Assembly (NCBI RefSeq): GCF_900099825.1
Contig: NZ_LT629693.1
Location: 3,111,001 to 3,175,000 of the forward strand
Direction of reading: 5' to 3'
Source: Bradyrhizobium ottawaense
Lineage (GTDB): Bacteria > Pseudomonadota > Alphaproteobacteria > Rhizobiales > Xanthobacteraceae
Length of the DNA stretch: 64,000 nt
The position numbers and the translations under genes are program-made. Below are positions 1-64,000 of this stretch, one piece after another. The notes beneath the pieces are model-generated. The model made no database searches, was not told the origin of the DNA, and saw only the letters and a program-made list of their open reading frames with translations. Each line of letters begins with the position of its first letter. Position 1 is the stretch's first letter.

Positions 1-954
1 GTCGACGATCACTTCCATCATCTCCGGCGCGTCGGCCGGATCGGTGCCGGTATAGAGGCCGAAAAACCCGGTGTCGGCATAGGGCGCGTGGAAGGTGTAG
101 ATCGAGTAGCACAGGCCGCGCTTTTCGCGCACTTCCTGGAACAGCCGCGACGACATTCCGCCGCCGAGCGTGTTGGTGAAGACCTGCATCGAGAACAGCG
201 ACAGGTCGGTCTGCGGCACGCCTTCCAGCGCCAGGGTCAGATGCGCCTGTTCGAGGTCGCGATGCACCACGCGCGAGCCGCCCTTGCCGAACATCGCGGG
301 CTGCGGCTTCGGCGACGGCGCGGCATCGAAGCTGGCGAATTTCTGCGCCACTTCCTCGACGACGCGCTTGTGGTCGACGGCACCTGCGGCCGCCACCACC
401 ATGTTGGGTCCGCGATAATGCGTCGAGAGATAGTTATTCAGCATGTCGCGATCGAACTTCTGCAGCGTCTTGGCGGTGCCGAGCAGCGAGCGCCCCATCG
501 GCTGATCGGGATAGCAGAGCTCGTTGAGATGTTCGAACACGACGTCGTCGGGCGTGTCCTGCGCCGCACCGATCTCCTGCACGATGACGCTCTTTTCGCG
601 CTCGAGCTCGTCCGGCACAAAGGACGGATTGGCGAGAATGTCGGAGAGCACGTCGAGCGCCAGCGGCACGTCGGCCTTCAGCACCCGCGCATAATAGGCC
701 GTGGTCTCGGTCGAGGTTCCGGCGTTGAGATCGCCGCCGACCGCCTCGATCTCCTCGACGATCTCGCGCGAGGAACGCTTGGTGGTGCCCTTGAACGCCA
801 TATGCTCGAGCAGATGCGAGATGCCGTGCTCGTTGGGCTTTTCGTCACGACCGCCGACGCCGGTCCAGACGCCGAGCGCCGCCGTTTCCAGATGCGGCAT
901 GGTATCGGTAATGACGGTCAATCCGGACGGCAGCTTGGTAACTTCGACGCTCAT
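1..954 (-). CDS. M16 family zinc peptidase (processing-peptidase-like), 3' end outside window
   Basis: Zinc metallopeptidase of the M16 (pitrilysin / mitochondrial processing peptidase) family, expected to cut small peptides or signal sequences. The visible 318 codons begin MSVEVTKLPSGLTV and carry the inverted zinc motif HLLEH at residues 47-51, inside the typical context HGISHLLEHMAF. The C-terminal half lies beyond base 1, so the second domain cannot be judged. The ATG overlaps the stop codon of threonine synthase in an ATGA arrangement, so the two genes are translationally coupled. I recall the thrC-M16 pairing as common in rhizobia, but the physiological substrate is unknown. Family assignment is firm; exact role is not. 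Confidence 0.93.
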   Translation of the reverse strand, partial: MSVEVTKLPSGLTVITDTMPHLETAALGVWTGVGGRDEKPNEHGISHLLEHMAFKGTTKRSSREIVEEIEAVGGDLNAGTSTETTAYYARVLKADVPLALDVLSDILANPSFVPDELEREKSVIVQEIGAAQDTPDDVVFEHLNELCYPDQPMGRSLLGTAKTLQKFDRDMLNNYLSTHYRGPNMVVAAAGAVDHKRVVEEVAQKFASFDAAPSPKPQPAMFGKGGSRVVHRDLEQAHLTLALEGVPQTDLSLFSMQVFTNTLGGGMSSRLFQEVREKRGLCYSIYTFHAPYADTGFFGLYTGTDPADAPEMMEVIVD

Positions 955-2369
955 CCGGCAACTCCCTGCTTCGCGGCACGGCTGACCTTGCGCACGAATT
1001 TCTCGACTTCGGTGGAATCGTTTTTCATCACCGTGATGTGTTCGGATTTGGTCAGGAGACCATCGAGCCAGGCCGGCAATTGCGGCCGCACGCCACAGGC
1101 CGCCTCGACCGCATCGGGAAACTTGGCCGGGTGCGCGGTCGACAGCACGATATTGGGGATCTTCGAATCCGAGGTGTCCCGATCGGCCACCGCCAGCGCC
1201 ACCGCGGTATGGGGATCGACGAGATCGCCGGCCTCGCGCCAGGCGGCGCGGATCGTGGCCGCCGTCTCGGTCTCGTCGGCGCGTCCGGCGTCGAATTCCT
1301 CGCGGATGGCGGCGAGCACGGAATCCGGCAGCACGAAACGTCCGGACTGCTTCAGCGAGGCCATCAGGCGGCGAATGCTGTCGGCATCGCGGCCACTGGC
1401 CTCGAACAGCAGCCGCTCGAAATTCGAGGAAACCTGGATGTCCATCGACGGCGAGGCTGACGCGTGAACCTCGCGCACTTCATAGATGCCGGTCTTGAGC
1501 GTGCGCGGCAGGATGTCGTTGACGTTGGAGGCGATCCGCAACCAGCGCACCGGCAGCCCCATCTTCTTGGCGACGTAGCCGGCAAAGATGTCGCCGAAAT
1601 TTCCGGTCGGCACGGTGAAGTCGACGGTGCGCGCGGGCGCGCCGAGCGCCACCGCGGACGTGAAATAATACACCACCTGCGCCACGATGCGCGCCCAGTT
1701 GATCGAGTTGACGCCGGACAGCGACACCGCATCGCGAAAGCCGTGATGATTGAACAGCGCCTTCACGATCGCCTGGCAGTCGTCGAAATTGCCTTCGATC
1801 GCGAGCGCGTGGACATTGCCGGCGCCCGACGTCGTCATCATGCGCCGCTGCACGTCGGAGATCCGGCCGTTCGGGAACAGCACGATCAGGTCGACATTGT
1901 CGAGGTTGGCAAACGCATCAACCGCCGCACCGCCGGTATCGCCCGAGGTCGCGACCACGATGGTGGTGCGCTGCGCACGCTTGGCCAGCACATGATCCAT
2001 CAGCCGCGAGATCAACTGCATCGCGACGTCCTTGAACGCCAGCGTCGGGCCGTGGAACAGCTCCAGCATGAATTGATTGGGCCCGGTCTGGTCGAGCGGC
2101 ACCACCGCGGGGTGGCGGAAGGTGGCGTAGGCCTCGTTCGCCATGCGGCCGAGATCGGCGTCGGAAATCTCGCCGGCGACAAACGGCCGGATCACCTCAA
2201 CCGCGACTTCCCAATACGGCCGTCCGAAAAATCCGGCGATGGTCTCGTGCGAGAGCTGCGGCCAGACTTCCGGCACGTAGAGCCCGCCGTCGCGGGCGAG
2301 CCCGGTCAGCATCACATCGCAGAAACCCAGCGTGGGGGCTTCGCCTCTGGTCGAAATATACCGCGTCAA
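951..2369 (-). CDS. thrC: Threonine synthase
   Basis: PLP-dependent enzyme converting O-phospho-L-homoserine to L-threonine and phosphate, the last step of threonine biosynthesis in the cytosol. The 472-residue protein begins MTRYISTRGEAP and has the PLP lysine in LAFKD (K113), followed by the SGDTGGAA phosphate-binding loop. I chose the TTG start at 2369 because GGAGGG lies six bases upstream and the protein then begins where relatives do; no in-frame ATG is near, and the open frame upstream of it has no family similarity. It is the first gene of a coupled pair with the M16 peptidase downstream. Confidence 0.95.
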   Translation of the reverse strand: MTRYISTRGEAPTLGFCDVMLTGLARDGGLYVPEVWPQLSHETIAGFFGRPYWEVAVEVIRPFVAGEISDADLGRMANEAYATFRHPAVVPLDQTGPNQFMLELFHGPTLAFKDVAMQLISRLMDHVLAKRAQRTTIVVATSGDTGGAAVDAFANLDNVDLIVLFPNGRISDVQRRMMTTSGAGNVHALAIEGNFDDCQAIVKALFNHHGFRDAVSLSGVNSINWARIVAQVVYYFTSAVALGAPARTVDFTVPTGNFGDIFAGYVAKKMGLPVRWLRIASNVNDILPRTLKTGIYEVREVHASASPSMDIQVSSNFERLLFEASGRDADSIRRLMASLKQSGRFVLPDSVLAAIREEFDAGRADETETAATIRAAWREAGDLVDPHTAVALAVADRDTSDSKIPNIVLSTAHPAKFPDAVEAACGVRPQLPAWLDGLLTKSEHITVMKNDSTEVEKFVRKVSRAAKQGVAG

Positions 2370-2599
2370 ATCGCCCTCCAAAGGCCCGACCCCTACGCCA
2401 AGCCTTTGATATTTATGAGTTATACGCCTCCACCTACCGTGAAGCGCCGGGCACCATAGAGCGTTTTGCGGCCAAGGGGAAATGCCGGATGGGCGGAAAG
2501 AACGGGGTTGGGCCGAGCTCTTGCAACCCGTCATGGCCGGGCTTGACGAAGTAACTGAGCTCAGCTTCGAACTCCAAAATACGACTTCGCATTCTCGCG

Positions 2600-3076
2600 G
2601 CGCGATGCGCCCGAAGTTTTAACAGAAAACCTTGCCCTCGAAATCAGAGGGCGCAGGGAAGACCGGGTGCGCGCCGCACCCGCGGTCTCGCGCGCAAAAC
2701 TGTGCATCAAACACGCGCACGAGCATACAGGTTTGGCGGAAACACACCGGCCTTCCCTGCGCAATGGCTTTACGGCTTATACGTAATCGCCCTGGTGGCC
2801 GGCTTTCTTGCCACCATCGCTTGCGGATTGCTCCGCTTACTTGACGCCAGCACCGGGGCGTCGGACCCAAACGATTTCACCGTACGCAAGTGCCGCGCTC
2901 GTCAGTCGCTGCCTCACGTCCACCGCTCCCTGTCCCTCGTTTGCGACGATGGCCTACGCCCCTCTGGTGGGACAGGATGGCGGGAGTCGTAAGTCTGATT
3001 TGCCCGACGGGACCAGCGGAATATTTTTGCGCGAGGGGCTGGACAGCCTTTTGGTGATTTGCCCGTCGGGCAAATT
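2600..3076. repeat. Long non-coding Bradyrhizobium-type intergenic repeat
   Basis: About 480 bases between thrC and the next gene hold no convincing gene. The stretch opens with GAAAACCTTGCCCTCGAAAT, continues through a GC-rich segment with spurious short open frames on both strands, and ends with the palindrome ATTTGCCCGTCGGGCAAAT near 3056-3074. I recognise it from memory as a dispersed repeat found in many Bradyrhizobium genomes, where its chance open frames are often mis-annotated as hypothetical proteins. The copy looks nearly intact. Copy number cannot be judged from one window. Confidence 0.7.
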
Positions 3077-3084
3077 CACAACGA

Positions 3085-3114
3085 AAAAGGACCGCGACAC
3101 CGCCGCGGTCCTTT
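3085..3114 (-). terminator. Rho-independent terminator for the small gene at 3134-3361
   Basis: GGACCGCG pairs with CGCGGTCC around a short loop, flanked by A and T runs. Read on the minus strand the stem is followed by TTTTTC, 20 bases past the stop codon of the small secreted protein gene. Confidence 0.8.
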
Positions 3115-3133
3115 CGCCGAAAAGGTTCTGCCG

Positions 3134-3361
3134 TTACTCGGTGCAGACCTTGGTGGTCTTCATGCCGCTCTCGGCTTCGGTCTTGGTCTTGTAGGTGCCG
3201 TTGTCCACGATGGTGGTGGTCGTGGTGGTCGGCTTGGTATCGACAACGGTGCATTTCTTGGTGGTGGCGTCGCGAACCACATAGAATTCAGCCGCCATCG
3301 CGGAGTTGGCAACGGTGGTCGCAGCGAAAGCCAGTGCGCCGATCATCAGAAGTTTCTTCAT
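3134..3361 (-). CDS. Small secreted threonine-rich protein, function unknown
   Basis: A 75-residue protein beginning MKKLLMIGALAF with a clear Sec signal peptide (cleavage likely after SAMA, about residue 23). The mature part has two cysteines (KKCTVV and KVCTE) and a run of six threonines (PTTTTTTIV). The start was set at 3361 because GGAGGA lies about seven bases upstream; a longer open frame starting 30 bases earlier has no such signal. The gene has its own terminator and lies 35 bases from a candidate EcfG promoter, suggesting general-stress control. I do not recognise a domain; small proteins like this recur in Bradyrhizobium. Expected location is the periplasm. Confidence 0.78.
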   Translation of the reverse strand: MKKLLMIGALAFAATTVANSAMAAEFYVVRDATTKKCTVVDTKPTTTTTTIVDNGTYKTKTEAESGMKTTKVCTE

Positions 3362-3395
3362 GGGGTCGTCCTCCGTTTGCACAATTGCCACCGGT

Positions 3396-3420
3396 AACCC
3401 ACGCCCCTATCAAATGTTCC
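3396..3420 (-). promoter_or_regulatory. Candidate EcfG (general stress sigma) promoter
   Basis: On the minus strand the sequence reads GGAAC, then exactly 16 bases, then GGTT, matching the alphaproteobacterial EcfG consensus GGAAC-N16/17-CGTT except for the first base of the -10 element. It sits 35 bases upstream of the small secreted protein start at 3361. Confidence 0.6.
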
Positions 3421-3461
3421 GCTTTTTCCCGAGTACAAAACGATCGCTGCCTTGTCTGCCC

Positions 3462-3683
3462 CTAGTCGCCCGACGACATTCCGGACTGATCCAGCTGCTT
3501 GAGAAACTTGAGCCCGGCGACAGCCAGCATTTCCACATCCTCGATACCCGCCTCACGGCGCTGCCGGATGAAGCGTTCCAGGCTGGTACGGCGCTCATCA
3601 TTCTCATGTATCCCCTGATTGATAAGCCGATAGGCGCTCCAGGCCCGCACGAGGGCGGCGCTCGCAACATCCGGATCAACCAT
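3462..3683 (-). CDS. Small conserved hypothetical protein, 73 aa
   Basis: Encodes a soluble 73-residue protein beginning MVDPDVASAALVRAW, predicted mostly helical and charged, with no signal peptide, membrane segment or cysteine. The start has GGGGAGAG seven bases upstream. It resembles, from memory, short uncharacterised proteins in Bradyrhizobium with the pattern RLINxxIHENDERR. An overlapping open frame at 3410-3679 on the same strand is out of frame and looks like a shadow. Upstream bases contain the motif AATTGCCAC shared with two neighbouring small genes. Function unknown. Confidence 0.7.
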   Translation of the reverse strand: MVDPDVASAALVRAWSAYRLINQGIHENDERRTSLERFIRQRREAGIEDVEMLAVAGLKFLKQLDQSGMSSGD

Positions 3684-3773
3684 TCATTTCTCTCCCCACA
3701 ATCGAAACCAGGCGTCTATTGGTGAATCAAATTGCCACTTTTTCCTGATCCACGCCAGTGAGGTTCGAAGGCG

Positions 3774-3798
3774 GGAACCATTGCCTGTTTTTCCCGTT
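3774..3798 (+). promoter_or_regulatory. Candidate EcfG promoter, exact consensus
   Basis: GGAAC at 3774-3778, 16 bases, then CGTT at 3795-3798: a perfect match to the EcfG consensus. It lies 47 bases before the ATG at 3845, the spacing expected for a promoter with a leader of about 40 bases. Confidence 0.7.
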
Positions 3799-3844
3799 GG
3801 GTCTGCAAGTCGGGGCGGAAAACAGACAACAATAGTGGTGGTAA

Positions 3845-4270
3845 ATGCCCCTTGCTCGATACTTCGCCTTTGCCGGCAGCCTGCTGCTGGCGCTGTTCAT
3901 TCTGGCCGACTGGTATTTTCCGAAGCTGGCAGCAGCCCCCGCCAGAGCCGAGGTCGACAGGACCATCATCCGCCTGCATTCGGCCCACAAATGGCCCGAG
4001 GCGACCGTCTTCGACACGAGTCTGCCGACGATCGTTCCGCCGCCTTCGCTAGCCGTCGCCGAAAGGCTTCCCCCGCCAGCAATCGCACGATCACCGAAGC
4101 AGGCGTTTGCCTTGGCATTACCCGAGGTAACGCCGGTCCGGGCCGACGTGGCCGCCGTTGCACGGAAACAGATTCAAAGGCGCCGGGCGCGAGCACCGGC
4201 TGCAAGTGCGCGACGGATTGCCAGCTACGAGACCGGCGACTTCCGCACCGTGCTGCCAGCCGGGTGGTGA
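3845..4270 (+). CDS. Membrane-anchored small protein, function unknown
   Basis: A 141-residue protein with an N-terminal hydrophobic segment at about residues 6-22 (YFAFAGSLLLALFILADWYF), then a proline- and alanine-rich basic region with QRRRARAP near residue 116 and a short C-terminal tail. The topology suggests an inner-membrane anchor with a periplasmic or cytoplasmic tail; no enzymatic domain is visible. It is preceded by an exact-consensus EcfG promoter, which suggests induction under general stress. I recall homologues only as hypothetical proteins in Bradyrhizobium. The start is the first ATG after the promoter; an alternative open frame in +1 is a shadow. Confidence 0.72.
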   Translation: MPLARYFAFAGSLLLALFILADWYFPKLAAAPARAEVDRTIIRLHSAHKWPEATVFDTSLPTIVPPPSLAVAERLPPPAIARSPKQAFALALPEVTPVRADVAAVARKQIQRRRARAPAASARRIASYETGDFRTVLPAGW

Positions 4271-4386
4271 CGGCGGACCGAATGCGAGCGGGGAAAAATG
4301 GCAATCAACGGTCGACGTAGCGGAACAAAGCCTGCAGCGGGAGCTTGTTGGAGAAATCGCAATCCTGCGATCGGGAGGAAAACCGC

Positions 4387-4623
4387 ATGAAGCGTATTTT
4401 GATGATTGGCGTCGCGCTGTTCGCGTCCATGCTGGCGCTGACGGCGTCCGCCTCGGCGCGATTGGGCATGGCTCCGCTCGAAGCCCAGGACGGCGCGGTC
4501 ATTCAGGTCCGGGGCGGCGGTCACGGACACGGTCACGGCCATATGGGCCGCGGCGGGCGCGGCCACCATTACGGCTGGGGCCGGGGTCGCGGGCATCATT
4601 ATGGCTGGCGCCATCATCGCTGA
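4387..4623 (+). CDS. Small secreted glycine/histidine-rich protein
   Basis: Seventy-eight residues beginning MKRILMIGVALFASML with a signal peptide ending near SASA (residue 23). The mature region is dominated by Gly, His, Arg and Trp, with GHGHGHGHMGRG and two GHHYGW units, features that could bind transition metals or polyanions, though that is inference. The start has GGGAGGA eight bases upstream and is preferred over an in-frame upstream codon. A strong hairpin at 4692-4722 follows. No EcfG consensus with correct spacing was found upstream. Function unknown; likely periplasmic or cell-surface. Confidence 0.75.
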   Translation: MKRILMIGVALFASMLALTASASARLGMAPLEAQDGAVIQVRGGGHGHGHGHMGRGGRGHHYGWGRGRGHHYGWRHHR

Positions 4624-4691
4624 GCCGGCTTTGACCGGAATTCGCGCTCGCAATATCGTTGCCCGGGCGGGGGCGAATTCCTGACGATGAT

Positions 4692-4722
4692 CGGTCGCGC
4701 CCAGCGCGACCGGTCAATTTCT
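4692..4722 (+). terminator. Hairpin terminator between convergent genes
   Basis: A perfect 9-bp stem, CGGTCGCGC with GCGCGACCG, with a three-base loop, followed by GTCAATTTCTT. It lies between the glycine/histidine-rich gene and the convergent response regulator. Confidence 0.65.
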
Positions 4723-4740
4723 TATGGCTAGTGTCGATGG

Positions 4741-5388
4741 TCAGCCCAGGCCCATCTCGACCGCGATCCGTATCAGGTCGGAGTGGTTCTTGGCCCCGAG
4801 CTTCTGCTTGAGCAGCGAGGTCGTGTTGGCGACCGTCTTGTAGGAGATGCCGAGGGCATCGGCGACTTCGACGATCTTGTCGCCGCGGCCAAGCAGTCTC
4901 AGGATTTCCAGCTCGCGGGCGCTCATCTGGGTTGCCGGATTGGCCTTGATGGCGGCGCTGGAGAAGGTCACGGCTTCCGCCAGTTGCGGCGAAATGAAGT
5001 TTTCTCCGGCCGCAACCTTGCGAACCGCTTTCACCAGCACCCGGGGATCGTCACCTTTGGAAACGTAGCCCTGCGCGCCCATCTCGATCGCGCGAACCAC
5101 GAAAGCCGGATCGTCGTTCATGCTGAACATGATAATCTTGGCGTCGGGGTCGTCCTTGCGGATTCGCCGCATCAGTTCGAAACCCGAGACATCAGGCAGC
5201 TTGATATCGATGACGGTAACGTCGGGCTTCCTGGCGGTAAATGCCCGATGCCCGGATTTCGCGTCCGCAGCCTCGTCGATCTTTACCGAAGCATCGGATG
5301 CAAACAGCGAGCGGCAGCCCGACAGGACCACCGGATGGTCGTCGACGATCAATACTCGCGTGGTCGATTTGACAAAATTTTGCATCAT
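4741..5388 (-). CDS. NarL/FixJ-family response regulator
   Basis: Two-domain transcription regulator of 215 residues. The receiver domain spans about residues 10-125, with the acidic pocket at VDDHP, phospho-acceptor D61 in VIDIKLPD and the switch lysine K111 in YVSKGD. A LuxR-type helix-turn-helix covers about 153-213 (MSARELEILRLLGRG and ISYKTVANTTSLLKQKL). The start at 5388 follows GGAAAGAG; the open frame extends much further upstream but that part is antisense to the kinase. It is divergent from the histidine kinase at 5467 with a 78-base gap, and the two are almost certainly cognate. Target genes are unknown. Confidence 0.93.
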   Translation of the reverse strand: MMQNFVKSTTRVLIVDDHPVVLSGCRSLFASDASVKIDEAADAKSGHRAFTARKPDVTVIDIKLPDVSGFELMRRIRKDDPDAKIIMFSMNDDPAFVVRAIEMGAQGYVSKGDDPRVLVKAVRKVAAGENFISPQLAEAVTFSSAAIKANPATQMSARELEILRLLGRGDKIVEVADALGISYKTVANTTSLLKQKLGAKNHSDLIRIAVEMGLG

Positions 5389-5466
5389 CAAGTCTCTTTC
5401 CGAGTAGACAGGTTTTACGCTCAGATTGAAAAGGGAAAACTCGGCAACGGGGTTAGAATAGTCCGA

Positions 5467-6813
5467 ATGTGGAAAAACCTTTCGCTTCGCATGCGCCTGC
5501 TGCTGCCGCTCGGCGCGATGTTCCTCGCCGCACTGCTGCTGGGCGGTCTGGCGCTGCAGCTGTTTGCGCCGGCCCAATTGATGGACGAAAACGAGCCGGC
5601 GCAACGTTCGGCCAAGGCGGTCGCGGAAGCGCTCGACAGCGCGCTGCGGATGTCGGCCAATCCTGAGCAGACCCTCGATGCGTTCGTGCAGGCGCTCGGA
5701 ACATCCGAAGCCATCCGGTTCAGGCGCGCGGGAACGCCGTTGTCGGCCGGGCCGGTCGATATCCGTACCCCGCTCGGGCGCGTACCGCACTGGTTCATCG
5801 ATATCATGGCCATGCCTGACGTCAGCGCGTCGTTCCCGGTAACGATCAAGGGCAAGCAGATCGGCGAAATCATGTTCGCGCCCGACATCTCCGCCGACTT
5901 GTATGAGAAGTGGATCGGCTTTCTTGCCCTGCTCTCGTCCGGGATTGCGTTGATGCTGCTGACGGGCAGCATCGCCTATTTCATCACGGGTGCCGCGGTC
6001 GGCCCCCTGCAGAACCTCGGCGAAGGCCTGACCCGCATGCGGTCCGGCGACTACGCAAGGCTGATTCCGTCGTCCGGCCCTCCCGAAATTCGGCGCAGCT
6101 CGGAGGAGGCCAACGAACTTGCCAAAACGCTCAGAAAATTGAGCCAGGACAATCGCAGCCTGCTGCGCAAGATCGTGTCGCTGCAGGACGACGAGCGCCA
6201 GGACATCGCACGGGACTTGCACGACGAACTCGGCCCGCTGCTGTTCGGAATTCGGGCAAACACCGTAGCCCTGATGGAAAGCCTGCCGCCGGACAGAGCG
6301 GGGCCGGAAGCTTCCGCGCAGGGCATTCTGCAATCGGTCGAAGCGTTGCAATACGCCAATCGCCGCATCCTCGACCGGTTGCGGCCGCTCTACATCCAGG
6401 AGCTCGGGCTCGAGCGCAGCATCCACACGCTGCTGCACAACGCCCGGGCGCAGGCGCCTGACCTCCAGCTGTCCGCGCGCATCGATCCCGGATTGAACGC
6501 GATCGACGGTTTGCTGTCGCAGACGGTCTATCGCGTGATCCAGGAAGCGGTAACGAATGTGCTGCGCCACGCCAACGCGCGTTCGGTGCAGGTTACGGCA
6601 ACCCGGCAGGATCGCGAATTGACCGTCGAGATATCGGACGATGGAATAGGCTTTGCCGCCGGTCAGGTATTCGGCCGGGGATTGACCGGGATGCAGGAGC
6701 GCGTTCGCGCGCTGAGCGGAACGTTTGAATTGCTGCGGGAAAACGGACGGAGCCTGGTTCGTTGCCGGCTTCCGGCAATCTCGTCCGAGATTCCAGCCCC
6801 ACGGGAAGCCTGA
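5467..6813 (+). CDS. Sensor histidine kinase, NarX/UhpB type (HisKA_3)
   Basis: Inner-membrane sensor kinase of 448 residues. TM1 lies at about 9-30, a periplasmic region of some 115 residues follows, TM2 at about 148-175, then a HAMP linker. The dimerisation domain has RQDIARDLHDELGPLLFGI with phospho-acceptor H252, typical of HisKA_3 kinases that partner NarL-type regulators. The HATPase domain shows VIQEAVTNVLRHANA (N box) and ISDDGIGF (G1). It is divergently encoded from its likely partner at 4741-5388. The periplasmic sensor does not resemble a named domain I know, so the signal is unknown. A strong hairpin overlaps the stop codon. Confidence 0.92.
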   Translation: MWKNLSLRMRLLLPLGAMFLAALLLGGLALQLFAPAQLMDENEPAQRSAKAVAEALDSALRMSANPEQTLDAFVQALGTSEAIRFRRAGTPLSAGPVDIRTPLGRVPHWFIDIMAMPDVSASFPVTIKGKQIGEIMFAPDISADLYEKWIGFLALLSSGIALMLLTGSIAYFITGAAVGPLQNLGEGLTRMRSGDYARLIPSSGPPEIRRSSEEANELAKTLRKLSQDNRSLLRKIVSLQDDERQDIARDLHDELGPLLFGIRANTVALMESLPPDRAGPEASAQGILQSVEALQYANRRILDRLRPLYIQELGLERSIHTLLHNARAQAPDLQLSARIDPGLNAIDGLLSQTVYRVIQEAVTNVLRHANARSVQVTATRQDRELTVEISDDGIGFAAGQVFGRGLTGMQERVRALSGTFELLRENGRSLVRCRLPAISSEIPAPREA

Positions 6814-6839
6814 CTCGAGAGCGTCAGGTCAGGCTTCCC
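6803..6839. terminator. 12-bp perfect hairpin over the kinase stop codon
   Basis: GGGAAGCCTGAC pairs perfectly with GTCAGGCTTCCC across a 13-base loop. The left arm contains the kinase TGA. It lacks a T tract, so it may act as a bidirectional or Rho-assisted terminator between the kinase and the convergent small gene at 6851. Confidence 0.5.
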
Positions 6840-6850
6840 ACAGGCAAGCC

Positions 6851-6931
6851 TCAATGCAGGTGAACGAGCCAATAGCCGGCCCCACCAATCACGATCACCG
6901 CAGGCACAGCCCAGATCAGCAATAATGGCAT
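6851..6931 (-). CDS. 26-residue single-pass membrane peptide
   Basis: A tiny gene with a strong ribosome binding site (GAGGAGAG seven bases before the ATG) encoding MPLLLIWAVPAVIVIGG followed by AGYWLVHLH. Nearly the whole peptide is one hydrophobic helix, so it should insert in the inner membrane. A candidate EcfG promoter with correct N16 spacing lies 32 bases upstream. The combination of promoter, binding site and clean transmembrane helix argues that this is a real gene though it is too short for most gene finders. Possible roles include modulating a membrane protein under stress; that is speculation. Confidence 0.65.
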   Translation of the reverse strand: MPLLLIWAVPAVIVIGGAGYWLVHLH

Positions 6932-6962
6932 GTCTCTCTCCTCTGTTGATGTACGGAGAAAT

Positions 6963-6987
6963 AACCGATCGAATTGCCACTTGTTCC
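6963..6987 (-). promoter_or_regulatory. Candidate EcfG promoter for the 26-residue peptide
   Basis: Minus strand: GGAAC, 16 bases, GGTT. It overlaps a larger inverted repeat (TTGCCACTT at 6974-6982 against AAGTGGCAA at 7005-7013, with TCCCGATC/GATCGGGA inside), which may be a further regulatory site shared with the divergent gene at 7064. Confidence 0.6.
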
Positions 6988-7063
6988 CGATCAAGATCGG
7001 GATAAAGTGGCAAAAATTGCCGGACGATCTTTCTCGAAATTTGTTGCACGGCGTAGAGAGTCC

Positions 7064-7240
7064 ATGACCGAGTACCGCGCCTATGTGATTGGAAGCGATG
7101 GCCATATCGTCCGCGCAACAGCGCTGGTCTGCGAGAACGACGAGGAGGCGGTCGCGGAGGCCAGCACGTTTCTGCTGGAGCGAACCATCGAACTCTGGAG
7201 CGGCAACCGGTTCGTTATCCGGCCGTACCCTGAACGCTAG
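7064..7240 (+). CDS. Small hypothetical protein, 58 aa
   Basis: Encodes MTEYRAYVIGSDGHIV followed by a helical region CENDEEAVAEASTFLLE and a basic end, a pattern I recall from numerous short rhizobial proteins of unknown function. It is soluble, with no signal peptide. The chosen start has GAGAG about six bases upstream; an in-frame codon 90 bases earlier lies in the divergent promoter region and is unlikely. The last 26 bases overlap the end of the convergent gene at 7215-7601. Confidence 0.68.
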   Translation: MTEYRAYVIGSDGHIVRATALVCENDEEAVAEASTFLLERTIELWSGNRFVIRPYPER

Positions 7241-7601
7241 GGATATCTTTTCGGAGCGGCTGCGCGACAGGCGCGCAATACGTCCGCAAAACTTTTCCGT
7301 CGGCCGTGAAGCTGAACACCATGCGCACCGGCAGGCCGTCGTGGCTCACGTAGTCAAGTCGAACCCCGTCCGGCGTCGGCTGGATTTCCTCCAGCCCGAA
7401 AGCGTTGGGAGCAAAGCCGTCGAGCCGCGGTCCCCAATAGGATGCCAGGCGTGCCCGGCCCTCGCTCACCATGGCGCCATCGCACTGGCATTCGAGGCTC
7501 GCTTCCGGCGCGTAGAGATCCAGCAGCGCATCGAGATCGCGCCGCCGGCATGCGTCGAGCCAATCCACGACGACGGCAATCTGGTCGAAATCATTTGGCA
7601 A
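7215..7601 (-). CDS. SnoaL/NTF2-like domain protein
   Basis: A 128-residue protein with the NTF2-like cone fold pattern: helix VVDWLDACRRRDLDALLDLY, then ECQCDG, VSEGRARLASYWGPRL, and beta strands ending FSFTADGKVLRTYCAP. Such proteins are small polyketide cyclase or isomerase relatives, or simply ligand-binding proteins; no catalytic assignment is possible. The only in-frame start is TTG at 7601, because a stop codon lies three codons upstream, and there is no good ribosome binding site, so the start is uncertain. Its 3' end overlaps the convergent small gene by 26 bases. Confidence 0.7.
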   Translation of the reverse strand: MPNDFDQIAVVVDWLDACRRRDLDALLDLYAPEASLECQCDGAMVSEGRARLASYWGPRLDGFAPNAFGLEEIQPTPDGVRLDYVSHDGLPVRMVFSFTADGKVLRTYCAPVAQPLRKDIPSVQGTAG

Positions 7602-7716
7602 ATGCAGCTAGTCCACTCTCGATAGAAACGATGATGGCTGGGATCGACGATCTTCACAACTTTGGCCGTGAATCAACATGAGCAGCGCGTTAGTCCGGGT
7701 TCACTGAGAAACCACC

Positions 7717-7741
7717 AACAGCTTTCCTCGACGGAAGTTCC
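7717..7741 (-). promoter_or_regulatory. Weak EcfG-like promoter upstream of the SnoaL-like gene
   Basis: Minus strand GGAAC, 16 bases, TGTT: correct spacing, one mismatch in the -10 element. It is about 115 bases upstream of the coding start. Given weaker for both reasons. Confidence 0.3.
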
Positions 7742-7793
7742 ACATCGGGCGATGGCGCACCCCCGCTCCCAAAGAGCGAGGGCGAAACAGCGG

Positions 7794-7824
7794 AAAAGGG
7801 CCGCCGCAATGCTGCGGCCCTTTC
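7794..7824 (-). terminator. Rho-independent terminator after the aldo/keto reductase gene
   Basis: GGGCCGC and GCGGCCC form the stem, with AAAA and TTT flanks. On the minus strand it ends in a run of four T, nine bases past the reductase stop codon. Confidence 0.75.
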
Positions 7825-7830
7825 GCCTGA

Positions 7831-8828
<998 letters not shown>

Positions 8829-8855
8829 CTATTCTCCAAAAAGTTCGTGAGGCCG

Positions 8856-9251
<396 letters not shown>

Positions 9252-9277
9252 GATCGGCTCTCCTGGTCGGCAGCCGC

Positions 9278-9364
9278 TGCGGCTGCCCGTGCCGATGATT
9301 TAGGGAGCGCTATGGCAGCGGATTAGGTGGTATAATCAGCATGAACTTATGAGATGGATTCATG
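9278..9364. promoter_or_regulatory. Divergent regulatory region with two inverted repeats
   Basis: Between the cupin and LysR genes lie a perfect palindrome, GGCAGCC-GCTGC-GGCTGCC (9278-9296), and CATGAA-N13-TTCATG (9340-9364), the latter abutting the LysR start. The second has the shape of a LysR-type binding site and would allow autoregulation. No footprint evidence; inference from position and symmetry. Confidence 0.45.
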
Positions 9365-9365
9365 A

Positions 9366-10256
9366 ATGACGCGCGCTTCCGTCAATGACCTCCTCGCCTT
9401 CCTTGCTGTAGCAAAGGAGCGCAGCTTTACCCGGGCGGCGGAGCAGCTCGGGGTGTCGCAATCCGCGCTCAGCCACACCATCCGCGGGCTCGAAGAGCGG
9501 CTCGGCCTGCGGCTATTGACCCGAACCACGCGCAGCGTGGCAACGACCGAAGCGGGAGAGCGCCTGCTGCGCAATGTGGGGCCGCGGCTGGAAGAGATCG
9601 ACGCCGAACTGTCCGCACTGACCGAGCTGCGCGAAAAGCCCGCCGGCACCGTCCGCATCACCGCGGGCGAACATTCGGCGGAAGCGATCCTGTGGCCTGC
9701 TTTGGCAAAACTGCTGCCGCGCTATCCCGACATCAAGGTCGAGCTGACCATCGATTACGGCTTGACCGACATCGTCGCCGAGCGTTACGACGCCGGCGTC
9801 CGTCTCGGCGAGCAGGTCGCCAAGGACATGATCGCGGTGCGCATCGGCCCGGATTTCCGGATGGCGGTGGTCGGCGCGCCCGGCTACTTCGCCAAACACG
9901 CCATCCCCAACAAGCCGCAGGACCTGACCGCGCACAACTGCATCAACATTCGGCTGCCGACCTATGGCGGGATCTATGCCTGGGAATTCGAGAAGCGCGG
10001 GCGGGCACTCAAGGTCCGGGTCGAGGGCCAGCTTGTCTTCAACAACACCGCGCTGCGATTGAATGCGGTGCTCGCCGGCCTTGGCCTCGCCTATCTGCCG
10101 GAGGACCAGGTGCGGGCACCCATTGCCGAGGGACGCCTTATCCGCGTGCTCGCCGACTGGTGTCCGCCGTTTTCGGGTTACCACCTCTACTACCCAAGCC
10201 GCCGGCAGCCCGCGCCGGCTTTTGCCGTGCTGGCCGAAGCGCTGCGCTACCGCTGA
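9366..10256 (+). CDS. LysR-family transcriptional regulator
   Basis: A 296-residue regulator. The winged helix is at about residues 5-64 (FLAVAKERSFTRAAEQLGVSQSALSHTIRGLE), followed by a linker helix and a type 2 periplasmic-binding-like effector domain (from about 90, with VRITAGEHSAEAILWPAL). The domain composition resembles the subgroup near DNA-binding protein CrgA/AaeR. It is divergent from the cupin-aldo/keto reductase pair, the classic arrangement for a LysR activator and its target. The inducer is unknown. Confidence 0.93.
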   Translation: MTRASVNDLLAFLAVAKERSFTRAAEQLGVSQSALSHTIRGLEERLGLRLLTRTTRSVATTEAGERLLRNVGPRLEEIDAELSALTELREKPAGTVRITAGEHSAEAILWPALAKLLPRYPDIKVELTIDYGLTDIVAERYDAGVRLGEQVAKDMIAVRIGPDFRMAVVGAPGYFAKHAIPNKPQDLTAHNCINIRLPTYGGIYAWEFEKRGRALKVRVEGQLVFNNTALRLNAVLAGLGLAYLPEDQVRAPIAEGRLIRVLADWCPPFSGYHLYYPSRRQPAPAFAVLAEALRYR

Positions 10257-10375
10257 TAAAACGGCGCGTTGAGTTCTCGTATCCGCTCGCGGATCTTTTC
10301 CGCAAGACAGCCGAAGATCCAGACCATCCTGCCCGATCCGCCGCCGCAGCATTGCGGCAAGCAGGAGACAGCGCG

Positions 10376-10696
10376 CTATGTCTGTTTGCACGTATGCCTG
10401 CGCGTGCTCATGCCGCCGGCCGACTTGACCCACAGCACCAGGCTGCCGTGAGACTTCGGCTCGATCGTCAGTATCTTGTGGTCCACCTTCAAGCCGAACG
10501 CATTGAGGAGGGCGATGTTGAGTTCGCAGCGGAGGCGATAGTCGCAGGTGTTCTCGATGTCATAGACAAAGAGTTCGCGGTCGCCGTCGCTGCGGTAGGA
10601 GGAGGCTGCGTCGGACGTGCACTTCTCGGTCAGCGTTTCTTCCGCGCAGGCGATACCCGGAAGCAAAAGCATCAACACGGCAAGCGCATACTTCAT
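10376..10696 (-). CDS. Small secreted protein, function unknown
   Basis: A 106-residue protein beginning MKYALAVLMLLLPGIACA with a signal peptide (cleavage after residue 18). The mature part has four cysteines, in EKCTSDA, ENTCDYRLRCE and RRHTCKQT, which could form two disulfides in the periplasm. GGGAG lies ten bases before the ATG. There is no recognised domain. It stands alone between the LysR gene and surf1. Confidence 0.68.
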   Translation of the reverse strand: MKYALAVLMLLLPGIACAEETLTEKCTSDAASSYRSDGDRELFVYDIENTCDYRLRCELNIALLNAFGLKVDHKILTIEPKSHGSLVLWVKSAGGMSTRRHTCKQT

Positions 10697-10795
10697 AAGG
10701 GGCTCCCTTGGCTGCCCCTTGGACGGCAGCCGACGGGATTGGGTTCAATCGTAGGCTTCGGGTTACGGCTTCGCCTAACCTGGCCTGCGCAGCGC

Positions 10796-11566
10796 TTACG
10801 CCGCCCGCCGCTGTGCGCGCCACCACACCGCAAACGCGATCGCCATCACGACCGCCAGCCCGAACCAGGTGACGGCATATTGCAGATGGTCGTCCTTGAG
10901 ATGGACCGAGAGCGCGCCGGGCTTTGGAATGCCGCTCTCGGGCGCCGGGCCTTCCAGATCGATATAGAACGGCGCCACGGTGTGGCCGTCCGCATTCCAG
11001 CCAAGCGCGCGCGCCATCGCCAGATGATCCCGGGTGAACCACAGCCGCTTGACGGTGTCCTGGCGCGGCGTTAGTGCGCCCGCGGCCTCGGGAAAGCGGA
11101 GATATCCTGCGAGTTTCATGGGCTTGCCGGTGACGAGCCGGCCCGCCGCGCGATCCTCCTGGGCGCGATCCTGCATCGTGTTCTGCACGAAGCCGGTATT
11201 GACCACGACCGTCTCGCCGCCGGCCAGTTGCGCCGGCAGAAACGCCCAGGTGCCGGGACCGGAGACATCGTCGCGGACGGCGGAGCCGGACGAGTAGACC
11301 ATCGCATCCGGCAACCGCGCATAGGTGGCCGTGAAGCTGACGCGGCGGAATTCGTCCCGCGCCGGTGTCAGCGCGGGCCATTGCGACGGCTGCGGCAGCG
11401 CTTCGGGCGAGGCGGCGAGCCGTTCGTCGAGGGCTGCGATCAGCGCATGCTTCTCAAGCCTGCGCTGCAGCTGCCAGAGGCCGAGCCCGACGCAGATCGC
11501 CACCATGACAAGCGTGAAAATGGCAAAGCCGGCCCTGCCCCGCGGTCGTGCAAGCTCGCCGGTCAT
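10796..11566 (-). CDS. SURF1 family cytochrome oxidase assembly protein
   Basis: Inner-membrane assembly factor (256 residues) that helps insert heme a into subunit I of aa3-type oxidase. Two membrane segments are seen, one near the N-terminus (FAIFTLVMVAICVGLGLWQL, about 14-33) and one near the C-terminus (YAVTWFGLAVVMAIAFAVWW), enclosing a periplasmic domain with the conserved GxWQLxR start and FVQNT region. The ATG overlaps the stop of the DUF983 gene (ATGA), so the pair is translationally coupled. It closes the oxidase cluster. Confidence 0.95.
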   Translation of the reverse strand: MTGELARPRGRAGFAIFTLVMVAICVGLGLWQLQRRLEKHALIAALDERLAASPEALPQPSQWPALTPARDEFRRVSFTATYARLPDAMVYSSGSAVRDDVSGPGTWAFLPAQLAGGETVVVNTGFVQNTMQDRAQEDRAAGRLVTGKPMKLAGYLRFPEAAGALTPRQDTVKRLWFTRDHLAMARALGWNADGHTVAPFYIDLEGPAPESGIPKPGALSVHLKDDHLQYAVTWFGLAVVMAIAFAVWWRAQRRAA

Positions 11567-11952
11567 TTCGGCTCGCGGTCGATCAGGCGGCCGGGCGCGG
11601 CCTTGTGGTGAAACTGCAGCGCGATCAGCAGCGATTTCATCGAGCGCATCGGTAGCAGCGTGGTCACGAGGATCAGCGGCAGCCAGAGCGCGGCGTGAAC
11701 CCAGAACGGCGGCTGGTACTTGACCTCGACGATCAAAGCGGCGGTGACCACGATGGCGCCGGCCAGCATGATCAGGAAAATCGCCGGCCCGTCGCCGGTG
11801 TCGATGAAGGTGTAATCGAGCCCGCAGGTCTCGCAGCTCGGCCGCAGATGCAGGAAGCCCGCATAGAGCTTGCCCTTGCCGCAGCGCGGACAGCGGCAGG
11901 CGATGCCGCGCAGCGCGCTCTGGGTCAGGGTGGGTACCGCCTCGTCCGACAT
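11563..11952 (-). CDS. DUF983 family membrane protein
   Basis: A 129-residue protein with a zinc-ribbon-like N-terminal part (CRCPRCGKGKLY and SCETCGLDYT, four cysteines) and two transmembrane helices (FLIMLAGAIVVTAALIVEV and FWVHAALWLPLILVTTLLP). DUF983 proteins occur beside cytochrome oxidase genes in alphaproteobacteria and are suspected assembly helpers; the exact role is not settled. It sits between coxC and surf1, after a terminator, and its stop overlaps the surf1 start. Confidence 0.9.
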   Translation of the reverse strand: MSDEAVPTLTQSALRGIACRCPRCGKGKLYAGFLHLRPSCETCGLDYTFIDTGDGPAIFLIMLAGAIVVTAALIVEVKYQPPFWVHAALWLPLILVTTLLPMRSMKSLLIALQFHHKAAPGRLIDREPK

Positions 11953-11970
11953 GGTTTGCCTTCACAAATG

Positions 11971-12003
11971 AAAAAGGGGCGGTCCCAAAGACCGCCCCCT
12001 TCT
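11971..12003 (-). terminator. Terminator between coxC and the DUF983-surf1 pair
   Basis: GGGGCGGTC and GACCGCCCC form a 9-bp stem with a five-base loop; on the minus strand it ends in TTTTT. It is 18 bases past the coxC stop, so the DUF983-surf1 pair needs partial read-through or its own promoter. Confidence 0.85.
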
Positions 12004-12020
12004 AGCACTTAAAGCTGCGA

Positions 12021-12917
12021 TCAGTGCGCGCCGTGGGCGAGGCCTTCGGGGCCGCGGAACCAGACGTAGATGCAGATGAACAGGAACAGCCACACCACGT
12101 CGACGAAATGCCAGTACCAGGCGGCGAATTCGAAGCCGAGATGCTGGGTCGGGGTGAAGTGACCGGCATAGGTGCGCATCAGGCAGACCAGCAGGAACAC
12201 GGTGCCGACCAGCACGTGGAAACCGTGGAAGCCGGTCGCCATGAAGAAGGTGGCGCCGTAGATGTTGCCGGAGAAGTGGAACGCGGCGTGGGCATATTCA
12301 TAGGCCTGCACGCAGGTGAAGCAGGCGCCGAGCACGACGGTGAGGATCAGGCCGTACTTCAAGCCCTTGCGGTCGCCTTCCAGCAGGGCGTGGTGCGCCC
12401 AGGTGACGGTCGTGCCCGAGGTCAACAGCAAGAGCGTATTGAGCAGCGGCAGATGCCAGGGATCGAAGGTCTCGATGCCGTGCGGCGGCCAGGTGCCCGG
12501 CACGCTGCAGGCGCCCATCGCGGTTCCGGCGCCGCAGCCGAACACGGCGTCGCGGGTGGCGTGAACCGCGTCGGCGGGGAACAAAGCGGAATTGAAGAAG
12601 GCCCAGAACCAAGCGACGAAGAACATCACTTCGGAGGCGATGAACAGGATCATGCCGTAGCGGTGGCTGATCTGCACCACGCGGGTGTGGTCGCCCTTGT
12701 ACTGGGCTTCGCGGATCACGTCGCCCCACCAACTCGCCATGGTGTAGAGCACGCCGATGGTGCCGATACCGAAGATGATCGGCGCGGCCGCGAACATGTG
12801 GTGCATCCAGGTGATGGCGCCGACGGCCATGATGAAGGCCGAGATCGAGCCGACCACCGGCCACGGGCTCGGATCGACGAGGTGGTAGTCGTGGTGCTTG
12901 ACTTGCGCCGTGGACAT
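12021..12917 (-). CDS. coxC: Cytochrome c oxidase subunit III
   Basis: Seven-helix core subunit of the aa3-type terminal oxidase (298 residues), which stabilises subunit I and its proton pathway. It begins [20 protein letters not shown] and shows the family signatures [21 protein letters not shown] and [13 protein letters not shown]. The chosen start has GGAGAG eight bases upstream, ahead of 51 more open bases that are not conserved. It follows ctaG after a 106-base gap and is followed by a strong terminator. Confidence 0.97.
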
Positions 12918-13023
12918 TGCGGTCTCTCCGTTAGCGGTGCCGGGTTCGTCGGCACGTCTTCGTCTCAAAAATCAAACTCCGAAATCACGCAAGATACGGA
13001 AATCGGCGGCTACAGGTTTCCGG

Positions 13024-13668
13024 TTACAGGTTTCCCTTGCGCTTGTCCGGTTCGCTCGCAGCCAAAGGCTTCGGCGCCGGATCGCGCACGGCATAGAAGG
13101 TGTAGGACAGCGTGATGGTCTTGAGGTCGTCGTTTTCGGAATCCGCGGCCAGCGCCGGATCGACGTAGAACACCACCGGCATCTCGCGCTTCTCGCCCGG
13201 CGCCATGGTCTGTTCGGTGAAGCAGAAGCAGTTGATCTTCTGGAAATAAGCCCCGACCGTCAGCGGCGCCACATTGTAGGCCGCCTGGCCTGCGGTGGTC
13301 CGCGCCGACTGGTTGGTGACGGTATAGAAGATGGTGACGACCTCACCGATCTTGACCTCGACCTCGTTCTGCTCGGGCTCGAACTTCCAGGGCAGGCCCG
13401 GGGCGACGTTGGCATCGAACCGCACGGCGATCTTGCGCGCCAGCGGCGCGCCCGACGGCGCCGAGGTCGCGACCTGGGTGGTGCCGTTGAAGCCGGTGGC
13501 GCGACAGAACCAGTTGTAGAAGGGAACCGCGGCATAGGCGGCGCCGAGCATCAGCACCACGACGAAACCGCAGATCGACGCCACCACCGCATCACGCGTC
13601 AGGCCGCGACGCGAAGCCTTTTTCGGGCCTGCGGTCGGATCCTGTGGAATCGTCGGTAGGTTTTCCAT
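13024..13668 (-). CDS. ctaG: Cytochrome c oxidase assembly protein CtaG (Cox11)
   Basis: Copper-delivery factor for the CuB site of subunit I, 214 residues. It has one N-terminal membrane anchor ([21 protein letters not shown], about 28-48) and a periplasmic domain with the copper-binding CFCF motif in [10 protein letters not shown]. The gene lies four bases after coxF. A short tandem ACAGGTTTCC duplication sits at its 3' end. Confidence 0.96.
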
Positions 13669-13672
13669 CTGG

Positions 13673-13834
13673 TTACATCGGCCTGACTAGGACACCCGGT
13701 CCCTTGACCATGGTGACGGCGAAAAACAGCACGACCAGCACACCGAGCGCGAGCGCGATGGCGATCGAGCGGGAACGGCGGCTTCGCTTTTGCGCCTCGG
13801 TGAGGACGATTCCATCTGGCTGCGGTTTATCCAT
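13673..13834 (-). CDS. coxF: CoxF-like small membrane protein, 53 aa
   Basis: A short gene between ctaB and ctaG encoding [20 protein letters not shown], then one transmembrane helix ([20 protein letters not shown]) and a short tail. The position and the pattern LTxxQxxxRRxRSIAIA match the small CoxF protein found in the alphaproteobacterial cox operon. Its role in oxidase biogenesis is not known. It lies 18 bases past ctaB and four bases before ctaG, which fits an operon. It is easily missed because longer open frames exist on other frames. Confidence 0.85.
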
Positions 13835-13852
13835 GCCTTCGCCATTCGCCCC

Positions 13853-14830
13853 CTACCCGAACACGGGCATGATGGCGCGGATCGCGGGTGCGACCGCGCT
13901 GATCGCAGGCGCGACAGCGCGGACGACGACCTCGAGCAGGAGCGTCGCAAACAGCGCGAACAGATAAACGATCGAGAAGGCGAACAGCCGGCGCGTCGCG
14001 CGGCCCGCTTCCTTGCCTTCGCGGTGACGGTAGACGTTGATCGCGAGCGCCATCATGCCGGCGCCGAGCACCAGCGAGGCGATGCCATAGATCGCGTCGA
14101 AATAGCCGAGCGGCCAGGGCGCGACCGCTACCGCGACCAGCACGATGGTATAGAGCAGGATCTGCAGCCGCGTCGCATCGGATCCGGCGACGACCGGCAG
14201 CATCGGAACGCCTGCGCGCGCATAGTCGTCGTTGCGGAACAGCGCCAGTGCCCAGAAGTGCGGCGGGGTCCAGAAGAAGATGATCAGGAACAGCAGCACC
14301 GGCTCCATCGACAGCGAACCAGTGGCCGCGGCCCACGCCACCACCGGCGGCAGCGCGCCGGCGGCGCCGCCGATCACGATGTTCTGCGCGGTCCAGCGCT
14401 TCAGCCAGATGGTATAGATCACGACGTAGAAGAAGATCGTGAACGCCAGCAGCGCGCCGGCCACCCAGTTGACGAGGATGCCGAGCGTCATCACCGAGAA
14501 GAACGCGAGAACCATGCCGAAGGCCATCGCTTCCGGCGGGGTGATGCGTCCGCGCGGGATCGGCCGGTTGGCGGTACGCGACATCAGGGCGTCGATGTCG
14601 CTCTCATAGGCCATGTTCATCGCGCCCGAGGCACCGGCGCCGACCGCGATGCAGAGGATCGAGGTGAAGGCCAGCACGGGATGGAAATGGCCGGGCGCGA
14701 TCACGAGGCCGACCAGCGCGGTGAAAACCACGAGCGACATCACCCGCGGCTTCAAGAGCGCGAGGTAGTCGCCGACCTCCGCCTCGGAAATCCGCGGAAA
14801 CTCGATGGCGTGGTGGTCGACTACCGACAA
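13853..14830 (-). CDS. ctaB: Protoheme IX farnesyltransferase (heme O synthase)
   Basis: Inner-membrane prenyltransferase (325 residues) that adds a farnesyl group to heme b to make heme O, the precursor of heme A. Motifs are the aspartate-rich [19 protein letters not shown] and the second YTIWLKR loop, with about eight membrane helices. The likely start is TTG at 14830, giving [19 protein letters not shown] like relatives; there is no ATG between the coxA stop and here, and GCGAGA gives only a weak binding site. Start certainty is moderate, identity high. Confidence 0.93.
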
Positions 14831-14892
14831 GATCGATCTCGCTTGGTTGCAAAGACCACGGCGCGCGACGGGCGCGCGCCGTGAATTAAGCG

Positions 14893-16584
<1,692 letters not shown>

Positions 16585-17424
16585 TTACTGCGCGGCAGCG
16601 CCCGCCGAGGCGAACGAGTTCGCCGGATTGGTCGCGAATTTCTTCTTCGCAGCCTCGGTCCAGGCCGCAAATTCCTGGTCGTTCACGACCCGCACCGCGA
16701 TCGGCATGAAGGCGTGATCCTTGCCGCACAGTTCCGAGCACTGGCCGTAGAACATGCCGAGCTTGGTGGCCTTGAACCAGGTCTCGTTGAGACGGCCGGG
16801 CACCGAGTCGATCTTGATGCCGAAGGCCGGCACCGCGAAGGAGTGGATCACGTCGGCGCCGGTGGTCTGGATCCGGACCACCTTGTTGATCGGCACCACC
16901 ATCTCGTTGTCGACGCCGAGCAGGCGCGGCTGCTTGTCCTGCGCCAGCAGCGAATCGAACTCGAACTTGCCGTTATCGGGATAGGCGTAGCTCCAGTACC
17001 ACTGCTTGCCGGTGGCCTTGATGGTCAGGTCGGCCTTGGGAATGTCGAGCTCCTGGAACAGGAGGCGGAACGACGGCACCGCGATGCCGACAAGGATCAG
17101 CACCGGAATCAGCGTCCACGCCACTTCGATCAGCGTGTTGTGCGTGGTCTTGGAGGGAACCGGATTGGCCTTGGCGTTGAACTTCACCACGACGATGATG
17201 AGCAGCGCGAGCACGAACAGCGTGATGACCGTGATCAGCACGAACAGGAAGTTATGGAACCAGGTGATGTTTTCCATCACCGGCGAACCCGCTTCCTGCA
17301 GCTTGAATTCCCACGGCGCAGGCTGTCCCAATTCGGCGAATGCCGTTCCACCGGCGACAAGCGCCATGCCTGCAACCGCCAATCCCAGCAACCGACGGCC
17401 GATCTGGCCCTTCGACATCTTCAT
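16585..17424 (-). CDS. coxB: Cytochrome c oxidase subunit II
   Basis: CuA-bearing subunit (279 residues) that accepts electrons from cytochrome c. It has an N-terminal signal sequence (cleavage near GGTAFA), two membrane helices, and a periplasmic cupredoxin domain with the CuA site CSELCGKDHAFM. First gene of the oxidase operon. The start at 17424 is preceded by AAGGGAGCG about ten bases upstream; the longer open frame upstream is not conserved. Confidence 0.97.
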   Translation of the reverse strand: MKMSKGQIGRRLLGLAVAGMALVAGGTAFAELGQPAPWEFKLQEAGSPVMENITWFHNFLFVLITVITLFVLALLIIVVVKFNAKANPVPSKTTHNTLIEVAWTLIPVLILVGIAVPSFRLLFQELDIPKADLTIKATGKQWYWSYAYPDNGKFEFDSLLAQDKQPRLLGVDNEMVVPINKVVRIQTTGADVIHSFAVPAFGIKIDSVPGRLNETWFKATKLGMFYGQCSELCGKDHAFMPIAVRVVNDQEFAAWTEAAKKKFATNPANSFASAGAAAQ

Positions 17425-17977
17425 GCCGCTCGCGCTCCCTTGAATAAATCCCCAAAGCACTCCCGCCGGATAGCCGGAAATGCCGCACGATCCGCCCTGA
17501 CAAACGGCTAACCGGAGGTACTTCAGAAGTACACCTTCAAAGGTGCCTTGCAAAAGTACCTTGCAAAAGTACCTGCAACAGTCGTTGCGGCAGTACTCGG
17601 GCCAGATCGTTAGAACGCGTCGAAATCAAGCCTCTCAAACCATAATTCTAGGGCTCTCGCAATGCAGTAGTGAGACGCCAAGCCATGCGTCACCGGCTAA
17701 TCGCCGGATGTCAGGTTTTCCCGCTAAATCAGGCCAACCCCGCCCGAATGGCGCCCGGCTACGCTTGACAGGCGGATTGCCGGATGTAGGCACAGGCGGG
17801 GCGCTCCCGGGATGCCTGATTCGCCTGTCGTGACGGCTGTCCCGGTGCCAGAACCGCCTTCAAGGTGCCGTCATTGCGGTATCAGTCCGGGTCAAACCAG
17901 TTTGGTGCGCGTGCACCCGGCTTCCGCCGGGAATACAGTTCCGGCAGGTGCCGGCAAACGTCAGAGGATCGACCCGG
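17425..17977. other. Divergent intergenic region of coxB and the IalB-like gene
   Basis: This 553-base gap has no convincing gene. It must hold the promoter of the oxidase operon on the minus strand and that of the IalB-like gene on the plus strand. Visible structure: a 13-bp tandem repeat at 17546-17575 and a TTGACA hexamer near 17766 (plus strand) without a clear -10 partner. The rest is GC-rich with several short inverted repeats (for example GCTAATCGCC near 17695). Confidence 0.55.
17546..17575. repeat. 13-bp tandem repeat in the coxB leader
   Basis: CCTTGCAAAAGTA occurs twice in direct succession (17546-17558 and 17559-17571), followed by a partial third unit CCTGCAA. It is 120-150 bases upstream of coxB. 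Related but diverged units (AAGTACACCTTCAAAGGTG) precede it. Confidence 0.8.
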
Positions 17978-18511
17978 ATGGGGCGTTCGACACATCAGGT
18001 GAGACGTGATTTTGGCCGCTTCTGGCTGCGCGGCCTGCTCGCCGCGGCATGCCTGCTCGGCCTGACCGGGGCGGCGAGTGCGCAGGGCGCGGTGCGGTCG
18101 GTCCATGGCGACTGGCAGATCCGTTGCGACACCCCGCCGGGCGCGCAGGCGGAACAATGCGCCCTGATCCAGAGCGTGGTAGCCGAAGACCGTTCCAACG
18201 CCGGCCTCACCGTGATCGTGCTGAAAACCGCCGACCAGAAGAGCAAGCTGATGCGGGTGGTGGCGCCCTTGGGCGTGCTGCTACCCTCCGGCCTCGGCCT
18301 GAAACTCGACAACCAGGACGTCGGCCGCGCCGGTTTCGTCCGCTGCCTGCCCAACGGCTGCGTCGCCGAGGTCGTGATGGACGAAAAGCTGCTCGGCCAG
18401 CTCCGCACCGCCAAGACCGCGACCTTTATTATCTTCGAGACCCCCGAAGAGGGCATCGGCTTTCCGCTCAGCCTGAACGGGCTCGGCGAGGGCTACGACA
18501 AGCTGCCGTGA
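17978..18511 (+). CDS. Invasion-associated locus B (IalB) family protein
   Basis: A 177-residue secreted protein. A basic N-terminus leads into a signal peptide (LRGLLAAACLLGLTGAASAQ), followed by the IalB domain with HGDWQIRCDTPPG near the start of the mature chain, paired cysteines (CDT, CALIQ, VRCLPNGCVAEV) and FPLSLNGLGEGYDKL at the end. The family was named from Bartonella but is widespread in free-living rhizobia, where its role is unclear. ATG at 17978 was chosen with AGAGGA ten bases upstream. The protein is periplasmic. Confidence 0.9.
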   Translation: MGRSTHQVRRDFGRFWLRGLLAAACLLGLTGAASAQGAVRSVHGDWQIRCDTPPGAQAEQCALIQSVVAEDRSNAGLTVIVLKTADQKSKLMRVVAPLGVLLPSGLGLKLDNQDVGRAGFVRCLPNGCVAEVVMDEKLLGQLRTAKTATFIIFETPEEGIGFPLSLNGLGEGYDKLP

Positions 18512-18552
18512 GGGGGTCTCCCCTTTTGTTGCGGCCATGACTATCTTCCAAT

Positions 18553-18716
18553 CATCGTCGTCCCGGCCAAGCGAAGCGCGAGCCGGGACCCATAACCACA
18601 GGTGCCTGTGTTGTGAGATGAGCGCGCCGCCAGTCTGTGCTTAAGACTTTGGCGTCTGTGGTTATGGGTCCCTGCGCCCGTGCGCAATTGCGCACTAGGC
18701 AGGGACGACAGAGATT
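18553..18716. repeat. Intergenic repeat with a long imperfect hairpin
   Basis: GGGACCCATAACCACAG near 18583 pairs with CTGTGGTTATGGGTCCC near 18656, inside an outer pair CGTCGTCCC / GGGACGACAG. It fills the gap before tldD. Such hairpins recur between genes in this window. Confidence 0.8.
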
Positions 18717-18738
18717 TTGTAGTCGCACCGGAGTCTTC

Positions 18739-20163
18739 ATGACCAATCTCGCCACAACCTCCCTGATCGACCGCGCCAACCTCGACCGAGATTCCGTCCG
18801 CCGCGAGATCGCGCGCGGGCTTGATGGCGCCGACGACGGCGAGCTGTTCCTGGAATATGGCCAGACCGAAGCCCTGGCCTTCGACAACGGCCGGCTGAAG
18901 CAGGCCACCTACGACACCTCGCAGGGGTTCGGCTTGCGCGCGGTCAAGGACGATGCGGTCGGCTATGCGCATTCCTCCGACGTGTCGCTGCCGGCGCTGA
19001 TCCGCGCCGCCGACGCGGTGTCAGCCGTGCGCGGCGGCTACAGCGGGCAATTCGCGGCCGCGCCTGCCCACACCAATGTGCGGCTCTATGGCGACGACAA
19101 TCCGCTGGATGCGCCGGGCTTCGAGACCAAGGTGAAACTGCTGGCCGAGATCGACGCCTACGTGCGCGACAAGGATCCGCGGGTGCGGCAGGCCTCGATC
19201 AGCCTCGGCGCCACCTGGCAGGTGGTGGAAATCCTCCGCCCCGACGGCGAAAGCTATCGCGACATCCGCCCGCTGGTGCGGGTCAATATTTCCGTCGTCG
19301 CCGGCCAGGGCGACCGCCAGGAAAGCGGCAGCAAGGGCTATGGCGGCCGTGAGGGCTATGCCCGCTTCATCGAAACCAAGGCGTGGCGCGAGGCCGCCGA
19401 CGGCGCGATCCGCGAGGCGCTGGTCAATCTGGAATCGATCCCCGCGCCTGCCGGCGAGATGGACGTCGTGCTGGGCGCCGGCTGGCCCGGCGTGATGCTG
19501 CATGAGGCGGTCGGCCACGGGCTTGAAGGCGATTTCAACCGCAAGCAGACGTCAGCTTTCGCAGGGTTGATGGGCAAGCAGGTCGCGGCCAAGGGCGTCA
19601 CCGTCGTCGACGACGGCACCATGGCCTCGCGGCGCGGCTCCTTGTCGATCGACGACGAGGGCACGCCGACCAACCGCACGGTCCTGATCGAGGACGGCAT
19701 TCTGGTCGGCTACATGCAGGACCGCCAGAATGCGCGGCTGATGAACATGAAGCCGACCGGCAACGGGCGACGTCAAAGTTATGCCCATGTGCCGATGCCG
19801 CGGATGACCAACACCTACATGCTGGCCGGTCAGCGCGACCCGGCGGAGATTCTGGCGTCGGTGAAGAACGGCATCTACGCCGCGAATTTTGGCGGCGGAC
19901 AGGTCGACATCACCTCGGGCAAATATGTGTTCCAGTGCACCGAGGCCTACAAGATCGAGAACGGCAAGCTCGGCGCCCCCCTGAAGGGCGCGATGCTGAT
20001 CGGCAACGGGCCGACCGACCTGCACAGAATAACCATGATCGGCAACGATCTTGCGCTCGATACCGGAATCGGCACCTGCGGCAAGAACGGCCAGGGCGTG
20101 CCGGTGGGCGTCGGCCAGCCGACGCTGCGGATGGAACGGATTACGGTCGGAGGAACAGGCTAG
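18739..20163 (+). CDS. tldD: TldD family metalloprotease
   Basis: Zinc-dependent protease subunit (474 residues) that with TldE (PmbA) trims unfolded or modified peptides in the cytosol. The signature HEAVGHGLEGD (HExxxH zinc motif) lies near residue 256, and the C-terminal half has the conserved NTYMLAG, FGGGQVDITSG and LIGNGP blocks. The start has GGAG six bases upstream. A partner gene tldE is not in this window. The stop codon overlaps the first base of lepB. Confidence 0.95.
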   Translation: MTNLATTSLIDRANLDRDSVRREIARGLDGADDGELFLEYGQTEALAFDNGRLKQATYDTSQGFGLRAVKDDAVGYAHSSDVSLPALIRAADAVSAVRGGYSGQFAAAPAHTNVRLYGDDNPLDAPGFETKVKLLAEIDAYVRDKDPRVRQASISLGATWQVVEILRPDGESYRDIRPLVRVNISVVAGQGDRQESGSKGYGGREGYARFIETKAWREAADGAIREALVNLESIPAPAGEMDVVLGAGWPGVMLHEAVGHGLEGDFNRKQTSAFAGLMGKQVAAKGVTVVDDGTMASRRGSLSIDDEGTPTNRTVLIEDGILVGYMQDRQNARLMNMKPTGNGRRQSYAHVPMPRMTNTYMLAGQRDPAEILASVKNGIYAANFGGGQVDITSGKYVFQCTEAYKIENGKLGAPLKGAMLIGNGPTDLHRITMIGNDLALDTGIGTCGKNGQGVPVGVGQPTLRMERITVGGTG

Positions 20164-20957
20164 TGAGCATCGAGAAGAACGAGCTCGTGAGCACGGAACA
20201 GGAAACAGCCGTCGCCAAGCCGATCAGTTGGCGCGCGCAGGCCGTCCAGCTCGCGGCGATCGTCGCCGTCGTGTTCATCGCCAAGGGGGCGCTCGCCGAA
20301 CCCTTTTATGTCCCGTCCGGCTCGATGGAACCGACGCTCCTGATCGGCGACGCGCTGCTGGCGTCGAAATTCCCCTATGGCTATGGCGCGGCCTCCTTGC
20401 CGATCCAGATCACGCTGCCGGAAACCGGCCGCCTGTTCGGCGAAACGCCGAAGCGCGGCGACGTCGTCGTGTTCCGCTGGCCCGGCGACCGCTCGCAGGC
20501 CTGGGTCAAGCGCGTCGTCGGCCTGCCCGGCGATCGCATCCAGTTGCGTCAGGGCCAGCTTTTCATCAACGACCATGCCGCAACGCTGACGCCTGACGGC
20601 ATCGGCGAAGCCGAAGACGACCGCGGCGGCAGCGAGAAGGCCTATCGCTTCATCGAGACGCTGCCGAACGGCGTCACGCATGCGATCTTCAAGATGCGTG
20701 ACAATGGCCAGTACGACAACACGGCCGAAGTGACGGTGCCCGCGGGCAAGCTGTTCGTGCTCGGCGACAACCGGGACAATTCCGCCGACAGCCGCGTCTC
20801 GCTGCGCGACGGCGGCGTCGGCTTGCTGCCGATCGACAACCTGGTCGGCCGCGCCGATGCGGTGGTCGGCTCCTGGGACATGGGCGTTCGCAGTCAGCCG
20901 GTCTGGACCTGGCTGTCGGGCTTCCGGATGGCGCGGTTTTTCACCTCGGTGCATTGA
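20163..20957 (+). CDS. lepB: Signal peptidase I
   Basis: Membrane-bound serine-lysine protease (264 residues) that removes signal peptides from exported proteins. One membrane helix (about 26-45) precedes the catalytic Ser54 in PSGSMEPTL; the general base is K116 in WVKRVVGLPGD, and box E is GDNRDNSADSR. The GTG start overlaps the tldD stop by one base and has GGAGGA eight bases upstream, so translation is coupled. Other lepB copies are usual in Bradyrhizobium, so this may be an additional one. Confidence 0.95.
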   Translation: MSIEKNELVSTEQETAVAKPISWRAQAVQLAAIVAVVFIAKGALAEPFYVPSGSMEPTLLIGDALLASKFPYGYGAASLPIQITLPETGRLFGETPKRGDVVVFRWPGDRSQAWVKRVVGLPGDRIQLRQGQLFINDHAATLTPDGIGEAEDDRGGSEKAYRFIETLPNGVTHAIFKMRDNGQYDNTAEVTVPAGKLFVLGDNRDNSADSRVSLRDGGVGLLPIDNLVGRADAVVGSWDMGVRSQPVWTWLSGFRMARFFTSVH

Positions 20958-20983
20958 GCGCGCGACACTAACTCCACTTTCCG

Positions 20984-21072
20984 TCATGGCCGGGCTTGTC
21001 CCGGCCATCCACGTCTTGCTTAATCATAGACAGTCAGAACGTGGATGCCCGGGACAAGCCCGGGCATGACGA
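20984..21072. repeat. Palindromic intergenic repeat (family C)
   Basis: CGTCATGGCCGGGCTTGTCC at the left pairs with GGACAAGCCCGGGCATGACG at the right, with an inner pair CCACGTCTTG/ACGTGGATG. Relatives of the same unit occur at 45999-46150, 56394-56477 and 57409-57522. Confidence 0.85.
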
Positions 21073-21089
21073 CGGAGAGTGCTGCTGTC

Positions 21090-21428
21090 ATGACCTTCGA
21101 CGACGTCAGAAAATTTGCGCTTCTGTGGCCGGAGGTTGAGGACTGCACTTCCTACGGCACGCCGGCGCTGAAGGTGCGCAAGAAACTGCTGGCGCGCCTG
21201 AAGGAAGACGGCGACAGCCTGGTGATGCCGGGCGTGCCGCAGGATGAGCGCGCGATGCTGGTGGAAAGCGCGCCGAAGATATTTTACTTCACCGATCACT
21301 ACCGCGATTATCCGATGGCGCTGATCCGCCTGTCGAAGGCAAAGCGCGCCATCGTCGAACCGCTGCTGCGCCGGCACTGGCGCACGCTAGCGTCCAAGGC
21401 GGCGGTGAAGGAATACGATTCGAAATAG
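21090..21428 (+). CDS. MmcQ/YjbR family protein
   Basis: A 112-residue protein of the YjbR fold (DUF419), with the typical layout MTFDDVRKFALLWPEV at the start, KVRKKLLARLKEDG, then VESAPKIFYFTDHYRDYP and a C-terminal RLSKAKRAIVEPLLRRHW helix. Members have a CyaY-like fold and are suspected to bind DNA, but no function is established. GGAGAG lies rather far (about 13 bases) upstream; an in-frame ATG at 21066 inside the preceding repeat is a possible alternative start. Confidence 0.85.
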   Translation: MTFDDVRKFALLWPEVEDCTSYGTPALKVRKKLLARLKEDGDSLVMPGVPQDERAMLVESAPKIFYFTDHYRDYPMALIRLSKAKRAIVEPLLRRHWRTLASKAAVKEYDSK

Positions 21429-21435
21429 TTTCTTC

Positions 21436-21554
21436 CGTCATTGCGAGCCAACGGGTCGCGCGAATGCGCGCCCGATGACAGGCTCCGCGAAGCAATCCAT
21501 TTTGCTGCGAAGGAAGTTTGGATTGCTTCGTCGCTATCGCTCCTCGCAATGACG
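21436..21554. repeat. Palindromic intergenic repeat (family A), copy 1
   Basis: CGTCATTGCGAGCCAACGGG at the left end pairs with TCGCTCCTCGCAATGACG at the right end; inside, GAAGCAATCCA pairs with TGGATTGCTTC. A second near-identical copy is at 22137-22254, so the gene between them is bracketed by direct copies. Confidence 0.9.
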
Positions 21555-21567
21555 GCGGGAGGACTTG

Positions 21568-22134
21568 ATGACCCGAGACGAATTCCTCGCCGCCGCGCTA
21601 CGCAATCTAAATAACGAATTCATCGTCGACGAACTGTTCGCGCTCGCACTTCCCGACGCCTGGCTGGTCTCCGGCTGTCTGGTGCAGACGGTGTGGAACA
21701 TCAAGACCGGCCGTAACGTCGACCATGGAATTAGCGATTACGACGTGTTCTATTTCGATGCCGATACTTCCTGGGAAGCCGAAGACGCCGTGATCCGCAC
21801 TCTGGCAAAACACTTCGCCAAACTCGGCGTCACCGTTGAAGTGCGCAACCAGGCGCGCGTCCATCTCTGGTACACGCAAAAACACGGCCTGCCCTACCCG
21901 CCGCTGCACGGCTCGACCGAGGGCATCGACCGCTTTCTGACGAAAAACACCCGCGTCGGTATCCGCCGCACGCAGGATGGCTACGACGTCTACGCGCCCG
22001 ATGGATTTGACGATGCCGCCAATCTGATCGTGCGGCCGAATCCAGGCGCGAATTTCTCGGCGGAGAATTACGAGAAGAAGGCGGCGCGCTGGAAGGCGCT
22101 GTGGCCGGAGGTAACGGTGCTGGGCGTGGAATGA
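21568..22134 (+). CDS. Nucleotidyltransferase family protein (COG3575-like)
   Basis: A 188-residue protein with the nucleotidyltransferase pattern WLVSGCLVQTVWN followed by DYDVFYFD (paired aspartates), then EVRNQARVHLWY and a C-terminal NPGANFSAENYEKKAARWKALWP. This agrees with the uncharacterised COG3575 group of the pol-beta superfamily; the target of any nucleotide transfer is unknown. GGGAGGA lies just upstream of ATG 21568; a TTG three bases earlier is less likely. The gene is flanked on both sides by copies of the same palindromic repeat. Confidence 0.85.
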   Translation: MTRDEFLAAALRNLNNEFIVDELFALALPDAWLVSGCLVQTVWNIKTGRNVDHGISDYDVFYFDADTSWEAEDAVIRTLAKHFAKLGVTVEVRNQARVHLWYTQKHGLPYPPLHGSTEGIDRFLTKNTRVGIRRTQDGYDVYAPDGFDDAANLIVRPNPGANFSAENYEKKAARWKALWPEVTVLGVE

Positions 22135-22136
22135 GC

Positions 22137-22254
22137 CGTCATTGCGGGCCAACGGGTCGCGCGAATGCGCGCCCGATGACAGGCTCCGCGAAGCAATCCA
22201 TCGCGCCGCAAAGAAAGAGTGGATTGCTTCGTCGCTTTCGCTCCTCGCAATGAC
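22137..22254. repeat. Palindromic intergenic repeat (family A), copy 2
   Basis: Nearly identical to 21436-21554 in its first 60 bases and its last 40, in the same orientation. It begins three bases after the stop codon of the nucleotidyltransferase gene. Confidence 0.9.
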
Positions 22255-22281
22255 AGAGGATGGCGTTAGCGCTTCGCGCTC

Positions 22282-22836
22282 CTACCTCACCACGCCCGAA
22301 ATAAACCCGGCCTTGCGGCGCGGCGGCTTGATGTCTTTTTTCAGGTAGCAGTGGGCGTCGCGGCCGGCATAGCCCGGCCGGGCGTAGGTCCAGGCCCGGC
22401 ATTTGTTGTCGGCGGCGCAGGCGGCCTTGCAGGCGTCGTCACCGTCAGAGCCGTTGAGATCGAAATTCTTGTAGTCGCCGCCGAAACGGTCGATCGAGGT
22501 CTCGATCGTGTTGTTCTTCGGCTCAACCACCCCGGCGCCGCGCACGCCGGAGACGCAGCAATTATCCTGCGTGCGTGCCGGCACATTGCTCTTGAGCCAG
22601 CAGGTCGCGCCGTTGGTCGTGTCGGTCGGGTAGCTGAAGCTCCATGCCCGGCAGCGCTTGTCGCGCTCGCAGACCAGCGCACAATCGGCCGGGTCGCCCG
22701 AGGTGACCGGCGCACTGAGATAATCGCCGCCCGGACGGTCGAAATTGGCCTGCGCCAGCGCCGGGCGCACGGATGCGGTCGCCGCCAGAAGGGCGAGCGC
22801 CACCACACACGCCCTGAGCAGGCGGCCTATCCCCAT
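22282..22836 (-). CDS. Secreted PAN/apple-domain protein
   Basis: A 184-residue protein with a signal peptide (LLRACVVALALLAATASVRPALA) and two PAN-like modules of about 70 residues, each with the pattern FDRPGGDYLSAPV / FGGDYKNFDL, then ADCALVCERDKRCRAWSF or DACKAACAADNKCRAWTY. The paired cysteines fit the PAN disulfide arrangement. PAN modules bind proteins or carbohydrates; in rhizobia these proteins are secreted or periplasmic with no known role. It lies upstream of no obvious partner. Confidence 0.85.
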   Translation of the reverse strand: MGIGRLLRACVVALALLAATASVRPALAQANFDRPGGDYLSAPVTSGDPADCALVCERDKRCRAWSFSYPTDTTNGATCWLKSNVPARTQDNCCVSGVRGAGVVEPKNNTIETSIDRFGGDYKNFDLNGSDGDDACKAACAADNKCRAWTYARPGYAGRDAHCYLKKDIKPPRRKAGFISGVVR

Positions 22837-22948
22837 CTGCGATTGCTTCCGAGTCCGCGTCGAGAGGCCTCATTTGAGCGGCCTCAACCTGTACGGTGGA
22901 TGAACGGCTCAAAAATGCGGCATTCGGGAGCGTCGTCGGACCGGTCGC

Positions 22949-24319
22949 CTAGAACGCGTATTCCTGATAGGCCGGTTCCACGGAGCCACCCCAGACGCCC
23001 TGATACTTCTCCAGCATCTCTTCCGCAGGGGTCCGGCCGCAATCGAGAATCCGTTCCAGCGGCTCGAGAAACCGGCTCTCGTCGCGGCCGGAATGGTCGA
23101 CGCGGTTGCGCCGCCGCAAACCGGCATGCGACAGCTTCAGGCATTCCCTTGCGACCTCAAACAGGTAGCGATCCCTGATCCTGGCCTTGAAGCCCAGACG
23201 CGGCACATCGTCGCGCAACGCCTGGCGCTCATAGGCATTCCAGTGGCTGACCAGATCCCAGGCCGCGTTCAGGGTGTCGTCGTCGTACAACAGGCCGACC
23301 CAGAACGCCGGCAACGCCGGCAGCCGGCCCCACGGCACGCCGTCGGCGCCGCGCATTTCCAGATAGCGCTTCAGCCGCACTTCCGGGAAAATCGTCGACA
23401 GATGGTTGGCCCAGTCCGACAGCGTCGGGCGCTCGCCGGGGAATGCGGGGTTCCTGCCATCGAAGAAGGCACGGAAAGACGAACCCGACACGTCGATATA
23501 TTCGTCGCCGCGCTTGACGAAATACATCGGCACATCCAGCGCGTAATCGACCCAGCGCTCGAACCCCATGCCGTCCTCGAACGCCCAGGGAATCATGCCC
23601 GAGCGCGCGTTGTCGGTGTCGCGCCAGATTTCGGAGCGGAACGAGAGGTATCCGTTGGGCTTGCCTTCGGTGAAGGGCGAATTGGCAAACAGCGCGGTCG
23701 CGACCGGCTGCAGCGCCACCGATACCCGCAGCTTCTTGACCATGTCGGCTTCGGAGGAGAAATCGAGGTTGGTCTGCACCGTGCAGGTCCGGTACATCAT
23801 GTCGAGGCCGTATTGGCCGACCTTCGGCATGTAATTGGTCATGATCTTGTAGCGGCCCTTGGGCATTATCGGGATCTGGTTGCGCGACCAGGACGGCGTC
23901 ATGCCGAGCCCGAGAAAGCCGATGCCGAGCGGCGTCGCGATCTCGCGCACCTGCGCCAGATGCGCCATCAGCTCCGACTGGGTCTGGTGCACGGTCTCGA
24001 CCGGCGCGCCCGACAATTCGAACTGGCCGCCGGGCTCCAGCGAAATCGCGCCGCCGCCGGTGACGTCGTACAGCCCGATGATCTTGCCGCGCTCCGTGAT
24101 CGGCTCCCAGCCGAGCAGGAGCTTCATGCCTTCGAGCAGCGCGCCGATGCCCTTAGCTCCTTCATAGGGCACGGGATGGTGGCCCTCGAGCGTGAACGGG
24201 GTCTTCTCGTGTTCGGTGCCGATGCGGAATTCGCTCGGCGGCTTCACGCCGTCCGCCAGCCACGCCACGAGTTCGTCGCGCGATTGCAGCGGCGTCATAT
24301 CGATCTGGTCACGCGCCAT
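22949..24319 (-). CDS. gshA: Glutamate-cysteine ligase
   Basis: ATP-dependent enzyme (456 residues) that joins glutamate and cysteine, the first step in glutathione synthesis. It belongs to the plant/alphaproteobacterial class: RIGTEHEKTPF, GAISLEPGGQFELSG, and MTNYMPKVGQYGLDMMYRTC are hallmark segments, with the C-terminal RTPAEEMLEKYQGVWGG. The start at 24319 gives MARDQIDMTPLQSRDEL as in relatives; no strong binding site is visible. The gene lies next to a MarR regulator and a glutathione S-transferase. Confidence 0.95.
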   Translation of the reverse strand: MARDQIDMTPLQSRDELVAWLADGVKPPSEFRIGTEHEKTPFTLEGHHPVPYEGAKGIGALLEGMKLLLGWEPITERGKIIGLYDVTGGGAISLEPGGQFELSGAPVETVHQTQSELMAHLAQVREIATPLGIGFLGLGMTPSWSRNQIPIMPKGRYKIMTNYMPKVGQYGLDMMYRTCTVQTNLDFSSEADMVKKLRVSVALQPVATALFANSPFTEGKPNGYLSFRSEIWRDTDNARSGMIPWAFEDGMGFERWVDYALDVPMYFVKRGDEYIDVSGSSFRAFFDGRNPAFPGERPTLSDWANHLSTIFPEVRLKRYLEMRGADGVPWGRLPALPAFWVGLLYDDDTLNAAWDLVSHWNAYERQALRDDVPRLGFKARIRDRYLFEVARECLKLSHAGLRRRNRVDHSGRDESRFLEPLERILDCGRTPAEEMLEKYQGVWGGSVEPAYQEYAF

Positions 24320-24415
24320 AGAAAATCCGGATGTGGGGCGATTCGACCGAACGCGCCGTATGGCCAAGGGGGATGCGGACAGCGTTGTCCGCAGCAACGA
24401 AAGGTATCGGGGCTA

Positions 24416-24904
24416 TCATCGCGCAGGCACGCCGTCTCGGACGGCCACGGCCTTGATATCCCCGCAGGAGCAGCCGAGCCGGTCGAGCAGACCGCACAGC
24501 TTGATGGAATCGGCATCGGAAAGTTTGGAGCCGACGTATTTCTCGATCGCCGCCGAATAGGCGTTCCACATTTTCTTCTGCAGCTCGCGCCCGGCCTCGG
24601 TGATCTCGACGAACTGGCCGCGCTTGTCGATCTTGCATTCGCGCCGCGCCGCCAGTCCCTCGTCCACCAGCCGGTCGATCAGCCGCGAGGTCGAATATTG
24701 CGGGATCAGCATCTGCTTCTCCAGCTCGACCGGGCGCATCTCGCCCGACGGCGCGCGCGACAATTCCAGCAGCGCGTCATACCAGGCCAGCGGCGGGAAG
24801 CCGGCTTTCTTCAAATCCTGCTCGACGGCATCGAGCACCCGGCTCTGGACCCGCATCAGGCGGATCCACGCGGCGGTCGCCTCGGTCGAAGGTTTGCGTT
24901 TCAT
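24416..24904 (-). CDS. MarR-family transcriptional regulator
   Basis: A 162-residue winged-helix repressor: WIRLMRVQSRVLDAVEQDL forms the dimer helix, the recognition region is MLIPQYSTSRLIDRLVDEGLAARRECKIDKRGQFVEITEAG (wing), and the C-terminal helices complete the dimer. Two palindromic sites lie between it and the divergent glutathione S-transferase gene. The natural ligand is unknown; MarR proteins often respond to phenolics. Two cysteines close together near the C-terminus (LDRLGCSCGD) could sense redox state or electrophiles, which is inference. Confidence 0.92.
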   Translation of the reverse strand: MKRKPSTEATAAWIRLMRVQSRVLDAVEQDLKKAGFPPLAWYDALLELSRAPSGEMRPVELEKQMLIPQYSTSRLIDRLVDEGLAARRECKIDKRGQFVEITEAGRELQKKMWNAYSAAIEKYVGSKLSDADSIKLCGLLDRLGCSCGDIKAVAVRDGVPAR

Positions 24905-24940
24905 CGTTCAGTCCGTCTCTGTCACGATCAGTGTACCGCA

Positions 24941-24988
24941 CTAAATGCAGCTGCATCAATCTTGACTATTTCATGCAGATGCATTTAG
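24941..24988. promoter_or_regulatory. Paired palindromic operator, probably for the MarR regulator
   Basis: ATGCAGCTGCAT (24945-24956, a perfect palindrome) and ATGCAGATGCAT (24973-24984, one mismatch in symmetry) are 16 bases apart. Extended by flanks, CTAAATGCAGCTGCAT and ATGCAGATGCATTTAG mirror each other. They lie between the divergent MarR and glutathione S-transferase genes, where a repressor would control both. Confidence 0.75.
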
Positions 24989-25129
24989 TCATTCCGGAAC
25001 GTTTTCAAACACCTGATCCCGTAAAGAAAACGTCACACAATATCGGTTTTGAGCCCGGTTGGTTCTGATACGCTCGGGACCTCAGGCCCAAAAGCCGCAA
25101 TCCATAAATTTCCAGGGAAGGAAAATCCG

Positions 25130-25741
25130 ATGAAACTGTATTATTCGCCCGGCGCCTGCTCGCTCTCCCCCCATATCGCGCTGCTGGAAGCCGGCCTGCC
25201 CTATGACCTGGTCAAGGTCGACCTGCGCGCCAAGAAGCTGGAAAACGGCGACGATTATCTGAAGATCAACCCCAAGGGCCAGGTCCCGGCGCTGGCGCTG
25301 GACTCCGGCGAAATCGTCACCGAAGGACCGGTCATCGTCCAGATGATCGCCGACAAGGTCGGCAAGGGCCTGGCGCCCGCCCGCGACAGCGCCGAGCGCT
25401 ACAAGCTGCTGGAGTGGCTCAACTTCATCACCACCGAACTGCACAAGAATTTCGGCCCGATGTTCTCGACGGTGCTGGCCGACGACGCCAAGGCGTTCTT
25501 CAAGGACCGCGTGATGGGCAAGTTCAAGTATCTGGAAACCGCACTGGCCGGCCATGATTATATCATGGGCAAGCAGTTCACCGTCGCCGATGCCTACCTG
25601 TTCACGATGCTGGCCTGGGCCGATCGCCTGAAGTTCGATCTGTCCGGCATGCCGAACCTGATGGCCTACAAGGCCCGCGTCGGCGCCCGCCCGAAGGTGC
25701 AGGAGGCCCTCGTCAAGGAAGGCCTGATGAAGGCGGCATAA
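25130..25741 (+). CDS. Glutathione S-transferase (beta-class-like)
   Basis: A 203-residue cytosolic enzyme with the thioredoxin-like N-terminal domain (MKLYYSPGACSLSPHIALLE, with C10 as in bacterial beta-class enzymes, and KGQVPALALDSGEIVTEGPVI for the glutathione site) and an all-helical C-terminal domain (MGKQFTVADAYLFTMLAWA). It detoxifies electrophiles with glutathione. AGGGAAGG precedes the start. Divergent from the MarR regulator with two operator-like palindromes between, so it is likely the regulated target. Confidence 0.95.
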   Translation: MKLYYSPGACSLSPHIALLEAGLPYDLVKVDLRAKKLENGDDYLKINPKGQVPALALDSGEIVTEGPVIVQMIADKVGKGLAPARDSAERYKLLEWLNFITTELHKNFGPMFSTVLADDAKAFFKDRVMGKFKYLETALAGHDYIMGKQFTVADAYLFTMLAWADRLKFDLSGMPNLMAYKARVGARPKVQEALVKEGLMKAA

Positions 25742-25762
25742 GCTTCATTACGTTGGATACGA

Positions 25763-25791
25763 AAGGGGCCGGATCGATGATCCGGCCCTTT
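25763..25791 (+). terminator. Rho-independent terminator of the glutathione S-transferase gene
   Basis: GGGCCGGATC and GATCCGGCCC form a perfect 10-bp stem, followed by TTT; it is 22 bases past the stop codon. Confidence 0.85.
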
Positions 25792-25792
25792 A

Positions 25793-25872
25793 GTCATTCC
25801 GGGGCGATGCGAAGCATCGAACCCGGAATCTCGAGATTCCGGGTCTGGTGCTACGCACCATCCCGGAATGAC
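25793..25872. repeat. Palindromic intergenic repeat (family B), copy 1
   Basis: GTCATTCCGGGGCGATGCGA at the left, with a central palindrome CCGGAATCTCGAGATTCCGG and a right end CATCCCGGAATGAC. Other copies are at 39166-39245 and, inverted, at 59241-59320. Confidence 0.9.
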
Positions 25873-25884
25873 AACAACACAATC

Positions 25885-28101
25885 CTACGCCGCCGCCTGC
25901 TTCTTCGGCGGGAAGCGGCCGTAGAAGGTTTCGCCCTTGGCGGCCATCTCGACCAGCAGTTTCGGCGGCGTGAAGCGCGAACCGTATTTGGCCTCGAGCT
26001 TGTGGCAGAGTTCGACGAACTTCTTCGTGCCCATGAAGTCGATATAGGACAGCGTGCCGCCGGTGAACGGTGCAAAGCCGAAACCGAGGATCGAGCCGAC
26101 ATCGGCCTCGCGCATGTCGGTGATGACGTGATCCTCCACCGTGCGCGCGGCTTCCACCGCCTGGCTCACCAGGAAGCGCTGCTTCAGCTCCTCGAAATCG
26201 AGCGTATCGGGATCGAGGTGGGTCTTCTGCAGCGCGCCGAGACCCGGCCACAGGCTCTTCTGACCCTTGCCCTTCTCGGGATAATCGTAAAAGCCCTTGC
26301 CGTTCTTGCGGCCGAGGCGGTTCTGCTTCTCCACCAGCTCCACCATCAGCTTCTTCTGATCGGGATTGATGGCGTTGGGGCCGAGATCGGCCTCGGTCGC
26401 CTTGATGACCTTGAGGCCGAGATCGAGCGCGACCTCATCCGACAGCGACAACGGGCCGACCGGCATGCCCGCCATCTTGGCGACGTTCTCGATCATCGCC
26501 GGCGGCACGCCTTCGAGGAACATCTCGTTGCCCTCGGCGATGTAACGTCCGACGCAGCGATTGGCATAGAAGCCTCTGCTGTCGTTGACCACGATCGGCG
26601 TCTTGCCGATCGCGCGGGTATAATCGAGCGCGGTTGCCAGCGCCGCATCGCCGGTGTTCTTGCCGAGGATGATCTCGACCAGCATCATCTTCTCGACCGG
26701 CGAGAAGAAATGGATGCCGACGAACCGGCCCTGGTCCTTGAAGGATTCGGCCAGCGAGGTGATCGGCAGTGTCGAAGTGTTGGAGGCGAAGATCACGCCC
26801 GGCTTCAGATATTCCTGCGCCTTGGTGAAGGTATCCGCCTTCACCTTGCGATCTTCGAACACGGCCTCGATGACGAGGTCGCAATCCCTGAGCGCTTCAT
26901 AGTCGGCGGTCGCCGTGATGCGGGACATGATGGCGTCGGCTTCGGTCTGCTTGGCACGACCCTTGGCGACGAGACCGTCGATCACGCTCTTGGCGTGGGC
27001 CTTGCCCTTGTCGGCGCTCTCCTGGTCGCGGTCGATCAGCACCACGTCGATGCCGGCGCGTGCCGAGACGTAGCCGACACTGGCGCCCATGAAGCCGGCG
27101 CCGATCACGGCGAGCTTCTTCACCTTGGTCGGCGGCACGTTCGGCGGACGCCGCGCGCCCTTGTTCAGTTCCTGCATCGACAGGAACAAGCTGCGGATCA
27201 TGGCGGCGGCTTCGTTGGAGCGCAGCACCTGGGTGAAGTAACGCGACTCGACCCGCAGTGCGGCGTCGATCGGCAACTGCAGGCCTTCATAGACGCAGCT
27301 CATGATGGCGCGCGCCGCCGGATAATTGTCATAGGTCTCGCGGCGGTAGATCGCGTTGCCCGCCGGGAACATCATCATGCCGGCCTTGGAGAACACGGGC
27401 CCGCCCGGCAGCTTGAAACCCTTCTCGTCCCAGGGTGCGATCGCCTTGCCGCCGCCCTTGATCCAGTCCTTGGCGGCCTGGATCATCTCGGCGGGAGGAA
27501 CGATCGCGTGAATCAGGTTCAGCGCCTTGGCTTTCGCCAGATTGATCGCTTCGCCCTTCAACAAAAGCTGCATCGCATCCTGCGGCGAGACGATGCGCGG
27601 CACGCGCTGGGTGCCGCCGGCACCCGGGAACAGGCCGACCTTCACTTCGGGCAGGCCGAGGCGGGTCTTGGGATTATCCGCCGCGACGCGGTAGTGGCAG
27701 GACAGCGTCAGTTCAAAACCGCCGCCGAGCGCCAGCCCATTGATGGCGGCGACCCACGGCTTGCCTGAGGTTTCGATCGAGCGAAACACCTGCGAGAACC
27801 GGCGGCTCTGGTCGAACAGCACCTGATTGGCGGCAACTTCGCCCTTGTCCTTCAGCAGCGCGGCATAGGTCTGGGCCATGCCCTCGAGCATCGAGAGGTC
27901 AGCGCCGGCGCACAGCGCTTCCTTGCCCGAGGTGATGACGACGCCCTTGACGGCGGCGTCTTCGGACGTCTGCTTGATGATCGCCTCGAGTTCGGTGATC
28001 GAAGTCTCATCCAGCACGTTCATTGAACGGCCGGGCGTGTCCCAGGTCACCAGCACGATGCCGTCGGCGTCGGTCTCAGTCTTGAAATTCTTGAAGGCCA
28101 T
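25885..28101 (-). CDS. fadJ: Fatty-acid oxidation multifunctional enzyme (enoyl-CoA hydratase / 3-hydroxyacyl-CoA dehydrogenase)
   Basis: Bifunctional beta-oxidation enzyme (738 residues). The N-terminal crotonase domain (about 10-190) shows GKEALCAGADLSMLE and NGLALGGGFELTLSCHYRVA; the Rossmann domain (from about 325) has AVIGAGFMGASVGYVSARAG, and the C-terminal dehydrogenase domain RFVGIHFFSPVEKMMLVEII with catalytic His. It is the third gene of an operon with the thiolase and acyl-CoA dehydrogenase upstream. The start at 28101 has GAGGGAG eight bases upstream; earlier open codons run into a repeat. Confidence 0.95.
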   Translation of the reverse strand: MAFKNFKTETDADGIVLVTWDTPGRSMNVLDETSITELEAIIKQTSEDAAVKGVVITSGKEALCAGADLSMLEGMAQTYAALLKDKGEVAANQVLFDQSRRFSQVFRSIETSGKPWVAAINGLALGGGFELTLSCHYRVAADNPKTRLGLPEVKVGLFPGAGGTQRVPRIVSPQDAMQLLLKGEAINLAKAKALNLIHAIVPPAEMIQAAKDWIKGGGKAIAPWDEKGFKLPGGPVFSKAGMMMFPAGNAIYRRETYDNYPAARAIMSCVYEGLQLPIDAALRVESRYFTQVLRSNEAAAMIRSLFLSMQELNKGARRPPNVPPTKVKKLAVIGAGFMGASVGYVSARAGIDVVLIDRDQESADKGKAHAKSVIDGLVAKGRAKQTEADAIMSRITATADYEALRDCDLVIEAVFEDRKVKADTFTKAQEYLKPGVIFASNTSTLPITSLAESFKDQGRFVGIHFFSPVEKMMLVEIILGKNTGDAALATALDYTRAIGKTPIVVNDSRGFYANRCVGRYIAEGNEMFLEGVPPAMIENVAKMAGMPVGPLSLSDEVALDLGLKVIKATEADLGPNAINPDQKKLMVELVEKQNRLGRKNGKGFYDYPEKGKGQKSLWPGLGALQKTHLDPDTLDFEELKQRFLVSQAVEAARTVEDHVITDMREADVGSILGFGFAPFTGGTLSYIDFMGTKKFVELCHKLEAKYGSRFTPPKLLVEMAAKGETFYGRFPPKKQAAA

Positions 28102-28152
28102 GTGTTGCTCCCTCGAAGCCGACTGCCCGTTGGCGCGGCGGTTGTCTCTGAT

Positions 28153-28233
28153 CGTAGGGTGGGCAAAGCGAAGCGTGCCCACCGCCGTGAAAATGGTGGG
28201 CACGGCGCAAGCGCGCCCTTTGCCCACCCTACG
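28153..28233. repeat. Palindromic repeat (family E) inside the fatty-acid oxidation operon
   Basis: CGTAGGGTGGGCAAAGCG at the left pairs with CGCCCTTTGCCCACCCTACG at the right, with an inner CCCACCGCC/GGTGGGCAC pair. It ends two bases from the thiolase stop codon and sits between two co-directional genes. Confidence 0.88.
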
Positions 28234-28234
28234 T

Positions 28235-29443
28235 TTAGACCCGCTCGATGATCGTAGCGGTGCCCATGCCGCCGCCGATGCACAGGGTCACCAGCGCGGT
28301 CTGTTTGTTGGTGCGTTCGAGCTCGTCGAGCACGGTGCCGAGGATCATGGCGCCGGTGGCGCCGAGGGGATGGCCGAGCGCGATCGCGCCGCCATTGACG
28401 TTGATCTTGGAAGGATCGATCTCGAACGCCTGCATGTAGCGCAGCACCACCGAGGCAAAGGCCTCGTTGAGCTCGAACAGGTCGATGTCCGACTTCTTCA
28501 TGCCGGAACGCTCGAACAGCTTTTCGGTGACGTCGACCGGGCCGGTCAGCATCATCGCCGGCTCCGAGCCGATATTGGCGAAGGCGCGGATTTTCGCGCG
28601 GGCCTTCAGGCCGTGCCTGGCGCCGGCTTCCTTGCTGCCGAGCAGCACCGCACCGGCGCCGTCGACGATGCCGGAGGAGTTGCCGGCGTGATGCACATAG
28701 TTGATGCGCTCGACTTCGGGATGCGCCTGGATCGCGACAGCATCGAAGCCGCCCATCTGGCCCACCGCCGCGAACGACGCCTGCAACTGGCCGAGCGACT
28801 GCATTGTCGTGGTCGGCCGCATGTGCTCATCCTTGGCCAAAATCGTCAGCCCGTTGATGTCCTTGACCGGCACCACGGAATTCTTGAAGCGGCCCTCGTC
28901 CCAGGCTTTTGCCGCGCGCTGCTGGCTCTGCACGGCATAGGCGTCGACATCGTCGCGCGAAAACCCATATTTGGTCGCGATCAGATCGGCCGAGACGCCC
29001 TGCGGCATGAAATAGGACGGCACCGCCATCGACGGGTCCATCGGCCAGGCGCCGCCGGAGGCGCCGATGCCGACGCGGCTCATCGATTCGGCGCCGCCGC
29101 CGATCACGAGTTCATGCTGGCCGGCCATGATCTGGGCGGCGGCGAAATTGACGGCATCGAGGCCGGAGGCGCAGAAGCGGCTGATCTGGACGCCGGGCAC
29201 GGCCTCGCCGAGGCCGGCCTTCATCGCAGCAAAGCGGGCGATGTCGGAGCCGGCTTCGCCGACCGGATCGACCACGCCGAGGATGACGTCGTCGACGACG
29301 TCTTCGGGAAGGTTGTTGCGTTCCTTGAGCGCCCGCAGCGGCACCGTCGCCAGCGCCAGCGCGGTGACCTCATGGAGCGAGCCATCGGCCTTGCCGCGGC
29401 CGCGCGGGGTGCGAACGTGATCGTAGATATATGCCTCGGGCAT
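28235..29443 (-). CDS. fadA: Acetyl-CoA C-acyltransferase (thiolase)
   Basis: Thiolase of 402 residues that cleaves 3-ketoacyl-CoA with CoA in the last step of beta-oxidation. The nucleophilic cysteine lies in [11 protein letters not shown] (near residue 91); [19 protein letters not shown] and the C-terminal CIGGGMGTA carry the other active-site residues. GGAGGG lies just upstream of the ATG. It is the middle gene of the operon, and its stop codon nearly touches a palindromic repeat. Confidence 0.95.
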
Positions 29444-29516
29444 GTCGCCCTCCTTATATGAGGATCATAATATATAGGCTGAAGTCGTCGCGGAGTCTCG
29501 TCCGCGGCGAGGAATT

Positions 29517-31307
29517 TCAGAACGCTTCCGCCGCCAGTTCCATCGTGGTCGCCGCGCCGGACTGGATGCGCGCGAGATGGACTGATGTTTCCGGCAACAT
29601 CCGCTCCATGAAGAAGCGGCCGGTCACCAGCTTGGTGCTCAGATAGGGCGTGGCGCCTGTGCCCGCCATCTTGTCCTGCGCCACTTTGGCCATGCGAGCC
29701 CACATGTAGCCAAAGGTGACGAGGCCGAACAATTGCATGTAGTCGGTGGCGGCGGCACCGGCGTTGTCGGGCTTCGCCATCGCATTCTGCATCAGCCACC
29801 CGGTGGCCTGCTGCAGGTGGCCGAGTGCGGCCGACAGCGGCGTCACGAACGGCTTCATGGCGTCGTCGGCGCCGTGCTCCTTGGCGAACGCGGCGACTTC
29901 GCCGAAGAACGCCATCACGGCGCGGCCGCCGTCGCGCGGCAGCTTGCGGCCGACGAGGTCGAGCGCCTGGATGCCGTTGGCGCCTTCATAGAGCATGGCA
30001 ATGCGCGCATCGCGGACGAACTGCTCCATGCCGTGTTCGGCGATGTAACCGTGGCCGCCATACATCTGCTGCGCCAGCACCGCATTGGAGAAGCCGACGT
30101 CGGTCATCACGCCCTTCATGACCGGGGTCATCAGGCCCATGTGGTCGTCGGCCTCCTGGCGATCCTTGGGGTCGGAGGAGCGATGGGCGACGTCGCTCTT
30201 CAGCGCGGTCCACACCACCATGGCGCGCGCCGCCTCGTTGAAGGCGCGGATGGTGAGCAGCACGCGGCGCACGTCGGGATGCACGATGATCGGATCGGCC
30301 GGCTTGTCCGGCGCCTTCGGCCCGGTCAGCGAACGGCCCTGCAGGCGCTCGCGCGCATAGTTCACGGCGTTCTGGTAGGCGACTTCGGATTGCGCGAGGC
30401 CCTGCACGGCGACGCCGAGGCGGGCTTCGTTCATCATCACAAACATGCCCTGCATGCCCTTGTTTTCCTCGCCGATCAGCCAGCCGGTGGCGCTGTCGTA
30501 ATTCATCACGCAGGTGGCGTTGCCGTGGATGCCCATCTTGTGCTCGATCGAGCCGCAGGAGACACCGTTGCGGGCACCGAGCGAGCCGTCGGCATTGACC
30601 AGGATCTTCGGCACCACGAACAGCGACACGCCCTTGATGCCGGCCGGCGCGCCTTCGATGCGCGCCAGCACCAGATGGATGATGTTGTCGGCGAGATCAT
30701 GCTCGCCGGCCGAGATGAAGATCTTGGTGCCCGTAATCTTGTAGCTGCCGTCGGCCTGCTTGACCGCCTTGGTGCGCAACAGGCCGAGATCGGTGCCGCA
30801 TTGCGGCTCGGTCAGGTTCATGGTGCCGGTCCACTCGCCCGCCACCATCTTCGGCACGAACATCTTCTTCTGTTCCGGCCTGCCGTGCACCATCAGCGCC
30901 GCGGTCGCGCCCATGGTCAGGCCGCCATACATCGAAAACGCCATGTTGGCCGCGCTCTGGAATTCGGTGACGACCTGGCTCAGCGTCACCGGCAGTCCCT
31001 GCCCGCCATATTCCGCAGGCGCCGACAGCCCGAGCCAACCGCCTTCGGCGACCTGCTTGAAGGCTTCCTTAAAACCCTTCGGCGTGGTGACGCTGCCGTC
31101 ATCGTGACGGACGCAGCCTTCGAGATCGCCGGTACGATTGAGCGGCTGCAGCACCTCTTCGCTCAACTTGGCCGCCTCGCCGATGATCGCTTCGCGCACG
31201 TCGGCGGAGGCATCGGTAAAACCGGGCAGATTGTCGTAGCGATCGATCTGGAAGACGTCGTTGAGCAGGAAGGTGACGTCTTCCACAGGGGCTTTGTAGG
31301 TCGGCAT
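29517..31307 (-). CDS. Acyl-CoA dehydrogenase
   Basis: Flavoenzyme of 596 residues catalysing the first step of beta-oxidation. It has the long architecture with an N-terminal extension (about 1-40), the central FAD/substrate fold with MNLTEPQCGTDLGLLRTKA and KITGTKIFISAGEHDL, and a C-terminal extension of about 130 residues beyond the catalytic domain; YGGHGYIAEHGMEQFVRDARI marks the catalytic region. This length matches the fadE-like AcdA group paired with fadA/fadJ. GGGAG precedes the start; it is the first gene of the operon. Confidence 0.95.
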   Translation of the reverse strand: MPTYKAPVEDVTFLLNDVFQIDRYDNLPGFTDASADVREAIIGEAAKLSEEVLQPLNRTGDLEGCVRHDDGSVTTPKGFKEAFKQVAEGGWLGLSAPAEYGGQGLPVTLSQVVTEFQSAANMAFSMYGGLTMGATAALMVHGRPEQKKMFVPKMVAGEWTGTMNLTEPQCGTDLGLLRTKAVKQADGSYKITGTKIFISAGEHDLADNIIHLVLARIEGAPAGIKGVSLFVVPKILVNADGSLGARNGVSCGSIEHKMGIHGNATCVMNYDSATGWLIGEENKGMQGMFVMMNEARLGVAVQGLAQSEVAYQNAVNYARERLQGRSLTGPKAPDKPADPIIVHPDVRRVLLTIRAFNEAARAMVVWTALKSDVAHRSSDPKDRQEADDHMGLMTPVMKGVMTDVGFSNAVLAQQMYGGHGYIAEHGMEQFVRDARIAMLYEGANGIQALDLVGRKLPRDGGRAVMAFFGEVAAFAKEHGADDAMKPFVTPLSAALGHLQQATGWLMQNAMAKPDNAGAAATDYMQLFGLVTFGYMWARMAKVAQDKMAGTGATPYLSTKLVTGRFFMERMLPETSVHLARIQSGAATTMELAAEAF

Positions 31308-31457
31308 GGCGTTCTCCCGGCAGGGCAGACTTGAGTGAGTGGAGGTGTGGGATTTGGCGGGCAGCTATCGGTGAAGTCTGGCGTTCCGGAACCGGACCTT
31401 AGCCGGTTCCATTACGCCGAGGCAGCAAATAAAGGCCTTGGGCGATACGACCTGATG

Positions 31458-31859
31458 TCACTGCTTCGCGGTTTCCTTGGCGAGCTGTTCTCCCATCAGG
31501 CGATGCAGCAGATTCATTCCCTTGAGCGGGCGCACCATCACCTTGAAATGAATGATGCGGTCATCGGCGCTGAAGGTGATGATGTCGACGCCGTTGATCT
31601 TGATGCCTTCGATCTCGTTTTCGAATTCGAGCACCGCGCCGGTGTCGCTGCGCCATTCGCCGATATATTTGAAGCCCGGACCGCCCAGCACCTTCTCGGC
31701 GCTCGACAGATATTTGAAGGTGATGTCGCGCCCGCGTTGCGGCGTGTGCACGACCGGGCTTTCGAACACCGCATCGGGGTGCAGCAGCTCCCACAGCGCC
31801 GCGTGGTCGTGGGACTTCATGTAGCCGTACCACTTGTCGAGTGCGGTCATGGTCATCAT
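31458..31859 (-). CDS. NTF2-like (SnoaL-type) domain protein
   Basis: A 133-residue protein with an NTF2 fold: helix ALDKWYGYMKSHDHAALWELL, then HPDAVFESPVVHTPQRGRDITFKYL and beta strands VLEFENEIEGIKINGVDIITFSADDRIIHFKVMVRP. Relatives are often steroid or polyketide isomerase-like, many without proven activity. The start carries three successive ATG codons (31859, 31856, 31850); AGGAGA is one to ten bases upstream of them, so 31856 or 31850 may be the true start. It is divergent from the PadR regulator and is its likely target. Confidence 0.8.
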   Translation of the reverse strand: MMTMTALDKWYGYMKSHDHAALWELLHPDAVFESPVVHTPQRGRDITFKYLSSAEKVLGGPGFKYIGEWRSDTGAVLEFENEIEGIKINGVDIITFSADDRIIHFKVMVRPLKGMNLLHRLMGEQLAKETAKQ

Positions 31860-31903
31860 GTCTCCTGCGCGGGCGATGACGGGCTCCGGGACACAGACCG
31901 GCC

Positions 31904-31948
31904 CATTATGCGCGTTGACGCATATGCAACTTTATGCATAATGTCAAC
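31904..31948. promoter_or_regulatory. Inverted-repeat operator candidate for the PadR regulator
   Basis: CATTATGC (31904-31911) mirrors GCATAATG (31936-31943), and GTTGAC (31914-31919) mirrors GTCAAC (31943-31948). They lie in the gap between the NTF2-like gene and the PadR regulator gene, around the presumed start sites. No footprint data. Confidence 0.55.
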
Positions 31949-31985
31949 GCTGCTCATAGCCGAAAGACCGTCCGGAGATAGTTTC

Positions 31986-32573
31986 TTGGCGCTTGGCGAC
32001 GCGATCCTTGCCTGCCTGACCGAACGTCCGATGACGGGCTATGAGCTCGCCAAGACCTTCGATGCGTCGATCGGCTTCTTCTGGAAGGCCAACCACCAGC
32101 AGATCTACCGCGAACTGACGAAACTTCGCGATCGCGGCCATATCCAGGGCCGTGAGGTGGTGCAGTCCGGCAAGCCCAACAAGCTGGTCTACACCCTGAC
32201 GCCGGAGGGCCGCGCCGCGCTACGGCACTGGGCCGCCCGGCCGAGCGTCCCGGCCTCGATCAAGGACGACCTCCTGGTACGGCTCTATGCGCTCGACAGC
32301 GTCGACCTCGAACCGCTGCGCGCCGACCTGATGGCGCGGCTCGAACACCACCGCGACCGCTGTTCCCGCTACGAACGGATTCTCGGCAAACGCTTCCCCG
32401 ACGGCACCGCATCGCCCGCCGACCTCGGCAAGCTGCTCTCGCTTCGGCTCGGAGTTCGTCACGAGCGCGCCGTGGTGGAATGGTGCGAGGAAGCGCTCGA
32501 CGCGCTGTCGGCCGGCGCGGTCCCGAGCAACGTGGTGCCGATCGGGAACGGCCAGCGCGAAAACAACGGCTAG
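31986..32573 (+). CDS. PadR-family transcriptional regulator
   Basis: A 195-residue PadR regulator: the winged helix starts at once (LALGDAILACLTERPMTGYELAKTF), with QQIYRELTKLRDRGHI as recognition region and wing SGKPNKLVYTLTPEG, followed by a C-terminal dimer domain (about 90-180). I prefer the TTG start at 31986, because GGAGA lies eight bases upstream and the protein then begins as PadR proteins do. An in-frame ATG at 31941 would overlap the inverted-repeat operator and lacks a binding site. The regulated gene is probably the divergent NTF2-like gene. Confidence 0.85.
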   Translation: MALGDAILACLTERPMTGYELAKTFDASIGFFWKANHQQIYRELTKLRDRGHIQGREVVQSGKPNKLVYTLTPEGRAALRHWAARPSVPASIKDDLLVRLYALDSVDLEPLRADLMARLEHHRDRCSRYERILGKRFPDGTASPADLGKLLSLRLGVRHERAVVEWCEEALDALSAGAVPSNVVPIGNGQRENNG

Positions 32574-32590
32574 ATTTGGCGTGTATGCTT

Positions 32591-32720
32591 CCGTGTCCCG
32601 GACGCGGTGCAGCGTGCAACGCTGCTCCGCAGAGCCGGGACCTCCCCCGTCCCGACGACCCCGGATCAGCTGCGCACCACGCCGCAAGTGCGGCGCGCTG
32701 CGCAGCATCCGGGGAACGTC
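32591..32720. repeat. Intergenic repeat
   Basis: A GC-rich unit starting CCGTGTCCCGGACGCGGTGC and ending near GCAGCATCCGGGG, with inverted pairs (CCCGGATCAGCTGCGCA / TGCGCAGCATCCGGG). The remaining bases 32721-32915 hold no gene; a promoter for the PodJ-like protein should be here. Confidence 0.75.
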
Positions 32721-32915
32721 AACCCCACCGTTTTTCCTTAAGCGGGCAACTTTACTGACCGGCCACCCCAATCCTTAACCCGTTCTTTACCGTAACGCGA
32801 AAAAGTCAGGATCTGAGGCAGACGACCTGCGCGGAATTCGATTGTCTCTTGGTGGGGACGCGCGGGGAAGCTGATGGCGCAAGTATAGCGCCGGAGTTCG
32901 GAACCGGACCTGAGC

Positions 32916-35900
32916 ATGAATTCGCGCGTTTCGTGGAGTGTTGACGGCATCGATCCCTCGGTTCGCGAAAGGGCCGAGGCAGCCGCGCGCCGTGCCGGCA
33001 TGTCGCTGAGCGAGTGGCTCAATTCCACTGTCGGCGAACCCGTCGCGGCGCCTTCCCGTGGGTCCTACGATCAAGCCCCGGCGATGCCGAGCCAGGAAAG
33101 CCACGACGTTGCCGACATTCACCAGCGGCTGGATGCCATCACCCGGCAGATCGAACAGATTTCAAAGCCCGCGCCGCGCGGTGAAGCTGTGCGCGCCGAG
33201 CCGACGGTCGCCCGCCAGCTCAACGACGCCATTTCCCGCCTCGACGCGCGGCTATCGCAGATTACGAGCGCAGGCGCTTCCCGCCAGGCCTCGTCCCAAG
33301 TGCCGCCGCCGAACCGTGAGGCCCAGGCCGCCATGGTCGAGCGCGCCGCAGCCCAGGTCTATCGCCCCTCGCCGCCGCTGAGCCCGATCTCGTTCGACGC
33401 CGCCATCGCCGAGATTGCGGCGCGACAGAATGAACTCGACGGTTCGCCACAGCAGTTGCCGCCGCGCAGCGCGCCGCCGATGGCGCCAGCTCAGGCCGCG
33501 GGTCCGGACTTTTCCTCGCTGGAACGTTATCTGCTCAAGATCACGAGCCAGATCGAGTCGCTGCGACCCTCCGATCACATCGAGGCGTCGATCGCGGCGT
33601 TCCGCGGCGAACTCGGCGAAATCCGCCAAGCCATCACCGAAGCGATGCCGCGCCGGGCCATCGATTCGATCGAGAACGAAATCCGCTCGTTGTCACGCCG
33701 TATCGACGACAGCCGCCAGAGCGGCAGCGACGGCCAGATGCTGCTCGGCATCGAGCGCGCGCTTGCCGAAATCCATGGCGTGCTGAGCAAGCTGACGCCG
33801 GCCGAGCAACTCACCGGCTACGATGAGGCGATCCGCAGCCTCGGCACCAAGCTCGACCTGATCCTGCGCTCGAACGACGACCCGTCGACCGTCCATCAGC
33901 TCGAAGACGCGATATCAGCGCTTCGTTCGGTCGTTTCCAACATCGCCTCCAATGATGCGCTGGCGCGGCTTTCCGAAGACGTGCATTCGCTGTCGGCCAA
34001 GGTCGATCAAATCGCCCGCGCCGATGGCCAGGGTGATTCATTCGCTATTCTCGAGCAGCGCATCGCCGCGCTGACCTCGTCGCTGGAAGGCCGCGAACGC
34101 CCCGCGGCCGGCGAACCTTCGGAATTTGTCGAAGGCGCGCTGCGCTCCCTGACCGAACGCCTCGACCGCATGCCGGTCGGCAACGACAATGCGTCGGCGT
34201 TTGCCCATCTCGAACAACGCGTGTCCTATCTGCTGGAACGCCTGGAAGCTTCAACCGACCGTAGTGCCGCGCCCTCCGTCGATCTCGGACGGGTCGAGGA
34301 AGGGCTGCTGGACATTCAGCGCTCGCTCGAACGCCAGCACGCCAATCTGGTCTCGCTCGCCGATACCAGCCGCAGCGGCGGCGTACCGGCGATGGACTCC
34401 GGCATCGTCGACGCCGTCAAGCGCGAATTGTCCGACATCCGCTACAGTCAGTCGGAAACCGACCGCCGCACCCAGGACTCGCTGGAGACGGTTCACAGCA
34501 CGCTCGGCCACGTGGTCGATCGCCTGGCGATGATCGAAGGCGATCTGCGCGCGGTTCGCGCAGCGCCGATTCCCGCCCAGCCGATGGTTTCGCCCGCGCC
34601 GGCGACCGTCACGATGCGCGAGGAAGCCCCGCGCGCGGCAATGCCGTCACCGGCCTCTGCGCCGATGCCCTATACGCAGGCGCTGGCGCCGCAGCCGAAA
34701 CCGGAACTGCCGAATCCCGCGGCCATGCAGGAAACCTTCGCCGCCGCGCCGCGCGAATTCCATGCAGCGCAGCCGTTGGCGCCGCCGATGCCGCCGCGCG
34801 CGATCAGCGAAATCCTCGAGCCGCACGCAGCGTCGCGGGCGGCGATCGCGCCGGAATTGCCGCCTGATCACCCGCTCGAGCCGGGCACCCGGCCGGCCGC
34901 ACGAATGTCTTCGCCGTCGGAGCGGATCGCCGCTTCCGAAAGCGTGATCAACGAGATTGCGGCGGGGCCGAAAGAACCCGTCAGTTCATCGAGCTTCATC
35001 GCCGCCGCGCGCCGCGCCGCGCAGGCTGCCGCCGCTGCCCCCGCCAATGAGAAGGCAGCCAAAGCTGCTGCCAAGGCCGCCGCCAAGGACAAGGGCGGCG
35101 ACCACAAGATCAAGATCGGGGCGAAGATCGCGCAGCCCGGCGACAAAACGCCTTCCAACGTAACCTCCCGGATCCGCTCGCTGCTGGTCGGCGCGAGCGT
35201 GGTCGTGATCGTGCTCGGCACCTTCAAGATGGCGATGACGCTGCTCGACACCGGCAGCGCGCCGCCGATGCCGGGAATCGAAAATTCGACCGAGCCGGCA
35301 GCGCCGCCGCCCGCTCCGGCGGAGAGCAGCGCCAAGCCCGCGATGCCGGCGCCATCAGCGCCCTCGCTGATGTCGCCGACCCCGGCCGACCGGCAATCCA
35401 ACAACATGTCCGCACCGAACACGCTGGACAGCGCGCGCGTCGCGATCCCGCCGCAGGCGCAGCCCTCCCCGGCCCCGGCGCCGTCCGGCGACGTCACCGG
35501 TGCGATCCCCACCGTGCAGGGCTCGTCATCAAGCAAATTCACGATGGTGCAGGTGCCGCCGAGCGAGCGGCTGCCCGACGCCATCGGCGGTCCGGTGCTG
35601 CGCGCCGCCGCCCTGAAGGGCGATCCGGCCGCGGCCTACGAGGTCGGCTTGCGCTTTGCCGAGGGCAAGGGCATTGCCGCGAACCTCGACGAGGCCGCCA
35701 AATGGTACGACCGCGCGGCGCAGGCCGGCGTGGTGCCCGCGATCTTCCGGCTCGGCACCTTCTACGAGAAGGGCCTGAGCGTGAAAAAGGACGTCGATAT
35801 CGCGCGACGTTATTATTTGCAGGCGGCCGAACGCGGCAACGCCAAGGCGATGCATAACCTCGCGGTGCTGGACGCCGATGGCGGCGGCATGGGCGCCAAC

Positions 35901-36287
35901 TACAAGAGCGCGTCGCAATGGTTCCGCAAGGCGGCCGATCGCGGTGTCGCCGACAGCCAGTTCAACCTCGGCATTCTCTATGCCCGCGGCATCGGCGTCG
36001 AACAGAACCTCGCCGAATCCTTCAAATGGTTCAGCCTCGCGGCGGCGCAGGGCGATGCAGATTCGAGCCGCAAGCGCGACGATATCGCCAAGCGCCTTGA
36101 CGCCCAGTCGCTGGCGGCGGCCAAGCTCGCGATCCAGACCTTCACGCCGGAGCCGCAGCCCGATGACGCCGTCAATGTCGCGGCCCCTCAAGGCGGCTGG
36201 GACTCAGCGCCGGCGACGGCCAATGCGACCAAACCCGCAGCCAAGCCGGTTGCGACAAAGCGCGCCGCGGCGGTCATGCCGCGATAG
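32916..36287 (+). CDS. PodJ-like polar organiser with coiled coil and Sel1 repeats
   Basis: A 1123-residue protein. It opens with SVDGIDPSVRERAEAAARRAGMSLSEWLN, followed by a long charged, coiled-coil-rich region (about 60-560) with recurrent LDRMPVG and LEQR patterns, a proline/alanine-rich stretch, one transmembrane helix near residues 757-775 (SLLVGASVVVIVLGTFKMA), and a periplasmic end with four Sel1 repeats from about 900 to 1050 (AAYEVGLRFAEGKGI, AIFRLGTFYEKGL, AMHNLAVLDADGG, SQFNLGILYARGIG). The layout resembles the polar localisation factor PodJ of Caulobacter. Function in cell polarity is inference from architecture. Confidence 0.8.
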   Translation: MNSRVSWSVDGIDPSVRERAEAAARRAGMSLSEWLNSTVGEPVAAPSRGSYDQAPAMPSQESHDVADIHQRLDAITRQIEQISKPAPRGEAVRAEPTVARQLNDAISRLDARLSQITSAGASRQASSQVPPPNREAQAAMVERAAAQVYRPSPPLSPISFDAAIAEIAARQNELDGSPQQLPPRSAPPMAPAQAAGPDFSSLERYLLKITSQIESLRPSDHIEASIAAFRGELGEIRQAITEAMPRRAIDSIENEIRSLSRRIDDSRQSGSDGQMLLGIERALAEIHGVLSKLTPAEQLTGYDEAIRSLGTKLDLILRSNDDPSTVHQLEDAISALRSVVSNIASNDALARLSEDVHSLSAKVDQIARADGQGDSFAILEQRIAALTSSLEGRERPAAGEPSEFVEGALRSLTERLDRMPVGNDNASAFAHLEQRVSYLLERLEASTDRSAAPSVDLGRVEEGLLDIQRSLERQHANLVSLADTSRSGGVPAMDSGIVDAVKRELSDIRYSQSETDRRTQDSLETVHSTLGHVVDRLAMIEGDLRAVRAAPIPAQPMVSPAPATVTMREEAPRAAMPSPASAPMPYTQALAPQPKPELPNPAAMQETFAAAPREFHAAQPLAPPMPPRAISEILEPHAASRAAIAPELPPDHPLEPGTRPAARMSSPSERIAASESVINEIAAGPKEPVSSSSFIAAARRAAQAAAAAPANEKAAKAAAKAAAKDKGGDHKIKIGAKIAQPGDKTPSNVTSRIRSLLVGASVVVIVLGTFKMAMTLLDTGSAPPMPGIENSTEPAAPPPAPAESSAKPAMPAPSAPSLMSPTPADRQSNNMSAPNTLDSARVAIPPQAQPSPAPAPSGDVTGAIPTVQGSSSSKFTMVQVPPSERLPDAIGGPVLRAAALKGDPAAAYEVGLRFAEGKGIAANLDEAAKWYDRAAQAGVVPAIFRLGTFYEKGLSVKKDVDIARRYYLQAAERGNAKAMHNLAVLDADGGGMGANYKSASQWFRKAADRGVADSQFNLGILYARGIGVEQNLAESFKWFSLAAAQGDADSSRKRDDIAKRLDAQSLAAAKLAIQTFTPEPQPDDAVNVAAPQGGWDSAPATANATKPAAKPVATKRAAAVMPR

Positions 36288-36368
36288 CGCCGACATCCTC
36301 GGCCATAACGTCGTATATTGGGCCAGCCGGCTCGGGTCCCATTCGGTTTGGCTTGCGACGAGGATCGA

Positions 36369-37172
36369 TTGTCTACGGACGATAATCAGGACGAAGCGCG
36401 TCGTTTCCGGAGCTCGCCGACGGGGCCTGCGGTCGCAGCGCCGCGCATGCCGGCCGCTCCACCGCCGGCGCCTCCGGTTCGGACCACCGGCCGCAAACGG
36501 AATTTCTGGTCGATTGCCGTCTTTGTCCTGCTCGCTTCCGGCATCGGCATCCGCGCCTACCGCGACCTGTCGCGGCCCGATGCGTGGGACTACTGGAAAG
36601 ACCAGTATCTCTCGCCGAGCCTGACGGCCTCGCTGGTCGCCAAGGCCTATCTCGGCAGCCCCGATCCGGGCCGGCGCGCGCTCCTGGTCAGCGGGACGAT
36701 CGGCCCCGCCGCCGCAAACCTGTTCCGCGAGCGGCTCGACGAAGCCAGGCTCGCCACCGGCGACCTGGTGTTGCTGTCGTCGCCCGGCGGCGATCTCGGT
36801 CAGGCCGTGATCATGGGCGAGATCATCCGATCGCGCGGTCTGGCGACGGCGGCCGGCACCGCTGACGCCTCCGGCCGCGTCAAACCGGCTTATTGCGCCA
36901 GCGCCTGCGTGCTGATCTATGCGGGCGGCAAGCCCCGCTTCGGGGTGCTGGGCTCGGCGCTCGGCGTCCATCGGTTTGTGACCACAAGGGCCACCAGCGA
37001 TCCCGTCGCCGACACCCAGCGGGTCGCAGGCGCGGTCCTCGGCTACATGACCAAAATGGGGGTCTCGTCATCCGTCGTCGAAGCGATGTCCGAGACCCGG
37101 GACATCCGCTGGCTCGCGCCCAAGGAAGCGCTGGCGATGAACCTCATCACCGATCCCCTCAGTAAGCCCTGA
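36369..37172 (+). CDS. Periplasmic ClpP-fold protein (COG3904-like)
   Basis: A 267-residue protein anchored by one N-terminal helix (SIAVFVLLASGIGIRAY, near residues 45-61), with a Clp/crotonase-like domain facing the periplasm: LVLLSSPGGDLGQAVIMGEIIRSRGLA, then AYCASACVLIYAGGKPRFG, where the serine between the two cysteines is in the position of the ClpP nucleophile, and GVHRF. The family is COG3904, uncharacterised. The TTG start at 36369 has GAGGA four bases upstream; another TTG lies 51 bases earlier without a signal. It follows the PodJ-like gene by 81 bases, possibly co-transcribed. Confidence 0.8.
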   Translation: MSTDDNQDEARRFRSSPTGPAVAAPRMPAAPPPAPPVRTTGRKRNFWSIAVFVLLASGIGIRAYRDLSRPDAWDYWKDQYLSPSLTASLVAKAYLGSPDPGRRALLVSGTIGPAAANLFRERLDEARLATGDLVLLSSPGGDLGQAVIMGEIIRSRGLATAAGTADASGRVKPAYCASACVLIYAGGKPRFGVLGSALGVHRFVTTRATSDPVADTQRVAGAVLGYMTKMGVSSSVVEAMSETRDIRWLAPKEALAMNLITDPLSKP

Positions 37173-37438
37173 GGCCCGATCAGCCCAGCGCGCCGCGGAC
37201 TATTAACCGCACCTGTTCACCACAGCCGAAAATGCGCTGAGGTTGGAGGCAAAAAATTGCCCTCCGGCGCATTCTTTAGTCCATCCTGCCACCGAATTCG
37301 GTTATGCAAAGGCCGCGGTAACCGGCTCCACACACGCGAATTGTGCGGTCTGCCGGATACCACTGCCGGCACCACCACAACCATGCCGTTGATGGCCTCG
37401 ACGAGGGCCGGCGGCAGAACGACAAAAAGCGGACGCGC
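37173..37438. other. Gap before the TauE-like gene
   Basis: 266 bases without a convincing gene. An imperfect hairpin GGAGGCAA / TTGCCCTCC at about 37243-37265 could be a terminator for the preceding gene. The rest shows nothing I can identify. Confidence 0.4.
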
Positions 37439-38365
37439 GTGCAGCTCTACCTTCCGATCGCCGACATTCCGGTCAATGTCTTCCTCATCCTGGCGATGGG
37501 CGCGGCGGTTGGTTTCGTCTCCGGCATGTTCGGCATCGGTGGCGGCTTCCTGATGACGCCGCTGTTGATCTTCGTCGGCATCGCGCCCGCGGTCGCCGTT
37601 GCCTCGGTCGCGAGCCACATCGCGGCGTCCTCGTTTTCCGGCGCACTATCCTACTGGCGGCGGCGCGCCATCGATCCACTGCTGGCGCTGGTGCTGTTAA
37701 GCGGCGGCACGATCGGCACTGCGCTTGGCGTGTGGACCTTCACGCTGCTGCGCTCGCTCGGCCAGCTCGATCTGATGATCGCGATGTCCTACGTGATCCT
37801 GCTGACCACGGTCGGCGGGCTGATGTTCTGGGAAGGCCTGCGGGCGCTGTTGCGGACCCGCCGCGGCGGCGCGGCCACGATCCGGCGTCCCGGCACCCAT
37901 AGCTGGATCCACGGATTGCCGCTGAAGATGCGCTTCAAGCGCTCCAAGATTTATCTGTCGGTGATCCCCGTCGTCGTCATCGGCCTGATCATCGGATTCA
38001 TCGGCGCGGTGATGGGCATCGGCGGCGGCTTCATCCTGGTGCCGCTGATGATCTACGTGCTGCGGGTGCCGACCTCGACCGTGATCGGCACCTCGATGGT
38101 GCTGACCTTGGTCACCATGGTGTTCGCCACCATGCTGCACGCGGTCACCAACCATCTGGTCGACGCCGTGCTGGCGCTGATCTTGATGATCGGCGGCGTC
38201 ACCGGCGCGCAGTTCGGTGCGCGGGCCGGCCAGAAAATCCGCGGCGAACATCTGCGGCTGCTGCTCGGGCTATTGGTGCTCGCCGTCGGCGTCCGCTTCG
38301 CCGTCGAACTGGTGATCCGGCCCGAAGACCTGTTCACGATCCGGGAAACCGGAGGCGCCGGATGA
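37439..38365 (+). CDS. TauE/SafE-family sulfite exporter-like permease
   Basis: Membrane transporter of 308 residues with eight or so helices. The two repeat halves each start with a glycine-rich signature (GFVSGMFGIGGGFLMTPLLI and GAVMGIGGGFILVPLMIY), typical of the TauE/SafE family, which moves sulfite or sulfonates out of the cell. The likely start is GTG at 37439, beginning MQLYLPIADIPVNVFLI, with only a weak binding site (AAAAAGCGGA). It overlaps the next gene by four bases (ATGA), showing coupling. Confidence 0.9.
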   Translation: MQLYLPIADIPVNVFLILAMGAAVGFVSGMFGIGGGFLMTPLLIFVGIAPAVAVASVASHIAASSFSGALSYWRRRAIDPLLALVLLSGGTIGTALGVWTFTLLRSLGQLDLMIAMSYVILLTTVGGLMFWEGLRALLRTRRGGAATIRRPGTHSWIHGLPLKMRFKRSKIYLSVIPVVVIGLIIGFIGAVMGIGGGFILVPLMIYVLRVPTSTVIGTSMVLTLVTMVFATMLHAVTNHLVDAVLALILMIGGVTGAQFGARAGQKIRGEHLRLLLGLLVLAVGVRFAVELVIRPEDLFTIRETGGAG

Positions 38366-39147
38366 TCGCGCGCGTCCCGCTCACGCTTGCCGGGCTCGCT
38401 CTGGGCGCAGCGCTGGCCGCGCCGCCGGCCCAGGCCGAACGGCTGATCGTGTCGGTGTCGAACCACCGCGTGACGGTGACGCCGAATTATTCCGGCGAGG
38501 AACTGGTGCTGTTCGGCTCGGTCGAAAAGGACGCCTCCCCGCCCGCCAGCCACAACAATTACGATCTGGTGGTGACGGTCGCCGGCCCGCGCGCCGACAT
38601 GGTGACGCGCCGCAAGGAACGCAAGTTCGGCATCTGGATCAACACGGACTCGCGCCAGTTCCTGAAAGTGCCGAGCTATCTCGCGCTGTTTTCCAACCGG
38701 CCGTTCGACGCCATCGCTTCGCCGGAAGTGCAGCGGCGGCAGCAGCTCGGGCTGAACAACGTGCTGTTGACCCAGCGCGTCGGCCCTGACTATGCCGACG
38801 TGGTGCCGAACGACGCGTTCCGCAGCGCCTTCGTGCGGCTGCGTTCCGAGCACGGGCTTTACCGCGAGGCGACCTCGGCCGTGACGTTCCTGACACCGAC
38901 GCTGTTTCGCACCGGGATTCCGTTGCCCGCGGAGGTGCCGATCGGCACCTATGACGTCGAGATCAAGCTGTTCGCCGACGGTGCGCTGGTGACCAAGACC
39001 GAAACCGCGTTCGAAATCGTCAAGGTCGGCTTCGAGCAGTTCGTCGCCACCACCGCGCGCCAGAACGGCTTTGTCTATGGCCTCGTCACCGCCTTCATGG
39101 CGCTGATGACGGGCTGGATGGCCTCGATCGTGTTCCGCAAGGATTGA
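38362..39147 (+). CDS. TIGR02186 family periplasmic-facing membrane protein
   Basis: A 261-residue protein with a signal peptide (MIARVPLTLAGLALGAALA), a beta-rich periplasmic domain (LIVSVSNHRVTVTPNYSGEELVLFGSV, FGIWINTDSRQFLKVPSYLAL) and a C-terminal membrane helix (FVYGLVTAFMALMTGWMASIVF). TIGR02186 proteins are found beside TauE-type permeases in alphaproteobacteria and are presumed partners. The ATG overlaps the permease stop by four bases. Confidence 0.88.
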   Translation: MIARVPLTLAGLALGAALAAPPAQAERLIVSVSNHRVTVTPNYSGEELVLFGSVEKDASPPASHNNYDLVVTVAGPRADMVTRRKERKFGIWINTDSRQFLKVPSYLALFSNRPFDAIASPEVQRRQQLGLNNVLLTQRVGPDYADVVPNDAFRSAFVRLRSEHGLYREATSAVTFLTPTLFRTGIPLPAEVPIGTYDVEIKLFADGALVTKTETAFEIVKVGFEQFVATTARQNGFVYGLVTAFMALMTGWMASIVFRKD

Positions 39148-39165
39148 CGGCCGTCATGAACGGCC

Positions 39166-39245
39166 GTCATTCCGGGGCGATGCGAAGCATCGAACCCGGA
39201 ATCTCGAGATTCCGGGTCTGGTCCTTCGGACCATCCCGGAATGAC
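39166..39245. repeat. Palindromic intergenic repeat (family B), copy 2
   Basis: Nearly identical to 25793-25872 in the same orientation, differing mainly in the loop (GGTCCTTCGGACC against GGTGCTACGCACC, a compensated change that keeps the stem). It ends one base before the stop codon of the NRAMP gene. Confidence 0.92.
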
Positions 39246-39246
39246 G

Positions 39247-40593
39247 TCACACAAACATCCCCACGCCCATCGCCAGCACGCTCAACAACATCGCCGCGGT
39301 CGACAGCCAGCCCAGCCAATAAAGCGGCCCCTGGATGACGAACTTTCCCATCACGTTCTGCTGCCGCGCCATGATCATCAGCAGCACCATGACGGGAACG
39401 GCGAGCACGCCGTTGACGACGGCGCTCCAGTACAGCGCCTCGATCGGATCGATCGCGGTAAAATTGAGCGCGATGCCGATCGCGGCCGACAGCGCCAGCA
39501 CCGAATAGAACGCGATCGCTTCCTTTGGTTTGCGGGCGAGTCCGACCGGCCATTTGCGCGCCTCGCCGACGGCGTAGGCGGTGGCGCCGCCGAGCACCGG
39601 GATCGCCAGCAAGCCGGTGCCGACAATGCCGAGCGCGAAAATCACTTCGGCGAACTGGCCGGCAATCGGACGCAGCGCCTCGGCCGCCTGCGCCGAGGTC
39701 TGGATGTCGGTCTTGCCCGCCGCATGCAGCGTCGCGGCAGCGGTGAAGATGATCGACAGCGCGATCAGGTTCGAGAACGCCATGCCGACGATGGTGTCGG
39801 CGCGGATGCGATGAAATTCCTTCTGCGCGCCGTAATGCTTGTCGATCAGCGGCTGCTTGGTCACGTCGACGCGCTGGTCTTCGGCTTCCTGCGAGGCCTG
39901 CCAGAAAAACAGATAGGGCGAGATCGTGGTGCCGAGGATTGCGACGATGGTGGTGAAATAATCCGTGCTCCAGGTCAGGCGCGGCATCAGCACGCCAGTC
40001 AGCGCCTCGCCCCACGAGACATGCGCGAAGGCGAGCGCGGCGACATAGGCGAACAGGCTCAGCGTCAGCCATTTCAGCACCGACACGTAGCGTTCGTAGT
40101 CGAGGAAGATCTGCGCCACCACCGAGGTGACGCCATAGAACAGCACGTAGATCATGCCGGGCCCGCCGATCAGGAGCTTGGTGGCATCGGCCATGGCGGC
40201 GAGATCGGCCGCGATGTTGACGGTGTTGGCGATGAACAGCAGCGCCACCACGACATTGAGCAGCCATGGCGAATAGTGCCGGCACACATTGCCCGAAATG
40301 CCGTGCCCGGTGACGCGACCGACCCGTGCGGAAATTTCCTGGATCGCCACCATCAGCGGAAAGCTCAGCAGCATGGTCCAGCCGATGCCGTAACCGAGCT
40401 GCGCGCCGGCCTGGCTGTAGGTACCGATCCCCGACGGATCGTCGTCGGAGGCGCCGGTGATCAGGCCGGGGCCGAGCGCTTTCAGGACATAGCGAAAACT
40501 GAACGGCTCCTTGGCCTCAGCCTTCGGTGCCGGCTTGTCATGGCCGGCCTTCTTGTCGTGATGTTTTGGACTCGAATGTTTGTGATCTGACAT
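39247..40593 (-). CDS. NRAMP-family metal transporter with non-canonical metal site
   Basis: Inner-membrane transporter of 448 residues with about eleven helices and a histidine/lysine-rich N-terminal tail (SDHKHSSPKHHDKKAGHDK). TM1 reads ALGPGLITGASDDDPSGIG rather than the canonical DPGN, and the TM6 segment reads GTTISPYLFFWQASQEAEDQ where canonical NRAMP transporters have a MPH motif, so the usual metal-binding methionine and following histidine are replaced. Substrate is therefore uncertain; manganese should not be assumed. A consensus EcfG promoter lies just upstream, unlike the Mur/Fur control typical of mntH. Confidence 0.88.
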   Translation of the reverse strand: MSDHKHSSPKHHDKKAGHDKPAPKAEAKEPFSFRYVLKALGPGLITGASDDDPSGIGTYSQAGAQLGYGIGWTMLLSFPLMVAIQEISARVGRVTGHGISGNVCRHYSPWLLNVVVALLFIANTVNIAADLAAMADATKLLIGGPGMIYVLFYGVTSVVAQIFLDYERYVSVLKWLTLSLFAYVAALAFAHVSWGEALTGVLMPRLTWSTDYFTTIVAILGTTISPYLFFWQASQEAEDQRVDVTKQPLIDKHYGAQKEFHRIRADTIVGMAFSNLIALSIIFTAAATLHAAGKTDIQTSAQAAEALRPIAGQFAEVIFALGIVGTGLLAIPVLGGATAYAVGEARKWPVGLARKPKEAIAFYSVLALSAAIGIALNFTAIDPIEALYWSAVVNGVLAVPVMVLLMIMARQQNVMGKFVIQGPLYWLGWLSTAAMLLSVLAMGVGMFV

Positions 40594-40615
40594 GCCCGGT
40601 TCCAGCCGCCGCGAC

Positions 40616-40640
40616 AACGAACCGGACAGGGTTCGGTTCC
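40616..40640 (-). promoter_or_regulatory. Candidate EcfG promoter of the NRAMP gene, exact consensus
   Basis: Minus strand GGAAC, 16 bases, CGTT. It lies 23 bases before the ATG at 40593, leaving a leader of roughly 15 bases. Confidence 0.65.
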
Positions 40641-40716
40641 GATCAAGGAAGCTGCCTTAGGCACCGCAACCACGCAATGCGCTCGATCAAACATGCTGGG
40701 TCGACGGCGGCTCCGG

Positions 40717-41640
40717 TTACGAAGAGCGGGCGGCCGCAGCCGCGGGACGGGTCACCAGGTAAATGCCCAGTGCGACCGGAACGATCCCGAGCAGATCGCG
40801 GAATTCGACGTGCTCGCCGAGGACGAGAAAGGCGAACAGCATGCCGAGCGGCGGCATCAGGAAGTGATAGGCGCTGGCAGCGGTGGCGCCGCAAACCTTC
40901 AGCAGGTGAAACCACAAGAGATAAGCGAGGATCGATCCGCCGAGCACGAGGAATGCGAAGGCGCCGAGCAGCCGCGCGCTCGGCACGATGTCGCCGACAT
41001 CGGCGAACGTGAACGCGATGGGCAGCAGCACGATCCCAGCCGCGAGATTCTGCACGCCATTGCCGACCCAGAGGCTGCCCTTCGGCGCCAGCACCTTGAA
41101 CAGGATGGTGCCGACCACGATCGAGGCCAGTGAGGCCAGCGTGAACATGATGCCGTGCCAGCTGTCGGTGCAGACAGACATGCGGTGCCAGACGATGAAG
41201 CCGACTCCGGCGATACCAAGCACGAGTCCCGTCACCTTGCGCCAGGTCAGCGCCTCGCCAAGAAAGACCGCCGCGAGCACCGCGGTGAACACCGGATTGG
41301 CGCTGACGATCAGGCCGCCGAGGCCGGCGGATACCGTCTTGAGCCCGGTGTAGCCGAGCCCGAGATAGAGCGCGTTGTTGGCGACGCCTAGAATCGCAAA
41401 CACCGCGGCATCGCGCCATGTCAGCGACGAGAATGCCTCGCCGCGCAGCGCCGTGATTCCGAGGATCAGGATCCCCGCCAGCGAAAATCGCGCCGTCAGC
41501 AGGATCAACGGCGGGCAATCGGTGACGCCGATCTTGCCGGCCACGAAGGCAAAGCTCCAGAGCAGGCAGAACAGCGCGATGATGAGCGGCAGCAGATTGA
41601 AGCCGGTGCGGGGAACCGCAATCGAGGGAGCGAGCGACAT
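40717..41640 (-). CDS. EamA/DMT-family transporter
   Basis: A 307-residue membrane protein with ten predicted helices arranged as two EamA repeats (LLPLIIALFCLLWSFAFVAGKIG and GIMFTLASLASIVVGTILF). DMT transporters export amino acids, nucleobases or drugs; this one is not assigned. AAGGAG lies seven bases before the start, inside the loop of a small hairpin (GGGAAA/TTTCCC). It is divergent from a LysR regulator with a 96-base gap and is its likely target. Confidence 0.92.
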   Translation of the reverse strand: MSLAPSIAVPRTGFNLLPLIIALFCLLWSFAFVAGKIGVTDCPPLILLTARFSLAGILILGITALRGEAFSSLTWRDAAVFAILGVANNALYLGLGYTGLKTVSAGLGGLIVSANPVFTAVLAAVFLGEALTWRKVTGLVLGIAGVGFIVWHRMSVCTDSWHGIMFTLASLASIVVGTILFKVLAPKGSLWVGNGVQNLAAGIVLLPIAFTFADVGDIVPSARLLGAFAFLVLGGSILAYLLWFHLLKVCGATAASAYHFLMPPLGMLFAFLVLGEHVEFRDLLGIVPVALGIYLVTRPAAAAARSS

Positions 41641-41736
41641 GGGAAATCTCCTTTCCCATCACGTAGGCCCTCGTCTTGATATTTGAAAATTAAATGATAG
41701 ACTTACTTTCAGTGGATTTATGAATGGAGCATTTCC

Positions 41737-42600
41737 ATGCTCGATCTGGAGCTGCTGCGCAGTTTCGTCTCCGTAGTCGATGCCGGCGGCTTCACCCGCG
41801 CCGGCGAGCGCGTCCACCGCACCCAATCGACCGTCAGCCAGCAGATCAAGCGGCTGGAAGACGATGTCGGCCAGCCGCTGTTGAACCGCACCGGCAAGGA
41901 CGTGACGCCGACGGAAGCCGGCGAGCGGCTGTTGTCCTACGCGCGGCGGCTCTTGGCGCTCGCCGAAGAAGCCCGCGACGTGATGGCGCGTCCGGGCAGC
42001 GAAGGCGCCGTGAAACTCGGCATCCCCGAGGATTTCGCGGCCTATCGCCTCGCCAATTTGCTGGCGACGTTTTCGCGCTCGCGGCCGGGCCTGCGGCTCG
42101 ACGTGCGCGCCGACCAGAGCACCTATCTGCGGCGTGATATCGAACGCGGCGACCTCGATCTCGCGCTGCTCAAGCGCGACGCCGGCGAGAAAAGCGGCAT
42201 CGCGGTCTGGCCCGAACGCGTGCACTGGGTCACCAGCAAGACCCATCCGATCGACACCAAATCCGGCTCGGTCCCCCTGATCGGCTTTCCGGCCGGCTGC
42301 CTCTACCGCTCGCGCGCGATCCATGCGCTCGAAAGCGCCGGGCGCTCCTGGCACATGGCCTATACCTCGTCAGGCCTCGCCGGCATCCAGGCCGCGGTCG
42401 CCGCCGGGCTGGGCCTGAGCATTCTTTCCGACATCGCAATCCAGGCCGATCATCGCATGCTCACGGCCAAAGATGGCTTTGCGCCGATCGACAGGACCGA
42501 GGTGGCGCTGGTGGCCTCGCCCGACGCCAGCCCGGCGACGCTGCGGCTGGCGGATCGTTTGGCAGAATTCTGCAATACGGTTCAGGCGAAGGCGGCGTAG
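41737..42600 (+). CDS. LysR-family transcriptional regulator
   Basis: A 287-residue regulator with the N-terminal winged helix (LDLELLRSFVSVVDAGGFTRAGERVHRTQSTVSQQIKRLE) and a C-terminal effector domain (from about 90; KLGIPEDFAAYRLANLLATF). Its effector domain resembles the group that regulates transport or metabolic genes. It is divergent from the EamA transporter and likely controls it. No binding site with confident symmetry was located in the AT-rich 96-base gap. Confidence 0.92.
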   Translation: MLDLELLRSFVSVVDAGGFTRAGERVHRTQSTVSQQIKRLEDDVGQPLLNRTGKDVTPTEAGERLLSYARRLLALAEEARDVMARPGSEGAVKLGIPEDFAAYRLANLLATFSRSRPGLRLDVRADQSTYLRRDIERGDLDLALLKRDAGEKSGIAVWPERVHWVTSKTHPIDTKSGSVPLIGFPAGCLYRSRAIHALESAGRSWHMAYTSSGLAGIQAAVAAGLGLSILSDIAIQADHRMLTAKDGFAPIDRTEVALVASPDASPATLRLADRLAEFCNTVQAKAA

Positions 42601-42606
42601 GATTTA

Positions 42607-43317
42607 TCAGTAACACCGTGACGCGGCGATGGCGTGCAGCTTGTTGTCGCCGAGCACATGCGCCATCAAGCCCGGCACGCGAAAGATTTTCGCAAAGGCC
42701 GGATCGCGGATGCTGAGGCCGCCGGTATAGGCGCCAAAGGCCGGCATCACCGCGCGCTCGCCGTCGGACACAAAACACCGCCGTTCGATCGAGCGGCCGC
42801 GGGTCGGTACCCGCGCCTTGGGGTGCAGATGGCCGGCGATTTCGCCGGACGCGCCGGTCGGCTCATGGCGGAACACAATTGGCCCGATCGCGACTTCGCT
42901 CGCGACCACGCCGCCGAGATCCGACGGCAAGGCTGGATCGTGGTTCCCCGCAATCCAGATCCAGTCGCGCCGCACCTGCATCGCCATCAATGCCTCGCGG
43001 TCGGGCGCAGACAAACGCTCGTGGGCATCGCGGTCATGAAAACTGTCGCCGAGCGCGATCACCATCCGCGGGTCGTGGCGCGCGATCACGGCCGCCAGCC
43101 GGCTCAGCGTCGCCACGGTATCGTAGGGCGGCAACAGCACACCACGCGCCGCAAAACTGGAGCCCTTTTCCAGATGCAGGTCGGAGACGACCAGCAGCCG
43201 CTGTTCCTGCCAGAACAACGCGCCGGAGAGATCGGCGAGGAAAATAACGTCGGCGATGGCAACCTTGGAGACGCGCATATCCTGATCGTATCCCGAAACT
43301 TGCGCCGTTGCCGTCAC
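42607..43317 (-). CDS. pdeM: Ligase-associated DNA damage response metallophosphoesterase/endonuclease
   Basis: Member of the TIGR04123 (ligase-associated) group of calcineurin-like phosphoesterases, 236 residues. Metal-site motifs: VVSDLHLEKG, ALGDSFHDRD, AGNHDPA, FRHEP and GHLHPKAR. In Pseudomonas putida the homologue is a manganese-dependent nuclease (recalled). The GTG start at 43317 has GGGA six bases upstream and lies three bases from the helicase stop; an alternative ATG is at 43278. It forms a co-directional pair with the helicase. Confidence 0.92.
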   Translation of the reverse strand: MTATAQVSGYDQDMRVSKVAIADVIFLADLSGALFWQEQRLLVVSDLHLEKGSSFAARGVLLPPYDTVATLSRLAAVIARHDPRMVIALGDSFHDRDAHERLSAPDREALMAMQVRRDWIWIAGNHDPALPSDLGGVVASEVAIGPIVFRHEPTGASGEIAGHLHPKARVPTRGRSIERRCFVSDGERAVMPAFGAYTGGLSIRDPAFAKIFRVPGLMAHVLGDNKLHAIAASRCY

Positions 43318-43320
43318 GTT

Positions 43321-45903
43321 TTATCCCGTCGCCTCTTTGACCAGTCCATCGGCGGCTTCCGCCAGCAACTCGTCGGCCGCCTCGCCATAAACCGACTCGC
43401 GGCCGATTTCCAGCATCACCGGCACCGCCAGCGGCGAAACGTGATCGAGTTCCCGATGGGTGATTCGCCCCTGAATACGGGCGAGCATATCACCCAATCG
43501 CTTGAGATCGAGCAGCCCGGTAGCGGCGTCGGCGCGGGCGGCGCGCAGCAGCACATGGTCGGCCTGGTGCTTGCGCAACACGTCATAGATCAGGTCGGTC
43601 GAGAACAGCACCTGACGGCGGGATTTTTCTTCGCCGGTGAAACGCCGCGCGATCAGGCCGGAGATGACCGCGCAGGTGCGGAAGGTGCGCTTCATCAGCG
43701 CGGATTCGGCCAGCCACGCCTCGAGATCGTCGCCGAGCATGTCCGGATCGAACAGCGCGTTGAGATCGAGCTTGCCGTGGCGGATCATGAACGACATGTC
43801 GCCGAGCCCCCACACGGCCAATGCATATTCGTTGGCGACGAAACCGAGCGGCCGCACCCGCATCCGCTCCATCCGCCGCGTCAGCAGCATGCCGAGCGTC
43901 TGGTGAGCCAGCCGTCCCTCGAAGGGATAGCAGACGAGGTAATGTTTGTTGCCGCGGGGAAAAGTCTCGACCAGCAGTTCGCGCACCGCCGGCACCAGCG
44001 AAAAACTGCGTTGCAGCGACAGCCAGTCGCGGACCTGATCCGGCAACGCATTCCACTGCCGCCTGTCGTCGAGCAGCCTGCGGACGCGTTCGGCCAGGTA
44101 GGTCGAGAGCGGAAACTTGCCGCCCATGTAGGACGGCACCTTGGCATCCTTGTCGTTGGCGCGGGAAACGTAGACATTGTCTTCGGCGAGCGCTTCGTAG
44201 CGCACGACCTCGCCGCCGAATACAAAGGTATCGCCGATCACGAGGCCTTCGATGAAGGCTTCCTCGATTTCACCGAGCATGCGGCCGCCGCGCCCCAACG
44301 CACCGGTCGACCCCGAACCGCCGCCGCGCGAGCGCACCAGCTTCACCTTCAACATGGTGTCCTCGACGATGGTGCCGACGTTGAGGCGATAGCTTTGCCG
44401 CACCCGGGGATTGGCGACGCGCCAGCGGCCGTTCTTGTCCTGCTTGATGCGCGCGAAACGCTCATAGCTCTTCAGAGCATAGCCGCCGGTGGCGACGAAA
44501 TCGACCACGTCGTCGAAATCGTTGCGCGTCAGGCTGGAGTAAGTCGCCGCGGTCAGCACTTCCGCATAGAGCTCGTCGGAGAGAAACGGCTCGCCGCAGG
44601 CGCAGCCGAGCACATGCTGCGCCAGCACGTCGAGCGCGCCGATCCGTAACGGCGGCGTATCCTGCGCATTGTCGGCGATGGCGTCGATTGCGACCGCGCA
44701 TTCCAGCACTTCGAACCGATTGGCCGGCACCAGCACCGCGCGCGAGGCTTCATCGATGCGGTGGTTGGCACGGCCGATTCGTTGCATCAGCCGCGAGGCG
44801 CCCTTCGGCGCGCCGACATTGATGACGAGATCGACGTCGCCCCAGTCGACGCCAAGATCGAGTGAAGACGTGCAGACCACGCCGCGCAGTTTGCCGGCCG
44901 ACATCGCATCCTCGACCTTGCGGCGTTGCGCGACGTCGAGCGAGCCGTGATGCAGCGCGATGGCGAGGCCGTCCTCGTTCATGCGCCAGAAATCCTGGAA
45001 CAGCATTTCGGCCTGGCTGCGGGTGTTGACGAAGATCAGTGTGGTCTTGTGGCGCTTGATCAATTCATACATTTCACCGAGCGCATGGCGCGCGCTGTGG
45101 CCGGCCCAGGGCAGCCGCTCCTTGGTGTCGAGCATTTCGACGACCGGCGCCGCGGCGCCGCCCGCCACCACGATGTCGGCGGATACCTCCTTGCCGTCGC
45201 GCTGCGGCACCAGAAACCGCGCCAGCGATTCCGGCTCGGCGACGGTTGCCGACAGACCAATGCCACGCATCTCGGGCGCCAGCCGCCACAGCCGCGCCAA
45301 CCCGAGCGAGAGTAAATCGCCGCGCTTGGACGTCACCAGCGCATGCAGTTCGTCGAGCACGATCCGCTTCAGCGAGCCAAACAGAAACGGCGCATCGTCG
45401 GACGACAACAGCAGCGCCAGTTGCTCGGGCGTGGTGAGCAGGATGTCCGGCGGATAGCGCCGCTGCCGCTGCCGCCGCGACACCGGCGTGTCGCCGGTGC
45501 GGGTCTCGACCTTGATCGGCAGACCCATCTCGGCAATCGGCGTCTCCAGATTGCGCGCGATGTCGACCGCGAGCGCCTTCAACGGCGAGATATAGAGCGT
45601 ATGAAGACCGCCCGTGCGTTTCACGCCGCGGCCGGTTGAGATGAGGCCTTTCTTGTCCCCTTCCCCCTTCAGGAGCGGAGAGGCCGACAGTTCCACCAGC
45701 GTCGGCAGAAATCCGGCCAGCGTCTTGCCGGCGCCGGTGGGGGCAATCAGCAGCGCCGAGCGGTCGTCGCGGGCTTTCGCGAGCAATGCCAGCTGATGTT
45801 CACGCGGCGACCAGCCGCGCGACGCGAACCACCGGCGAAAACGGTCCGGCAGCAGCGCAGCCGTTTCAAGCGGCGTAAAGGGCAAGGGATCTGATGACGG
45901 CAC
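43321..45903 (-). CDS. Ligase-associated Lhr-type DEXH-box DNA helicase
   Basis: Member of the TIGR04121 family (Lhr-Core-like), 860 residues, ATP-dependent 3'-5' helicase for nucleic acid repair. Walker A is APTGAGKTLAGFLP, Walker B VLDELHAL, motif III GLSATVAEP and motif VI QRIGRANHR, followed by the winged-helix and Lhr C-terminal domains. The N-terminal domain contains an extra 30 or so residues between TLVELSA and GLHTLYISPLK (SASPLLKGEGDKKG...), which looks like an in-frame repeat-derived insertion. GTG start at 45903 with a weak binding site. Confidence 0.93.
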   Translation of the reverse strand: MPSSDPLPFTPLETAALLPDRFRRWFASRGWSPREHQLALLAKARDDRSALLIAPTGAGKTLAGFLPTLVELSASPLLKGEGDKKGLISTGRGVKRTGGLHTLYISPLKALAVDIARNLETPIAEMGLPIKVETRTGDTPVSRRQRQRRYPPDILLTTPEQLALLLSSDDAPFLFGSLKRIVLDELHALVTSKRGDLLSLGLARLWRLAPEMRGIGLSATVAEPESLARFLVPQRDGKEVSADIVVAGGAAAPVVEMLDTKERLPWAGHSARHALGEMYELIKRHKTTLIFVNTRSQAEMLFQDFWRMNEDGLAIALHHGSLDVAQRRKVEDAMSAGKLRGVVCTSSLDLGVDWGDVDLVINVGAPKGASRLMQRIGRANHRIDEASRAVLVPANRFEVLECAVAIDAIADNAQDTPPLRIGALDVLAQHVLGCACGEPFLSDELYAEVLTAATYSSLTRNDFDDVVDFVATGGYALKSYERFARIKQDKNGRWRVANPRVRQSYRLNVGTIVEDTMLKVKLVRSRGGGSGSTGALGRGGRMLGEIEEAFIEGLVIGDTFVFGGEVVRYEALAEDNVYVSRANDKDAKVPSYMGGKFPLSTYLAERVRRLLDDRRQWNALPDQVRDWLSLQRSFSLVPAVRELLVETFPRGNKHYLVCYPFEGRLAHQTLGMLLTRRMERMRVRPLGFVANEYALAVWGLGDMSFMIRHGKLDLNALFDPDMLGDDLEAWLAESALMKRTFRTCAVISGLIARRFTGEEKSRRQVLFSTDLIYDVLRKHQADHVLLRAARADAATGLLDLKRLGDMLARIQGRITHRELDHVSPLAVPVMLEIGRESVYGEAADELLAEAADGLVKEATG

Positions 45904-45998
45904 GCCCCAAGAGGTAGGCGGTCAGGGCGGATTCGTCGAGGGCTCCAGTCACCTCAACCTGCCGTTCTTCGCGTGGAGCACGCGAATCGACCACATCG

Positions 45999-46150
45999 TC
46001 ATGGCCGGGCGCAGCCGTCTGAAGGACGGCGTCGCTTCCGCTCGCCTATGCCCGGCCATCCACGTCTTGCTTACCGCGTGGACAGAAAGACGTAGATGCC
46101 CGGGTCACCTAGCGCGAAGACCCGCTTCGCGCTTCTGCCCGGGCATGACG
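45999..46150. repeat. Palindromic intergenic repeat (family C), long copy
   Basis: Starts with ATCGTCATGGCCGGGC and ends with GCCCGGGCATGACGAG; the middle holds CCATCCACGTCTTGCTTACC and a partner ACGTAGATGCCCGGG. It fills the gap between the helicase and the substrate-binding protein. Confidence 0.85.
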
Positions 46151-46181
46151 AGTAGAGAGAGCAGTGGGAAAAGAAGAACGC

Positions 46182-47411
46182 CTACTCCGACACAGCCTTT
46201 TCCGAAATCTGCCACTCCTTGCCGTCGAAGATCGAGATGTGCAGCGTCTTCATCGGCGAGTAGTCGTCGGGCGTGTAGCTGAAATTGATGTCGTCGAGGA
46301 AGAACGGCGAGTGGAAGCCGGCCAGCGTCGACGCGTTCTTCAGCACGTTGGCGCGGGTCAGGTCGTCGCCGCAGCGGCGCAGGATTTCGCCCATCGACAC
46401 TGCCTGGCCATAGCCGGCATAGGCGATGGTGTTGTCCGGATCGACGGTCGGCAGATATTTGGCGCGCAACGCCTCGAACGCCATCACGTCCTTATCTTTT
46501 TCCCAGCGTCCGGGTCCGGCCTCCTTGGAATAGCGGATGGCGACGATGTCCTTGGCGTTCTCAAGTCCCGCGGCGCGCAGGATCGAAAGCCCGGTCGATC
46601 CCGCCGACAGCAGTTGCAGCGGTTTCCAGCCGAGTTCGACCACCTTGCGGATCGACTGCGACGTCGCCTTGCCGGTGGTGATGTTATAGAAAACATCCGC
46701 GCCCGACTTCGAGAGATTGATCAGCTGGCTGTCGACTGTCGGCTCGGTCAGGTCGTAGGTCTGCTCCATGATGACCTGGGCGGTGCCGCCGGCGTCCGCC
46801 AGCACCTTCTTGAAGGGCGCCAGAAAATCGCGGCCGAAATCGTCGTTCTGATAGAGGATGCCGACCTTCGCATTCGGCTTGGTGGCGACGACGTGTTTGG
46901 CGAGAATCCGCGCCTCGGTCGGATACAGCGGCAGGCCGGCCATGGTCCATTTGAAGTTCTTCGGATCGTTCCATTTCGACGCGCCGGTATTGAGCATCAA
47001 CTGCGGCACGCCCTTGGAATTCAGATATTTGTGCACGGCGGTCTGCGGCGCGGTGCCGAGCGAACCGAACAGCGCCAGCACTTCCTCCTGCTCGACCAGC
47101 CGCCGCGTCGCCTCGACGCATTTCGGCGGGCTGTAGGCGTCGTCCATGGTGAAGAACTTGATCTTGCGGCCGTTGATGCCGCCGTTCTCGTTCAGCATCT
47201 GGAAATAGGCCTCGCCGATCCGCCCGAGCACGCCATAGATCGAACCGGGGCCGGAATGCGGCACGGTCTGTCCGAGCTTGATTTCGGTGTCGCTGGCGCC
47301 GGCATCGTATTTCTTGTCCGCAGCCCAGACGAACGGCGCGGGCAGGATGGATGCAGCGGTAGCGGCAAATACGGTGGCGCCGAATTCGCGCCGCGTCTGT
47401 TTCTTGTTCAT
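46182..47411 (-). CDS. ABC transporter substrate-binding protein (branched-chain amino acid type)
   Basis: Periplasmic type 1 binding protein of 409 residues. A Tat-like signal begins it (NKKQTRREFGATVFAATAA, twin arginine at residues 7-8), with mature start near WAADKKYDAG. The family pattern includes IKLGQTVPHSGPGSIYGVLGR and GGINGRKIKFFTMDDAYSPPKCVEATR. There are no permease or ATPase genes next to it, so it is an orphan that may serve a system elsewhere. Ligand is unknown; such proteins in Bradyrhizobium bind amino acids or aromatic acids. GGGAGAAG precedes the start. Confidence 0.93.
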   Translation of the reverse strand: MNKKQTRREFGATVFAATAASILPAPFVWAADKKYDAGASDTEIKLGQTVPHSGPGSIYGVLGRIGEAYFQMLNENGGINGRKIKFFTMDDAYSPPKCVEATRRLVEQEEVLALFGSLGTAPQTAVHKYLNSKGVPQLMLNTGASKWNDPKNFKWTMAGLPLYPTEARILAKHVVATKPNAKVGILYQNDDFGRDFLAPFKKVLADAGGTAQVIMEQTYDLTEPTVDSQLINLSKSGADVFYNITTGKATSQSIRKVVELGWKPLQLLSAGSTGLSILRAAGLENAKDIVAIRYSKEAGPGRWEKDKDVMAFEALRAKYLPTVDPDNTIAYAGYGQAVSMGEILRRCGDDLTRANVLKNASTLAGFHSPFFLDDINFSYTPDDYSPMKTLHISIFDGKEWQISEKAVSE

Positions 47412-47515
47412 TCTTGCTTCTCCCTAGGTTGCCGGCATGATGAACATTCCGAAGGCGGCGGCAAGTGAATTTGCGGCCCGATGCCGCCATCGAACGCCCC
47501 GCGCAGCGCCTAGAC

Positions 47516-48460
47516 TCAAGTTTTCGCGGCAACAACGACCAGGCCCGGCACGGGAACGTTGTCTTCGTTGCGGGCGGAGCGATCCTCGAGCAGCGGCATC
47601 GCGAACCCGGCGGCCTTAACGGCCGCATGGACATATTCCGCGGCGTGGGCATAGCGCAGCCCCGCGCCGAGGATGACGCCCTCGCCGCCATGGGTCTCGG
47701 TGGTGAAGGCGAGCAGGCCGCCACCGGCCAGCACGCGCGCGGCCTCGACCAGCAGCGGCGCCATATTGGCGACATAGACCATCGCGTCGGCGGCCAGAAC
47801 GAGATCGGCGCTGGCGTCCGGCCTGCCGCGCAAGCCCTGCAGCATGTCGGCAACCTCAAGCTCTGCATAAAGGCCGGTGGCGCGTGACTTCTCGATCATG
47901 CGCGGCGACAGGTCGACGCCGAAGAAATGATCGACTCCCTTGGCAAAGGCTGTGGCAGCCAACCCCGTGCCGCAGCCGAGATCAATCGCGCGCTTGAAAA
48001 AAGCGGGTTTTCGCGCGGCGGCGCGGACCGAGAGCACGGCCTTGAACAACAGCGCCGGGCCGCGATAGCCGAGGTCGCCAACCAGCGAGGATTCGAACCG
48101 CGGCGCATACTGATCGAACAGCGCCTGCACATAGGCCTCCGGCATGCCGGCCACGGGCGCTGCGCCGAGCCGCATCAGCCGCAGGCCGGCGCCGTGGCGA
48201 TCGCCGCCATCGCTGGCCTGCGCCGCGCGGAATGCCGCGACCGCGGCCTCATGCTCGCCGAGCTGTTCGCGGAGCTCGCCGAGCGTGAACCAGGCCGAGG
48301 TGAAGTCAGGCGCCAGTTCGATCGCCTGCGAGAGCAGGTCGGCGGCGGCGGCGAGATCGCCCTTCAATTGCAGGTCGCGCGCGAATTCGAACCGGCGGTC
48401 GGCCATCAGATCGCCGGAGGACAGGAACAGTCGCGCGGGCATGGGAACCATATTCATCAT
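47516..48460 (-). CDS. TPR-containing class I SAM-dependent methyltransferase
   Basis: A 314-residue protein with two or three tetratricopeptide-like helices at the N-terminus (DLQLKGDLAAAADLLSQAIELAPDFTSAWFTLGEL) followed by a Rossmann methyltransferase domain (AIDLGCGTGLAATAFAKGVDHFFGVDLSPRM). This combination occurs in bacterial predicted methyltransferases (TPR plus COG4976 type). The substrate is unknown. Several ATG codons cluster at the start (48460, 48457, 48451, 48442) without a good binding site, so the start is uncertain. It separates the two halves of the ligase-associated repair set. Confidence 0.85.
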   Translation of the reverse strand: MMNMVPMPARLFLSSGDLMADRRFEFARDLQLKGDLAAAADLLSQAIELAPDFTSAWFTLGELREQLGEHEAAVAAFRAAQASDGGDRHGAGLRLMRLGAAPVAGMPEAYVQALFDQYAPRFESSLVGDLGYRGPALLFKAVLSVRAAARKPAFFKRAIDLGCGTGLAATAFAKGVDHFFGVDLSPRMIEKSRATGLYAELEVADMLQGLRGRPDASADLVLAADAMVYVANMAPLLVEAARVLAGGGLLAFTTETHGGEGVILGAGLRYAHAAEYVHAAVKAAGFAMPLLEDRSARNEDNVPVPGLVVVAAKT

Positions 48461-48604
48461 CGCCGGGGCTTAGTCGCTTGTGCCAACGGCGTAAACCCGC
48501 CTGCCTCCCCGGCCATCGATCCCGGATTTTTCCGGAAGATGGATGCGCGGGTCAAGTCCGCCGGGGCGGGTAAAAATTCGCGCAAGCCGCCCTATATCAT
48601 CCCG

Positions 48605-49666
48605 ATGCGTCCGCACGATCTCCTGCTGCCAGCTCCCGCCGGCCTGTGCTGCCAGCCGGGCGGCTTCCATATCGACCCGGTCCGGCCGGTCGAGCGCGCC
48701 GTCATTACCCATGGCCATTCCGACCACGCCCGCCCCGGCCATGGCGCGGTGCTGGCGACGCAAGAGACGCTCGACATGATGCGGCTGCGCTATGGCGACA
48801 ATTTCGCTGGCCGCACGCAGGCAATTGCTTACGGCGAGGAACTACGGCTTGGCGACGTCACGATAAAATTTCACCCGGCCGGCCATGTGCTGGGCTCGGC
48901 GCAAATCGCGGTGTCCTGCAAGGACACCTGCATCGTTGCGTCCGGCGATTACAAGGACGCACCCGATCCGACCTGCGCGCCGTTCGAGGTGGTGCCGTGC
49001 GACGTCTTCATCACCGAAGCGACCTTTGGTCTGCCGGTGTTCCGCCACGGCAACGCCGCGGATGAGGTGAAGAAGCTGCTGGCGTCGGTGGCGCTGTTTC
49101 CGGAGCGCGCGCATCTGGTCGGCGCCTATTCGCTCGGCAAGGCGCAACGCGTGATCGCGCTGCTGCGTTTGGCGGGCTACGACGCGCCGATCTACCTGCA
49201 TGGCGCGATGGAGCAGATCACATCCTATTATCAGAGCCGCGGCGTCGCGCTCGGCGAGCTGCGCCCGGTCAAGGGCGTGAAGAAAGCCGACCTCGCCGGC
49301 ACCATCACGCTGGCGCCGCCGTCGGCCACGTCAGACATCTGGACCAGGCGCTTCCCCGATCCGGTGACGGCGTTTGCCTCGGGCTGGATGCGGGTCCGGG
49401 CGCGCGCCCGGCAACGTGGCGTCGAATTGCCCCTGGTGATTTCGGACCACGCCGATTGGGACGGGCTGACCGCGACCATCTCGGCCACCGGCGCCGGCGA
49501 GATCTGGGTCACCCACGGCCAGGAGGACGCACTGGTGCATTGGTGCCAGACACGCGGCCTTGCGGCGCGGCCACTCGCGCTGGTCGGCTATGGCGACGAG
49601 GATGAGCACGAGCAAGAATCCGATAAGACCGCAGCCGACGAGGCCGCCGCTGAGACAGGCGCATGA
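48605..49666 (+). CDS. Ligase-associated DNA damage response exonuclease
   Basis: Metallo-beta-lactamase/beta-CASP-like nuclease of the TIGR04122 family, 353 residues. The metal motif HGHSDH is at residues 36-41 (VITHGHSDHARPG), with HPAGHVLGSAQI, VASGDYKDAPDP and ISDHADW completing the active site. Its ATGA overlap with the ligase shows translational coupling. The gene is the first of a two-gene block divergent from the helicase-phosphoesterase block some 2.7 kb away. Confidence 0.94.
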   Translation: MRPHDLLLPAPAGLCCQPGGFHIDPVRPVERAVITHGHSDHARPGHGAVLATQETLDMMRLRYGDNFAGRTQAIAYGEELRLGDVTIKFHPAGHVLGSAQIAVSCKDTCIVASGDYKDAPDPTCAPFEVVPCDVFITEATFGLPVFRHGNAADEVKKLLASVALFPERAHLVGAYSLGKAQRVIALLRLAGYDAPIYLHGAMEQITSYYQSRGVALGELRPVKGVKKADLAGTITLAPPSATSDIWTRRFPDPVTAFASGWMRVRARARQRGVELPLVISDHADWDGLTATISATGAGEIWVTHGQEDALVHWCQTRGLAARPLALVGYGDEDEHEQESDKTAADEAAAETGA

Positions 49667-51474
49667 ACCGCTTCGCCGAACTTTTGGACCGCCTCGCCTA
49701 TGAGCCCGGCCGCAACAACAAGCTGCGGCTGATCACCGGCTATTTTCGCGAGACCGCCGATCCGGACCGCGGCTATGCGCTGGCGGCGCTGACCGGAGCG
49801 CTGTCGTTCAAGCACGCCAAGCCCGGGCTGATTCGCGACCTGATCACGGATCGCACCGATCCGGTGCTGTTCGGGTTGTCGTATGATTATGTCGGCGACC
49901 TCTCGGAGACGGTGGCGCTGATGTGGCCGAAGTCTTCTCCCTCTCCCGCTTGCGGGGGAGGGCCGGGGTGGGGGTCTGGCCGCTTGCTCGCCGGCGAGAA
50001 AGAGCCCCCACCCGGATCGCCCAACAGCGCAAGAGCGCTGTCGAGCGATCCGACCTCCTCCGCAAGCGGGAGAGGTAAGGAAGCTGCCGCGCTCGCACCT
50101 ACCCGCCACAACAACCCGCCGCCCCCCACCCTCTCCGAGGTCGTGACCACGTTGCGCACGCTCGGCAAGACCGAACTGCCGAAGCAACTCGCGCGCTGGC
50201 TCGACGAGCTCGACGAAACCGGCCGCTGGGCGCTGCTGAAACTCGTCACCGGCGCGATGCGGATCGGGGTTTCGGCACGGCTGGCGAAGACCGCGGCGGC
50301 CGCGCTCGGCAACAAGGACGCGCATGACATCGAACTGATGTGGCCGGGGCTGACCCCGCCCTATCTCGACCTGTTCGCCTGGCTGGAGGGAAAGGCCGAC
50401 AAACCCGTCAACCGCGATCCCACGCCGTTCCGGCCGGTGATGCTGGCGCATGCGATCGAGGATGCGGATTTCGCCGGCCTCGATCCGGCAGACTTCATTG
50501 CCGAATGGAAATGGGACGGCATTCGCGTGCAGGCGGTTTCGGGCCGCGACGAACGCGGCCATCTGCAGGCGCGACTCTATTCGCGCAGCGGCGAGGACAT
50601 CACCAAGAGCTTTCCGGACCTGGTGCCGTCGCTGCATTCTCCCGGCGCCGTCGATGGCGAGTTGCTGGTGCTGCGCGACGGCCGCGTGCAGACCTTCAAC
50701 GTGCTGCAGCAACGGCTCAACCGAAAAATCGTGTCGCCGAAACTCGTCAAGGAATATCCGATCCATCTGCGCGCCTACGACCTGCTCGCCGACGATGACG
50801 CCGATCTGCGCGAATTGCCTTTTGTCGAGCGCCGCGCACGGCTGGAGGCTTTCGTCAAAAAACTCGACGACCCGCGCATCGACCTGTCGCCGACGGTCGC
50901 CTTCGATAGCTGGGACGCGCTGACGGCAGCGCGCGCCGATCCCGCCAGCGCCGGTGCGGGCGAGGATGCCGACGCCGTCGAGGGCGTGATGCTGAAACGC
51001 CGCGACGCGCTCTATCTGCCGGGCCGCCCCAAGGGCCAATGGTGGAAGTGGAAGCGCGATCCGCATTTGATCGACGCCGTGCTGATGTATGCGCAGCGCG
51101 GGCACGGCAAGCGCTCGTCCTATTACTCGGACTACACCTTCGGGGTATGGACCGACAGCGACGGCAGCGAGCAACTGGTGCCGGTCGGCAAGGCCTATTT
51201 CGGCTTCACCGACGAGGAACTGCTGCAGATCGACCGTTTCGTCCGCCGCAACACCACCGAAAAGTTCGGCCCGGTCCGCCATGTCGTGCACGAGCCGGAC
51301 CAAGGCCTTGTGCTGGAAGTGGCCTTCGAGGGGCTCGCCCGCTCGTCGCGGCACAAATCCGGCGTCGCGATGCGGTTTCCGCGCATTAATCGGCTGCGCT
51401 GGGACAAACCGCCACGTGAGGCCGACCGGCTGGAGACGCTGGAGCGGATGTTAAAGAGTGTGACAACAATTTAA
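49663..51474 (+). CDS. ATP-dependent DNA ligase of the TIGR04120 (PP_1105-like) family, with in-frame repeat insertion
   Basis: ATP-dependent ligase, 603 residues. The nucleotidyl lysine is K283 in EWKWDGIR; other motifs are GELLVL, GVMLKRRDALY and KWKRDP, with a C-terminal OB-fold domain (FGFTDEELLQIDRF). The N-terminal domain begins FAELLDRLAYEPGRNNKLRLI. Between about residues 91 and 139 is a segment rich in Gly, Pro and Ser (for example SPSPACGGGPGWGSG) encoded by a copy of an intergenic palindromic repeat. It adds nearly 50 residues to a family usually near 550, without a frameshift. Confidence 0.94.
   Translation: MNRFAELLDRLAYEPGRNNKLRLITGYFRETADPDRGYALAALTGALSFKHAKPGLIRDLITDRTDPVLFGLSYDYVGDLSETVALMWPKSSPSPACGGGPGWGSGRLLAGEKEPPPGSPNSARALSSDPTSSASGRGKEAAALAPTRHNNPPPPTLSEVVTTLRTLGKTELPKQLARWLDELDETGRWALLKLVTGAMRIGVSARLAKTAAAALGNKDAHDIELMWPGLTPPYLDLFAWLEGKADKPVNRDPTPFRPVMLAHAIEDADFAGLDPADFIAEWKWDGIRVQAVSGRDERGHLQARLYSRSGEDITKSFPDLVPSLHSPGAVDGELLVLRDGRVQTFNVLQQRLNRKIVSPKLVKEYPIHLRAYDLLADDDADLRELPFVERRARLEAFVKKLDDPRIDLSPTVAFDSWDALTAARADPASAGAGEDADAVEGVMLKRRDALYLPGRPKGQWWKWKRDPHLIDAVLMYAQRGHGKRSSYYSDYTFGVWTDSDGSEQLVPVGKAYFGFTDEELLQIDRFVRRNTTEKFGPVRHVVHEPDQGLVLEVAFEGLARSSRHKSGVAMRFPRINRLRWDKPPREADRLETLERMLKSVTTI
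49934..50079. repeat. Palindromic repeat (family D) inserted in frame in the DNA ligase gene
   Basis: CCTCTCCCGCTTGCGGGGGAGG at the left end and CCTCCTCCGCAAGCGGGAGAGG at the right end share 16 exactly complementary bases; an inner pair GGGGTGGGGG / CCCCCACCC extends the hairpin. The length keeps the ligase reading frame. A related unit lies in the intergenic gap at 53243-53436. Confidence 0.88.
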
Positions 51475-51575
51475 GGTGCCGCCGGCGAATAGCTGCCATT
51501 GACGCCCCAATGCGGGTTCCCCATGTGCCCAGCCTTGACCTATACTGTGCGGGCAGGACCCCGCAGGAGAGACCG

Positions 51576-51878
51576 ATGCCCAACGACGTCAGAGACTTGC
51601 CGGCCAGCCATGACGGCCTGTACCGATTTCTCGGCGGCTCGCCGCTGTCGGTGGCGTTCCGGCTGATCCTGCTGTCGGTGCTGGTCGGCGTGGTGCTCTC
51701 GGTGATCGGGTTCGATCCCTGGAATATCCTGCACAGCATCCAGACCCTGTTCCGGCGGATCTGGGATCTCGGCTTCGACGCCGTCAACTGGCTGTGGCGC
51801 TACTTCCTGCTCGGCGCCGTGATCGTGATCCCGATCTGGCTGCTGTCGCGGATGTTCGGCACCCCGCGCGGACGGTAG
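51576..51878 (+). CDS. Small membrane protein, DUF6460-like
   Basis: A 100-residue protein with two predicted helices (VAFRLILLSVLVGVVLSVIGF and YFLLGAVIVIPIWLLSRMF), an aromatic stretch between them and a short soluble N-terminus. I recall this pattern as DUF6460 in Bradyrhizobium, without known function. AGGAGA precedes ATG 51576 by about seven bases; an in-frame ATG at 51510 has no such signal. It stands 102 bases after the ligase. Confidence 0.75.
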   Translation: MPNDVRDLPASHDGLYRFLGGSPLSVAFRLILLSVLVGVVLSVIGFDPWNILHSIQTLFRRIWDLGFDAVNWLWRYFLLGAVIVIPIWLLSRMFGTPRGR

Positions 51879-51903
51879 AGGCCGAGCCAGCGACGCCCAG
51901 GCA

Positions 51904-53220
51904 GTGTCGCCTCCCGCATCGAAAGTAACGACGGCGCAGGTGTTCGCCATCGCGGGTCCCGCGATGGTCGCGAACCTGACCACGCCGCTGATCGGAATCG
52001 TCTCGACCACGGCGATCGGCCGGCTCGGCGACGCCACGCTGCTCGGCGGCGTGGCGATGGCGTCGGTGCTGTTCGACTGCATGTTCTGGCTGTTTGCGTT
52101 CCTGCGCATGAGCACGGTTGCTTTCACGGCGCAGTCGCTCGGCGCCGGCGAAGCGAGCGAATTGCGCGCGATCCTGGTGCGCGGCTTCATCGTCGCGGCG
52201 CTGATCGGCACAGGCCTCATCGTGCTGCAGATTCCGCTGGCCACGCTCATGCTCGGCGCGATGGGCGGCAGCGAGGGCGTCACCCGCGCCGCCAAAACCT
52301 ATTTCACGATCCGGATCTGGTCGGCGCCGCTGGCGCTCGGCAATTATGTCGTGCTCGGCTGGCTGATCGGACAGGCCCGCGCCAAACTGGCGCTCGGCAC
52401 CCAGATCGCCATCAACCTGATCAACATGGCGGCGACGATGCTGCTGGTGCTGGTGTTCGACTTCGGCATCGCAGGGGCCGCGATCGCAGCCGTGATCGCG
52501 GAAGCGGCAGGACTTCTGCTCGGCGTCGTGATCGCACGGCGCCTGCAAGGCACGTTGACGGTGCCACGCGCGACGCTGTTCGACCGCGCCAAGCTGATGC
52601 GCATGCTCGCCGTCAACCGCGACATCATGATCCGCACCGCGTCATTGATCACGGCGTTCCTGTTTTTTACCGCGCAGGGCGCCCGCGCGGGAGACATGAC
52701 GCTCGCGGCCAATGCCGTGCTGAACAATTTTCTTCTGATCAGCGCGTTCTTCCTCGACGGCCTCGCCAACGCCGCCGAACAGCTTTGCGGCCGCGCCTAT
52801 GGCGCCCGCAACAGAAATGCTTTCGCCGGCGCGGTGCGGCTGGTGCTGATCTGGGGTTTTGCGTTTGCCGTTGCGGTGGCCGCAGTCTTCGCGCTGTTCG
52901 GGACCTCGTTCATCGACATCATGACCGCGAGCACGGAGGTCCGGCGCATCGCCCGCGATTATCTGCCGTTCGTGGTGTTCGCGCCGTTGCTCGGCGTGTT
53001 CGCCTTTGCCTATGACGGCGTCTATATCGGCGCCACCTGGGCCCGCGACATGCGCAACCTGATGGTGCTGTCGCTGCTGGTCTTTCTTGCCGCCTGGTTC
53101 GCGCTGCGATCGTTCGGCAATGCCGGACTGTGGGGCGCGCTGCTCGCGCACTACGCCGCCCGCGGCGGACTCGAGGCGCTGCGTTATCCGGTGTTGCTGA
53201 GGAAGTCGTTTGCGACGTGA
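51904..53220 (+). CDS. MATE-family multidrug/Na+ antiporter
   Basis: Twelve-helix efflux protein (438 residues) of the MATE/DinF group. The family features include AGPAMVANLTTPLIGIVSTTAIGRLG near the N-terminus and repeated glycine/alanine-rich helices. It exports cationic drugs or organic acids; substrate unknown. The GTG start at 51904 is supported only weakly (AGG close upstream). It follows the small membrane protein gene by 25 bases and might be co-transcribed with it. Confidence 0.9.
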   Translation: MSPPASKVTTAQVFAIAGPAMVANLTTPLIGIVSTTAIGRLGDATLLGGVAMASVLFDCMFWLFAFLRMSTVAFTAQSLGAGEASELRAILVRGFIVAALIGTGLIVLQIPLATLMLGAMGGSEGVTRAAKTYFTIRIWSAPLALGNYVVLGWLIGQARAKLALGTQIAINLINMAATMLLVLVFDFGIAGAAIAAVIAEAAGLLLGVVIARRLQGTLTVPRATLFDRAKLMRMLAVNRDIMIRTASLITAFLFFTAQGARAGDMTLAANAVLNNFLLISAFFLDGLANAAEQLCGRAYGARNRNAFAGAVRLVLIWGFAFAVAVAAVFALFGTSFIDIMTASTEVRRIARDYLPFVVFAPLLGVFAFAYDGVYIGATWARDMRNLMVLSLLVFLAAWFALRSFGNAGLWGALLAHYAARGGLEALRYPVLLRKSFAT

Positions 53221-53242
53221 GAGGTCGCGCTGAACCGGTGGT

Positions 53243-53436
53243 GCGCTCCCTCGCCCCGCTCTTGCGGGGAGAGGGTTGGGGTGAGGGGCTCTATCCACGG
53301 GTGAAGTTGATCGAGGGACCTGTACCCCCTCACCTGGATCGCTGCGCGATAGCCGAAGCTTCGCTTCGGCGTTCTTTTTTAAGGACGGCCGCCCTAGGCG
53401 GCCTATGCTCTCCCCGCAAGCGGGGCGAGGTAAGAG
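53243..53436. repeat. Palindromic intergenic repeat (family D)
   Basis: Left arm CTCCCTCGCCCCGCTCTTGC with GGGGAGAGGG, right arm CTCTCCCCGCAAGCGGGGCG with AGGTAAG. It carries internal GATCGCTGCGCGATAGC and TTCGGCGTTCTTTTTTAAGG segments. It is the intergenic relative of the element in the ligase gene. Confidence 0.88.
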
Positions 53437-53448
53437 AGCAGCAAGGCT

Positions 53449-54546
53449 CTATTTCACCGGCCAATCTTCGGCCGTGATCGCCGCCGCATCGGCGCCGACG
53501 ATTTCTGACAATGAATCGCGCCCGGTCCGCAGCAAGGTCGAAGCCAGATCACTCTTGATGCCTTCGACGAGGCCAAGGCCCTTGTAGACCAGCGACGAAT
53601 ACAACTGGATCAGGCTGGCGCCGGCGCGGATCTTTGTCAGCGCGGCGCCGCCGGAATCGATGCCGCCGACCCCGACCAGCGGAAACGCGCCTTCGGCCCG
53701 CACATAGGTCTCCGCCACCATGCGGGTCGACAATCGAAACAGCGGCCGCCCCGACAGGCCGCCCTGCTCCCTGGCGCGGTTGGTCTCGCGCAGGCTCGCG
53801 GGCCGCGCCAGCGTAGTGTTGGCGACGATCATGCCGTCGACCCGGCGCGAGCGGGCGATATGCACGACGTCGTCGAGTTCAGCCAGACTGAGGTCCGGCG
53901 CGATCTTCAGTAGCACCGGCGAATCGCCGGCGTTCTTGCGCACCCGTTCGCGGGCATCGATCACCTTGGCGAGGAGATCGTCGAGCGCGGCCGACTGCTG
54001 CAGGTTGCGCAGGCCGGGCGTGTTCGGCGAGGAAACGTTGACGGTGAAATAGCTCGCGACCGGCGCAAAGGTCTCGATCAGCTTGACGTAATCGGCGACG
54101 CGATCGGCCGAATCCTTGTTGGCCCCGACATTGACGCCGACGATGCCGCCCATATGCGCGCGCGCGGCGAGCCGCCGCAGCACGGCTTCGGCACCGTCAT
54201 TGTTGAAGCCCATGCGGTTGATCACGGCCTCATCGCGTTCGAGCCGGAACAGCCGCGGCCGCGGATTGCCGGCTTGCGGCTTCGGCGTCACGCTGCCGAT
54301 CTCGACGAACCCAAAGCCCAGCCGCAGCAGCGCGTCCGGCGCCTCCGCGCTCTTGTCGAAGCCCGCGGCCATGCCGATCGGGTTGGGGAAATTCAGGCCG
54401 AACGCCCGCACCGCCAGTTTCGGATCGTCGGTGCGCGGCTTGGTCGGCGGCAGCAGCCGCAGGCCCTGGATCGCCATGCGGTGGGCGTCTTCCGGATCGA
54501 ACCAGCGCAGCAGCGGCAGCGAGAAGGCGTCGAAGGCACGGATCAC
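53449..54546 (-). CDS. pyrD: Dihydroorotate dehydrogenase (quinone), class 2
   Basis: Membrane-associated flavoenzyme (365 residues) oxidising dihydroorotate to orotate with quinone, the fourth step of pyrimidine biosynthesis. Signatures: NPIGMAAGFDKSAE, GSVTPKPQAGNPRPRLFRL, FTVNVSSPNTPGLR with catalytic Ser near residue 173, and LVGVGGIDSG. An N-terminal helical extension provides the membrane contact typical of class 2. The ATG overlaps the stop of the DUF952 gene. Confidence 0.96.
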   Translation of the reverse strand: MIRAFDAFSLPLLRWFDPEDAHRMAIQGLRLLPPTKPRTDDPKLAVRAFGLNFPNPIGMAAGFDKSAEAPDALLRLGFGFVEIGSVTPKPQAGNPRPRLFRLERDEAVINRMGFNNDGAEAVLRRLAARAHMGGIVGVNVGANKDSADRVADYVKLIETFAPVASYFTVNVSSPNTPGLRNLQQSAALDDLLAKVIDARERVRKNAGDSPVLLKIAPDLSLAELDDVVHIARSRRVDGMIVANTTLARPASLRETNRAREQGGLSGRPLFRLSTRMVAETYVRAEGAFPLVGVGGIDSGGAALTKIRAGASLIQLYSSLVYKGLGLVEGIKSDLASTLLRTGRDSLSEIVGADAAAITAEDWPVK

Positions 54547-54887
54547 GGCTTCAACTCCGGAATGTCGTGATACCCGTCGGACCGCGCCCGCATGTCGAGG
54601 ATCGCGGTGACCGCGCCGATATCGAGTTCGCCATAGAGATGCGGAAACAGCTCGTCATTGCGCGAACGCTCCCAGCGCAAGGCGTCGCCGAGCGCCTCGG
54701 CATCGACCGCGATCAGGAACAGGCCGGTCTGCCCGAAATAGTGCTTCCGGGCCGTCTCCGCGACCTGGGCGGCGGTGGAGAAATGAATGAAGCCGTCGCG
54801 CAGGTCGTCCGCACTGCCCTTGTAGACGCCCTGCCGTTCGGCCTCGCGCCAGGCCGAAGCGGGACTGATTTTGTAGATCGTGGGCAC
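54543..54887 (-). CDS. DUF952 domain protein
   Basis: A 114-residue protein of the DUF952 family: TIYKISPASAWREAERQGVYKGSADDLRDGFIHFSTAAQV near the start, then LIAVDAEALGDALRWERSRNDELFPHLYGEL. The domain resembles ADP-ribosyl-binding or ADP-ribosyltransferase-like folds in some predictions, but no activity is established. The GTG start at 54887 gives the family N-terminus; the binding site (GGAA) is weak. It is translationally coupled to pyrD. Confidence 0.88.
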   Translation of the reverse strand: MPTIYKISPASAWREAERQGVYKGSADDLRDGFIHFSTAAQVAETARKHYFGQTGLFLIAVDAEALGDALRWERSRNDELFPHLYGELDIGAVTAILDMRARSDGYHDIPELKP

Positions 54888-55059
54888 GGCGTTCCGGATT
54901 CCCTGCTTGTTGTTGTTACTCTTGGGATTTTCCCGGAAATACCCGGGGCAGGCGCAGACCGTAATGGCGGCAGGCCGCCAACTCAAGCGCCGCGGCAGAC
55001 GGGATTTGCGCAAAGCCGCCGAATAAGGCAATAATTCCTAAATCGGTTCGGAGTTTTCA

Positions 55060-55710
55060 ATGGCCAAGCCAAAATCACAACGCATTCTCACCCACGCCCA
55101 GGTCTGGACCGCGCTCGACCGGCTGGCCGAGCGCGCCGGCCTGTCGGCCTCGGGGCTCGCCAAGCGCAGCGGCCTCGACGCCACCACCTTCAACAAATCC
55201 AAGCGCGTCACCGGCGACGGCCGCGACCGCTGGCCGTCGACCGAATCGGTCTCCAAGGCGCTGGCCGCCACCAATTCGTCGATCGAAACCTTCGTACAGT
55301 TGATCGGTGACGGCGCGCGCGGCACGCAGTCGGTGCCGCTGCTGGGGCTGGCGCAAGCCGGCAGCGGCGGCCATTTCGACGACTCCGGCTTTCCCACCGG
55401 CAAGGGCTGGGACGAGGTGGCGCTGCCGTCGCCCGGCGACGAGCACGCCTATGCGCTGGAGATATCGGGCGATTCGATGAAGCCCGCCTATCGCGACGGT
55501 GACATCGTCATCGTGTCGCCGGGCACCGCAATCCGGCGCGGCGACCGCGTGGTGGTGAAAACCTCTGATGGCGAGGTCATGGTCAAGGAATTGAAGCGCC
55601 GCACCGCCAAACAGCTCGAATTGCAGTCGCTCAATCCTGTGCATGCCGACCGCACCCTGGATGCCGATGAGGTCGCCTGGATCGCGCGGATCGTGTGGGC
55701 GAGCCAGTAA
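55060..55710 (+). CDS. LexA/CI-like S24 peptidase transcription regulator
   Basis: A 216-residue protein with an N-terminal helix-turn-helix-like region (about 10-70, with AERAGLSASGLAKRSGLDATTFNKSKR) and an S24 peptidase domain. Catalytic dyad: S139 in ISGDSMKPAYRDGD and K167 in VVVKTSDG. A possible self-cleavage site Ala-Gly is at A100-G101 (LAQAGSGG). This is a single regulator with no phage genes around it, so it may be a chromosomal stress regulator rather than a prophage repressor. GGAG lies just upstream of the start. Confidence 0.9.
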   Translation: MAKPKSQRILTHAQVWTALDRLAERAGLSASGLAKRSGLDATTFNKSKRVTGDGRDRWPSTESVSKALAATNSSIETFVQLIGDGARGTQSVPLLGLAQAGSGGHFDDSGFPTGKGWDEVALPSPGDEHAYALEISGDSMKPAYRDGDIVIVSPGTAIRRGDRVVVKTSDGEVMVKELKRRTAKQLELQSLNPVHADRTLDADEVAWIARIVWASQ

Positions 55711-55720
55711 AAACAACCTC

Positions 55721-55850
55721 ATGGTGAGGAGCCGCCAACGGGTCGCGCGAACGCGCGCCCGATGACAGGCTCCGCGGCGTCTCGAACCATGAGACGGCGT
55801 GGCCTTTCATCCTTCGAGACGCGCGCGAGCGCGCTCCTCAGGATGAGGAG
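55721..55850. repeat. Composite intergenic repeat (family A half plus another palindrome)
   Basis: Contains the family A core (GCCAACGGGTCGCGCGAACG, GATGACAGGCTCCGCG) at 55733-55775, then a unit CATCCTTCGAGACGCGCGCG that pairs with CGCGCTCCTCAGGATGAGG. Its right end supplies bases close to the ribosome binding site of the next gene. Confidence 0.85.
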
Positions 55851-55862
55851 GGAGATCACAGG

Positions 55863-56390
55863 GTGGACGAGCCAGTAACCGCGATCGTACCCGACGTCCT
55901 GCAGGACCTGCTGCAGGCGCAGCTTCGCGTGGTCCTGTGCGGCACCGCTGCCAGCACGGTGTCGGCTGCGGCCGGGGCTTACTACGCCAACAAGCAGAAC
56001 AAGTTCTGGAAGATCCTGCACGAGACAAAATTGATCCCCGAGCCGTTGCAGCCGCACCAGTACCGCGACCTGCTGCGGCACGGGATCGGTCTCACCGATC
56101 TGGTGAAGACGCATTTCGGGATGGACAATCAGATTCCGTTGACGAAGCTCGATGACCCGCGCGCCCGCTTGAGCGCTTCCATCGCAGCGTTTCGCCCAAA
56201 ATTCCTCGCGTTCACCAGCAAGACGGCGGGACAAAAATTCTTCGGGGGCAAGCGGGACTGCGGCGGACAGTCCGAGCGGATCGGTGACACCAGAGTCTGG
56301 ATCCTGCCTTCGACGTCGGGCGCTGCGAACGGAAGCTGGCGGCCGGAAGTTTGGCACCGGTTTGCGGATGAGGTGCGGAAAAAAACATAA
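55863..56390 (+). CDS. Mug/TDG-superfamily uracil-DNA glycosylase, Bradyrhizobium-type
   Basis: Base-excision repair glycosylase, 175 residues. It shows RVVLCGTAAS at residues 22-31, AGAYYANKQNKFWKIL, and VWILPSTSGAANGSWRPEVW near the end, the last typical of the Mug/TDG family. In E. coli Mug the first motif is GINPG, with a catalytic asparagine; here that position is alanine (A29). I recall a broad-specificity uracil-DNA glycosylase of this kind (BdiUNG) from Bradyrhizobium diazoefficiens. The GTG start has GGGAG some nine bases upstream. Confidence 0.88.
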   Translation: MDEPVTAIVPDVLQDLLQAQLRVVLCGTAASTVSAAAGAYYANKQNKFWKILHETKLIPEPLQPHQYRDLLRHGIGLTDLVKTHFGMDNQIPLTKLDDPRARLSASIAAFRPKFLAFTSKTAGQKFFGGKRDCGGQSERIGDTRVWILPSTSGAANGSWRPEVWHRFADEVRKKT

Positions 56391-56393
56391 CTG

Positions 56394-56477
56394 TCATTGC
56401 CGGGCTTGACCCGGCAATCCATCACCTAAAAGAGTCTTCGAAGAAGATGGATGCGCGGGTCAAGCCCGCGCATGACG
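56394..56477. repeat. Palindromic intergenic repeat (family C), short copy
   Basis: CTGTCATTGCCGGGCTTGAC and ATGGATGCGCGGGTCAAGCCCGC with GCATGACGAG form the outer stem, with an inner AATCCATC/GATGGATG pair. A similar copy is at 57409-57522. Confidence 0.85.
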
Positions 56478-56485
56478 AGTTGGGT

Positions 56486-57268
56486 CTACGTCGCGTAGTC
56501 GGGTTCTTTCCGATCCAGCATCCGCTTCAACGCATCGAAGTGGCGCTGCGCCGGGGTCGGGCCCTGGTAGAGGTGATCGTCGCGGTAATCGCGCTGGGTC
56601 TTTTCGACCACGGGGGCGGGAAGCTGCTTCAGCCGTTGCCCGGTCCACATCGCGTAGATCTGGACCTGCGCGGCGCGCTCGACATAGTAGAGCATGTCAT
56701 AGGCGTCGGCGACGGTGGCGCCGACCGTCGAGATGCCGTGGTTGGCCATGAACAGCACCCGCTTGTCGCCGATCACGCCGGCCAGCCGGGCGCCTTCGGC
56801 GGGATCGAGCGCCGGCCCGGTGTACTCGTCATCATAGGCAATGGCGCCGGATAGCCCGACCTCGGTCTGGCCGATCTCCTTGATGCGCGGGTCTTCGAGC
56901 CGCGTCAGCGCGCTGGCATAGGGCATGTGGGTGTGAAACACCGCTTTCGCCTGCGGCAGCGCCTTGTGGATCGGCGCGTGGATGCAATAGCAGGACCGCT
57001 CCACCTCGCCCTCGCCGCGCTTGACCTCGCCGTCGTCGATGCCGACTTCCATGAAGCAGGAGGCGGTGACTTCGGACCAGTGCGTGCCGAACGGAATCTG
57101 GTAGTAGCGGTCGGTGCGGCCCGGCACCGTGAAGGTCAGGTGGTTGAAGATGCCCTCGCTAAAACCCTGATTGAAGGCAAGGCGGTGGGCGGCGGCGAGA
57201 TCGACCCGCGCCTGCCATTCCTCGGCGCTGGAGTTATCGAGCGCCTTCGGCGAAACCCTGTCGTGCAT
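56486..57268 (-). CDS. Class II aldolase/adducin-family protein
   Basis: A 260-residue protein of the class II aldolase fold. Zinc-site residues fall in FHTHMPYASAL and NHGIS, with FNQGFSEGIFNHLTFTVPG in the N-terminal part. Such proteins act on sugar phosphates or are decarboxylase-like; the substrate here is unknown. The start is ATG 57268 because AGGAGG lies six bases upstream; an ATG two codons earlier directly abuts that signal. It lies between two palindromic repeats. Confidence 0.88.
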   Translation of the reverse strand: MHDRVSPKALDNSSAEEWQARVDLAAAHRLAFNQGFSEGIFNHLTFTVPGRTDRYYQIPFGTHWSEVTASCFMEVGIDDGEVKRGEGEVERSCYCIHAPIHKALPQAKAVFHTHMPYASALTRLEDPRIKEIGQTEVGLSGAIAYDDEYTGPALDPAEGARLAGVIGDKRVLFMANHGISTVGATVADAYDMLYYVERAAQVQIYAMWTGQRLKQLPAPVVEKTQRDYRDDHLYQGPTPAQRHFDALKRMLDRKEPDYAT

Positions 57269-57408
57269 AGGCATCCTCCTGCTGAAGCTAGCGATGTGGC
57301 CGGCCCCTCTGCGGAGGCCTGGACGGCGAGCCCAGAGTGTAACGCAATTCCGGCCGGCCGCTGCTGATTTTGCCGGGGGCCTGCTATCTCGATTTGCGGC
57401 CATTGGCC

Positions 57409-57522
57409 GTCATTGCCGGGCTTGACCCGGCAATCCATCCCTCAAAAGACTCTTGCGAAGCAAGATGGATGCGCGGGTCACCTAGCGCGAAGACGCGCTC
57501 GCGCTTTTACCGCGCATGACGA
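57409..57522. repeat. Palindromic intergenic repeat (family C), copy
   Basis: GTCATTGCCGGGCTTGACCC at the left and GATGCGCGGGTCACC, then CGCGCATGACGAG at the right. It lies in the gap between the aldolase-like gene and lysS. Confidence 0.83.
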
Positions 57523-57530
57523 GCGGAAAC

Positions 57531-59327
<1,797 letters not shown>

Positions 59328-60236
59328 TCAGAACGGGCTGATGGAAAAATAGCGCAGCCACAGGTCGGTGAAGCGGCCTTTTTCCCAGATCCGGAATAGC
59401 GCCCAGTTCAGCGACTGCCGCAGCAGGTCATTTCCCTTGCGGACGCCGATGCCGATGCCCTCGCCGAAATAGCGGCTCTCGACGAAGGGGCCACCCGAGA
59501 ACGCGCAGCACTCGCCCGAATCGGTGCCGTTGATCCAGAACGCCAGCGCGATCGCATCGCCGAAGATGAAGTCGACTTCGCTCCGCCGCAGCGCCAGTCG
59601 CAGCGTGTCGTCATTGGCGTAGGATTTGATCTCGGCGTCGGTGAACATCGCCTTCAGATAGGCCTCGTGCGAGGTGCCGGCGATGACCCCGATCTTCTTG
59701 CCTTCGAGGTATTCGGGGCGAACTTCCGGCATCACGGCGTCGCGCCGCGACACGAAGCGGGCCGGCGCGCGGTAATAGGGATCGGTGAAATCGAGCCGCG
59801 CGCGCAATTGCGGCGTCACCGCCAATGAGGCGATGATGGCGTCGCCGCGATTAGAGGTGATGGCGTCCACCAGCGTTTCGAACCGGCGCATCTGGATGGT
59901 GCAGGTGACCTTGATCTCGTCGCACAGCGAGCGCGCCAGATCGACATTGAACCCGGCCGGATTGCCGTCCGGGCCGGTGAAATTGAACGGCGGATAATCG
60001 GTCTCGGTCAGGAAACGGATCACGGTGAGGCGCGACAGATCGGGCCGGTCCGGACGCCGCCGCGGGTCCCAGAACCCGGGCACCGCCTGCGGAGCGGCCT
60101 CGACCGCGGGCCTGGCCGGGGTTTGGGCCTGCGCCGATCCGAAGGCCAGTACCACCGCCAGCCCAGCCGCGATCGCGCACCCGGTCCAAGCGGCGCGGAC
60201 GGTAACGTGAGACAACGGGGCGGTCAGGTGTGGCAT
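59328..60236 (-). CDS. Periplasmic amino-acid-type binding protein (SBP_bac_3)
   Basis: A 302-residue type 2 binding protein with a signal peptide near the N-terminus (WTGCAIAAGLAVVLAFGSAQA) and the pattern LTVIRFLTETDYPPFNFTGPDGNPAGFNVDLARSLCDEI, then LDFTDPYYR. Members bind amino acids for ABC uptake. No ABC permease or ATPase is adjacent. The ATG at 60236 is preferred over a TTG 15 bases upstream; neither has a clear binding site. Ligand unknown. Confidence 0.9.
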   Translation of the reverse strand: MPHLTAPLSHVTVRAAWTGCAIAAGLAVVLAFGSAQAQTPARPAVEAAPQAVPGFWDPRRRPDRPDLSRLTVIRFLTETDYPPFNFTGPDGNPAGFNVDLARSLCDEIKVTCTIQMRRFETLVDAITSNRGDAIIASLAVTPQLRARLDFTDPYYRAPARFVSRRDAVMPEVRPEYLEGKKIGVIAGTSHEAYLKAMFTDAEIKSYANDDTLRLALRRSEVDFIFGDAIALAFWINGTDSGECCAFSGGPFVESRYFGEGIGIGVRKGNDLLRQSLNWALFRIWEKGRFTDLWLRYFSISPF

Positions 60237-60345
60237 GGCCGGGAATTGCAAAGGGAACTGTAAAAGGATTGGGATTTGATGGCCTTATAGACCATCCGGC
60301 CCGCGATGCGAGGCCGTTTTGCGGCGTTTGCCGGTCGGATGCGGA

Positions 60346-60936
60346 TTAAAGATACCGCTTCAGGTCAGTCGCGGCTTCCTGCGGCGTCCGTTTCAGGTTG
60401 AACGGCGAGACGAAATGGCCGTCGCGATCCATCAGATAGATCAGCGCGGTGTGGTCCATGGTGTAGTCGCCGTCCTTGAGCGGAACCTTTTTGGAATAGA
60501 CCCGGTAGGCCGAAAGCACCTTGGCCACGGCCTCGGGATCGCCGGTCAGCCCCTGCAGATGCGGATCGAAGCTGGAGAGGTAGTCCTTCATGGCGGCCGC
60601 GGTGTCACGCTCCGGATCGACCGAGATGAAATAGGCGTTCACCCGATCGGCGTCCTTGCCCATCGCCTTCAGCACTTCGGAAATCTCGAACAGCGAGGTC
60701 GGGCAGACGTCCGGGCAATGGGTGAAGCCGAAGAAGATCAGCGTCGGCTTGCCCTTGAGCGCGGTGTCGGTCACGACCTGGCCGGTCTGGTTGGTCAGTT
60801 GAAACGGTCCCCCGATCGCGGCCGGGGCCGTGACGCTGCGCAAGCCGCCGAGCGCCCACAGCATGATCACGAGCCCAACCACGAGGCTGCCGGCAAAGGC
60901 CGCAAAAATCACCAGCGGGCGGGTGGTCCGGTCCAT
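60346..60936 (-). CDS. SCO1/SenC-family copper chaperone
   Basis: A 196-residue membrane-anchored thioredoxin-fold protein that delivers copper or reduces thiols for cytochrome oxidase CuA maturation. N-terminal anchor at about 8-29; copper motif CPDVC at residues 74-78 (FTHCPDVCPTS) and H162 in MDHTALIYL. AAGGA lies nine bases before the chosen start. A 64-residue membrane protein gene is 22 bases upstream, probably co-transcribed. It could serve the oxidase at 10.8-17.4 kb or another one. Confidence 0.94.
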   Translation of the reverse strand: MDRTTRPLVIFAAFAGSLVVGLVIMLWALGGLRSVTAPAAIGGPFQLTNQTGQVVTDTALKGKPTLIFFGFTHCPDVCPTSLFEISEVLKAMGKDADRVNAYFISVDPERDTAAAMKDYLSSFDPHLQGLTGDPEAVAKVLSAYRVYSKKVPLKDGDYTMDHTALIYLMDRDGHFVSPFNLKRTPQEAATDLKRYL

Positions 60937-60958
60937 GATGGAATTCCTTCTTGCCGGA

Positions 60959-61153
60959 TCAGAAGCAGGCCGAGATGCCGGCGGCAATCATCTCAAAGAA
61001 CACCGTGGTGCCATAGTGGAACCACAGGGATAGCGAACCGAGCAGGACCAGCGCGCCGAGGCCCGCGGCGGCCCAAACGATGGCCGAGGCCACCCTGCCC
61101 TGAGGCCGGGTTGCCGCCATCACGCCCTGCTGTGAGGAAACCGGCTGAACCAT
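60959..61153 (-). CDS. Small membrane protein upstream of SCO1, 64 aa
   Basis: Encodes MVQPVSSQQGVMAATRPQGR then a hydrophobic helix (VASAIVWAAAGLGALVLLGSL) and a second short hydrophobic stretch (YGTTVFFEMIAAGISACF). It is 22 bases upstream of the SCO gene and shares its direction, so it is likely in the same operon. I have no domain assignment; a role in copper handling or oxidase assembly is only suggested by context. Confidence 0.68.
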   Translation of the reverse strand: MVQPVSSQQGVMAATRPQGRVASAIVWAAAGLGALVLLGSLSLWFHYGTTVFFEMIAAGISACF

Positions 61154-61354
61154 GGCAGTGAGATAGGGCCCATTTTCCGGGCAGGCAAGCCTAATGGCCG
61201 AGGCGGCGATCACGTCATGCGGAGTGGGATCAGCACTTCCGGGTGCTCTGGAGGGGCCAGACACAAAATCGCGAAAACAACCCCATGCAAAGTAGAACGG
61301 CACACGAAAAAAGGGGCCGGCGTCGCGGCCGAACCTGATCTCATCCCGCTCTGC

Positions 61355-61840
61355 TCAGCGCGAGGAAGCAGCAGACGGCTTGGGCGCGGGCACGGAGGCC
61401 TGGGCGTCGAGGTAGCAGGGTTTGTAGAGCGCCTGCAGTTGCTTACCCCTGAGGAAGATCATGCGCGGGGTCAGGCCGCCGCGCGCCGAGATCCACCTCT
61501 TAACCGGCGACGGATACATCGAATACAGCATCTGCGTCGCTTCGGCGTTGGTGACCGCGCGGCCGTTGGCGCCGAAATCCCAGGCGGCATGGAACCCGAG
61601 TTCGGCATGCGAGGTCACGCAGATCTTGTCGGGGGAAATCGCGCCGAGAACGATGGTGCAGGCCGAGGCGCACAGGCCGTCGATGATCACCGTTTCGCCT
61701 GAGGTACGCAGGCCCTGATATTTGTCGACATAAGTTCCGATTCGGCCGCCGCGATCGTCGGCGATCCGAACCACTGCGTGGCTCGCTCCAACCCCTGCCA
61801 GCAGCAGCACCGCTGCGAGCAACCCCGTCAACAGCTTCAT
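61355..61840 (-). CDS. Periplasmic ClpP-fold protein (COG3904-like), second copy
   Basis: A 161-residue secreted protein with signal peptide MKLLTGLLAAVLLLAGVGASHA. The domain shows IGTYVDKYQGLRTSGETVIIDGLCASACTIVLGAI, with the CASAC serine in the position of the ClpP nucleophile, and SHAELGFHAAWDFG as a possible histidine region. It is shorter than the relative at 36369-37172 and has no membrane anchor. Function unknown. Confidence 0.8.
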   Translation of the reverse strand: MKLLTGLLAAVLLLAGVGASHAVVRIADDRGGRIGTYVDKYQGLRTSGETVIIDGLCASACTIVLGAISPDKICVTSHAELGFHAAWDFGANGRAVTNAEATQMLYSMYPSPVKRWISARGGLTPRMIFLRGKQLQALYKPCYLDAQASVPAPKPSAASSR

Positions 61841-62127
61841 GTCCCAGCCCCAGTCGAAGAATGTCGAAACCGAATCTGACTGTCTTGGTGATGCAAGACT
61901 GACGACAAGGTCTTTCGAGACCGTGACTTTGTCTAGGAGGCGAAGGCCCTTCAAATCAGATTCAAATTAAGTGTTGCTGGGGCGCTGCACCCGGTGCCCA
62001 AAAAAATCCCAAACTGAAACAGGCTGGAATCCCGACGGTGGCCGCACAGCCACAGGCAAGAGCCATTTGCCGTTGACCGCGCCCGATGACGCGGTCTTGA
62101 ATCATAAGGTAAATGGGGGAGGACGCG
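61841..62127. other. Gap between the ClpP-fold gene and the FAD oxidoreductase gene
   Basis: 287 bases with no gene I can support. It should hold two divergent promoters; I see no consensus with correct spacing. Confidence 0.4.
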
Positions 62128-63786
62128 ATGGCTGAGGACACGGACGTAATCGTGGTCGGCGGCGGACTGGCGGGGCTGGTCGCGGCAACCGAGATCGCCG
62201 ACGCCGGCAAACGCGTCATTTTGCTGGACCAGGAAGGCGAGCAGAGCCTCGGCGGCCAGGCGTTCTGGTCGTTTGGCGGGTTGTTCCTGGTCGACAGTCC
62301 CGAACAGCGCCGGCTCGGCATCAAGGATTCCCACGATCTGGCGCTGCAGGACTGGATGGGCACCGCAGGCTTCGATCGCGAGGAAGACCTGTGGCCGAGG
62401 AAGTGGGCCGAAGCCTATGTCGCCTTCGCCGCCGGCGAAAAGCGCGACTGGCTGCGCGCGATGGGCCATCGCATCTTTCCGGTGGTCGGCTGGGCCGAGC
62501 GTGGCGGCTATGACGCCATGGGCCACGGCAATTCGGTACCGCGCTTTCATGTCACCTGGGGCACCGGTCCCGGGATCGTCGAGCCGTTCGAACGCCGCGC
62601 GCGCGAGGCGCAGAAGAGCGGCCGGCTTACTTTCGGGTTCCGTCACCGCGTCGATGCGCTGATCATGACCAACGGCACCGTCGAAGGCGTCAGCGGTGCG
62701 ATCCTCGAACCTGACGCGGTGGAGCGCGGCAAGAGTTCGTCGCGCAAGGTAGTCGGCGATTTCACCCTGCGCGCGCCGGCGGTGATCGTCGCCTCCGGCG
62801 GTATCGGCGGCAATCACGACCTGGTCCGGCAGAACTGGCCCAAACGTCTCGGCGTACCGCCGAAGTTCATGATTTCGGGCGTGCCCGAACATGTCGACGG
62901 CCGCATGATCGGCATCACCGAGGCCGCCGGCGCGCGGCTGATCAACCGCGACCGGATGTGGCATTACGTCGAGGGCATTCGGAACTGGTCACCGATCTGG
63001 CCGCGCCACGGCATCCGCATCCTGCCCGGCCCGTCCTCGATGTGGTTCGACGCCACGGGCAAACGACTGCCCGCGCCGCTGTTTCCCGGCTCCGACACGC
63101 TCGGCCAGCTCGACTACATCATGTCGACCGGCCACGATTATTCCTGGTTCATCCTGACCCAGAGCATCATCAAGAAGGAATTCGCACTCTCCGGCTCCGA
63201 ACAGAATCCGGATCTCACCGGCAAGAGCTGGCGCATGACCATCAAGCGCGCCACCAACAAGGGCGCGCCGGCGCCGGTCGAGGCGTTCAAGCAGCACGGC
63301 GCCGACTTCATCGTGCGCGACAACCTCGCCGACCTCGTCAGCGCCATGAACGCGCTGTCGGGCGACAACCTGCTGCAGCATGACCAGATCAAGGCGCAGA
63401 TCGAGGCGCGCGACCGCGAGATGACGAATCCCTATGTGAAAGACGCGCAGGTGATGAACATCCACAATGCGCGCCGCTACATCGGCGACAAACTGATCCG
63501 CACCGCCAAGCCGCACCGGATCCTCGATCCCGAGCACGGACCGCTGATCGCGGTCAAACTCAACATCCTGACCCGCAAGACGCTGGGCGGCTTCGAGACC
63601 GATCTCTCTTCGCGCGTGTTCGGCAATAACGGCCAGATCATCAAGGGGCTCTACGCCGCGGGCGAAGCCGCCGGCTTCGGCGGCGGCGGTGTGCACGGCT
63701 ATCGCTCGCTGGAAGGCACATTTCTCGGCGGCTGCCTGTTCTCCGGCCGCAATGCCGGGCGCGCGGCGGCAAAGGCGGCGTCTTGA
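62128..63786 (+). CDS. FAD-dependent oxidoreductase (KSTD/fumarate-reductase-like)
   Basis: A 552-residue flavoprotein. The FAD-binding motif is VIVVGGGLAGLVAATEIADAG at the N-terminus, with LGGQAFWSFGGLFLVDSPEQ close after; VIVASGGIGGNHDLV and LYAAGEAAGFGGGGVHGYRSLEG near the end are typical of the 3-ketosteroid dehydrogenase / fumarate reductase flavoprotein superfamily. Substrate is unknown. The start at 62128 has GGGGGAGG five bases upstream; an ATG 15 bases earlier lies in that signal. A RidA gene follows 80 bases downstream. Confidence 0.9.
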   Translation: MAEDTDVIVVGGGLAGLVAATEIADAGKRVILLDQEGEQSLGGQAFWSFGGLFLVDSPEQRRLGIKDSHDLALQDWMGTAGFDREEDLWPRKWAEAYVAFAAGEKRDWLRAMGHRIFPVVGWAERGGYDAMGHGNSVPRFHVTWGTGPGIVEPFERRAREAQKSGRLTFGFRHRVDALIMTNGTVEGVSGAILEPDAVERGKSSSRKVVGDFTLRAPAVIVASGGIGGNHDLVRQNWPKRLGVPPKFMISGVPEHVDGRMIGITEAAGARLINRDRMWHYVEGIRNWSPIWPRHGIRILPGPSSMWFDATGKRLPAPLFPGSDTLGQLDYIMSTGHDYSWFILTQSIIKKEFALSGSEQNPDLTGKSWRMTIKRATNKGAPAPVEAFKQHGADFIVRDNLADLVSAMNALSGDNLLQHDQIKAQIEARDREMTNPYVKDAQVMNIHNARRYIGDKLIRTAKPHRILDPEHGPLIAVKLNILTRKTLGGFETDLSSRVFGNNGQIIKGLYAAGEAAGFGGGGVHGYRSLEGTFLGGCLFSGRNAGRAAAKAAS

Positions 63787-63866
63787 AGCCGGGATCGTGC
63801 AATAACGCAGTGGCGCGTGGCGCATCGGCGCGCTAAGTAACCGGCCTCACAGATCAGGAGAGCAGT

Positions 63867-64000
63867 ATGACCATCCAGCGTTTCGAAGTCGGACCTCGCA
63901 TGAGCCAGGTCGTCGTTCACGGCAACACCGTCTATCTCGCGGGCGTCGTCGCCGGCAAGGCGGCCGGGAAAAGCGTGACCGAGCAAACGCAGGACGTGCT
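63867..64000 (+). CDS. RidA-family protein, truncated by window end
   Basis: First 44 codons of a RidA/YjgF protein: it begins MTIQRFEVGPRMSQVV, then VHGNTVYLAGVVAG. Such proteins hydrolyse reactive enamine/imine intermediates. AGGAGAGCAG precedes the start. The rest is beyond the window. Confidence 0.88.
   Translation, partial: MTIQRFEVGPRMSQVVVHGNTVYLAGVVAGKAAGKSVTEQTQDV

Follow-up and report, generated by a model that had tools for sequence, protein, structure and literature searches.

Palindromic repeats of several families, in frame at one linker of a DNA ligase in Bradyrhizobium and its relatives

The stretch of DNA analysed here, the window, covers 64,000 nucleotides of a Bradyrhizobium ottawaense genome and contains an ATP-dependent DNA ligase gene with a palindromic repeat inside its coding sequence. 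The ligase, its partner genes, the parts of the palindrome and a second, intergenic repeat are located as follows.

42607-43317, minus strand: ligase-associated endonuclease PdeM (TIGR04123)
43321-45903, minus strand: ligase-associated DEXH helicase (TIGR04121)
48470-49666, plus strand: ligase-associated exonuclease (TIGR04122), directly 5' of the ligase, with a putative start codon
49663-51474, plus strand: ATP-dependent DNA ligase (TIGR04120), 603 aa, host of the insert, from open reading frame and family match
49930-50106, plus strand: linker with the insert, residues 90-148, from the codon after ..ALMWP to the one before HNNPP
49940-50075: palindrome of 136 bp, in frame in the ligase reading frame
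49940-49961, plus strand: left outer arm of the palindrome, 22 nt, from inverted-repeat search and RNA fold
49966-50013, plus strand: inner stem-loop 1, GGGGTGGGGG / CCCCCACCC, from RNA fold
50014-50051, plus strand: inner stem-loop 2, GGATCG / CGATCC, with an inner GCGC stem, from RNA fold
50054-50075, plus strand: right outer arm of the palindrome, 22 nt, from inverted-repeat search and RNA fold
53249-53430, no strand assigned: loosely related palindromic repeat, intergenic between a MATE transporter gene and pyrD, from inverted-repeat search

The ligase belongs to the TIGR04120 family, which it matches over residues 3-597 with 811 bits against a cut-off of 400, and its neighbourhood in the window contains the TIGR04121, TIGR04122 and TIGR04123 partners. 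A sequence-only reading of the window had described an inverted repeat with 16 exactly complementary end bases, read in frame within this gene. Both points hold: the arms pair at 21 of 22 positions (95% complementary), including the 16 exact end pairs, and the reading frame 49663-51474 passes through the insert with no stop. The best gapless stem in 49934-50079 scores 19, compared to a mean of 7.6 and a maximum of 12 in 200 dinucleotide shuffles. In the RNA fold, an outer stem encloses two inner stem-loops at -108 kcal/mol (z -10.3), and none of 200 shuffles folds equally well. An Rfam scan of 48500-54600 gave no relevant match, the two sub-threshold matches both being located away from the palindrome. 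The words GTAG and CGTC are absent from the arms 49940-49961 and 50054-50075 (CCTCTCCCGC..GCGGGAGAGG), and the repeat does not qualify as a GTAG/CGTC REP by these words. However, CCTC is present at the arm ends, and since CCTC is named together with TGTC as a variant of CGTC in the excerpts of PMC3733652, a degenerate CGTC element is conceivable. No target-site duplication is clear by eye at the insert junctions. The related repeat proposed at 53243-53436 is a real palindrome, with a best gapless stem of 13 where 100 shuffles reach 12 at most, but its likeness to the ligase palindrome is loose, with 86 of 146 aligned bases identical.

The linker of the window's ligase is 59 residues long (K90-R148) and that of insert-free Bradyrhizobium ligases mostly 6, so the gain is about 53 residues and not about 48 as first estimated. 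The AlphaFold model of the ligase, from a 49-row alignment (A1), has a mean pLDDT of 83.9 and a predicted fold that resembles archaeal and human ATP-dependent ligases. Residues 94-148, between the helices 80-87 and 157-166, form the sole stretch of at least three residues with pLDDT below 50. According to this model, the insert-bearing linker is probably disordered.

The repeat is dispersed in the window's own genome, G000. The arm consensus with at most three mismatches has 42 matches in the 8.34 Mb, which by our own count merge into 16 places; a reversed control pattern has none. We inspected 13 of these places with 1.5 kb on each side (all but 1004010, 4379442 and 4797875), and two of the 13 copies are within genes with family domains, namely the ligase and imuB. 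In the imuB-like gene (G000:C1:1142308-1142466, loci L012 and L349), about 60 residues carry the same palindrome as the ligase, between RRILSLWLPRLPIDRI and PHVVIAKQSNAL, as a second in-frame member of the same family. A dispersed repeat with in-frame copies in two genes supports the parallel drawn earlier with the coding palindromes of Rickettsia. Open reading frames over the copies L002, L003, L006, L009, L011, L017, L022 and L023, and the plus-strand frames scanned at L010 and L013, match no family and were not counted as genes. For L004, L007 and the minus-strand frame of L010/L013, the domain is downstream of the copy, and these were read as intergenic copies 5' of a gene. A tblastn search with the ligase insert gives many short, insert-only matches in G004 and G010, which have dozens of dispersed copies; such matches are a trap for similarity-based annotation.

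The ligase was found in 155 of the 156 Bradyrhizobium genomes searched. From 235 ligase loci taken, some overlapping, 220 linkers were readable, and 110 of the 113 linkers of at least 50 codons are open, in frame and N-free. Of the other three, G006 has 286 nt and a run of 24 G, G165 has 326 nt, and the R. palustris XCP linker has N inside; G006 and G165 show frame shifts. In G006 (locus L045, contig C22) the frame shift and the run are in a C-type insert, and the run is probably a sequencing or assembly error. The 15 unreadable linkers include that of G065, with stops within the insert, and that of a second Rhodopseudomonas palustris (L153), with N and no continuous frame; for others the contig starts only within the insert. 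At the same locus in relatives, the frame is mostly kept, and breaks occur in a few drafts (G006, G165, G065 and the N-bearing Rhodopseudomonas). The sequence-only reading had asked if the insert is tolerated as a surface loop; the pLDDT below 50 at 94-148 and the frame kept in long linkers make tolerance the best-supported reading, as judged from a structural model and sequence comparison.

Among 141 Bradyrhizobium ligases scored, 75 have an insert or a remnant at the linker and 66 have none. The inserts belong to three repeat families, stacked in some ligases: type A is that of the window, type B is GHPSPQPSPTRGEGA..SPLAGEGQGEGY and type C is SSPLPPRSGGEGSGVGG..PPTPDPSPP. The type labels are partly by eye, because the classifier missed several types, and hand assignment was needed for D, E, F, Crev, A_rem and some others. 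Stacked or nested inserts combine B and C in L205 and L207, C and half of B in L262, and B and half of A in L253; in-frame remnants, which are deletion scars, exist in L094/L232, L185 and L071. At L108 and L184 (G107), the ligase has a type A insert and lacks about 20 conserved residues (FGLSYDYVGDLSETVALMWP), the frame being open. At L142 (B. cajani 1010), well within the contig, other sequence replaces the ligase N-terminus 5' of the B right arm, a rearrangement or misassembly at the repeat.

A genus tree of the 141 ligases, built from the flanks only, requires at least 37 changes between presence and absence, of which 26 are forced by well-supported branches. Outside the genus, ligases of Rhodopseudomonas, Afipia, Xanthobacteraceae and Beijerinckiaceae have inserts of their own. 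Homologues beyond Bradyrhizobium do not in general share the residues of the insert; they either have no insert, or have palindromes at different junctions, in Afipia partly of the same family, or have longer unclassified linkers. In an order-wide tree of 79 ligases the insert types need 29 changes; type D (Xanthobacteraceae) and type E (Rhodopseudomonas) each form one clade, type A is found in four separate places, two of them Afipia, and the L124 ligase has type C in reverse orientation. Because the types differ and are scattered in the trees, we infer at least about eight, and more likely at least ten, separate insertions at this linker.

Other genes that contain the repeats were sought with insert-only peptides against 5.8 billion proteins, at lengths of 0.55-1.75 of the query. 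All 76 matches of the type B peptide and all 82 of type A are ligases (81 of the latter by Pfam, P0089 by reading), although these queries included several ligase residues and the search used a cut-off of 0.01 in a huge database and required exact shared words, so that weaker hosts may be missed. The imuB insert peptide (E up to 10) has 48 matches, consisting of whole or fragmentary DnaE2 (31) and ImuB (13) proteins and four others, three of which match at the C-terminal tail only and one has no domain. Most of the DnaE2 matches (among P0164-P0205) have a palindrome peptide before WA(D/E)RI..AR.RR.FTSLE; the dnaE2 of G000 is without it.

A check independent of peptides used 72 non-ligase B-unit loci from five genomes (15 in G010, 18 in G002, 8 in G142, 11 of the A version in G080 and, among the matches listed, 20 in G155) and seven type C loci in G041, five of them readable. 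Pfam was run on open reading frames reaching at least 60 residues, or 70 in the case of type C, beyond both ends of the unit. A domain spans the unit in 2 of the 72 loci, both the ligase-associated helicase (L351 and L439, partial in the sequence taken), in a test that is blind to genes without Pfam domains and with few in-gene copies outside the ligase. In three more B-unit loci the domain is downstream only; CcmB (L365, L432) and a His-tRNA-synthetase-like gene (L358) were accordingly set aside as having intergenic copies 5' of the gene.

Read by eye, 7 of 24 Bradyrhizobium genomes have palindrome-type peptides in the helicase linker; in the imuB linker such peptides are present in 7 of 23 readable genomes, or 6 of 22 besides G000. 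In the TIGR04121 helicase, palindromes of several types are located in the linker after the Walker A motif (L351, L439, L390-L395, L413). The helicase linker of the window (45571-45738) has no large insert, only a short SPLLKGEG stretch. In the imuB linkers of four relatives (L310-L312, L314), a different shared peptide starts with KAFSSEV, which we assume may derive from another dispersed repeat. All in-gene copies recognised in this analysis are in DNA-damage genes, i.e., the ligase, its partner helicase, ImuB and DnaE2. The earlier picture of a single ligase insert is too small: it is one case of a recurrent invasion, at this linker and in linkers of other DNA-damage genes.

Type B, the commonest insert, is an inverted pair of a hairpin unit. 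Across the genomes, B units are often found in opposite-orientation pairs about 75-165 bp apart, some singly, an organisation like that of REPINs or BIMEs. In 59 B inserts the spacer differs at rates of 0.49, 0.48 and 0.51 at codon positions 1, 2 and 3, and the outer flanks at about 0.4 at each position; for the ligase codons just 3' of the insert the rates are 0.06, 0.03 and 0.32. The equal rates show no constraint on the spacer at the protein level beyond the frame. In the same 59 inserts, arm differences are low at every codon position, 0.06-0.13, so that the arms are held at the DNA level.

The two arms agree with each other and with the copies elsewhere in the genome. One loop base, A or G, is identical between the arms in 46 of 50 readable inserts, and it has changed 13 and 11 times on the tree in the two arms; in independent contrasts, 5.8 of 8 agree and 0.1 disagree. 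For 32 B genomes, picked to represent both versions, we counted exact A- and G-version units and subtracted those of the ligase itself. The right arm has the resident majority version in 28 of 29 genomes and the left arm in 29 of 32, with G004, G012 and G132 as exceptions. On supported branches there are six arm-resident contrasts for the left arm and four for the right, of which three agree in each case, none disagrees and the rest show no difference; the independent contrasts are few, so the match could still be due in part to shared ancestry. From these patterns we infer that the B arms evolve in concert with the resident copies, probably by gene conversion.

The main rival to gene conversion is selection on the DNA or mRNA hairpin, for example as an attenuator or a protein-binding site, with a binding factor that has diverged together with the repeats. 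The arms conserved at all codon positions, their match to the resident version and the very stable hairpin of the window's type A insert, with its z of -10.3, are what it would predict. However, the 66 ligases without an insert do without such a hairpin, other families with other stems occupy the same place, and hairpin selection alone would not make the arms track the resident version. We regard this explanation as unlikely.

The age of the B insert bears on a second alternative, in which an insertion hotspot receives, separately in each species, a copy of that species' own resident repeats, without long inheritance. Between types independent gain is clear, as family, junction or orientation sets A, B, C, D, E and the reversed C of L124 apart. 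Within type B, however, the spacer is alignable across Bradyrhizobium, and the dispersed copies looked at carry other spacers. Spacer divergence also follows ligase divergence (Mantel r 0.32, p 0.001, 58 inserts), from 0.16-0.25 at ligase distances of 0.04-0.06 to 0.51 at 0.17, so that the B insert is inherited from an old insertion. Independent gain in every species is thus quite unlikely as a general account.

It could also be proposed that a longer flexible linker improves the ligase and that in-frame insertions are positively selected. The repeated gain at a single linker would agree with this, but the B spacer changes equally at the three codon positions, the linker varies from 42 to 98 residues in the 59 B inserts, and 66 of the 141 ligases have no insert, all of which makes a benefit very improbable. 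An assembly artefact is scarcely credible, and so is a broken gene or one split by a removable intervening sequence: the contigs of L144, L154 and L198 do start within the insert and G006 and G065 have their G run and stops, but the one-contig genomes G000, G002, G015, G122 and G142 have it in frame, 110 of 113 long linkers are open, and a removable sequence would have no need of a frame.

For type A the counts are small and mixed. The insert of the window differs from that of G154 at 14 sites, 2, 3 and 9 at codon positions 1, 2 and 3, and this third-position excess hints at constraint; the pair L062/L086 differs at 12, 8 and 7 sites, with no such excess. The type A insert of the window presumably behaves like type B.

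The presence of B is almost unlinked to the ligase tree, with 35 changes between B and the empty state compared to a mean of 41.4 and a lowest value of 32 when shuffled (124 rows, 200 shuffles). Scanned in 150-nt windows along the ligase, no prominent linkage to insert state is seen (35 to 44 changes). Local recombination finds no support as the cause of gain and loss: the ratio of near to far divergence is 1.29 in 30 flip pairs, compared to 1.27 in 21 both-empty and 1.34 in 17 both-B control pairs, and the comparison of flip with same-state pairs reveals no conversion tract at the insert junction. In the youngest flip pair, L168/L212, divergence is raised beside the junction, 10.7% versus 2.2%. 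The insert-free linkers are of near-uniform length, which would not be expected from independent sloppy deletions.

We suggest, with a probability of about 0.78, that a dispersed intergenic palindrome has entered a damage-response ligase in frame, at a linker that is probably disordered, and is tolerated there. The repeat is dispersed and in frame, and the same linker has taken up palindromes of several families many times, with stacking and in-frame scars; in type B the spacer drifts as protein-neutral sequence. The B arms would be maintained by gene conversion with resident copies, and the frame and its openness solely by selection on the ligase. The insert peptide itself would have no function, and such insertions would survive in DNA-damage proteins with flexible linkers. 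The best reading of the inserts is thus that they are tolerated selfish repeats, with arms that appear to evolve in concert with the other copies of the genome.

It can be speculated further that DNA-damage genes (the ligase, its partner helicase, ImuB and DnaE2) are a preferred niche of Rhizobiales palindromes, and that their coding copies belong to a genome-wide pool through gene conversion. Such a niche could result from a coupling of insertion and repair or from mildly impaired repair that favours the spread of palindromes. This extension is tentative and we consider it doubtful.

At one linker, in several families of a bacterial order, selfish intergenic repeats repeatedly become coding, and their gain, stacking and decay can be followed in nature beside linkers from which they are cleanly absent. 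Three forces are separable in the inserts: protein selection, on the frame only, drift of the spacer and, probably, exchange of the arms with other copies. The in-gene bias to DNA-damage genes, reported earlier for unrelated REPs, raises a testable question about repair genes and palindromes. For annotation the inserts are a warning, as they can break assemblies and blur models of ligase, ImuB, DnaE2 and helicase.

The palindromic intergenic repeats of Rhizobiales include the Rhizobium intergenic mosaic elements (RIME), and by description the ligase repeat is like them in kind. The closest coding parallel is in Rickettsia, where protein genes contain short palindromes that keep the reading frame (Ogata et al. 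2000, 2002, as described in excerpts of PMC6649704 and PMC3767692). According to the same excerpts, proteins with these elements are reported to be active, orthologues have the insert at the same place, and Wolbachia has coding palindromes too. The Bradyrhizobium inserts resemble them, by description, as in-frame palindromic repeats in genes, in another order; the Rickettsia elements lose their repeat identity over time (PMC6649704, in part), whereas the B arms are kept. In one region of a biotin ligase gene, Rickettsia has RPE-4 and Wolbachia an element of its own, and the authors do not exclude hotspots (excerpt of PMC3767692). A single linker taken by several unrelated families is absent from the Rickettsia descriptions in the parts of PMC6649704 and PMC3767692 consulted.

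In mitochondrial genes of Nematomorpha, coding inverted repeats have arms that change in concert and are gained and lost between species, as stated in parts of PMC6649704. Those palindromes are perfect, belong to animal mitochondria and have no dispersed intergenic family, in contrast to the dispersed ligase repeat, and template switching within one palindrome, not exchange among copies, is offered there as a possible mechanism. MITE-like intergenic repeats of enterobacteria are also intragenic and can add coding sequence (PMC2759123 and PMC2229807, in excerpts); these small mobile repeats are of other families in other hosts. The excerpts of the stem-loop survey PMC2267715 do not mention Bradyrhizobium.

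In the excerpts of Di Nocera et al. 2013 (PMC3733652), GTAG/CGTC REPs are described inside genes, many of them for DNA repair; DnaE2 is among these, as is a DNA ligase of O. terrae, and recB of two Xanthomonas species has different REPs at nearly the same position. The Bradyrhizobium arms differ from these REPs in having no GTAG/CGTC tag. The same excerpts do not name the TIGR04120 ligase, the ligase-associated helicase or ImuB, and contain no test of neutrality or concerted evolution. Among the matches listed from the open-access literature there is no report of inserts in the ligase linker, the helicase or ImuB, nor of a coding repeat that evolves in concert with dispersed copies. The entry of one linker by several families and a coding copy that would evolve with the copies of its genome, neither of which we found in print, are thus apparently new, and they add to what is known already, i.e., coding palindromes and REPs in repair genes.
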